A DNA stretch of 37,975 bases, taken from Nitrospinota bacterium (GTDB taxonomy: Bacteria; Nitrospinota; Nitrospinia; Nitrospinales; JACRGP01). A program made the translations under genes and the position numbers. The notes below the pieces were generated by a model. That model was not told where the DNA came from and did not search any database. It worked only from the letters and a program-made list of their open reading frames with translations. The stretch is taken from positions 1 to 37,975 of the forward strand of contig JACQQK010000041.1 in assembly GCA_016207065.1 (NCBI GenBank), in the 5' to 3' direction. Shown in pieces: positions 1 through 37,975 of the stretch; the stretch's first letter is position 1; each line of letters begins with the position of its first letter.

Positions 1-1057
1 CCAGCATCCGGAACTCCCCCATGGTCAGGCGGATGTTGGTGCTGGTGATGTGCGCCTCTTTCGCCTGGATCGACGAGAGCGCCTCCGCCAGCAGGGTGTC
101 GTCGATCTTGGAGATCGAGTACAGGAAGATGAACATGACCAGCAGAAGGGTGATCAGGTCGGCGTAGGAAATGAGAAACTTCTCCAGGCCCAGGTGGAAC
201 TCGGTGGCCTGGACTTCGGTCTCCAGGCTTCGGAAACCGGCCCCGGTGTCGCCGCTTTTGCCGCCTTTTTCGCCTTGAATGGCGACTTTCATCTCCAGTT
301 GTTCGTTCTGTTCCCGCAACATCTCCAACTCCATGATCATGTCTTTCCGTTCCCGCTCCAGGTTTTCCAGTTCCTCCTGAAGCTCGACTATGATCTCGGA
401 GGGCAACATGCCTTCCATTCCCGGGGCGACGTTCCCGTAGAGCATCTTCTCGTAGGACTCGATGACCTGGTCCTTCTCGCGTATAAGGTTTTCGAGGTCG
501 CGGACCGAGCCGTGGGTCCTGCCGCTCATTTGCTTGGCCTCGGCCTTCATCTGCTCGATGGCCAGTTTGAGTTTCTCCGTTTCCTGCGCTTCCTCGCGCA
601 TCCGCTTCAACTCCTTGAGCAGGACGGTCTTTTCCCGGTCAAGCTTTTTGCTCTCTTTTTGCCGGTCCGAATACATTTCCCGCAATTCCTTGTCCCTGGC
701 CTTCAACCGCTCGATTTGCTCGAGCAGTTCGTGGTCCGGGGGGCCGGCCTCGGGCGCCACCGCCGTTGCCGTTGCCGTCGCCGCCTCATGACTTTCCTCG
801 GCCTTGCCTTCGGCCGCTTTTTCCAAGGCCACGTGCTTCGCGGCTTTCGCGGCCCAAACCATCTGTTCCTGCTCTTTGATGGTTACGTCTTTTTGGTCGA
901 TGATGGACTTTAACTCGGTTATTTTTTTCTGGTTGAGTTTGAGGATGTTGTTGATTTTTTCGTTGAGCTTCTCCTTCTCCTTTTCCTGTTTCTTCAACTC
1001 CTTGATTTTTTGCCGGAGTTGCTCTTTGACCATCTGTAAGCTTTCCACGTGTTGCAT
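1..1057 (-). CDS. MotB-like protein, truncated by window edge; ~290-aa charged coiled coil before a MotB-type TM/plug segment
   Basis: Not in the ORF track because it runs off the edge. Manual minus-strand reading from ATG at 1057: MQHVESLQMVKEQLRQKIKELKKQEKEKEKLNEKINNILKLNQ... then FLISYADLITLLLVMFIFLYSISKIDDTLL, with the MotB-like SYAD Asp. The + strand ORFs here (50..913, 462..791, 804..1064) are its antisense. Confidence 0.85.
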   Translation of the reverse strand, partial: MQHVESLQMVKEQLRQKIKELKKQEKEKEKLNEKINNILKLNQKKITELKSIIDQKDVTIKEQEQMVWAAKAAKHVALEKAAEGKAEESHEAATATATAVAPEAGPPDHELLEQIERLKARDKELREMYSDRQKESKKLDREKTVLLKELKRMREEAQETEKLKLAIEQMKAEAKQMSGRTHGSVRDLENLIREKDQVIESYEKMLYGNVAPGMEGMLPSEIIVELQEELENLERERKDMIMELEMLREQNEQLEMKVAIQGEKGGKSGDTGAGFRSLETEVQATEFHLGLEKFLISYADLITLLLVMFIFLYSISKIDDTLLAEALSSIQAKEAHITSTNIRLTMGEFRML

Positions 1058-1320
1058 GGCTTAATCTCTGTTTTTTAAGGTGTATCGGTCAAATTCGGAA
1101 AAAGGGTTACAGAAAAATTCACTCTGATTCTAACTATGAGTCAAAACCGCCGGAGGGAGTAAAAATCTTTCTTATCTCTTTTATTATTTTACCGCCCCAG
1201 ATATTTGTCAACCCTTCAGTTCGACCCATAAATTATTGGCTTTTCAGAAAAAACCGGTTCAAATGACTGGATTAATAATGTTATAAAGGGCGGATTCTCA
1301 TCCGCGGTCTTCGGGCGATT

Positions 1321-2904
1321 ATGGACTACAGTGGTAACCTATTGAAAAACCGTCTTTTTTGGGTCGGAGTCCTATACTTCGCCGAGGGGTTCCCTTATGG
1401 GGTGTTTTACGATGTTTTCCCCGTTTACTTTCGCCAACAAGGCGTGGATCTCAGGTCCATCGGTCTGCTAGGTTTACTGGGATTGACTTGGTCCTTGAAG
1501 TTCGTTTGGGCCCCCGCCGTGGACTATTTCCGCCATCACCGGCTGTGGATTTTTTCCATGGACGCGATGATGGGAATCATTTTGGTCCTGTTTTCCTTTC
1601 AGTTAAAGGGAGATTGGGGAGCGACGCTGTTCCTGCTGTTCCTTTTTGCCCTGTTTTCCGCCACCAGCGATATCGCCATCGACGGTTACACGATTGAGTT
1701 GCTGGAAAAGCGCGAACTGGGGATAGCCAACGGAATACGCATCGCGGTCTACCGGGTCGGCATTTTAACCTCTGGTTTCGTCCTGGTCCTCGGCGGACAA
1801 TTTTCCTGGACAACCGGTTACCTGGCGGCGGGATTGATCCTTTGTCTCGCCGGAGCCGCCTGTCTCGCGGCGCCCAAGGAGAAAACGTACGAGCCTGTTT
1901 CCGGCTATTCCGTCAAGGCAGAGGCTGTAACCCTGTTGAAACACCCCGGCGGCGTGACTGTAGCCGGTTTGTTTTTGTCGGCCTGCCTGTGGTTGTTGGA
2001 CAGCAAAGTCCGGTTTTCGGCGGACAGGCCTTATTGCTGGCCGGTCCTTCTCCTCCTGTTCGGTTCAGCGGTCGCGGCAAGCTACAGGTCCCATTCCCGG
2101 ATGAAGACCGCCGCCGGGAATGCTCCCGGGGGCAACGCCGCCTCGGCGCAAGCGCGAGGCGGAACGGTTCGCGGCGATGCGGCGCCGTCATTGAGGGCAG
2201 ACCAGGCCGAGCCCATCGCCTCCGCGCGTTTGCCCGGCCCGGAGAATGAATTGACAAAAGGTCCTCTATTCGGGGCCTTGTTCGAACTGCTCCAGCGGCC
2301 GTCGATCGTCCCGGTCGTCCTTTTCATCCTTCTTTTCAAACTGGGCGACACGTCCATGGGGTTCATGGTCAAGCCTTTTTGGGTGGATTCGGGATTTTCC
2401 CCCGCCGCGATCGGGCTGGTTTCCGTGAATGTCGGGCTGGCCCTGTCCATTGCCGGGGGGATCGCGGGCGGTTGGTTCACCGACCGGTTCGGAATTTTCA
2501 AGGCGCTATGGATACTGGGTCTGTTTCAAGCGGCATCCAACCTCGGCTACGCCGCCGTAGCGGCGGCGCTCCCGCCGCACCCCGCGGGGACGCCAATCGA
2601 TGTCCAATATAAAGTCATGATGTACGGCGCGAGCGTGGTCGAGTCGTTTACGGGGGGATTGGGCAACGGTCCTTTCCTGGCGTTCCTCATGGCCATCGTC
2701 AACAAACAGAAGGCCGCCACCGAATATGCGCTTCTCTCCTCCATCTTTGCCTTGAGCCGTCAGGTCTCCTATTGGGCGAGCGGTTACGGGGCGCAAATCC
2801 TGGGATACGCTCCTTATTTCATGCTGACCTTTTTTCTCGCTTTCCCGGCGTATCTGTTTTTACCCTCGATCAGGCGGGTCTTGGACAACAACTCCGGGAA
2901 ATAG
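1321..2904 (+). CDS. MFS transporter, AmpG/PAT (acetyl-CoA/muropeptide)-like
   Basis: 527 aa, many TM segments; N-terminus LFWVGVLYFAEGFPYGVFYDVFPVYFRQQGVDLRSIGLLGLLGLTWSLKFVWAPAVD resembles AmpG/PAT MFS proteins. Confidence 0.8.
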   Translation: MDYSGNLLKNRLFWVGVLYFAEGFPYGVFYDVFPVYFRQQGVDLRSIGLLGLLGLTWSLKFVWAPAVDYFRHHRLWIFSMDAMMGIILVLFSFQLKGDWGATLFLLFLFALFSATSDIAIDGYTIELLEKRELGIANGIRIAVYRVGILTSGFVLVLGGQFSWTTGYLAAGLILCLAGAACLAAPKEKTYEPVSGYSVKAEAVTLLKHPGGVTVAGLFLSACLWLLDSKVRFSADRPYCWPVLLLLFGSAVAASYRSHSRMKTAAGNAPGGNAASAQARGGTVRGDAAPSLRADQAEPIASARLPGPENELTKGPLFGALFELLQRPSIVPVVLFILLFKLGDTSMGFMVKPFWVDSGFSPAAIGLVSVNVGLALSIAGGIAGGWFTDRFGIFKALWILGLFQAASNLGYAAVAAALPPHPAGTPIDVQYKVMMYGASVVESFTGGLGNGPFLAFLMAIVNKQKAATEYALLSSIFALSRQVSYWASGYGAQILGYAPYFMLTFFLAFPAYLFLPSIRRVLDNNSGK

Positions 2905-2911
2905 CTGGAAT

Positions 2912-3571
2912 ATGGACGCCGGCTTCATTTATCCTCACGGGTTCGCCTCCAGCCCGGATTCCCAAAAGGCCGCGGTCTTCCGCCGGGAATTCGCCAGAAG
3001 AAACGTCCCGTTGACCGTCCCCGACCTGGAAGGCGGGAACTTTGAAAACCTCACGTTGTCGCGCCAGATCGATATCGCGTTGCGATGCATCGATTCGCGC
3101 CCAAACAGACAATTCGGGTTGATCGGTAGCGGTATGGGCGGCTACCTGGCCGCTATTCTGGCCGAGTTGCGCGAAAAGGTCGCCGCCATTTACCTCATGG
3201 CTCCCGGCTTCAATTTCATGGGCCGATGGCGCGAGCGTTTGCAAAAAGAGTTCCCGGGCAAAAACGCAATCCCGCCCTTTATCAAGGTTTTTCATTATGG
3301 GCGTAACCAAGAAGTTCGGCTGAACGCATTTATATTTAAAGACGCCCGAAAATGGGATAAACTTGTCCTATCGCGCAAGTTACCCACGCGGGTGATACAC
3401 GGTTCGAGGGACGAAACGGTGGACATCCGCGAATCGCGGAAGTTCGTCAAGGACGCTCCCTGGCGCGTTTTGGTGGAATTGGACTCCGACCGCGGTTTGC
3501 TCGACCGCGCCGACTGGATCGCGCGGGACTGCCTGGATTTTTTCCGGAACGTGAACCTGTTACGCCTTTGA
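2912..3571 (+). CDS. YqiA-like alpha/beta hydrolase (esterase)
   Basis: GFIYPHGFASSPDSQKAAVF N-terminus; GLIGSGMGGYLA nucleophile-elbow-like motif; RVIHGSRDETVDI near the C-terminus. Confidence 0.75.
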   Translation: MDAGFIYPHGFASSPDSQKAAVFRREFARRNVPLTVPDLEGGNFENLTLSRQIDIALRCIDSRPNRQFGLIGSGMGGYLAAILAELREKVAAIYLMAPGFNFMGRWRERLQKEFPGKNAIPPFIKVFHYGRNQEVRLNAFIFKDARKWDKLVLSRKLPTRVIHGSRDETVDIRESRKFVKDAPWRVLVELDSDRGLLDRADWIARDCLDFFRNVNLLRL

Positions 3572-3608
3572 ATTTGTCCCTAAAGGCTTTTACAATGCGC
3601 TTCCCCTC

Positions 3609-4292
3609 ATGACCCCGTCCATTTTGATAGTCGATGACGACAAAGATTTGCTGGAGCTTTTGAAATTAAAGCTTGGCAAGGAGGATTTCAAGGTCCACGT
3701 CGCGTATGACGGCAAATCGGGGATCGATGCGGTCAAAAACAAGGCCCCCGACCTCGTGATCCTCGACGTCAATATGCCCAGGATGAACGGTCTCGACGTC
3801 TGCAAAATCCTGCGGTCCGAGCCCAAGACCAAAAACCTGCCGATCATCATGTTGACCGCCAAGAACGAGGAAATCGACCGGGTTTTGGGACTCGAGTTCG
3901 GCGCCGACGATTACATCAGCAAGCCTTTCAGCGTCCGGGAACTGGTCCTTCGCATTAAAAACATTTTAAAACGGTCCCGCCCGCCCGAGGAAAAACCGGC
4001 GAGCCTCCACTATGGCATCCTCACCGTAGACATGGACAACCACGAGGTCAAAGTCAAAAACAAGCTCGTTTCGCTTACCCTCACCGAGTTCAAACTGCTG
4101 GCCATGTTGCTCGAAAGACCCGGACAGGTGAAGTCCCGGGACTTTCTGCTGGAGGAAATCTGGGAGTACGGCGACGGCGTCTATTCCAGGACCGTGGACA
4201 CCCATGTCCAAAGGCTCCGGTCCAAATTGAAGGAAGCGGGGAAATACATCGAAACCGTGCGCGGAATCGGCTATCGACTCCAGGAAAACTGA
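3609..4292 (+). CDS. OmpR/PhoB-family response regulator
   Basis: Receiver ILIVDDDKDLL...LVILDVNMPRMNG...IIMLTAK...GADDYISKPF, then winged helix SRTVDTHVQRLRSKL...IETVRGIGYRL. Confidence 0.95.
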   Translation: MTPSILIVDDDKDLLELLKLKLGKEDFKVHVAYDGKSGIDAVKNKAPDLVILDVNMPRMNGLDVCKILRSEPKTKNLPIIMLTAKNEEIDRVLGLEFGADDYISKPFSVRELVLRIKNILKRSRPPEEKPASLHYGILTVDMDNHEVKVKNKLVSLTLTEFKLLAMLLERPGQVKSRDFLLEEIWEYGDGVYSRTVDTHVQRLRSKLKEAGKYIETVRGIGYRLQEN

Positions 4293-4465
4293 CCGGAGCC
4301 GCCTTCCGGTTTCTCGAATGTTCGCGTTTACCCCTTTACCCTCATCGCCACTCCCCGCATGTTGTTTATGTTCCGCGGATGGTCCCCCTTTCCTCTTTCT
4401 GATTCGTTCCCGCTCCCGACCAGAAGCGTCCAGGTCGTTTTCCATGTGAAAAAGCTCTGTAATTT

Positions 4466-4515
4466 TGTTACCAGACTGTGACCATTTCTTGGTTTTTTCG
4501 TAATAAACATATCCT
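4466..4515 (+). promoter_or_regulatory. Putative regulated promoter upstream of XRE gene, with 11-bp-spaced direct repeats
   Basis: TGTTAC (4466) and TGTGAC (4477) are 11 bp apart, followed by CATTTCTTG and TATCCT. Near-identical block at 5051-5100. Confidence 0.5.
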
Positions 4516-4615
4516 ATCTTGAAAATAGGTTCGGATACGCGATTGGGTTCTCTAAATCGCAAACCGAGGCTCGCTAACGAATGAATTCCTGGTTTGACAA
4601 AATGCGAGGTGGGTT

Positions 4616-5050
4616 ATGACCAGAGAAACCATAATGGAAGATGTGACGGAGAGTTCTGTCGGCAAGCGTTTAAAGGCATGGAGGAAATCGGCATATATGA
4701 CCTTGGCCGACGTTTCAAGGATGATCGCGGTCTCGCAAAGTTCGCTTTCCGAAATGGAGAACGAAAAATCGTTGCCTTCCGCGAAGACGTTGCAAGGCCT
4801 GTGTTCGACAACCGACCTGAATATCTGCTGGCTGTTGACGGGACAGGGCCCCATGAGGAAAAGTTCCGCGGAATCCCGCGAGGCGGCCGATTCGCCGGAA
4901 GAGTTGTCGAATATCTCGCAGGACCCGAAACTTAAGGATTTGGCCCGGATCCTGGTCAGGATTTACCGGCTGGGAGGACCCGAAAAAAGGGCCCACATCT
5001 CGGGGTTCCTTCATGGCGCGGACATAGACCGGAGGGTTGAGGAACCCTAA
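4616..5050 (+). CDS. XRE-family HTH transcriptional regulator
   Basis: VGKRLKAWRKSAYMTLADVSRMIAVSQSSLSEMENEKSLPSAKTLQGLCSTTDLNICWLLTGQG. Confidence 0.9.
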   Translation: MTRETIMEDVTESSVGKRLKAWRKSAYMTLADVSRMIAVSQSSLSEMENEKSLPSAKTLQGLCSTTDLNICWLLTGQGPMRKSSAESREAADSPEELSNISQDPKLKDLARILVRIYRLGGPEKRAHISGFLHGADIDRRVEEP

Positions 5051-5100
5051 TGTGACAAAACCGTGACCGTTTCTTGATTTGGGCGTGACAGTAATAGCCT
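5051..5100 (+). promoter_or_regulatory. Putative regulated promoter upstream of kinase-like gene, second copy of repeat block
   Basis: TGTGAC (5051) and CGTGAC (5062) are 11 bp apart; then CGTTTCTTG and TAGCCT with the same geometry as 4466-4515. The ORF-track start at 5079 lies inside this block, so the true start is probably downstream. Confidence 0.5.
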
Positions 5101-6314
5101 ACTTTGGGGCGGGATGTATTTTGATGTGTCGATTGAGGGGTTCATATGCGCAACGTGGGTTACCCCCCGAACCGGATATTCTCTTTCAGACGATCCTGGA
5201 CGCCGCCAGCGACGCGATCGTCTCCATGGACGAAAGCCAGCGGATCGTCATTTTCAATAAAGAAGCCGAATCCGTCTTTGGATACAAAGCGGATGAAGTG
5301 ATGGGAAAACCATTGGACGTCCTACTTCCCGAAAAGTTCAGGGCCGGTCACGGCGGCCAAGTCCGGAAATTCGCCTTGGAGAGCGTCACCCGCCGGCGCC
5401 TGAACGAAAGGATGGAGGTATTGGGAAGAAGAAAGAACGGCGAGGATTTTCCCGCGGAAATCGCGATATCCAAGTTTTCGCGGGACGGGAAATTCATTTT
5501 CACCGCGGTCCTCCGCGATATAACCGGGCGCAAAAAGGCGGAGACCGACTTGAAGAGATACGCGGAGGAATTGAAAAAGAGCAACCAGGAACTTGGCGAT
5601 TTCGCCTTCGTCGCCTCGCGCGACCTTCAGGAGCCCATGCGCAAGATCATCGCCTTTGCCGACCGCTTGACACATTACAACGGCGCCGGCATGGACGAGC
5701 GCGGACGGGATTATCTGAGGAGGCTCCAGAATGCCGCGTCCCGTATGCGGGAACGTCTGGACAATCTATTCGAATATTCGCTGGTCGCCTCGGGCTCCCG
5801 CGGGTTCCAGAGCGTGGACTTGAACCGGTCCATCTCCGAGGCTTTGGTCGAAATGGACACCGGCGCCGGCGAGCCTGGCGGTTTGATGGAGATCAGGAAG
5901 CTTCCCCAGGTCGAGGGCGACGAATTCCATATGCGTCAATTATTCAAAAACGTACTCTCCAACGCCGTCAAGTTTCGCGGGAAGGAGCGGCCTTTTAAAG
6001 TGGTCGTCAGCGCCAGAATGGGCGAAGAAGGATTTTGGCAGATTTTCGTCGAGGACAATGGATTGGGGTTCGAGCAAAAGCATTCGAAACTCATCTTCAA
6101 GCCGTTTGAACGCTTGCACGGGAACGAGTTTCCCGGGGACGGGATGGGATTGACGATCTGCGACAAGATCGTCTCGCGATTGGGCGGCGCTATTGCGGCG
6201 AAAAGCGCGCCCAATCAAGGGACGACCATCATTATCTCCCTTCCTGAAAAACAAAGGGCCGACAGCAATCGTCCGGCGGCGCCGACGCCGGACAATCTTT
6301 CCAAATCGCCATAA
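5079..6314 (+). CDS. PAS-domain sensor histidine kinase-like protein lacking the DHp phospho-acceptor His (annotated start probably too early)
   Basis: PAS: ILDAASDAIVSMDESQRIVIFNKEAESVFGY...AVLRDITGRK. DHp: LGDFAFVASRDLQEPMRKII (canonical xxSHDLQEPLR). Intact-looking ATPase: NVLSNAVKFRG, DNGLGF, GDGMGLTICDKIVSRLGG. Confidence 0.9.
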   Translation: MGVTVIAYFGAGCILMCRLRGSYAQRGLPPEPDILFQTILDAASDAIVSMDESQRIVIFNKEAESVFGYKADEVMGKPLDVLLPEKFRAGHGGQVRKFALESVTRRRLNERMEVLGRRKNGEDFPAEIAISKFSRDGKFIFTAVLRDITGRKKAETDLKRYAEELKKSNQELGDFAFVASRDLQEPMRKIIAFADRLTHYNGAGMDERGRDYLRRLQNAASRMRERLDNLFEYSLVASGSRGFQSVDLNRSISEALVEMDTGAGEPGGLMEIRKLPQVEGDEFHMRQLFKNVLSNAVKFRGKERPFKVVVSARMGEEGFWQIFVEDNGLGFEQKHSKLIFKPFERLHGNEFPGDGMGLTICDKIVSRLGGAIAAKSAPNQGTTIIISLPEKQRADSNRPAAPTPDNLSKSP

Positions 6315-6326
6315 TGAGCCGATAAA

Positions 6327-6656
6327 ATGAGCGCCGGTCCGAATGGGCACAAAGTCAAGGTGTGGGTGGAGTCGGAAATAAAAAGCCTGGTCCCCCGCTA
6401 TATTCAAAACCGGAAGAACGATATGAGAGAGATGATCGAGTTGGCGAAAAAGAGAGATTTCGACGCCATTCAGTTTCTCGCCGATATCATGATCGGATCG
6501 GGGACGATTTTCGGGTTCGATTTCATCAGCGCCGTCGGTCAGTCGATTCAAAAAGCCGCCGCGGATAAAAACTCCCAAACCATTATCGAGATGTCACGGG
6601 CGCTGATCCGGTATCTGGACCGGATCGAGGTAGTATACGTTTCGCCCGTCGCGTGA
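6327..6656 (+). CDS. HPt-like domain protein lacking the phospho-acceptor His
   Basis: 109 aa; YIQNRKNDMREMIELAKKRDFDAIQFLADIMIGSGTIFGFDFISAVGQSIQKAAADKNSQTIIEMSRALIRYLDRIEVVYV fits an HPt helical bundle (canonical LAHxxKGSGxxFGF). Confidence 0.75.
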   Translation: MSAGPNGHKVKVWVESEIKSLVPRYIQNRKNDMREMIELAKKRDFDAIQFLADIMIGSGTIFGFDFISAVGQSIQKAAADKNSQTIIEMSRALIRYLDRIEVVYVSPVA

Positions 6657-6664
6657 CGCCATTA

Positions 6665-7468
6665 TCAGGTTCCGACAAACTCTTTTTGTATCCAGCCTTT
6701 TTTGTCCTCGCTCAACTCGATTCGATACCAGCCGTCCTTTTCTCCGGCGATGGCTAACGGAACCCCCTCGTGGAGTTGGAAGAGGGTGACGCTGCCGCCG
6801 GCGGGGGAGGATTTTACGTCCGCCGTTTTCGCGAAGACCACGCCCAAACCCGGTCCGGACTCGACGGAAAATTTGCCCGCCGTCGAAATTACCGCGAGAC
6901 AAAGACCGATCAGAAAAGTTTTGCGGGCAACGTCCCAAAACGCATGTCTGAAGAACAGGCGCCCCGCCATGGCCAGCCAGAATAGAAAGTTCGAGACGAT
7001 CAGAATCTGGACGGTCTCGGCCCGGTTGAAATCGTCCAGCCAGAATAAAACCGTTTTCATGAAACCCTGAGGTTTTTCCTCCAACCGGTCGTTGGTTTCC
7101 TGGATGGCGGTCTTGAGGTTGGCTTCCAGGTCCTTGTCTCTCGGGATCAAGGACTTCGCTTTCAAGTAGCTGAGAATGGCCGGACCGATTTCCCCCAGAC
7201 GGAAATAGGCGTTCCCCAGGTTGTAGTACAAGTGGCCGTTTTCATGTCCCTTCGCCTCCAGGTCCGAATATATCCGAGCGGCCTCCGAGTAGCGTTTCTC
7301 TTGATAATAGGCGTTGGCCTTCGCGATCTGGCCTAGTGCGCCGCCTTCCTCCGCCCAGCAGATAGAAAACGGAAACAGCAGGTCCAGGACCGCGAGGAGA
7401 CAGAGAACGGCGCCCGCGACTCCAGCCAGGGCGGACTTACCCGCCGCCTTTCGGTCCGTTATCTTCAT
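6665..7468 (-). CDS. batE: BatE-like protein: TPR repeats plus C-terminal SH3-like domain
   Basis: Signal peptide, TPR (AKANAYYQEKRYSEAARIYSDLEAKGHENGHLYYNLGNAYFRLGEIGPAI), TM segments, C-terminal SH3-like GWYRIELSEDKKGWIQKEFV; adjacent to batD. Confidence 0.75.
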   Translation of the reverse strand: MKITDRKAAGKSALAGVAGAVLCLLAVLDLLFPFSICWAEEGGALGQIAKANAYYQEKRYSEAARIYSDLEAKGHENGHLYYNLGNAYFRLGEIGPAILSYLKAKSLIPRDKDLEANLKTAIQETNDRLEEKPQGFMKTVLFWLDDFNRAETVQILIVSNFLFWLAMAGRLFFRHAFWDVARKTFLIGLCLAVISTAGKFSVESGPGLGVVFAKTADVKSSPAGGSVTLFQLHEGVPLAIAGEKDGWYRIELSEDKKGWIQKEFVGT

Positions 7469-9477
7469 GGTTGTTTCTCGAGTTCGTTAATCAGTTGCAA
7501 TGATTCCCTCAGAAGTTCGCCGGGAAGATCGCCGTTTCCCGGGGCCGAGGCGTATTGAAGGGCCTCGCATTTTTCCAGCAGACGGCAGGCCGACAGCGCC
7601 TGTTCTTCCCGGAAATTCCGTTCCTTCAGTCTGGCCTCGACTTCCCTGGGCGTGCAGGCGGTCCCCCGCAGGTCCAGTTTGTCGCCGACGTATTCCCGCA
7701 GGGTCTTTGAAATCTCTCGCGCGAACTCTTTCGACGCCGGCGCGCGCGCGGAAATATGCTCCAACCGCTTTCTGGCTAGTTTGTAGGCCCCTCGGCTCCG
7801 GTAAAAAGCCGGGTCGTATCGCAAACGCAGTCTGTGGCCGCGGTAAAGATACGCCGTCAGGAACAAGATCGCGGGCGCCAGCAAACCGCCCGCATAAAGG
7901 ACAATCTTCCCGGCGGTCAACCTCTTGTCTTTAAAATCCTCCAAACTGGCATGGATGGGGAAGATGTCTTTGCCGAGGGCCTTGATCTCCTCTGTCCGCC
8001 GGGGTCGTTCCAGGTCCCCGGATTCGACTGCATTTAATTTCTCGATATTTTTGGATGACCGCGCCAACAGGTTTAACGGTTTGGTCTCCCGAGAGATGTA
8101 TTTCCTCCGCGCCGGATCGAAATATGTCAGGAGGATGGGCGGTATGCGGCTCTCCCCTTCGGCCAGGGGGACCAGCGCGAATTTAAAGGTCTTTTCTCCG
8201 GAAATTTTATCGCCCGCGATTTCCTGCTTGAACTGGGGTTGGTCCGGGTACACCTTGAACTTGTCCGCGAGCTCCGGCGCGGGCGCGGGGATGTCCTCGA
8301 CGTTGCCCTTGCCGGAAATGGTCACGGTCAAGGTGGAACTGTCGCCGAATTCGACTTCGTTTTTTCCGAGCGCGGCGGAGATGCCGAATTCTCCGACCAG
8401 GTTCGAAAATCCCATTGGTTTCCCTTCCTCCGGCAACGGCAGTACTTCAAGAGGTATGGCCTTGGCGCGCACGGTCTTATGCTCGGTCCCTAGACGCCCT
8501 CCAAGGAACGGGTCGTTGAGGAACATGGAAAACGGGTCCCCGCCCGGTATCCGCCGGCCTTCCCGATAAACGACGTCGAGGTCCACCATGGCGGGCGGGA
8601 TTTCCATTTTGCCCGGCTGGTTGGGAAACAACGCCACGGAGTATTCATGTACCTGGTAGTCGAGTCCATTGAGCGTTTGCCGGTACTCCTTGTCCTTGCC
8701 AAGGTCCTCTTTCCGGAAGTTGTCGTACGATATATTGAGGTTGAGGTTCCTGATATCGACCCTTCTAAACAGCCTGAAGGTCAGGGTGATTTGTTCGTTG
8801 ACGTAAGGCCGGCCGTTGGAAACGCTCATCTCGGCAAACACCGGGAGGTCTTTCGACCCCGACGGCTCGGAGGGCTCCATGACTTGTACCGTTATGGGTT
8901 GGGTGGCGTAGGTATTTCCTCCCGCCGTCACGGTCGCCGGATTTATGGTGAAAGAGCCCTTCCGCAACGGCGTCAGGCGGTAATTGAACGTGACGGAGGA
9001 TTTCATGTTCATGTTGACGATTTGCACCGAGGAGGACGTCCCCATCGACTGCACGCGGAAATCGGGCATGTCCGGAAGCTGGGGCGGAGGGGAGTTCCGC
9101 GCCCCGGATACGGTAATGGAAAGGGCGATGGAGTCCTCCAGGGAGGCATCCGTCTTGTCGACGGTCGCCGAGACGCTTATGTCCTCGGCGTCGGCGGGCA
9201 GAGGCAATAAAGATAAAAACGCCAGACAGAAGCAAAAAATGAATGCGCTAACAGGAACGCAAAATAGACGGCAACTACGCCTTTCTTTCGCCCCATGAAA
9301 ACGCGATGCCTTTACCCCCTTGCAAAGGGGGTAAGGGGGATTCAGGGATGAACTGATGTAATGGAAACAGATGGAGAATCCCCCCAGCCCCCTTTGCAAG
9401 GGGGAGCGGTATTTGTTCCAAATCTTCTCGCCGCGGGGTGAATGGAATATACCTGTCATCATATTCAGGTTCGCCAT
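7465..9477 (-). CDS. batD: BatD-like protein; N-terminal ~70 codons contain a repeat element and the start is uncertain
   Basis: ISVSATVDKTDASLEDSIALSITVSGARNSPPPQLPDMPDFRVQSMGTSSSVQIVNMNMKSSVTFNYRLTPLRKGSFTINPATVTAGG is typical of BatD. ATGA-type overlap with batE. Confidence 0.85.
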   Translation of the reverse strand: MANLNMMTGIFHSPRGEKIWNKYRSPLQRGLGGFSICFHYISSSLNPPYPLCKGVKASRFHGAKERRSCRLFCVPVSAFIFCFCLAFLSLLPLPADAEDISVSATVDKTDASLEDSIALSITVSGARNSPPPQLPDMPDFRVQSMGTSSSVQIVNMNMKSSVTFNYRLTPLRKGSFTINPATVTAGGNTYATQPITVQVMEPSEPSGSKDLPVFAEMSVSNGRPYVNEQITLTFRLFRRVDIRNLNLNISYDNFRKEDLGKDKEYRQTLNGLDYQVHEYSVALFPNQPGKMEIPPAMVDLDVVYREGRRIPGGDPFSMFLNDPFLGGRLGTEHKTVRAKAIPLEVLPLPEEGKPMGFSNLVGEFGISAALGKNEVEFGDSSTLTVTISGKGNVEDIPAPAPELADKFKVYPDQPQFKQEIAGDKISGEKTFKFALVPLAEGESRIPPILLTYFDPARRKYISRETKPLNLLARSSKNIEKLNAVESGDLERPRRTEEIKALGKDIFPIHASLEDFKDKRLTAGKIVLYAGGLLAPAILFLTAYLYRGHRLRLRYDPAFYRSRGAYKLARKRLEHISARAPASKEFAREISKTLREYVGDKLDLRGTACTPREVEARLKERNFREEQALSACRLLEKCEALQYASAPGNGDLPGELLRESLQLINELEKQP
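9313..9406. repeat. Palindromic repeat, type CCCCCTTGCAAAGGGGG / GAATCCCCC, with inverted arms
   Basis: Left arm taccccttgcaaaggggg-taagggggattc; right arm gaatccccccagccccctttgcaaggggga. Similar copy at 17006-17093. Confidence 0.85.
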
Positions 9478-9525
9478 AGTAACCCAGGTTTACAAATCCA
9501 GCCGGGTTTCATCGATGGGGCTCCG

Positions 9526-10371
9526 TTACCAGTCGTTGCCGGGGTTTTCCTTCTTTGATGGGTCCTGTTGAATCTGGGCTTGAACGAGTTTTTTGGGGTC
9601 CTCGGTCAGCGACCGCAACCATTGCTCCGCTTCTTCCTTGGTCATGGAACCTTTTCCCCGGGCGGATTGGGGCAGGCGCTGGGACTCGTTGCCGGCCAAA
9701 CCCTGGCCCGGTTTGTTTTGGTCCCGCTCGCCTTTTCCGGATTTGTCCTGCCGGTCCTTTTTTTCCGGACCGCCGTTTTCGTTTTTATCCTTCGCGTCCT
9801 CGCTCTTGTTCGGGCCGGATTTGGAGGAGGAATTGTCCTGTCCGCCCTTGCCCTTTTGCGGACCTTCGTCCTTTTTGTCCTGACGGTCCCGTTTTTTTCC
9901 GTTCTCTTGTTGTTGCCGCTTCTTGAGTTGCTCGCGCGCGAACTCCAGGTTGAACTTGGAGTCCATGTCGTTGGGGTCGAGCTTCAAGGCTTCCTTGTAG
10001 GCGGAAACCGCTTCATCGAGCTTGCCCAGGCGGAAAAGAGCGTTGCCGGCGTTGTACAGGGATTTTTGTTTCAAGGTCGAGTCGGCGGCGGTCGTCTTGA
10101 AGTAGGCGTGCACGGCTTCATCGAATTTTCCCAGCTTGTAGGCGCTGTTTCCGAGGTTATAGGCGAGGCGGGGGTCGCCGGGCCGGTCCGCCTGGGCGTC
10201 TTGAAACAGTTTCGCCGCGTTTTCGTATTCCTGCCGGTTGTAGCTGGAAACGGCCTCCCGGATTTTCGCGTCCGGCGATTCGCCCAAGGCCATGCCGGGA
10301 ATAAACGCGGCCATCAGCGCCCACAGCCATAAGAATTCGAAACGGTTTGGTTTGAAACCAGGCGTTTTCAT
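9526..10371 (-). CDS. batC: BatC-like TPR protein
   Basis: Signal peptide plus TPRs (AVSSYNRQEYENAAKLFQDAQ...AYNLGNSAYKLGKFDEAV...KSLYNAGNALFRLGKLDEAVSAYKEAL) and a charged low-complexity tail; upstream of batD. Confidence 0.75.
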   Translation of the reverse strand: MKTPGFKPNRFEFLWLWALMAAFIPGMALGESPDAKIREAVSSYNRQEYENAAKLFQDAQADRPGDPRLAYNLGNSAYKLGKFDEAVHAYFKTTAADSTLKQKSLYNAGNALFRLGKLDEAVSAYKEALKLDPNDMDSKFNLEFAREQLKKRQQQENGKKRDRQDKKDEGPQKGKGGQDNSSSKSGPNKSEDAKDKNENGGPEKKDRQDKSGKGERDQNKPGQGLAGNESQRLPQSARGKGSMTKEEAEQWLRSLTEDPKKLVQAQIQQDPSKKENPGNDW

Positions 10372-10523
10372 GCGATCTTGTTAGAGCGCCCAACAAAATA
10401 AACCATTTGGCTCGACCCTCAAATTACTCCCCTCCCTTGACCGGGGAACGCCCCGGAGCGGGATGGCCAAGCCCGGATTGCCCCCGATGACTCCCATTCG
10501 CCATCGGAGCCGAGCCTATTGCC

Positions 10524-10542
10524 CACCGGGGGCGCCCCGGTG
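10524..10542. repeat. Perfect inverted repeat CACCGGGG-GCG-CCCCGGTG within a GC-rich non-coding tract
   Basis: Read directly; several other potential hairpins lie in 10438-10575. Confidence 0.6.
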
Positions 10543-10574
10543 TCATCGCCGCGTCGCCTCCGGACGCTTGCCCG

Positions 10575-10610
10575 GCTTTTCACCCCCACCCGACCTCCCC
10601 CTTCAAGGGG
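10575..10610. repeat. Half-copy of the repeat seen at 25423-25506
   Basis: GCTTTTCACCCCCACCCGACCTCCCCCTTCAAGGGG compared with GCTTTTCACCCCCACCTGGCCTCCCCCTTCCAGGGG at ~25465. Confidence 0.7.
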
Positions 10611-10666
10611 AATGAAAAAAGGTTAGGAGAATCCCGCGTTTCAGGCCTGCCGTTGTTATTGAGCCG

Positions 10667-12223
10667 TTATTCCAACCAGACGCGGACATAGCGTTGGGGA
10701 TCTTTAAGTTCGAACACCTCCTGGGGCAGGAACCCGGAACGGGCGATGCGCCGCTGGATCTCGACCAGGTCGATGTTCTGGCGGTCGATGGATTCCTTGA
10801 CGGGGGGGTCGATGACGTCCTCGAGGTTCTCCGCCACCCGCGCGGGCATGGTCAGCCGCACTTCACTGCCGCCGGGCTTGATCACGTGCACCTTCAAATA
10901 GGCCGCGACGCCGCTGAACTTCGGGGCCGGACGGGAGGCCGGCAACGAATCGGGGATGACGATCTGGCGGGCGGCGGGATACAGTTCCGAGCAGAGGTTG
11001 TTCATGATGAACCGCCACGGGAGCGGGGTCTGCAAGCGTTTCAGCATGGCGGTCAGTCCGTACAAGGTGCGCATCATGAAGATGAGCCCGGCGGGCGCCG
11101 CCGAGCGGAACCACCATTTCAACTCTCCGGCGATATTGTCGAAGCGTTCGCTGATTTTCCAGTCGTCCATGTTGTATGGGGCGTCCGTGGTGAACGGGTC
11201 GAACAGCACGCCGAGCAGGGCCGGCAGGACGGGCCGCAAATCCTCCAGCTTTTCCGGGTCGAACCCCAATGCCGCGAGACACGCGGCGGGATCCAGCGGC
11301 TCGCGATACTGCAAGGCCAGGATGATGCGCAGGAGGGTCAATTTCATGTTCTCCGGGATTTTCAGGACGCTCCCGTAATCGTAAACGATCAGCGCGTACT
11401 CCTCCCGTCCCATCCGGCGGAAGGCGAAGTTGCCGGGATTGGGGTCCGAGTGCACCAGTCCGTGGAAGAACAACATGTACAGGCAATGACGGAGCGTGGC
11501 GCGGGCCATCGACCGGCGTTCGGGGAGGGACATCTTTTCGGCTGTGTCCAGCGAAATCCCGTCCTCGCGCGCCTGGACGATGACGTTCGGACGGCACAGG
11601 TCGGGGAAAACTTCCGGGACGACGACGTCCTTCAAGGGCGCGGCCAACTCGCGATACCTTTGTTGATGCCGCATTTCGGATTCGTAGTCCAGTTCCTCGG
11701 AAAAATTCCGCCAAAAGACGTCGCGGTATTCCTCCAGATGGAAACCCCAGCGGGCCACGGGTCCCACCTTGGGCATCCAGCCGAACAGTTCGAGTTCCGC
11801 CTCCACCGACCGGGCTATGTCGGGGAACCGGACCTTCACCGCGACCTCCCGGCCGTTCTTGAGGCGCCCGAAATGGACTTGGCCCAAGGAAGCGGGTTTG
11901 CCGTTTTTCTCCAGGGAACGGAGGACCTTGCCGTAGGGAACGCCCCAGGCCTTCTCGAGTATTTCGACCGCTTGAGCGAACGGCAGGGGGGGAATCGCGT
12001 CGTTCAGCGCTTGCCGCAGTTCGTCGTCCTCGCCGCCCAGAGTCATCATCTGGCCGACCTTGGCGGGCAAACCGCGGGCCTTGCCCAGCAATTCGACGAG
12101 ATAATGTTTTGCCCGCTCCCGGTTTTCCTCGTCCGGGGCGGCGCGGATGTCCCGCGCGGCCAGTCCCGCCCTGGCGAGAGTCAGACCGCGTTTTAAAATG
12201 GAGAGGAGCTTCATGACCCTCAA
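10667..12223 (-). CDS. ABC1/AarF/UbiB-family atypical kinase
   Basis: ARGLPAKVGQMMTLGGED (KxGQ motif), PASLGQVHFGRLKNGREVAVKVRFPDI, FFHGLVHSDPNPGNFAF, VYDYGSV. Confidence 0.93.
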   Translation of the reverse strand: MRVMKLLSILKRGLTLARAGLAARDIRAAPDEENRERAKHYLVELLGKARGLPAKVGQMMTLGGEDDELRQALNDAIPPLPFAQAVEILEKAWGVPYGKVLRSLEKNGKPASLGQVHFGRLKNGREVAVKVRFPDIARSVEAELELFGWMPKVGPVARWGFHLEEYRDVFWRNFSEELDYESEMRHQQRYRELAAPLKDVVVPEVFPDLCRPNVIVQAREDGISLDTAEKMSLPERRSMARATLRHCLYMLFFHGLVHSDPNPGNFAFRRMGREEYALIVYDYGSVLKIPENMKLTLLRIILALQYREPLDPAACLAALGFDPEKLEDLRPVLPALLGVLFDPFTTDAPYNMDDWKISERFDNIAGELKWWFRSAAPAGLIFMMRTLYGLTAMLKRLQTPLPWRFIMNNLCSELYPAARQIVIPDSLPASRPAPKFSGVAAYLKVHVIKPGGSEVRLTMPARVAENLEDVIDPPVKESIDRQNIDLVEIQRRIARSGFLPQEVFELKDPQRYVRVWLE

Positions 12224-15048
12224 CGCATGGCTTGACGGTTCTTGCGGGCGGTGAATTGCGAGACTTCTCCCAGCACGCCTTGGGGGACCGGCTCCTCGTT
12301 GTTCTTGGCCCGGATCAGGATCGCCAAACGCGGGGAGTCGGGGCTTTGAAACAACGTCCGGGCGAATTCCTTGAGGTCTTCCTTCTTCAAGCCTTTCACC
12401 GTCCGGACCAACTTTTTCTTGCGTTGAAAATCCCCCTTCTCCTCGGTGGCGAAATAAAAGAGTTCGCCGGCCGCCTCGGCGATACTGTCGCCTTTCTTCT
12501 CCAGGGACACGACGAGCCCGGCGCGGTGCTTCTCGAACTCCTCGTCGCTCAAGGCGTCGAAAATGTCTCCAGATTTGGCCAGCCAGGTCTCGACGCGCTG
12601 TTTAATCTCAAAGGGGCCGAACGTCGCCGACTGGATCACGAATTCGAAAAACAACCGGTCCTCGAACCGCAGGGGAAAACTCCAGACCACGTATCCCAAT
12701 TGCTGGTTGGTCCGCATCTGGGTGAAGAAATCGGATTCCACGACCGACGCGGCCATCAGCACCTTGGCCTGCAAATCGAACTCGCGTTTCCCGACTTGCA
12801 TGATGTAGGCCAGGGAATTGTTCTGGTCCTCCACCTTTTTGGAAAACTGCACCTTCTCGCCGGGATCGAGGACTCTCACGACCTGCTTGAAGCGGTCTTT
12901 CTCCGGCAGAGGCCGGCTCGCCATGGCGTCCAGCAAGGTCTGGACGCTTTCCAGCGCCTTCTTCTCCGGCCAGTTGCCATGCACCATGCCGGTGACGAAA
13001 ACCCTTTCGTACATTTTTTTTCCATATTCCCGCAAATCGTTCAAGGTCAACGGCGCGAAAGCGTCGATGAGATCGTCCTCGTCGTACTGTTTCTCGAGCA
13101 ACATCAAGGAGGCGTAATACGAACCGCGCGCATACGCCTGGGACAGCTTGCGGTTTTCCAGTCCGAGCACGATGGCTTCCTTGAGGTCCTTGAACTTCTT
13201 GTCGTCGATCTTGAGTTCGACCAGGTTCGCGGCCACCAGTTTGACCAGGTCCGAAATCCTCTCGGAGTATCCCCCCACCGTCAAGACCACTCCTTCCTTG
13301 ACCGCGCTCAGGGCATAGGAAAGCCCCGCCAGTTGTATGGGATAGACTTTTTCGTTCAACCCTTCCAGGACCGCGGCGGTATAGAGCTGGCTGAGGGCGT
13401 TATGGGTCACCGTATCGTAAGTCAGCGGCGTTTCGATGCGGAGGCTCATGTAAACCTTCGGTTGATGGAACCGCTCGTCGAACTTGAACCAGATTTTCGC
13501 GATATCGTCGTTCCGGGCGAGGTGCGGCTCCTCCTCCGCCATCGTCAGATTTTCGGGAATGAAATCGTTTTTGACCGGGTAGCTCAGTCCGTTGATGACG
13601 GGGACGTCCTTCAACTTCCGGAACGCCTCCCCTCCCACTTGCGAGATGGAATATTCCGCCTGATAAAACTTGTCCTTCTTGTCCGCGGGCGCGTCGTTCA
13701 CTTGCACGGTCGCCAGCATATTTTCTGGAGTCAGCGTATCGAGCACGGCCTTACAGGCTTCCGGGTCGAACTTTTTATAAAGATAGGGGAGCGTCTCGAC
13801 GTCCTCAAGCTTGTAGGAATGCATCAGGGCCGCGATTCCCGCCGCGTATCCCATGCCCTCCTGGGGGTCTTTCCAGTCAAAATTGATCTGGGACATGGTC
13901 TGCTCTTCCTTGAAGGTATACTCCTCGATCCCATGCTCCCTGAGCAGTTTGATGTAAGAGAAAACCAGTTCCAGGACCCTCTCGTAACGCTTCACCCCTT
14001 CGCGGGTCAGGGAAATGTTGATATCGAAAGAATTGATGTCCGGGTGACCGTAACCCGCGCCCGCGGACAATCCCAGGGCCAGCCCCTCCTCCTTCAGTTT
14101 CGACAGCAGAGAGCCTTTCCCTTCATGACCGATCAGCGATCCGATCAGATTGGCCGGTTTGCCGTCCTGGCGATCGATAAGCCGTATGGTGGGAAACTCC
14201 AGGATCAGGTGGCGGATGTCCTTGATCGTCTTGATCTTGAGAAACCGGTATTGGTCTTTCAACGGTTTTCGGAATTGCGGATCGATCCTTGGCGGAGACA
14301 CCGGGAAACCGGGAATGGTCTCGAAATATTTTTTTACCAGGAGGGTCTGCTCGTTGAGCGAGAGGTTCGAGATCATGGCCAGCTTCATGTTGGAAGCCGA
14401 GTAATATTTTTTGTAGAACTTCAAAAGCGCGGGACGGTTGTCGCCAGCCAGGGTTTCCTTGTTGCCGGTGGCAAATCGGGCCAGGGGGTGTCCCGGCTCC
14501 GCTATCTGGTCCCTGATGTAATTGGCGCGCCAGCCGTCGTCCAGCTTGTTTTTATCGTGTTCGCTACTGACGGCGTTGACCTCGCGTTCGGCGTATTTTT
14601 TATCGAAAAGCGGTTCCTTGAAAAACTGGCTGAACCGGTCCAGCGCCCCCACGAAGGACTCGTGAGAGGATTGGAAAAAGTAATTGGTGATATTGTCGGC
14701 GGTATAGGCGTTGCTCGCCCCCGAATTTTCGTTCAGGTATTTCTTGAACGATTCGACGTCGGGATACTTCTTCGTTCCCAGGAACAACATGTGTTCGAGA
14801 TAATGGGCCAATCCCATTTTATCGAGGGGGTCGTACAAGGAACCCGTTCCGACCGCCAGACCCGTAGCGCTACGGTGCACGTCGGGGTCGGAAACAAGAA
14901 ACACGGAGAGGCCGTTCTTCAAAACGAGCGTGTGGATTTCCCTTTTCGCGGCATCCGCGACTCCCCAGGCGCCGAAAAAGAGAAAGAGCGATAAAACGAT
15001 TACCTTACGAAACAGGAAGGGTTTGGTTGCGCGCACAAGACTCTCCAT
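12220..15048 (-). CDS. M16-family (pitrilysin/insulinase) zinc metalloprotease, exported
   Basis: HYLEH zinc motif in DKMGLAHYLEHMLFLGTKKYPDVESFKKYLNENSGASNAYTADNITNYFF. Start placed at 15048 (MESLVRATKPFLFRKVIVLSLFLFFGAWGVADA signal peptide); ORF open to 15108. Confidence 0.92.
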   Translation of the reverse strand: MESLVRATKPFLFRKVIVLSLFLFFGAWGVADAAKREIHTLVLKNGLSVFLVSDPDVHRSATGLAVGTGSLYDPLDKMGLAHYLEHMLFLGTKKYPDVESFKKYLNENSGASNAYTADNITNYFFQSSHESFVGALDRFSQFFKEPLFDKKYAEREVNAVSSEHDKNKLDDGWRANYIRDQIAEPGHPLARFATGNKETLAGDNRPALLKFYKKYYSASNMKLAMISNLSLNEQTLLVKKYFETIPGFPVSPPRIDPQFRKPLKDQYRFLKIKTIKDIRHLILEFPTIRLIDRQDGKPANLIGSLIGHEGKGSLLSKLKEEGLALGLSAGAGYGHPDINSFDINISLTREGVKRYERVLELVFSYIKLLREHGIEEYTFKEEQTMSQINFDWKDPQEGMGYAAGIAALMHSYKLEDVETLPYLYKKFDPEACKAVLDTLTPENMLATVQVNDAPADKKDKFYQAEYSISQVGGEAFRKLKDVPVINGLSYPVKNDFIPENLTMAEEEPHLARNDDIAKIWFKFDERFHQPKVYMSLRIETPLTYDTVTHNALSQLYTAAVLEGLNEKVYPIQLAGLSYALSAVKEGVVLTVGGYSERISDLVKLVAANLVELKIDDKKFKDLKEAIVLGLENRKLSQAYARGSYYASLMLLEKQYDEDDLIDAFAPLTLNDLREYGKKMYERVFVTGMVHGNWPEKKALESVQTLLDAMASRPLPEKDRFKQVVRVLDPGEKVQFSKKVEDQNNSLAYIMQVGKREFDLQAKVLMAASVVESDFFTQMRTNQQLGYVVWSFPLRFEDRLFFEFVIQSATFGPFEIKQRVETWLAKSGDIFDALSDEEFEKHRAGLVVSLEKKGDSIAEAAGELFYFATEEKGDFQRKKKLVRTVKGLKKEDLKEFARTLFQSPDSPRLAILIRAKNNEEPVPQGVLGEVSQFTARKNRQAMR

Positions 15049-15219
15049 AGGTTTATTATTGGAAAGGGGGACAGAAATTCGCATGTGAATATTATTATAC
15101 CGGCCCAAAATCCGGATTGTAAAATAAATCCCCCTGAATTAAAAAGAATTAAGAATCGGCGGGACGAACCCGTTGAGACCGCAAAAAGCAACCCCTTAAA
15201 CCAGATTGAGGAACCCGGC

Positions 15220-15579
15220 ATGATCGGAAGAATAGCCTTTACTCATTATTGCGTCGCGGACATGGACCGGTCGGTGGATTTCTACCAGAATGCATTGGGG
15301 CTGAAACTCTTGTTCAAGCGCGATGACTGGTCCGAGTTCGAGATCGGAGGTCAACGAATCGCCCTGCGCTTTGTCGATGGATGGAGGGGCAGTTCGAGCG
15401 GCGGGAGCGGGGCTACGGTCTCCTTCCTCGCCGAGCCGATCGAGGGCGCCGTCGACCGGCTTAAAAAGCTGGGAGTGCGGTTTATCGACGAACTCCGCGT
15501 CTATCCCTATGGGAAGCTCGCCTCCTTCATCGACCCCGATGGAAATTCGATAGGACTCTACCAGCCGCCGCCAGCGTGA
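15220..15579 (+). CDS. VOC/glyoxalase-superfamily protein
   Basis: MIGRIAFTHYCVADMDRSVDFYQNALGLKLLFKRDDWSEFEIGGQRIALRF...ELRVYPYGKLASFIDPDGNSIGLYQP. Start at ATG 15220; ORF open from 15085. Confidence 0.9.
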   Translation: MIGRIAFTHYCVADMDRSVDFYQNALGLKLLFKRDDWSEFEIGGQRIALRFVDGWRGSSSGGSGATVSFLAEPIEGAVDRLKKLGVRFIDELRVYPYGKLASFIDPDGNSIGLYQPPPA

Positions 15580-15677
15580 ACGCTGGACCCAACGGGCTTG
15601 TCCCGGAGCCGCCGGGCAAGCGCGAGGGGAACTGTCCGTGGCGATACGCCGCCGCTCCGGCGCGGTCGCCGGCAAAA

Positions 15678-16313
15678 TCAGACGGCGGGCGACCACAGGA
15701 TCTTGTTGAAGTAATAAAACGCCATTGTCAAATACTCATCCAGGAAGAGGTTGTCGAGCGCCGTGTTTTCCCACCAGCGTTCGAACGCTTGAAGATAATT
15801 TTCTTCGGCGGAGACCACGTAGCTCTCGATGCCCGGGCCATCCAGATAGCGGTCCAGATAAAACCGTTTCCTCCGGGTTTTATAATAAGGCGAGTAGAAA
15901 ACCGCGGAATGGATGCCGTTCTCGCGCAACAGTTTCTTTAAGGAGTTGAAGTAAGAAATATCATCCTGGATTCCCGAGGTCCGGTTGAACACGATCAAAT
16001 CGTCGCGCCGGATCCCCCACTTTTCGGCTTTTCCGCGGGCGTCCTCCATGGAATCGGATTTCGGCAAAAACTTCCACCAGTTGACATTGTCGTCCTGGAC
16101 CGACAATACAATTTTCCCGCATCTCCCATCCCGATAAAGCTCCGCGATCTTTTCGGTTATTTTTGAAGCGACCACGGCATCTGCTTTTTCGAAGGGCTGG
16201 TCCACCGCCAGGAATGTCCCTATCCTGTATAAAAGGAACTCCCTGGAACTGAAAACCAACGCCATGGCAATTCCAATCACCAATACAAAACGTCCGATTC
16301 TTTTAAAAATCAT
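15678..16313 (-). CDS. Divergent DUF218/YdcF-like membrane-anchored protein
   Basis: N-terminal TM, then ADAVVASKITEKIAELYRDGRCGKIVLSVQDDN... same architecture as the adjacent 16310-16966 gene; ATGA-type overlap. Confidence 0.6.
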   Translation of the reverse strand: MIFKRIGRFVLVIGIAMALVFSSREFLLYRIGTFLAVDQPFEKADAVVASKITEKIAELYRDGRCGKIVLSVQDDNVNWWKFLPKSDSMEDARGKAEKWGIRRDDLIVFNRTSGIQDDISYFNSLKKLLRENGIHSAVFYSPYYKTRRKRFYLDRYLDGPGIESYVVSAEENYLQAFERWWENTALDNLFLDEYLTMAFYYFNKILWSPAV

Positions 16314-16966
16314 GCCGGCTCAAATCCGCGCAAAAAGTAAAAATCGATGGGTAACTTGATCCACTCTTTCACGACATATGAAAACGTATAAGGCGATTGC
16401 CACCATCTTTCGGGAGGAAAATACTCGCCATATTCCCAATCGCCGTGCTCAAAGATCAATTCGACGGGCGAACCATGAAATACTTTTCCGAATATCATGG
16501 CGATCCTTCTCATGTTGTACCCGTCGCTGACCACGATGGCGGACTTGTAACCGTGCGAATCCGCGATCGCCCTGGCCGCCCTGGCGTCGCCCTGGGTTCC
16601 CGTGGAATGACTGACGAAAATATTTTTTTCGTCGATGCCTTCGCCGATCGCCTCTTCCCGCGCGTAGTGCGTCAGATTTTTCCCTTGCGGGTCAGCCGGC
16701 AAACGATCGTCGCCCAGCAACAGGAGCCTCCCGGAATATCCCTTTTTGAGCAAGTCGACGGCGTGAAGAAAGCGGACGTAAGACCCCGTGGAAACAACCA
16801 CGATATCGGCTTTTTTGAGAGGGGTTTCAACTATCAAGATTTCGCCGAACCAGGGCAACCAAAACCGGTGCGTTCCTAAAACAAACAAGTAAGCTAGAAA
16901 CAGCAAAATGATTTTTTTGCCAACAGAACGAGCCAACATTCCCAATTTAAAATCGCGCATCCTCAC
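16310..16966 (-). CDS. DUF218/YdcF-family protein
   Basis: TM plus KADIVVVSTGSYVRFLHAVDLLKKGYSGRLLLLGDD...GIDEKNIFVSHSTGTQGDARAARAIADSHGYKSAIVVSDGYNMRR. Confidence 0.75.
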   Translation of the reverse strand: MRMRDFKLGMLARSVGKKIILLFLAYLFVLGTHRFWLPWFGEILIVETPLKKADIVVVSTGSYVRFLHAVDLLKKGYSGRLLLLGDDRLPADPQGKNLTHYAREEAIGEGIDEKNIFVSHSTGTQGDARAARAIADSHGYKSAIVVSDGYNMRRIAMIFGKVFHGSPVELIFEHGDWEYGEYFPPERWWQSPYTFSYVVKEWIKLPIDFYFLRGFEPA

Positions 16967-17005
16967 CTAACCCGGATATTGCATGAAAAAAAAAGAAAGA
17001 AATCG

Positions 17006-17093
17006 CTCCCCCTTGTACAGGGGGCCGGGGGGATTCGCGCCATGACCGCGAGCAGGAGTTTCAAATCCCCCTAACCCCCTTTGCAAGGGGGGA
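17006..17093. repeat. Palindromic repeat, second copy of the CCCCCTTGCAAGGGGG type
   Basis: ctcccccttgtacagggggccggggggattcg ... aaatccccctaaccccctttgcaagggggg. Confidence 0.85.
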
Positions 17094-17276
17094 ATAAAAA
17101 CAAGGCGCTTTTTGTTACCGGCTATTGCCTGTTTCGAATACCTGACGGATCTTGGTTCCAAGATTCGAAGCCCGTTCACAGGTTCGTCGTTCACGCAATA
17201 TCCGGGCTTAAACCCATCAATGGCCCATAACAGGCGTTGAGCTTGACTCATACGCCATTTATTGTAATATAGATCG

Positions 17277-17792
17277 ATGGAAAACCCATTGACTCATTTC
17301 AACGCGGAAGGCCGCGCCCACATGGTGGACGTCTCCGAGAAGGACGTCACCCAACGCGTCGCCACGGCACAAGGCACGGTTTACATGCAACCGTCCACGC
17401 TCCGCTTGATCGATGAGGGACGGATCAAGAAGGGAGACGTTCTGGCGGTCGCCCAGGTCGCGGGCATCATGGGGGCGAAAAAAACGCCGGAAATCATCCC
17501 CATGTGTCATCCGTTGGCGCTGGCCAGCGTCGACATCGGTTTTTCCGAGAATTCCGAGCCGGACAAGAAAACCGGGCTTTGTTCCATAACCATCACGGCC
17601 ACGGTCAAAGTCAACGGCAGGACCGGGGTGGAAATGGAAGCGCTTACGGCGGTATCGACGACCGCCCTCACGATCTACGATATGTGCAAGGCCGTGGACA
17701 AGGGAATGGTCTTCGACAACATCGGCCTCGTTTATAAAGCCGGAGGAAAATCCGGGACGTTTGCCCGGGAACTGCCGGAGAACGGGAAATGA
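17277..17792 (+). CDS. moaC: Cyclic pyranopterin monophosphate synthase
   Basis: [29 protein letters not shown]...[27 protein letters not shown]...[31 protein letters not shown]. Confidence 0.97.
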
Positions 17793-18043
17793 TAAAAGTA
17801 AAATACTTCGCCAGCTTGAAGACCATGGCTGGGAAAGAGGAAGATCGTTTCGATCTGGGGCGCGAGACGACCGTTTTGAAATTAAGTGAAGCTATCGGTA
17901 AAACCTCGCCGGCCATCGGCGAAATGGTGCGGGAGAAAAAGGTCATGGTCTCGGTCAATCAGGACGTCGTCCTCCCGGACGCCGTCATCCATGACGGGGA
18001 CGAAGTGGCTCTCCTGCCGCCATTCTCGGGCGGCGCAATATAA
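17789..18043 (+). CDS. moaD: MoaD small subunit (sulfur carrier) ending ...PPFSGGAI
   Basis: [21 protein letters not shown]...[14 protein letters not shown]; between moaC and moaE, ATGA overlap with moaC. Confidence 0.93.
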
Positions 18044-18055
18044 GGCAACTTTTTT

Positions 18056-18493
18056 ATGAGTACCGCGACGGAGTCCAGAGTCAGAATCCAGAAGGAAGAT
18101 TTCTCGGTCACCGACGAAATCGAGCACATGAAAAAGGTTTCCGCCAATATCGGCGGAATTGTCGTTTTTCTCGGCACCGGACGGGAATCGTCCAAAGGGG
18201 AAACCATTACCAAATTGCACTTCGAGCACTACCCGCAAATGGCCGAGAAGAAGCTGGAGGAACTGCGGCAAAAGGCCATCAAGGATTTCGGCATCATCGA
18301 CATGAGCATCGTCCACCGCGTGGGCGAAATCGACATCGGGGAAAACATCGTGTTGATCGTCGCCTGCGGGGAGCATCGTCAGGAAGCCTTCAAGGCCTGC
18401 GAATGGGCGATCTCCGAACTCAAACGCACCACCCCCATTTGGAAGCGGGAAACCACTTCCAAAGGCGACGTCTGGGTCTCTCCGACTCCTTAA
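18056..18493 (+). CDS. moaE: Molybdopterin synthase catalytic subunit
   Basis: GIVVFLGTGRESSKGETITKLHFEHYPQMAEKKLEEL...VHRVGEIDIGENIVLIVACGEHRQEAFKACEWAISELKRTTPIWKRE. Confidence 0.96.
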   Translation: MSTATESRVRIQKEDFSVTDEIEHMKKVSANIGGIVVFLGTGRESSKGETITKLHFEHYPQMAEKKLEELRQKAIKDFGIIDMSIVHRVGEIDIGENIVLIVACGEHRQEAFKACEWAISELKRTTPIWKRETTSKGDVWVSPTP

Positions 18494-18550
18494 CCCCTCC
18501 CGGACGGAAAAAAACCCGGATTTTCTCAACATCCCCGACGGGGTCCGTCT

Positions 18551-21244
18551 ATGATCGAATCCATCGCGGAACGGACGACGGTCCTCGCCGCCCATCCTTC
18601 GCTCGCGCGCTGGCTCCACCTGCAATACGCCCGCGTCCAAGGAAAGGCCGGACGGACAACCTGGCCGACGCCGGAAATCCTCTCCTTAAACGCCTGGCTG
18701 AAGAAGTTGTGGGTTCATTCCTGGCCCTCCCGCCACGTCCTCTCCCCTTTACAAGCGCGAAAAATCTGGGAAAAGACGATCCGCGACGACGGGGGATCGC
18801 CCCCGTTAGACCTCCTGCATATACAGGGGACCGCAAGACAAGCCGCCGAGGCCTACTCCCTTTTAAAAGAGTATCGAATCCCGGCGGACCCGGAATCATT
18901 CCAATGGACCCTGGAGGCCAAATCGTTCCTGCGCTGGAAAAGGAAGTATGAGGACCGATTGTCCGAGTGGCGCGCCATCGATCCCGCGGACGTTCCCGAC
19001 GCCGTCGCCGACGCCATGCGGGACGGGTCGATCCCACTGCCGGAGAGAGTCATTCTCGCCGGCTTCCAGGAAATGACGGCCCAGCAACGATCGTTGGTCG
19101 ATTTTCTGCGGACGAAGGAAGTCCCCGTCCAGATCTGGAATGGACCATCGGAATCGGACCGCCGGGAAACTTCCGGCAACGTACGGATCGTGGAGTTTAA
19201 AGATCCGGCCCATGAGGCGGCGCAGTGCGCGCGGTGGGTCAGAGGCGCATTCCGTCCGGACGAAACCGTCGGCATCGCCGTCGCCGATTGGAACGAATAC
19301 CGATCTCTCATCACAAGGGAATTGAAAGCGGAGCTGACCCCGGATTCCATTTTTCCCTGGTCGGACGCGGAGGCCGGCTTCACCGTTTCCATGGGGACGC
19401 CCCTGGCGAACGAACCTCTGGTCCACCTCGCATTGACTATCCTGTCCCTGGAGAGCGAGACGCTCCCCTTCCCCGTCTTCTCGCGAATCCTGGGTTCGCC
19501 GTTTTTAGCGGGAAGCCAAACGGAATCCGGACCGCGCAACGCCTTGGAATTGAAACTCAGGCGGGACAACGCCGTAACCGTACATTTGGGCCGGCTGGAA
19601 GAGGACCTCCGGCGGGAAAGCGGCGGTCCGGGGCTGACGCTCCTTGCGCAATCCCTCCGGGGACTGCTCCGCAACCGGGACAGGAAACTTCCCAGCCTTT
19701 GGGCGCCGGACCTGTCCCGGTCCCTCAAGACCCTGGGCTGGCCCGAAGGCGACGACATTTTACCCAATCGAGCCTATCAGAATCAGGCCCGCGACGCCTG
19801 GCAGAATTGTTTGGACGAACTGGCCTCGCTGGACCCCGTATTAGGGAGCGTTACCCGCCTGCAAGCCGCGACCGTTCTGGAATCGATAGCCAGGGAAACC
19901 TCTTTTCAAATCAAGACCCGGGAATACCCCATTCAAGTGATGAGCCTGCCGGAAGCGTACGGGATGCAATTCGACCGCCTATGGATTCTGGGGTGCCATG
20001 CGGACGTTCTGCCGCCCCCGCCTACCCCCAACCCTTTTCTCCCATTGGAGATCCAGAAGCGCCTCGACCTCCCCCGCTCCACCTCCCACCGGGAATTGCG
20101 GTGGGCGGAAAACATTTTGCGGCAATTGGCCCTGTCCTCGCCCAACGTCGTCATCAGTTATCCTGCCTGGAGCGCGGAAAAGGAATTAAGAGCGAGCCCG
20201 CTTCTGAAATCGATATCAAGCATTCACGGCATGGAGGAGATCGCCCAGTCGCACCGGATAAAAGACCAGTGGCGGGGTAAAAGAGAAGTGGAAACCTGGC
20301 TGGACCCCGGCGCATTGCCATTGACCCCCGATGAGCGCCAAACCGCCCAGGTAAAAGGAATTGCCGGGGGATACCAGGTTTTAAAAAACCAGGCCGATTG
20401 CCCTTTCCGCGCCTTCGCCCGCCACCGCCTCAACGCGATGAAATTCGAAACGCGGGAAATCGACTTCGACGACGCGGAGCGCGGCAATATCGTCCATTAC
20501 GCGCTCCAGCGCTTCTGGAGCGAGGTAAAAACCTCCGCGCAACTCCGATCCCTGAGCGATAACGGCGAATTGCCCGGCGTCGTCGCGCGCTGTATCCGGG
20601 AGGCGGAGGGACGTCTGCTTTCCAAACTGAGCGCGCAAAAATATTTCGCGGAAATGGAGCGGTCCCGGCTCGAATCCCTGCTCGGCGAATGGCTGATGAA
20701 AGAACTGTTGCGCCCCGATTTTGAAGTGGTCGCCATTGAACGCAAGGAAACCAGAGAAGTCGCCGGATACAACTTCAATCTCCGCATCGACCGCGTGGAC
20801 GAAACCCCACACGGCCATAAAATTTTGATCGATTACAAAACGGGGCAAATCAAACCCAACAGCTGGCTCGAAGACCGGCTTCAGGAACCGCAACTGCCGT
20901 TGTACGCGATCGAGTTATCTCCCGACGCCATCGCTTTCGCCGAGGTCAAGAAGGGTCAAAAAGGCATGGGCTTTAAATTCCTCGCGAAGGAAGTCCATGT
21001 TCTGCCTGGGACCTCCATCGACTTCAAGAAGAACAAAGAAATCGATTGTCCGGACTGGGATTCTCTGCTCCGACGATGGAACAAGCAACTGACGGGCCTG
21101 GCCGAGGATTTCATCTCGGGGAAATGCGCCGTGGACCCCGTTGACCCCAACGATACGTGCAAACATTGCGGGCTACAAACCCTTTGCCGGATTGAAGAGA
21201 TGAAACCCGCCTCCGGGGACGTCGACGAGGAGGAAAAGACATGA
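18551..21244 (+). CDS. AddB-like DNA repair protein: inactivated-helicase fold plus PD-(D/E)XK nuclease with Fe-S cysteines
   Basis: 897 aa; ILIDYKTGQIKP nuclease motif; ADCPFRAFARHRL plus DTCKHCGLQTLCR (C...CX2CX5C) as in AddB Fe-S nucleases; overlaps the next helicase gene by ATGA. Confidence 0.85.
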   Translation: MIESIAERTTVLAAHPSLARWLHLQYARVQGKAGRTTWPTPEILSLNAWLKKLWVHSWPSRHVLSPLQARKIWEKTIRDDGGSPPLDLLHIQGTARQAAEAYSLLKEYRIPADPESFQWTLEAKSFLRWKRKYEDRLSEWRAIDPADVPDAVADAMRDGSIPLPERVILAGFQEMTAQQRSLVDFLRTKEVPVQIWNGPSESDRRETSGNVRIVEFKDPAHEAAQCARWVRGAFRPDETVGIAVADWNEYRSLITRELKAELTPDSIFPWSDAEAGFTVSMGTPLANEPLVHLALTILSLESETLPFPVFSRILGSPFLAGSQTESGPRNALELKLRRDNAVTVHLGRLEEDLRRESGGPGLTLLAQSLRGLLRNRDRKLPSLWAPDLSRSLKTLGWPEGDDILPNRAYQNQARDAWQNCLDELASLDPVLGSVTRLQAATVLESIARETSFQIKTREYPIQVMSLPEAYGMQFDRLWILGCHADVLPPPPTPNPFLPLEIQKRLDLPRSTSHRELRWAENILRQLALSSPNVVISYPAWSAEKELRASPLLKSISSIHGMEEIAQSHRIKDQWRGKREVETWLDPGALPLTPDERQTAQVKGIAGGYQVLKNQADCPFRAFARHRLNAMKFETREIDFDDAERGNIVHYALQRFWSEVKTSAQLRSLSDNGELPGVVARCIREAEGRLLSKLSAQKYFAEMERSRLESLLGEWLMKELLRPDFEVVAIERKETREVAGYNFNLRIDRVDETPHGHKILIDYKTGQIKPNSWLEDRLQEPQLPLYAIELSPDAIAFAEVKKGQKGMGFKFLAKEVHVLPGTSIDFKKNKEIDCPDWDSLLRRWNKQLTGLAEDFISGKCAVDPVDPNDTCKHCGLQTLCRIEEMKPASGDVDEEEKT

Positions 21245-24200
21245 CGCCTGTTCTCGACGACCGCGAAAGACAGAAGGCGCTGGACCCCGCCGGTTCGTTC
21301 ATCGTCCAGGCCCCCGCCGGTTCCGGCAAGACCGGCTTGCTGATCCAGCGCTTTCTCAAACTGCTGGCGCGGGTCGAGCAACCGGAGCAAATCCTGGCGA
21401 TGACCTTCACCCGCAAAGCGGCGGGGGAAATGCGGACGCGGATCATGGACGCCCTGGCCTCCCCGGGAACGTCCGCGACAACGCGCGGACCATCGCCGGG
21501 AGAAGAGCCCGGCGGACACGAAGCGTTGACGCTGGAACTGGCGCGCAACGCTCTCGAACGCGACCGCAAAAAAGGATGGCGCATTTTGGAAAACCCGTCC
21601 CGCCTGAAAATCCAGACCATCGACTCCCTGTGCTCCGCCTTGACCCAACAAATGCCCGTCCTTTCAGGGACCGGGGGAACCTTGGAAATCGAGGAAAACC
21701 CCCGGGAGTTGTACCGGGAAACGGCGCGCGGAATACTCAGTCTCGCGGAATCCGGGAATTCAGCCGGGGAAGCCGTCCGCGTTATCCTGCGGCATCTCGA
21801 CAATTCCAAGTCCGAATTCCTTTCCCGGACCGAGCAAATGCTCTCCCGTCGCGATCAATGGATGATCCCTTTTTTCGACAATCTACGTCTTACTGAAAAT
21901 TCCCGGCCCTATCTGGAAAACACGCTTTCCGGCATCATCGAATCGGTCCTCGTCAATCTCTCTCGCCTTCTGCCGGAACGGATTTTCGCGCAACTGATCG
22001 TTTTCGCCCGTTACAGCGGAAGCGCCCTGGCAGAGGACGATCCCCGGCATCCCGGCGCCTGTCTTAACGATCTGGAAGGCGTCCCAAAACCATCGGCCGA
22101 TTGTCTCGGTCAATGGAAGGCCCTGGCAAACCTCCTGCTGACCCAGAAGGGGGAGTGGCGTAAAAAACTGGATAAAAACGACGGTTTTCCGCCGGATAAA
22201 ACGCCCGAGGGGAAAAACATGAAAGGCGATTGTCTCGACCTTATGGAAAAATTCGCGGCCATTCCCGGCCTGCGCGAGGCTTGGAGAGAAATCCAACGTC
22301 TGCCCAACCCTCGGTATGGCGAGGGCGAGTGGGGGGTCCTCCAGGCCATGCTCCGCCTGCTTCCGGAGATGAACAATGTCCTGCGAGGCGTATTCCGCGA
22401 ACGGAAGAGGACCGATTTTACGGAGATTTCCCTGTCCGCGTTGACGGCGCTGGGCGATGAGGAGGACCCAACGGACCTTCTGCTTTATCTGGACGTCAAA
22501 ATCCATCACGTCCTCGTGGACGAATATCAGGACACGTCGTTCAAACAACGCGAACTGTTGAAGCGGTTGACTTGCGGATGGACCGCCGGAGACGGCCGGT
22601 CCCTTTTCATCGTCGGCGACCCCATGCAGTCCATTTACCGCTTCCGCGACGCGGAAGTGGGGCTGTTTCTGGACGCGCGCGACTACGGGATCGGCGAGGT
22701 CCGCCTGGAGCCTCTACAACTTAAGACCAATTTCCGCTCGCAGAAAAAAATCGTGGATTGGGTCAACGCCTGCTTTTCCCGAATCTTCCCCAAAAACGAC
22801 GACTCGGACCTGGGTTCCATCGGTTTCGCCGAATCGGCGGCGTTCCTTCCGGAGGAAGAATTCTCCGGCGTTTGCCTGCACCCGGCAATCGACCCGCGAG
22901 GAGTCGCGGAAGCGGGCCAGATCGTCGACCTGATCGGCGAGATCCGGAGAGACCATCCTGGAAGCTCCATCGCCATCCTGGTGCGGGCCAGGAGCCATCT
23001 GCCGGAAATCGTCCGGCAATTCCGCGGCCGTTCCGTCAAATTCAAGGCCGAGGAGATCGACCCGTTGACGTCGCGCCCCTATATTCTGGACCTGCTGGCC
23101 CTGTTGCGGGCCCTGCTGTCGCCCATCGACCGCGTATCCTGGCTGTCGATCCTGCGCGCCCCCTGGTGCGGCCTCTCCCTGACAGACCTGCATCGGCTGT
23201 GCGCCAACGACATAAATTCGCCCGTATGGACTCTCATCAATGACCCGGAACGGACCCGTCTCCTGAGCGAGGACGGTTCGAAGCGTCTGGCCCGATTCGT
23301 TTCGGTCATGACGGAAACGCTGAACGCCCTGCCCTACGCCAACCTCCGCGATCTGATCGAGGGTTGCTGGACCGCCCTCGGCGGACCCGCCTGCGTGGAG
23401 GAAAGCGCGCTCAAGGACGCGGACGTTTTTCTCGAGAAGGTTTCCAAAACTCTCGATGAAGGAGACTTGGAAAGTCTTCAGCGGTTCGACCGGCTCCTCG
23501 AGGACCTGTACGCCAGCCCCTCCGTCGAGTCGGAGGACGCGGTCCACATCCTGACCATGCACAAAGCCAAGGGCCTGGAATTCGATTTTGTCATCATACC
23601 GGGATTGGGCAAGGGCGGGAAAAACGAACACAAGCGCCTGATCTACTGGATGCCCCACGGCGCCAACCTGCTCCTCGCCCCCATACAGGAGACAGGCGGC
23701 CAGGAATCGGAGGTTTACAACTTCCTGACCCATCTCGACCGCAAGAAAGAGGAATTCGAGACGCTACGCCTGTTGTACGTCTCGGCGACGCGCGCGAAAA
23801 AACAGCTCCACCTCTTCGGCCACGCCCCCGAGAAAGACGGTTCCGCCGCTCCGCGCGCGAACACGCTCCTGGCCAAACTCTGGCCTTATGTAGGGCCGGA
23901 ATGGGAACGCTTGCAAAAAGGCGAGAAAGAAAAAGCGCGCCCGGAACCGGAACCCCTTCCGGCGGGGAACCGGATTCAGCGTTTGCCCGCGTCGTTCGAA
24001 CCTCCGGCGCGGGGCCCCGGCATCGAGACGGGGACCGCCGTCGAACTGGCGGGCGAAAACGAGGAGAAGCCCGCGTTCGAATGGGCGGGCAACCGGGCCC
24101 GTTGTCTGGGAAACGTACTGCACCGCTGTTTCAAGCAAATGGCCGACCAGGGAACGGAATCCTGGACGGCGGAGCGAATCGACGCGATGGCCCCTCTCCT

Positions 24201-24612
24201 GCAATCGGCCTTGAGTGGGGAAGGATTGTCCCCAGGCCCGGACGTCGTCCGGCAAGCCCAAAAGGCCTTGAAAAACATTTTACAGGACCCCGTCGGACGC
24301 TGGATTCTCGCCAGACACCGCGACGCCCGGTCGGAATGTCCCCTCACCCTCCTGCGGGAGAACCGTTACCTGAACCGCGCCGTCGACCGCACTTTCGTGG
24401 ACGAGAACGGCATACGCTGGATCGTCGATTACAAGACGGGAGAACATCAAGGGACCGACCTGGAAGGTTTTTTCAGGGAGGAAATCGACCGTTACCGCCC
24501 GCAACTGCAACAATACGAGGAATTGCTCAAGACCGGCGGCGAGACTCAGGCCATCAAAAAGGCCCTGTATTATCCCATGCACCTGAGACTCGTGGAAATC
24601 CCGCCCGCCTGA
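21241..24612 (+). CDS. UvrD/AddA-type ATP-dependent helicase-nuclease
   Basis: Walker A APAGSGKTGLLIQRFLKLLA; ILAMTFTRKAAGEMRTRI; HHVLVDEYQDTS; TMHKAKGLEFDFVIIPGLG; C-terminal nuclease IRWIVDYKTGEHQ. Confidence 0.93.
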   Translation: MTPVLDDRERQKALDPAGSFIVQAPAGSGKTGLLIQRFLKLLARVEQPEQILAMTFTRKAAGEMRTRIMDALASPGTSATTRGPSPGEEPGGHEALTLELARNALERDRKKGWRILENPSRLKIQTIDSLCSALTQQMPVLSGTGGTLEIEENPRELYRETARGILSLAESGNSAGEAVRVILRHLDNSKSEFLSRTEQMLSRRDQWMIPFFDNLRLTENSRPYLENTLSGIIESVLVNLSRLLPERIFAQLIVFARYSGSALAEDDPRHPGACLNDLEGVPKPSADCLGQWKALANLLLTQKGEWRKKLDKNDGFPPDKTPEGKNMKGDCLDLMEKFAAIPGLREAWREIQRLPNPRYGEGEWGVLQAMLRLLPEMNNVLRGVFRERKRTDFTEISLSALTALGDEEDPTDLLLYLDVKIHHVLVDEYQDTSFKQRELLKRLTCGWTAGDGRSLFIVGDPMQSIYRFRDAEVGLFLDARDYGIGEVRLEPLQLKTNFRSQKKIVDWVNACFSRIFPKNDDSDLGSIGFAESAAFLPEEEFSGVCLHPAIDPRGVAEAGQIVDLIGEIRRDHPGSSIAILVRARSHLPEIVRQFRGRSVKFKAEEIDPLTSRPYILDLLALLRALLSPIDRVSWLSILRAPWCGLSLTDLHRLCANDINSPVWTLINDPERTRLLSEDGSKRLARFVSVMTETLNALPYANLRDLIEGCWTALGGPACVEESALKDADVFLEKVSKTLDEGDLESLQRFDRLLEDLYASPSVESEDAVHILTMHKAKGLEFDFVIIPGLGKGGKNEHKRLIYWMPHGANLLLAPIQETGGQESEVYNFLTHLDRKKEEFETLRLLYVSATRAKKQLHLFGHAPEKDGSAAPRANTLLAKLWPYVGPEWERLQKGEKEKARPEPEPLPAGNRIQRLPASFEPPARGPGIETGTAVELAGENEEKPAFEWAGNRARCLGNVLHRCFKQMADQGTESWTAERIDAMAPLLQSALSGEGLSPGPDVVRQAQKALKNILQDPVGRWILARHRDARSECPLTLLRENRYLNRAVDRTFVDENGIRWIVDYKTGEHQGTDLEGFFREEIDRYRPQLQQYEELLKTGGETQAIKKALYYPMHLRLVEIPPA

Positions 24613-24618
24613 CCGAAA

Positions 24619-25278
24619 TGGCCTTGACTGCTGGAACAAGCGACCTCGATGAAGCCGAAAGGTTTCTCGCGCAAGCGATCGCCGATGTCCGGGAACGGGT
24701 TTTAAACCCTCGCCGACGTAAACGGACATGGGAGGAAGCGGTCATGCGGTATCTGAACGAGTCCACCAAGGCAACGCTTGCGAACGAGGCCATCCAGTTC
24801 AAGTTTCCGCACCGGTACTTGACGAAGAAGCCGTTGGAGGACATCAACAAGCGTTTTCATCATTCCTCGTCAATACGTCAAGAACCGTCTTCAGCGGCTC
24901 GTGGTGTTGAACCGGATCGCCCGGTCGGTTGTCGAGCGGCAACGCGGCAGGCATCCTGATTTTGTTTTTTCGTGTCAGGGGGAACCGATCAAGAAGATGA
25001 ACGTTTCATCCTGGCGGAACGCTCGTAGGCGGACGGGTATTCCCGTTCGCATTCACGATCTGAAACACACTTACGGAGCGAGATTGCGCGCCGCGCCGGT
25101 CCCCGAGGAAGACCGGAAGGAGCTTTTGGGTCACAAGTCGGGCAGGAGCATGACGACGCATTATTCGGCGCCGGATATTTCGCGGTTGGTCGAATATGCG
25201 GAGCGCGTGGTCCCCGATCAGTGGAGCTTCACAAAAGTTTCACAAAACGAACAATGGGCTACCGGGAGAACCCGATAA
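24619..25278 (+). pseudogene. Degraded tyrosine recombinase/integrase remnant (frameshifted, internally deleted)
   Basis: N-terminal part SDLDEAERFLAQAIADVRERVLNPRRRKRTWEEAVMRYLNESTKATLANEA; in another frame a C-terminal part VVERQRGRHPDFVFSCQGEPIKKMNVSSWRNARRRTGIPVRIHDLKHTYGARL...ELLGHKSGRSMTTHYS. Middle of the catalytic domain is missing. Confidence 0.85.
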
Positions 25279-25290
25279 CCCATTGTTTTA

Positions 25291-25370
<80 letters not shown>

Positions 25371-25422
25371 TTATCTTTCTTGCATCTTACAAAATGAATC
25401 GATCATTCCTAGCACAAAAATA

Positions 25423-25506
25423 ATCCCCTCTCCCGAGGAGAAAGCTGGGGGGTGGGCGAAAACAGCTTTTCACCCCCACCTGGCCTCCCCCTTCCAGGGG
25501 GAGGGA
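25423..25506. repeat. Palindromic repeat, CCCCCTTC(C/A)AGGGGG / CACCCCCACC type
   Basis: tcccctctcccgaggagaaagctggggggtgggcgaaaacagcttttcacccccacctggcctcccccttccagggggaggga; half-copy at 10575-10610. Confidence 0.75.
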
Positions 25507-25785
25507 ACGAAAAAATTCAGTTTGCCAAGCGCTCTCCTTTTTTTCGCAGATTTGCTCGCCTTGGGACCAAGGCTTGCTGTCTCTATTTTTGCTTGTCCCG
25601 CTGTCTGCGGTCTTTGCTTGGTTCTTGGAACGTTTTGTCCATGTGGTTTTCAAAATAGTGGATCGTGGCTGTGTTGTCAATAGCATAAACGCCCGCAGGG
25701 CCGCAAATCCGCATTTTTATTGGTTACGCGCCGGGGCTATGATAAAATTTCCAAATCGAATAAAATCAATATTTCGGCGGAGATC

Positions 25786-26106
25786 ATGAAAATCGTCAAT
25801 GTGCGGAAGTCGGTGGCGTTCAAGGCGGAAAAGCTGAACAAGGTCAGCCTTTTCGATACGGACAAGTTTTTTTGTGATGTATACTGTTTCGAGCCGGGGC
25901 AGTCGCAAAAGATCCACTCGCACGCCGGATCGGACAAGATTTATTACGTCCTAGAGGGTAAGGGCAAGGTCACCGTCGGGTCCGTGGAAAAGGAAGTGAC
26001 GGCGGACGAAATGGTCCTCGCCCCGGAGGGTCTGGACCACGGAGTGGTCAACCACACCCAAGACAAGTTGGTACTGCTGGTCTTCATGGCCCCCAAACCC
26101 CGGTAA
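25786..26106 (+). CDS. Cupin-domain protein
   Basis: CFEPGQSQKIHSHAGSDKIYYVLEGKGKVTVGSVEKEVTADEMVLAPEGLDHGVVNHTQDKLVLLVFMAP; ATG at 25786. Confidence 0.92.
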   Translation: MKIVNVRKSVAFKAEKLNKVSLFDTDKFFCDVYCFEPGQSQKIHSHAGSDKIYYVLEGKGKVTVGSVEKEVTADEMVLAPEGLDHGVVNHTQDKLVLLVFMAPKPR

Positions 26107-26131
26107 CTTACTGGTTTCAAGGATTTCTCCG

Positions 26132-27910
26132 ATGATCTACCTGGTGTTTCCCTCATCCTGGCATCCGTCCCAGCCTTATCTCAGCCTGCCTTCGCTCAAG
26201 GCGTTCCTGAACAAGCATGGCGTCCACGACGTGGTGCAACGCGACCTGGCCATCGAACTGCTGGACCATCTGTGCACGTGGGAGAAGGCCTGGCCGCTGT
26301 ACGATCGGATCGTCGACGAGCGCAGGGCGCTGGCCGGACGGCCGCGCCATTCGGCGTTTGAAAGCGAGAAATACGCCAGGCTGGCCGAGGCGGAGGAGAT
26401 CGTCCCGGCGTTGAAGGACGAGATCGACGGGGCCGTGCGATCGTTGCGTTGCGCGGATTTCTACGAAATCGACCGCTACATGGAAAGTTTGAAGATCATC
26501 GACGTCTGGCTGGACAGCATCCTCGCGCCCTACTATCCGTCGCAGTTGACGGTCATCGGCAGTCAGATGCGGTTCTCGCCGTATTCCTCGTCCGAGATCA
26601 TGGAGTCGTTCAAGAACCCGGACCAGAATTTCTTCTACGATTTGTACCGGCAATACTACGTGCCGGATATTCTTTCCAAGGACATCGACCTGCTCGGCAT
26701 TTCGATCACCTCCGTGGAGCAGATCATCTCCGGCCTGACGCTGGCCCAACTGGTCAAGGAGCGCCGGAAGGACATCCACGTCACCGTCGGCGGTAGCGTG
26801 TTCACCAAGCTGGTGGACAAGCTGGAGAAAGGCTCGCCGTTGTTCCAGTTCGTGGACAGCTTCATTGTCCACGAGGGGGAAACGCCGTTACTGCGCCTGG
26901 TCGAGGAGTTGCGCGGCGGCAGAGACCTGTCCAAGGTCCCCAATTTGGTCTGGGAGGACGGCGGCAAGGTGAAGGTCAACCGTCCCTTCGCCAAGGAGGA
27001 GTTAAACGAACTGCCCACTCCAGATTTCGACGGCATGCCGTTGGACCTGTACCTGTCGCCCGAACGGGTCCTACCGGTGATGGGCTCGCGCGGTTGCTAC
27101 TGGGAGCGGTGCGCCTTCTGTTCGATCCCGTTCGACCACATGGACTTCCACGTACGCTATGCCGAGACCGTGGTCAACGACGTGCGCGTCCTGCAAAACA
27201 AATACAACTGCAATTATTTCTTCTTCACCGACGAGGCCCTACCCATCAACTTCCTGAAAACCTTCGCGGGCAAGCTGGTCGAGGAGAAAGTAGACATTCA
27301 ATGGACCGGCGAGTTGAAGTTCGAAAAGAGCCTGCTCAAGGAGAACCGTCTGGACCTGCTGTACCGGTCGGGATGCCGGAAGCTGATCTTCGGCCTGGAG
27401 TCCTACAACCAGCGCGTGCTGGACGCCATGAAGAAGGGCGTGGAGCAGGCGGTCATCGACAAGACCGTCGAGGAGTGCCTGCGCATCGGCATCGCCATGC
27501 ATTTTTATCTGATCGTCGGTTTCCCCACGGAAACGCGCGACGAGGCAATGGAGTCGGTGAATTTCGTGATGAGCAACCGCCGACTACTGGACTCGCCGGG
27601 GTTCTCGTGCATTGCCTCCCAGTTCGACCTGGAGAAGGGAACGCCGATCGAGAAGAACCCCGCCGAGTGGCATATCACCCGGCTCCATACCCCGCCGGAG
27701 CACGACCTGAGCCTGGGCTATTCGTACGACATCACCGCCGGGATGACGGCGGACGAAGCCACGCAGGTTTATCAGGAAATCGTGGAGCGCGTCAGCAGAG
27801 AGGTGATGACCTTCCCGCACAACTACTCCCTCTCCGACGGGCTACTCTACATCGGCCACCACGAGAAAGAAAACATCCAGGAACGCCTGGCCGCCTACAC
27901 ATCCCGCTGA
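26132..27910 (+). CDS. Radical SAM protein with N-terminal B12-binding-like domain
   Basis: GSRGCYWERCAFCSIPFDHM (CX4CX2C cluster motif); DIDLLGISITSVEQIISGLTLAQLVKERRKDIHVTVGGSVFTKL Rossmann-like region; IVGFPTETRDEAMESVNF. Confidence 0.9.
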   Translation: MIYLVFPSSWHPSQPYLSLPSLKAFLNKHGVHDVVQRDLAIELLDHLCTWEKAWPLYDRIVDERRALAGRPRHSAFESEKYARLAEAEEIVPALKDEIDGAVRSLRCADFYEIDRYMESLKIIDVWLDSILAPYYPSQLTVIGSQMRFSPYSSSEIMESFKNPDQNFFYDLYRQYYVPDILSKDIDLLGISITSVEQIISGLTLAQLVKERRKDIHVTVGGSVFTKLVDKLEKGSPLFQFVDSFIVHEGETPLLRLVEELRGGRDLSKVPNLVWEDGGKVKVNRPFAKEELNELPTPDFDGMPLDLYLSPERVLPVMGSRGCYWERCAFCSIPFDHMDFHVRYAETVVNDVRVLQNKYNCNYFFFTDEALPINFLKTFAGKLVEEKVDIQWTGELKFEKSLLKENRLDLLYRSGCRKLIFGLESYNQRVLDAMKKGVEQAVIDKTVEECLRIGIAMHFYLIVGFPTETRDEAMESVNFVMSNRRLLDSPGFSCIASQFDLEKGTPIEKNPAEWHITRLHTPPEHDLSLGYSYDITAGMTADEATQVYQEIVERVSREVMTFPHNYSLSDGLLYIGHHEKENIQERLAAYTSR

Positions 27911-27950
27911 TCCCCTCCCCCCTCTTCCGTTCTTCCGTCGCGCAAATAAA

Positions 27951-27988
27951 AAAAAAGCCAGCCCGATCGAAATCGGACTGGCTTTTTC
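27951..27988. terminator. Bidirectional intrinsic terminator between convergent rSAM and small-peptide genes
   Basis: AAAAAAGCCAGcCCGAT-CGAA-ATCGGaCTGGCTTTTTCTT; A-run and T-run flank the stem. Confidence 0.9.
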
Positions 27989-28004
27989 TTAGAAAAACAC
28001 AACG

Positions 28005-28112
28005 TTACTCGATGCTTTTTCCGGAAAAGAAGTAGAACATGACTCCCAGCGCCGCAATACCCGCAAGAGCCGCCATCAGCATCTTGTCCACTCCAAAATC
28101 GAGCCATTCCAT
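28005..28112 (-). CDS. 35-aa single-TM peptide
   Basis: MEWLDFGVDKMLMAALAGIAALGVMFYFFSGKSIE*, preceded by AGGAGGTGATGTT (strong Shine-Dalgarno) and followed by the terminator at 27951-27988. Only covered as the tail of spurious ORF 28005..28310. Confidence 0.8.
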   Translation of the reverse strand: MEWLDFGVDKMLMAALAGIAALGVMFYFFSGKSIE

Positions 28113-28335
28113 AACATCACCTCCTGAATGACCGTTATTAAAAACGCATCCTCTGATCATGCGTCTGCTTCTTGGGGAATCGTGATTTAAAGGAACGGCC
28201 CGGTTTACGCAAACCCGGTTTTTCCGGCGCATAAAAAACGCCCCTTGGAAATAATGATGCGCCGCCGTTTCAAAAAGATTCTTTTTTAATTTGGTGGCGG
28301 CCAAGACCAAGCGACAAAAAAACGCTAAAAACAGT

Positions 28336-28370
28336 CCCCCTCCTTTTCAGTCCGATTAAAAAGAAGGGGG
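28336..28370 (-). terminator. Probable intrinsic terminator downstream of the 28404-28835 gene
   Basis: Stem CCCCCTcCTTTT / AAAAGaAGGGGG; minus-strand reading followed by ACTGTTTTTA. Confidence 0.55.
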
Positions 28371-28403
28371 TGCGTGTTGAAAGCATTCGACTTTTCTCCT
28401 CTC

Positions 28404-28835
28404 TTACTTACGGCACTCCACGTCGATCAGAGCGTTTCCGGGGGTGGAATTAATAATGCGAACTTCCTTTTCCGGATCCCCTCCGGGAGTCATCAGGTTG
28501 TAAGCCTTTTGGGACTTGGGCTGTAATTGCACATTGACCTCGTCTTCCCCCATGATCACCTTCAACTCAGCGATGCTATCGGACCTGTTCTCCACTCTGA
28601 ATTCATTTTCTTTACAGAACGTGCCCATTCCCGAACCCAATGTCGCCTCGTGCTTGAACTCCTTCGTAAACTCCGTCATCGAGGGAGGAGCCATCCAGAT
28701 ATCATCGTACCACCCATCCCCATCGGTACGAAAGTCCGTATATGGGTTCGTATAGGTACCCGCCCACGAATAGGTTGCCAAGACCAACACGAAAAGCGTT
28801 GTCAAGGCAAGAATTATAGAATCCCGGTTTTTCAT
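28404..28835 (-). CDS. Small secreted protein of unknown function
   Basis: 143 aa; signal peptide MKNRDSIILALTTLFVLVLATYSWA; GAGGAGGAATT RBS upstream; two Cys in the mature part (GTFCKENEF, DVECRK). Confidence 0.8.
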   Translation of the reverse strand: MKNRDSIILALTTLFVLVLATYSWAGTYTNPYTDFRTDGDGWYDDIWMAPPSMTEFTKEFKHEATLGSGMGTFCKENEFRVENRSDSIAELKVIMGEDEVNVQLQPKSQKAYNLMTPGGDPEKEVRIINSTPGNALIDVECRK

Positions 28836-28866
28836 CGCAATTCCTCCTCAAGCAAGAAATAATTTC

Positions 28867-28901
28867 AACCAAATACTTGGTTCATTTACACGGACCGGTC
28901 C
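28867..28901. promoter_or_regulatory. Two palindromes upstream of the secreted-protein gene: AACCAA-ATAC-TTGGTT (28867-28882) and GGACCGGTCC (28892-28901)
   Basis: Perfect inverted repeats read directly; located ~30-65 nt upstream of the 28835 start codon. Confidence 0.4.
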
Positions 28902-29190
28902 TTTTCTCCGCAAAGCATTTGCAAAATTCTTGTCCAGGCATTACATTTCATTCATGTCGCATGCCAAAACAGATTCCCAGATAACACATTGAATTTAAAT
29001 GATTTAATAAAAATCATGCGGACAGGAAAAACGGAGGAAAACGGTTGATTTTAGCCAGCCCTCTTTTTTTGATTAAATAATATTTATTTTTCAAATAGTT
29101 AGTTAAATTTAAAAATCAAGATAATTTTCGAAAAGTTGATTTCCCTAAAGGCTCTCGGATTCTAAAGTTTCTTTTTTGGAGTTTTTTTCC

Positions 29191-30693
29191 GTGAAATACC
29201 TTGAATACGCTTTTGTCCCCGAGTTGGATGGCCTGTTCTTGGTCAACAAAGAACAGGGTCTTGGCCTGTTCAATGCTTCGAGCGAAGAACTGTTCGACCT
29301 TGCCCAAGAGGAAATTCAGGAAAAAGCGCTTCAGGCGCTGACGAATTTCAAGGCATCGCTGGAAACCGAATCAGGAAACGGGGCCGAAACCTTTTTTAAA
29401 GACATTCCTTGGAAAAGGAAAATCGACGTTTTCTCCCAAAACACCGGAAAAAAGATAAGCGTGGAAGTCGTTTACATTCCCATTTTCGACTGGAAAAATC
29501 GCAATGTCGTTTCGGTACTCGGCGTTTTTAAAGACCTGAGCCGCGCAAGGAAACCGGAATCCCCGCAAGAGAAATTGGGCAACCTTCGAAACGAGTTGGA
29601 AGCGCAATTCGATTTTTCCGGCATTGTGGCGGTTTCTCCAAAAATGCTCGACGCGTTGAAGCAGGCGGGGGAGGTTGCCCGGCAAAGCGCCACCGTCATG
29701 CTTTTGGGCGAAAGCGGCACCGGCAAGGAGCTTTTAGCCAAGGCCATTCACAAGAACAGTCCGCGCTCGGCGAAACCTTTCGTGGCGATCAATTGCTCCG
29801 CTTTTCCGGATACGCTGATCGAGAGCGAGCTTTTCGGTTTCGAAAAGGGGGCCTTCACGGGCGCGGACAAACCGAAGGTGGGGAAAGTGCAATTGGCGGA
29901 CCAGGGTACGCTCTTCCTGGACGAAGTGACGGAAATGAGCGCCTCCGCGCAAGCCAAGATTCTCCGCGTAATTCAAGAACGCGAATTCGAGCCATTGGGC
30001 GGCGTCAAAACCATCCGGGTAAACATCAGGATTATCGCCGCGACAAACAAAAATATCGAACAATGGGTCGCGGATGGCGGATTCCGGAAAGACCTTTATT
30101 ACCGCTTATTTGTCTATCCGATCCAAATCCCGCCGCTCCGGGAAAGACGAGACGATATTCCGGCGCTGATCGATTTTTTCATCCCCAAATTAAACGAAAA
30201 AACAGGAAAAAAAATTATAGACATCTCCCCGCAAGCCGGAAAAATACTCGCGTGCTATCGATGGCCCGGCAACATCCGTGAACTGCAGAACGTCTTGGAA
30301 CGGATGACGATCCTGGCGCAAGGCCCGCGCCTTGAAGTCTCCGACGTTCCCGGGTATCTAACGCAAGACCCCCTGAGGAATATCGGCTATATGAGCGAAA
30401 TGGAATCCATCCCCGAAGGCTTTACCTTGGAAAAATATATGCAACTATTCGAAGCCACGGTGATTATCCACGCCTTGAAAAAATGCGCTTTCGACAAGGG
30501 AAAAACCGCGGACATGCTAGGGTTAAGCCTTGCGCAATTCAAATATAAACTTTCCAAGGTCAGGGGAAATGCCAAAAGGTATTTTTGCCGTAACTTTTTA
30601 ACGGCCCTTTGCACCCACTGCGCTGAGACTTCGCCGGAGAGTTGCGAATCCCGTTCGTTGGCGCAATGCACCATCGCCTCCGAGTTCTTGTGA
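29191..30693 (+). CDS. Sigma54-dependent transcriptional activator (PAS-like N-terminus, AAA+, Fis HTH, Cys-rich tail)
   Basis: GESGTGKELLAKAIHKNSPRSAKPFVAINCSAFPDTLIESELFGFEKGAFTGADKPKVGKVQLADQGTLFLDEV; GAFTGA intact; Fis-like KGKTADMLGLSLAQFKYKL. GTG start at 29191 with GGAG upstream favoured over TTG at 29176. Confidence 0.92.
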   Translation: MKYLEYAFVPELDGLFLVNKEQGLGLFNASSEELFDLAQEEIQEKALQALTNFKASLETESGNGAETFFKDIPWKRKIDVFSQNTGKKISVEVVYIPIFDWKNRNVVSVLGVFKDLSRARKPESPQEKLGNLRNELEAQFDFSGIVAVSPKMLDALKQAGEVARQSATVMLLGESGTGKELLAKAIHKNSPRSAKPFVAINCSAFPDTLIESELFGFEKGAFTGADKPKVGKVQLADQGTLFLDEVTEMSASAQAKILRVIQEREFEPLGGVKTIRVNIRIIAATNKNIEQWVADGGFRKDLYYRLFVYPIQIPPLRERRDDIPALIDFFIPKLNEKTGKKIIDISPQAGKILACYRWPGNIRELQNVLERMTILAQGPRLEVSDVPGYLTQDPLRNIGYMSEMESIPEGFTLEKYMQLFEATVIIHALKKCAFDKGKTADMLGLSLAQFKYKLSKVRGNAKRYFCRNFLTALCTHCAETSPESCESRSLAQCTIASEFL

Positions 30694-30855
30694 ACGGCGA
30701 ACGGGGGGAGGAAAGAAATGACCTAAAAACCGGAACATCCATTCCCATTAAAAGCGGCGAAGCTCAAAAAGAAGATGCGGTATCGTTTTGTTGCGCCGAA
30801 GGCGGCGCATTTTCGCGCGGACTTGAAACGTTTCCCAAAACCTTGGAGCGTTTCG

Positions 30856-32577
30856 ATGAGAAACCTTTTCATACTATTAGCGGCAGTCCTTGTCGTGATG
30901 GGATCCTCTCCGGTTGCCACAACCGCCGACGATCCTTCCGCCGTCCTTTTCCGAGCCATGGAAGAGGAGATGGCCCGGTCGCTAACCCAACTCAAGTTCG
31001 ACGATTTTCCCCCGCCTTACTACGTTAATTACCAGATACGCGATCGTTCCCATCATGAGATCATCGGCGGTTTAGGCGCCTTACTGGACTCCACTACGAG
31101 CGAAAACCGCTCCCTGTACGTGGAAGTCCGAGTGGGGAGTCCAAAATTCGACAGTTCGACCCTCGACAGCCACGAAGTCCAGATTGACCAATTCGTGCCT
31201 TTGGACAACGACCTTTACGCCTTAAAGCGCGCCCTCTGGTACGAGACGGACTTGCGCTACAAACAGGCGATCATGAATCTCATCAAAAAAAAGGGGCGCC
31301 TCCTCAACAGGATGGAAAATTACGAGCTCCCGGATTTTTCGCCGGGGAATCCGCCGGTTGTCCGGATTGAAGAAATCCCCAAACTTCCAGCGATCCTCTC
31401 TCGATGGAAAGATCTCGCAAGAAAGGTTTCAGCCCGTTTCATAAAGGCCTCCCAAATCGAGAAATCCAGAGTCAAATTCACCGCCGATCAATATGCGCGG
31501 CGCCATCTGGATTCCGATGGCAATAGAATTCAAGACAATTCCTCGCGTTTTTGGGCGATTCTGGAAGGTTGGACAAAAACGGAAACCGGGTTCCAGATCC
31601 ACGACGAGGAGTCGGTCTATTTTTCCGACCCTGAAAAATTTCCGTCCGAGGAAGAGCTGGCACGGAGAGCCGACCGCTTGATCCATCGGATGAACGCCTT
31701 GACACAGGCCCAGAAAATGGAGCCTTATATTGGGCCGGCGATTTTCAGCCCCGAAGCGACGGCGATTTTATTCCATGAAGCGATCGGACACCGTCTGGAG
31801 GCCGACCGGTTGCGGACCGCCGAGGACGGAAGAACTCTCATGAAAAAAGTCGGCCAGCGCATTATTCCGCCGTTCCTGACCGTGGCGGACGATCCAAGGA
31901 TGCGCCAATTTCAGGGTAAAGACCTCGCGGGGAGCTACCTGATCGATGACCAGGGCCAAAAAAGCGAGGAGGCGATACTGATTGAACAAGGAATCCTCAA
32001 GAGTTTTCTCCTTTCCCGGTCTCCGATCCCCAGCTTCAACAAAACCAACGGACATGCGAGGAGCGACGGCGCCAGAACGCCGATGTCGCGGATGGGCAAT
32101 TTGATCATTCGCTCGCAAAACGCCCTGCCCGCCGAGCAATTGAAAAGGAGGTTGATCGAGGAAGTTAAAAGACAAAATAAACCCTTTGGCTTGATCATAA
32201 AGAAAATGATCAGCGGGGAGACCCAGACAGAGGCTAGAAACTTTCAAATTTTTAAGGGAAAACCGCTGTACTTGTACAAGGTTTATCCCGAAGACGGACG
32301 CGAGGAGATGGCGCGCGGCGTGGAATTTTTAGGCACCCCGCTGTCCCTGATCGACAAAATAATCGTCACGGGAGACGATGTGGAAGCGGTCAACGGCTTT
32401 TGCGAAGCCGAGTCCGGATCCATTCCCGTGACCACCATTACCCCCAGCGCCCTTTTGTCCGAGGTGGAACTGCAGACCTCGCGCGAGATCGGTTTGCGGC
32501 GCCCCCTCCTTCCCCCGCCTTCTCCGGAACGACTCGTCGGCGAGGAAGAGAACGGAGGAAATACGAAAGAACGATAG
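30856..32577 (+). CDS. TldD/PmbA-family metallopeptidase with signal peptide
   Basis: HEAIGHRLEADRL zinc motif; GTPLSLIDKIIVTGDDVEAVNGFCEAESGSIPVTTITPSALLSEVELQ; signal peptide MRNLFILLAAVLVVMGSSPVATTADD. Start moved from 30775 to 30856. Confidence 0.85.
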   Translation: MRNLFILLAAVLVVMGSSPVATTADDPSAVLFRAMEEEMARSLTQLKFDDFPPPYYVNYQIRDRSHHEIIGGLGALLDSTTSENRSLYVEVRVGSPKFDSSTLDSHEVQIDQFVPLDNDLYALKRALWYETDLRYKQAIMNLIKKKGRLLNRMENYELPDFSPGNPPVVRIEEIPKLPAILSRWKDLARKVSARFIKASQIEKSRVKFTADQYARRHLDSDGNRIQDNSSRFWAILEGWTKTETGFQIHDEESVYFSDPEKFPSEEELARRADRLIHRMNALTQAQKMEPYIGPAIFSPEATAILFHEAIGHRLEADRLRTAEDGRTLMKKVGQRIIPPFLTVADDPRMRQFQGKDLAGSYLIDDQGQKSEEAILIEQGILKSFLLSRSPIPSFNKTNGHARSDGARTPMSRMGNLIIRSQNALPAEQLKRRLIEEVKRQNKPFGLIIKKMISGETQTEARNFQIFKGKPLYLYKVYPEDGREEMARGVEFLGTPLSLIDKIIVTGDDVEAVNGFCEAESGSIPVTTITPSALLSEVELQTSREIGLRRPLLPPPSPERLVGEEENGGNTKER

Positions 32578-32662
32578 AGGCAGTATATTTATCTTGGAAG
32601 AAATACCGGCTATTCGGTCTTAAGAACTCTTGGCGAATGTTCCAACCCGGAAGGGGGCCACC

Positions 32663-33298
32663 ATGCAAATATCCTTTAAACCCCTCTCAATCCTGGCGGC
32701 TTTTTTCATCGTCGCTCTGACCGCCTCCGAATCCGCGGCTGACGGCGATCTGACGCTCATCGCAAGATCCGGGGAAGGCAGACAAAAAATCAGACTCGCG
32801 GAAGAAGGAGGAATTCTGAAGGGGGACATCAAGGAAGGGCTTGCCTTTGTCGCCCCCCTAAGGGCCTCGTACCAGAAAGATGTTTTTATAATCGGCGTAG
32901 GAAACAAAAATTACGCGATCGATCGCCTGGACTTGGGGGAATTCATCAGTTATGGCGGCCTTATTTTTGACGACCGCGGGTTCTCGGCCCAGGCGGAGAA
33001 AAAGGGCGACAGCTGGATCGTTTCTGGTACTATTGAGGACGAGATGCGCCATCTGGTAAATTTCGACGCCGTCGCGGACGACAAAAAAGGCCTTCTTAAA
33101 TTATCATGGGGCGACAACTTCGTGAATTTAAGAAAGACCCCCGATAAAGGCAAAGGAACCTGTCTGGGGAATATGATCAAGGAAAGTTCCGAGAAAATGG
33201 TTTTTTTTTGGTGCGCAAGCTCCGGAAGCCTCATGGATGCATTTTTCAATAATCCAGATCAGATCATCGCGTGGCTGATCCTGTTATTTATCCGCTGA
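32663..33298 (+). CDS. Secreted protein of unknown function
   Basis: Signal peptide MQISFKPLSILAAFFIVALTASESAADG; no recognised domain; hydrophobic C-terminus IIAWLILLFIR. ORF open from 32630. Confidence 0.7.
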   Translation: MQISFKPLSILAAFFIVALTASESAADGDLTLIARSGEGRQKIRLAEEGGILKGDIKEGLAFVAPLRASYQKDVFIIGVGNKNYAIDRLDLGEFISYGGLIFDDRGFSAQAEKKGDSWIVSGTIEDEMRHLVNFDAVADDKKGLLKLSWGDNFVNLRKTPDKGKGTCLGNMIKESSEKMVFFWCASSGSLMDAFFNNPDQIIAWLILLFIR

Positions 33299-33377
33299 AT
33301 TTCCCAAAACACCCACGCTCGGGAGAGGGAGTGTTACAATTCAACCTGTTTGCCTTTCTGGAAAGGAGTCAAGGGTC

Positions 33378-34244
33378 ATGCGTATTCTCTACCCCCTGGC
33401 CAAGAGGTACATCGCGGGACAAGATTTGGAAACGGCGTTGAGGTCCCTCGACGCGCTCAACCATTCCGGTTATCTTTCCACTGTAGATATTTTGGGAGAA
33501 AACACCTCCACCGCGGACCAGGCCCGGGCCGCCAAACAGGAATACCTGGACCTTCTGCGCGAAATCGAATCCATCTCGACCACGATGGACCTCTCCATCA
33601 AGCTGACGCAGATGGGCCTCGATATCGATCCCGAACTGTGCAAGAGCAACGTCGAGGAAATATTGAGGGCGGCCAAACATCACTCCGCGCGGTTCGACAT
33701 GGAAGGGTCGCGCTACACCGAACGCACGGTCCGGATGTGTCTCGACCTGAGGAAATCCTGTCCCAGCCTGGGTCAGGCGGTCCAAGCCTATTTGTATCGC
33801 ACCGCCGCCGACGTGGACCAGTTGGTCCAAAACGGCGTTTCCGTGCGGTTGTGCAAGGGGGCCTACAAGGAACCCCCGGAAATCGCCTACCAGTCCATGG
33901 ACGACATCCGGGAGAATTTCCGCAAGCTCGCTTTCAAATTGCTGAAAGAAGGGTTCCTGCCCGCCATCGCCACGCACGACGAATACTTGATCCAGGAAGT
34001 CATCTCCTTCGCGCAAAGGGAGAAGATCGACAAGCGGTCGTTCTATATGGAAATGCTGTACGGGGTGCGGCGCGACCTCCACAAGTTCCTTCTGGACAAG
34101 GGCTATCAGGTCCGCATTTACGTCCCTTATGGCAAATCCTGGCTACCCTACACGTTGCGGCGCCTGGCGGAGAGAAAAGAAAATATCTTCTTCGTGCTCA
34201 AGCACCTGTTCCGCGAGACCATGGGATTGCGAAAACTGCACTGA
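33378..34244 (+). CDS. Proline dehydrogenase (monofunctional)
   Basis: YIAGQDLETALRSLDALNHSGYLSTVDILGENT...SIKLTQMGLDID...VSVRLCKGAYKEP...ATHDEYLIQE...YMEMLYGVRRDL...VRIYVPYGKSWLPYTLRRLAER. Confidence 0.95.
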   Translation: MRILYPLAKRYIAGQDLETALRSLDALNHSGYLSTVDILGENTSTADQARAAKQEYLDLLREIESISTTMDLSIKLTQMGLDIDPELCKSNVEEILRAAKHHSARFDMEGSRYTERTVRMCLDLRKSCPSLGQAVQAYLYRTAADVDQLVQNGVSVRLCKGAYKEPPEIAYQSMDDIRENFRKLAFKLLKEGFLPAIATHDEYLIQEVISFAQREKIDKRSFYMEMLYGVRRDLHKFLLDKGYQVRIYVPYGKSWLPYTLRRLAERKENIFFVLKHLFRETMGLRKLH

Positions 34245-34287
34245 GCCGGTTGACGACGAACAGGTTGCCGGAAAAGTCCCTTCCGAC

Positions 34288-34363
34288 CCAAAACCGTCAT
34301 GCCGTGCAGGCGGGCATCCAGAAAACTCATAGCGCTGGATTCCCGCCGACGCGGGAATGACAA
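34288..34363. repeat. Palindromic repeat of the GTCATTCCCGCG...CTGGATTCCCGC type
   Basis: gtcatgccgtgcaggcgggcatccag ... ctggattcccgccgacgcgggaatgac. Confidence 0.8.
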
Positions 34364-34423
34364 CCAAAGACGATAAAATAGTTTTTTAACGCCCCGCAAG
34401 GCCGACCGAACCCGGACCGAAAT

Positions 34424-35650
34424 TTGCAAATAACCATCCTGACCACTTCCTTCCCGCGCTTTGACGGCGATTTCGCCGGCAACTTCATTCTCAAGTACGC
34501 GCGCGAGCTGTCGCGGTTGGACTGCAACGTGCGGTCGGTCGCCCCCCACGATCTCCAGGAGGATCCCGCCATGGATTTGGGCGGGGTGAAAATAGAACGC
34601 TTCAAATATTTTTTTCCTCCCGGATGGCAGATGGCGGCCTACGGCGGCGGCATCGCCAACCGGATGAAACGCAACTGGCTGACTGCATTGCAAATGCCCT
34701 TTTTCCTCGTAGCGTTCCTGTCCGCCGCGTTGCGGTCGGCGTGGAAATCCGACCTGCTCCATGCCCATTGGACAATTTCCGGGTTGGTCGGCGTCGCGGT
34801 CAAGGCCCTGACGGGACGCCCTCTTGTCGTCACCCTCTGGGGATCGGACATGCTTCTGCTGAACATTCCCATGGTCCGCCCGTTGTTCAACATCCTGGTG
34901 TCCGGCGCGGACGCCGTCGTTTGCGAAAGCTCCCAGTTCAAGGACCGGTTGACGGGCCTGGGATTCCCCGCGGGTAAAATTTCCGTCATCCCCAACGGGA
35001 TCGACCTTGAAATGTTCGCGGCGCGCGATAAACTGCAAGCGCGAGAACGGCTCGGCCTGGCGCTGGACAAAACCATCCTGCTGACGGCGGGCAGGCTGGA
35101 ACCTGAAAAAGGGCAAAAATACCTGTTGGAAGCGCTTCCGGAAGTTTTTCGTAACAACGAGAACGCGGTTTGCGTGTTGGTCGGCGACGGGCAATCCCGC
35201 GGAGAACTGGAAGCGCTGGGAGAGCGTTTGGGGATCGGCAGGCGCCTGATCCTCGCCGGTCAACGGGACCACCGCGAAATGCCGCTGTGGCTGAGCGCCG
35301 CGGACATTTTCGTCCTCCCCAGTTTATCGGAGGGAAATCCCAACATCGTCCGCGAGGCCTCCGCCTGCGGCCTGTCCGTAGTCGCCAGCGGAGTGGGCGG
35401 ACTGCCGGAGATGGTCCGCGACGGCGTCGACGGGCTCCTGGTCCCCGCCGGAGACGTCCCGGCCCTCGCCAGGGCCGTCCTTTCCCTGATTCAAGACCCG
35501 GAGTTGCGCCAGCGTTTTTCGCAAAACGCACGCGACCGCGCGTTGGAATCGCAATGGACGTGGGAGGCGCAAGCCCGGGCGCTCAAGGAAGTCTACCGGC
35601 GCGTCCTCGACAAACGGCACAAGCCAGCGGAGGGAAATTCTCCGTCATGA
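34424..35650 (+). CDS. GT4-type glycosyltransferase (TTG start)
   Basis: ITILTTSFPRFDGDFAGNFILKYARELSRL...VTLWGSDMLLL...VIPNGIDLEMF...LTAGRLEPEKGQKYLLEALPEV...VLPSLSEGNPNIVREASACGLSVVASGVGGLPEMV. Confidence 0.95.
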   Translation: MQITILTTSFPRFDGDFAGNFILKYARELSRLDCNVRSVAPHDLQEDPAMDLGGVKIERFKYFFPPGWQMAAYGGGIANRMKRNWLTALQMPFFLVAFLSAALRSAWKSDLLHAHWTISGLVGVAVKALTGRPLVVTLWGSDMLLLNIPMVRPLFNILVSGADAVVCESSQFKDRLTGLGFPAGKISVIPNGIDLEMFAARDKLQARERLGLALDKTILLTAGRLEPEKGQKYLLEALPEVFRNNENAVCVLVGDGQSRGELEALGERLGIGRRLILAGQRDHREMPLWLSAADIFVLPSLSEGNPNIVREASACGLSVVASGVGGLPEMVRDGVDGLLVPAGDVPALARAVLSLIQDPELRQRFSQNARDRALESQWTWEAQARALKEVYRRVLDKRHKPAEGNSPS

Positions 35651-36801
35651 AAATCCTGACGGTCTATTACAAACACAAGCCGGGCGGATTCTGCAAGCGT
35701 TTCAGGATGTCCATCGAAGCCTGGCTGGAGAGGGGATGGCAGGTCCACTACATCGCCGCGGAGCCCTACCCTTACAGCCATCCCAACTTGTTTCCCCACA
35801 TCCTGCCGAACCCGGCGCGCCGGCACGATACCCTCTGGTTCTGGGCCTGGTTCTTCCTCGCCTGTCCCTGGTACGCCCTGTTCACGGCGATAAAATACCG
35901 GCCCGCCCTCATCGCCGCCCCCTCGCCCGTGTACGCCTGCATTTGCGCCCCGGCGCGATGGATTCCACGGAAACCCATGCTGACGTTCATTTTTTCCAAA
36001 CCCCGGTTCAACACCGATTGCCGGGAAGAGTACCGGTTCCTGGAAAAGGTCGAGCGGTCGCTCGAAAAACGCGGACTCGGCGCCTCCAGCCGGGTCCTGG
36101 CAAACTCCCAGGCCGGACGTTCCGCGTGGGCAACCGAATACGGCCCGTCCGCCGAAAGGATCGAGGTTTTCCCCAACAACGTCGACGATCCGCCGTTCGA
36201 CAAACAAGCACAGAGGGAAAAACTGAGGAGCCAATTTTCGCTGGGGCCGGAACGCTTCGTCATCGCCTGCTCCGGCATCATGGAACCGCACAAGAACATG
36301 GACTTGTTGCTCGAGGCTTTCGCCAAGGTTAAAGACCCGAGGGCCAGCCTCATGCTCATCGGCGACGGGACGCAGATCGATTTTTTGAAACGTCGCGCGA
36401 GAGAATTGGGAGTCGCGGACCGGACGATCTTCACGGGATGGAGAAGGGACGCGGTGGAACTAGTCCAGGGGGCCGACCTATACGTGTTTCCGTCGCTCCG
36501 TGAGGGGATGTCCGACGCCTTGTTGGAGGCCTTGACGTGCCGCATTCCCTGCCTCGTCAGCTCCATCCCCGAGAACCGGGAAGTCGCGCGTAATCCGGAA
36601 CAGCATTTTCCGCCGAAGGATTCGCAAGGGCTGGCGGAAAAAATAACGCGGTGCATGGAAGACCGGGATTTTTACGACCGGCTCCTGCGGGCGACCCTGG
36701 AGGACAAAGCGCGGTTTGTCTTCGACTGGAAGGCCCGGTTGGTCGCGGTAGCCGAGGAAACGATGAAACTTCGAACGGAGAAATTCCCGTCACGCCCGTA
36801 G
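35647..36801 (+). CDS. Glycosyltransferase (GT-B fold, GT4-like)
   Basis: MKILTVYYKHKPGGFCKRFRMSIEAWLERGWQVHYIAAEPYPY...RIEVFPNNVDDPPF...CSGIMEPHKNMDLLLEAFAKV...DLYVFPSLREGMSDALLEALTCRIPCLVSSIPENREV. ATGA overlap with the upstream gene; ORF-track start 35170 is spurious. Confidence 0.92.
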   Translation: MKILTVYYKHKPGGFCKRFRMSIEAWLERGWQVHYIAAEPYPYSHPNLFPHILPNPARRHDTLWFWAWFFLACPWYALFTAIKYRPALIAAPSPVYACICAPARWIPRKPMLTFIFSKPRFNTDCREEYRFLEKVERSLEKRGLGASSRVLANSQAGRSAWATEYGPSAERIEVFPNNVDDPPFDKQAQREKLRSQFSLGPERFVIACSGIMEPHKNMDLLLEAFAKVKDPRASLMLIGDGTQIDFLKRRARELGVADRTIFTGWRRDAVELVQGADLYVFPSLREGMSDALLEALTCRIPCLVSSIPENREVARNPEQHFPPKDSQGLAEKITRCMEDRDFYDRLLRATLEDKARFVFDWKARLVAVAEETMKLRTEKFPSRP

Positions 36802-37623
36802 GTTGTCAACGTAGCGGAGAGTTTCCCGCGAGGCGGTCCCGGTGACTTGCGGCAGGACGGCGGCCACGTCCTCCCATGCCGGGGGACGTCCGGACTCCAG
36901 CTTGTCCAACGCCTTTTGAATGTTCCCCATCCCGGCGTTATACGCCCCGGCGGCAAAACTCCAGGCCTCGTTGACGTCAATACCCTTGTTCGCGTAGAGG
37001 TCGTACAGTTGCCGCAAATAACGGGCCGAGGCGTCGAGGTTGGAGGCGGGATGCCACACCGAGCCCTCCCCCCGGTCACGAGGCGAACCTACCCGCAACC
37101 CCAACTCCCTGGCCGTCGCCGGCATCAATTGCCCCAATCCCATCGCCCCCTTGGGAGATTCGGCGGACGGGTCAAGACCCGACTCCTGCCGGACCAGCTT
37201 TGCAAACCAAGGCTCCGGGATGCCGTATTTGCCGGCAATCTCGGCAATCAATTGCCGTATCGGAGTCACAGTGTTGTCCGCGCTCACGGGCGAAACCGGA
37301 GCCTTATCCTGGACCGATTCGACTGCCCGATACTGGCTTATGCCCTGGCGTTTGTGGAAATCGTTTTCCGCGCCCCCTGGGGAACGGGTCTTTTCATAAA
37401 GAGAGAGCATGTCAAGCGGCGACCGCAATCCGCTCAACGAGTCAGAAGATTTTTCCCCGCCCTGCCCCAACAGCTCGCCCAGCGCCGCCATCTGTTTCAT
37501 CCGCACCTCCAGCAACAGCGAGCGGAACTCGGCGTTTTGCGGTTGGCGAGGTTTTACCTCCCCGGTCAAGCGGGCCGAAGTTTCCCCGGCTTTATTGGCG
37601 GTCAAACGGTTGATGTCGAACAT
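36790..37623 (-). CDS. Lytic transglycosylase (SLT domain), no evident signal peptide
   Basis: IAGKYGIPEPWFAKLVRQESGLDPSAESPKGAMGLGQLMPATARELGL...NLDASARYLRQLYDLY...AWSFAAGAYNAGMGNIQKALD. Confidence 0.92.
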   Translation of the reverse strand: MFDINRLTANKAGETSARLTGEVKPRQPQNAEFRSLLLEVRMKQMAALGELLGQGGEKSSDSLSGLRSPLDMLSLYEKTRSPGGAENDFHKRQGISQYRAVESVQDKAPVSPVSADNTVTPIRQLIAEIAGKYGIPEPWFAKLVRQESGLDPSAESPKGAMGLGQLMPATARELGLRVGSPRDRGEGSVWHPASNLDASARYLRQLYDLYANKGIDVNEAWSFAAGAYNAGMGNIQKALDKLESGRPPAWEDVAAVLPQVTGTASRETLRYVDNLRA

Positions 37624-37891
37624 GGTCTACAGCGTCCGGATTTTTGACGGAGAATCGCCTTTGGATTAACACAGCAATCCTCGTGCCAGACAATCGCCAC
37701 GTCTATGTACGTGGATAGTCGATGGAAACGTCTCAAACGCATTCTCCTTGCTTTTCGGCACGCCAATAATCTCAAAAGAAAATCCAATTATTGTGCTAAA
37801 GTATGCGGGAGGATTCGACCACTCATGGGGCTAAAAGTGACCTTCCCCCGTTTTATGGACAGTTCAAACGTAGAGAGTTTTCCTGGCGTTC

Positions 37892-37944
37892 CGGGTGGGA
37901 GCGGAGCGCAGGACTCTCTGCATCCGAAGCGACGCTCCCACCCG
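37892..37944. repeat. REP-like inverted repeat CGGGTGGGAGCG ... CGCTCCCACCCG
   Basis: Perfect 12-bp arms at 37892-37903 and 37933-37944; no T-run downstream. Confidence 0.75.
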
Positions 37945-37975
37945 TTTCCGCAAACTCCTTCGGCGTCTTGTACCC

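Follow-up and report, generated by a model that had tools for sequence, protein, structure and literature searches.

An arginine-bearing histidine kinase-like protein and a neighbouring HPt protein with aspartate at its acceptor position in a Nitrospinota genome

In the stretch of Nitrospinota DNA analysed here (37,975 nucleotides, contig JACQQK010000041.1; hereafter the window), a histidine kinase-like protein carries arginine where the phospho-acceptor histidine is expected, with its ATP-binding boxes intact, and the gene that follows it encodes an HPt protein whose acceptor histidine is replaced as well. Since both acceptor residues are lost, the pair would not pass phosphate on; going by their sequences, the two proteins probably work by binding partners or by removing phosphate. 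The original prediction had noticed the kinase-like protein and overlooked the HPt gene beside it.

The pseudo-histidine kinase is encoded on the forward strand (5079-6314) by a frame of 411 amino acids counted from TTG 5079, although ATG 5124 is more probably the start. It is a soluble protein of PAS-HisKA-HATPase_c architecture (aa 36-149, 173-234 and 280-391, respectively), with no evident transmembrane segment. Pfam recognises the PAS (E 2.7e-13) and HATPase_c (E 2.9e-22) domains, while HisKA (PF00512) scores 21.1 bits, below the cut-off of 26.9. Around the acceptor the protein reads FAFVASRDLQEPMRKI, and the window codons GCC TCG CGC GAC CTT CAG GAG CCC translate as ASRDLQEP, the CGC of Arg181 lying at 5619-5621. 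Measured against the HisKA plus HATPase class (PF00512 + PF02518), the protein departs at the acceptor and conforms in the nucleotide-binding boxes (5949-6152), which alignment with homologues places at NVLSNAVKF (N, aa 291, 5949), DNGLGF (G1, aa 326, 6054), FERLHG (F, aa 343, 6105) and GDGMGL (G2, aa 353, 6135), with their catalytic residues retained. Both the arginine and the intact ATP boxes had been predicted, and both were confirmed. Asp182 at H+1 is kept, as is Glu185 at H+4 (5631-5633), a position linked to phosphatase activity in HisKA domains. In the predicted structure the DHp helix runs unbroken through Arg181, and sensor kinases are the nearest solved folds, among them the complex of HK853 with its regulator.

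The arginine form is rare. Among 100 related genomes, the sole close orthologue is found in a second species of the same genus, G001 (G001:C38, locus L009); it is about 91% identical to the window kinase over aa 104-410, with DNA about 95% identical overall, and it uses the same CGC codon. The comparison thus covers two species, both known from draft assemblies, the window genome (G000) being 79.6% complete and G001 about 71%. The original prediction had proposed aligning the DHp regions of homologues; in this alignment, histidine occupies the acceptor column in all 35 other homologues, which are 32-47% identical and come from the same genome, the order and beyond. With a degenerate DNA pattern, the motif was found with histidine about 201 times in 46 of the 64 genomes of the order (a total summed from the table) and with arginine twice, and no arginine form appeared beyond the window genome and G001 in the 64 genomes of the order or in 77 of the phylum. 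Three further pattern matches were set aside, two being short frames (one with R) and the third an AAA-type ATPase, with no kinase among them. Searching the genome contigs with peptide patterns of the full kinase-like protein returned distant relatives only and no orthologue. In the kinase tree the deep forks are weak, and the closest histidine-bearing relative of the arginine kinase is not placed.

Two simple explanations for the arginine can be weighed against these data. CAC and CGC are one transition apart and the draft assembly is fragmented, so that a sequencing or assembly error could be imagined; yet the independent assembly of G001, at about 95% nucleotide identity, encodes the same arginine, which excludes a one-off base error, and we give this explanation practically no weight. 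It is also very improbable that the protein is an ordinary kinase phosphorylated on another residue. The DHp hairpin loop (LTHYNG) does contain a histidine, and another stands at aa 284, but neither lies on the DHp helix reached by the ATP domain, the residue at aa 284 is glutamine in 32 of the 35 relatives, and it is arginine that occupies the histidine column of the unbroken helix. Neither the alignment of 35 relatives nor the structure model revealed a candidate acceptor histidine on that helix.

Selection could be compared between the window species and G001. Over 299 shared codons, the kinase genes differ by 20 synonymous and 25 non-synonymous changes (Nei-Gojobori), giving a dN/dS of 0.34; equal rates are rejected by Fisher's test for all 299 codons together (p about 7e-4) and for the HATPase domain (dN/dS 0.22, p about 0.015), but not for the coil plus DHp (0.46, p 0.18). 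For the same species pair, the neighbouring genes give 0.19 (the response regulator), 0.25 (XRE), 0.22 (BatE) and 0.58 (part of BatD). Although the stem branch of the arginine kinase amounts to 0.91 changes per site (column), only three of the 24 columns invariant in the histidine-bearing relatives are changed in it (His181, Leu231 and Leu292); the DHp positions 187, 227 and 229, near-invariant in relatives, are altered too. As this branch may partly predate the loss of the histidine, only the two-species comparison strictly bears on the arginine form. The arginine is genuine and shared by the one same-genus orthologue, the ATP boxes are preserved and the two species show purifying selection, which makes the pseudokinase reading sound. 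As in a DivL-like pseudo-histidine kinase, a catalytic residue has been lost and the loss is conserved, arginine being present in both species of the genus. To a putative signalling role retained without catalysis, the purifying selection gives indirect support only.

The HPt gene (6327-6656, forward strand) starts 12 bp past the kinase stop and encodes a stand-alone protein of 109 aa. Its acceptor histidine is replaced by Asp53 (codon 6483-6485) and its active-site lysine by Ile56, so that the GHTMKGSGG of relatives reads ADIMIGSGT. Its Pfam Hpt (PF01627) score of 14.3 bits is below the cut-off of 24.6, and its membership of the HPt fold is indicated by other evidence: the profile of its family matches YPD1, the ArcB HPt and CheA P1, the predicted structure is a helix bundle (pLDDT 88.5), and Foldseek ranks HptB and the ArcB HPt first or third with high probability, although no match has an E below 0.001. 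It is therefore a homologue of the four-helix-bundle HPt domains that lacks the phosphorylatable histidine of HxxKG. In another genus of the same family, G003 carries at the syntenic locus an HPt (G003:C12) with ADNLNGSGS, 40% identical to that of the window. The two group as sisters in the tree (95/95), and in G003 no kinase gene lies between the XRE and HPt genes. Histidine is retained in the 28 other HPts that were aligned and in three more of the family; no other HPt of the family departs from it. The occurrence of aspartate in two genera indicates that the aspartate form is older than both, while the arginine kinase was found only in the genus of the window. Histidine-bearing HPt relatives (L141, L142, L143) adjoin genes of alpha-glucan or trehalose metabolism, together with cytochrome-like ones, in several of the order's genomes.

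Both genes are damaged in G001. There, at L009 1456-1530, about 47 bp of filler take the place of a 338-bp stretch of the kinase gene that comprised the start and most of the PAS domain, with loss of aa 1-103 and roughly two thirds of that domain, while the HPt gene misses 270 bp (90 codons) between short repeats. What is left of the kinase frame stays open for 300 aa, beginning at a Met in the last part of the PAS domain. Thirty-one bases of the filler recur in the same genome beside its histidine-bearing HPt gene (L141 5336-5366), and this sequence is probably a small dispersed repeat. Judging by the losses in both genes, that species either can do without the module or is in the course of changing it. 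Alternatively to a functional module, the pair may be a relic: the kinase, once inserted or duplicated, and the HPt, dead from before, would be on their way to loss, with frames that are not yet broken. The main evidence for this is that two separate deletions in G001 fall exactly on the kinase and HPt genes, to which the narrow distribution of the module (one genus of the order) and a coil plus DHp ratio not significantly different from 1 can be added. However, the frames are intact in the window genome, even the shortened G001 kinase gene stays in frame, the overall and HATPase ratios are low, the ATP boxes are kept in both species, and neither the frame nor the fold of the aspartate HPt has been lost between genera, at 40% identity; on balance, we consider a relic less likely than an action on the regulator, but a serious rival to it. 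The claim of the original prediction that the kinase is not simply decaying holds in part: the ATP boxes and purifying selection speak for it, while the PAS loss and the 270-bp deletion in G001, together with several changes at near-invariant DHp positions, speak against it. A foreign origin of the two genes was rejected, as their GC and GC3 are the same as those of the neighbours.

The locus itself is collinear across the order: an MFS transporter, a hydrolase, a PhoB-type regulator and an XRE gene are followed by a variable slot and then by batE-batD-batC on the other strand. In the window, the PhoB/OmpR-type response regulator (3609-4292, forward strand), conserved across the order, has an intact receiver (Asp9, Asp53, Thr83, Lys105), and its conserved neighbour is the XRE-type helix-turn-helix regulator (4616-5050, forward strand). 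The fixed downstream border of the slot is a BatE-like gene, named by resemblance (6665-7468, reverse strand). The slot holds the arginine kinase and the aspartate HPt in the window and the aspartate HPt in G003; it is nearly empty in five relatives (G002, G006, G013, G015 and G025), holds other genes in three (G016, G024 and G007), and in G022 is occupied by genes for an intact receiver protein and an oxidoreductase-like product. The receiver-domain protein of G022, from another family of the order, follows the XRE gene at L132 5523-6083 (G022:C1). Parts of two-component systems seem to gather in this slot. No kinase was found in the slot of the other relatives that were read, a feature of the locus regulator that the earlier prediction had missed.

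The PAS domain of the kinase (5184-5525, forward strand, Pfam) has its closest solved matches by sequence mainly among the haem-PAS domains of FixL and DosP (E 3.5e-16 downwards). His91 (5349-5351) aligns with the haem ligand of FixL and DosP, and Arg111 (5409-5411) with the distal arginine of FixL. As histidine is common at the His91 position to only 7 of the 14 aligned PAS rows, we treat a haem-PAS as a lead rather than a result; the G001 orthologue is without His91. This PAS domain, with its FixL/DosP-like haem-site residues, adjoins batE-batD-batC, which we take by name to be aerotolerance genes.

It is tempting to propose, and we do so tentatively, that the arginine kinase acts on the neighbouring PhoB-type regulator by docking or dephosphorylation, with the HPt as a second, competing receiver-binder. 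This proposal starts from the loss of both acceptors, the intact ATP boxes, the arginine in a second species, the aspartate in a second genus and the synteny of the regulator; from these we infer which protein is targeted, whether its output rises or falls, and the involvement of a phosphatase activity. The two genes that follow the regulator/XRE pair would form a phosphotransfer-dead module. With arginine in place of histidine, self-phosphorylation of the DHp would be impossible, but the protein should still fold into a DHp dimer with an ATP-binding domain and present its receiver-docking surface. It may then bind the PhoB-type regulator, under the control of PAS and ATP, and lower its output, either through dephosphorylation, as the retained ATP domain and H+4 Glu would allow, or through sequestration. 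The aspartate HPt, unable to carry phosphate, would bind receivers in competition with true HPts or kinases. The features that a phosphatase or ATP-gated docking protein would require are still there: an unbroken DHp helix, Asp at H+1, Glu at H+4 and a complete ATP domain. The histidine is not strictly needed for HisKA phosphatase activity (PMC12632262), and in DrBphP the Glu at H+4 is required for ATP-dependent phosphatase activity (PMC8292422).

Several observations weigh against an action on the regulator. G001 has lost most of the kinase PAS and 90 HPt codons, a single genus is known to have the kinase-HPt pair, the changes at DHp positions 187, 227, 229 and 231 could alter docking, and the bulky arginine might block the phospho-receiver. 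As for the phosphatase step, DivL, the best-studied pseudokinase, has no such activity (PMC4211667). The protein could alternatively act in trans, forming a heterodimer with, or allosterically tuning, one of about 13 related histidine kinases of the same genome. The genome does encode 13 further kinases with the histidine motif, at 36-47% identity; the intact ATP domain could phosphorylate a partner's histidine in trans, and precedents exist in DivL with CckA (PMC4211667) and in the ChrS pseudokinase with HrrS (PMC9491836). Yet no specific partner can be named, and the gene adjoins a response regulator and not another kinase, which makes this route rather doubtful to us. Because of the locus, we favour an action on the neighbouring regulator over both the trans-acting and the relic explanations. 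A bolder version, which we regard as fairly improbable, is that a wholly phosphotransfer-dead module has been added to a kinase-less regulator and controls it by PAS/ATP-gated binding, in which nucleotide binding, and not phosphate flow, would be the signal.

Domains that have lost the acceptor histidine are rare, 0.9% of HisKA and likewise 0.9% of Hpt domains (PMC12632262); a pseudokinase and a pseudo-HPt, each alone, thus belong to a known kind. In the open-licence literature we found no described case of a dead kinase beside a separate, dead bacterial HPt. In the window, two such proteins lie in one probable operon beside an intact regulator that lacks a kinase at this locus in relatives. 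This makes a small, closed case of three proteins for asking what dead two-component proteins do, with G001, having lost parts of both genes, as a natural comparison.

Known systems resemble parts of this arrangement. RcsD of E. coli also has a kinase-like transmitter without the histidine linked to an HPt (PMC3842833, PMC5651002), but its HPt is active (His842) and in the same chain, whereas the window HPt is separate and lacks its histidine. AHP6 and other plant pseudo-HPts share the HPt fold without the acceptor histidine, but belong to the plant cytokinin pathway. A ChrS pseudokinase variant of Corynebacterium glutamicum shows that a dead kinase can affect signalling through heterodimers with another kinase (PMC9491836), although this variant was evolved in the laboratory and its defect lies in the ATP domain, not at the histidine. 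The Deinococcus bacteriophytochrome DrBphP, which is also a profile match, shares the HisKA QEP motif and the Glu at H+4 and is an ATP-dependent phosphatase without kinase activity (PMC8292422); in contrast to the arginine kinase, which has kept Asp182, lost the histidine and carries a PAS domain, it has kept the acceptor histidine, lost the acidic H+1 residue and uses a phytochrome sensor. Finally, Caulobacter DivL (acceptor position Tyr550) is likewise a PAS-DHp-HATPase protein with its acceptor histidine replaced, and its structure (4q20) is matched by the profile. DivL slows the decay of a phosphorylated receiver, which it binds but does not act on (PMC4211667). However, DivL has tyrosine and weak ATP binding, senses DivK~P and controls CckA (PMC4211667), while the window protein has arginine, ATP boxes intact by sequence, an adjacent regulator and a dead HPt, and many active kinases match it better than DivL does.
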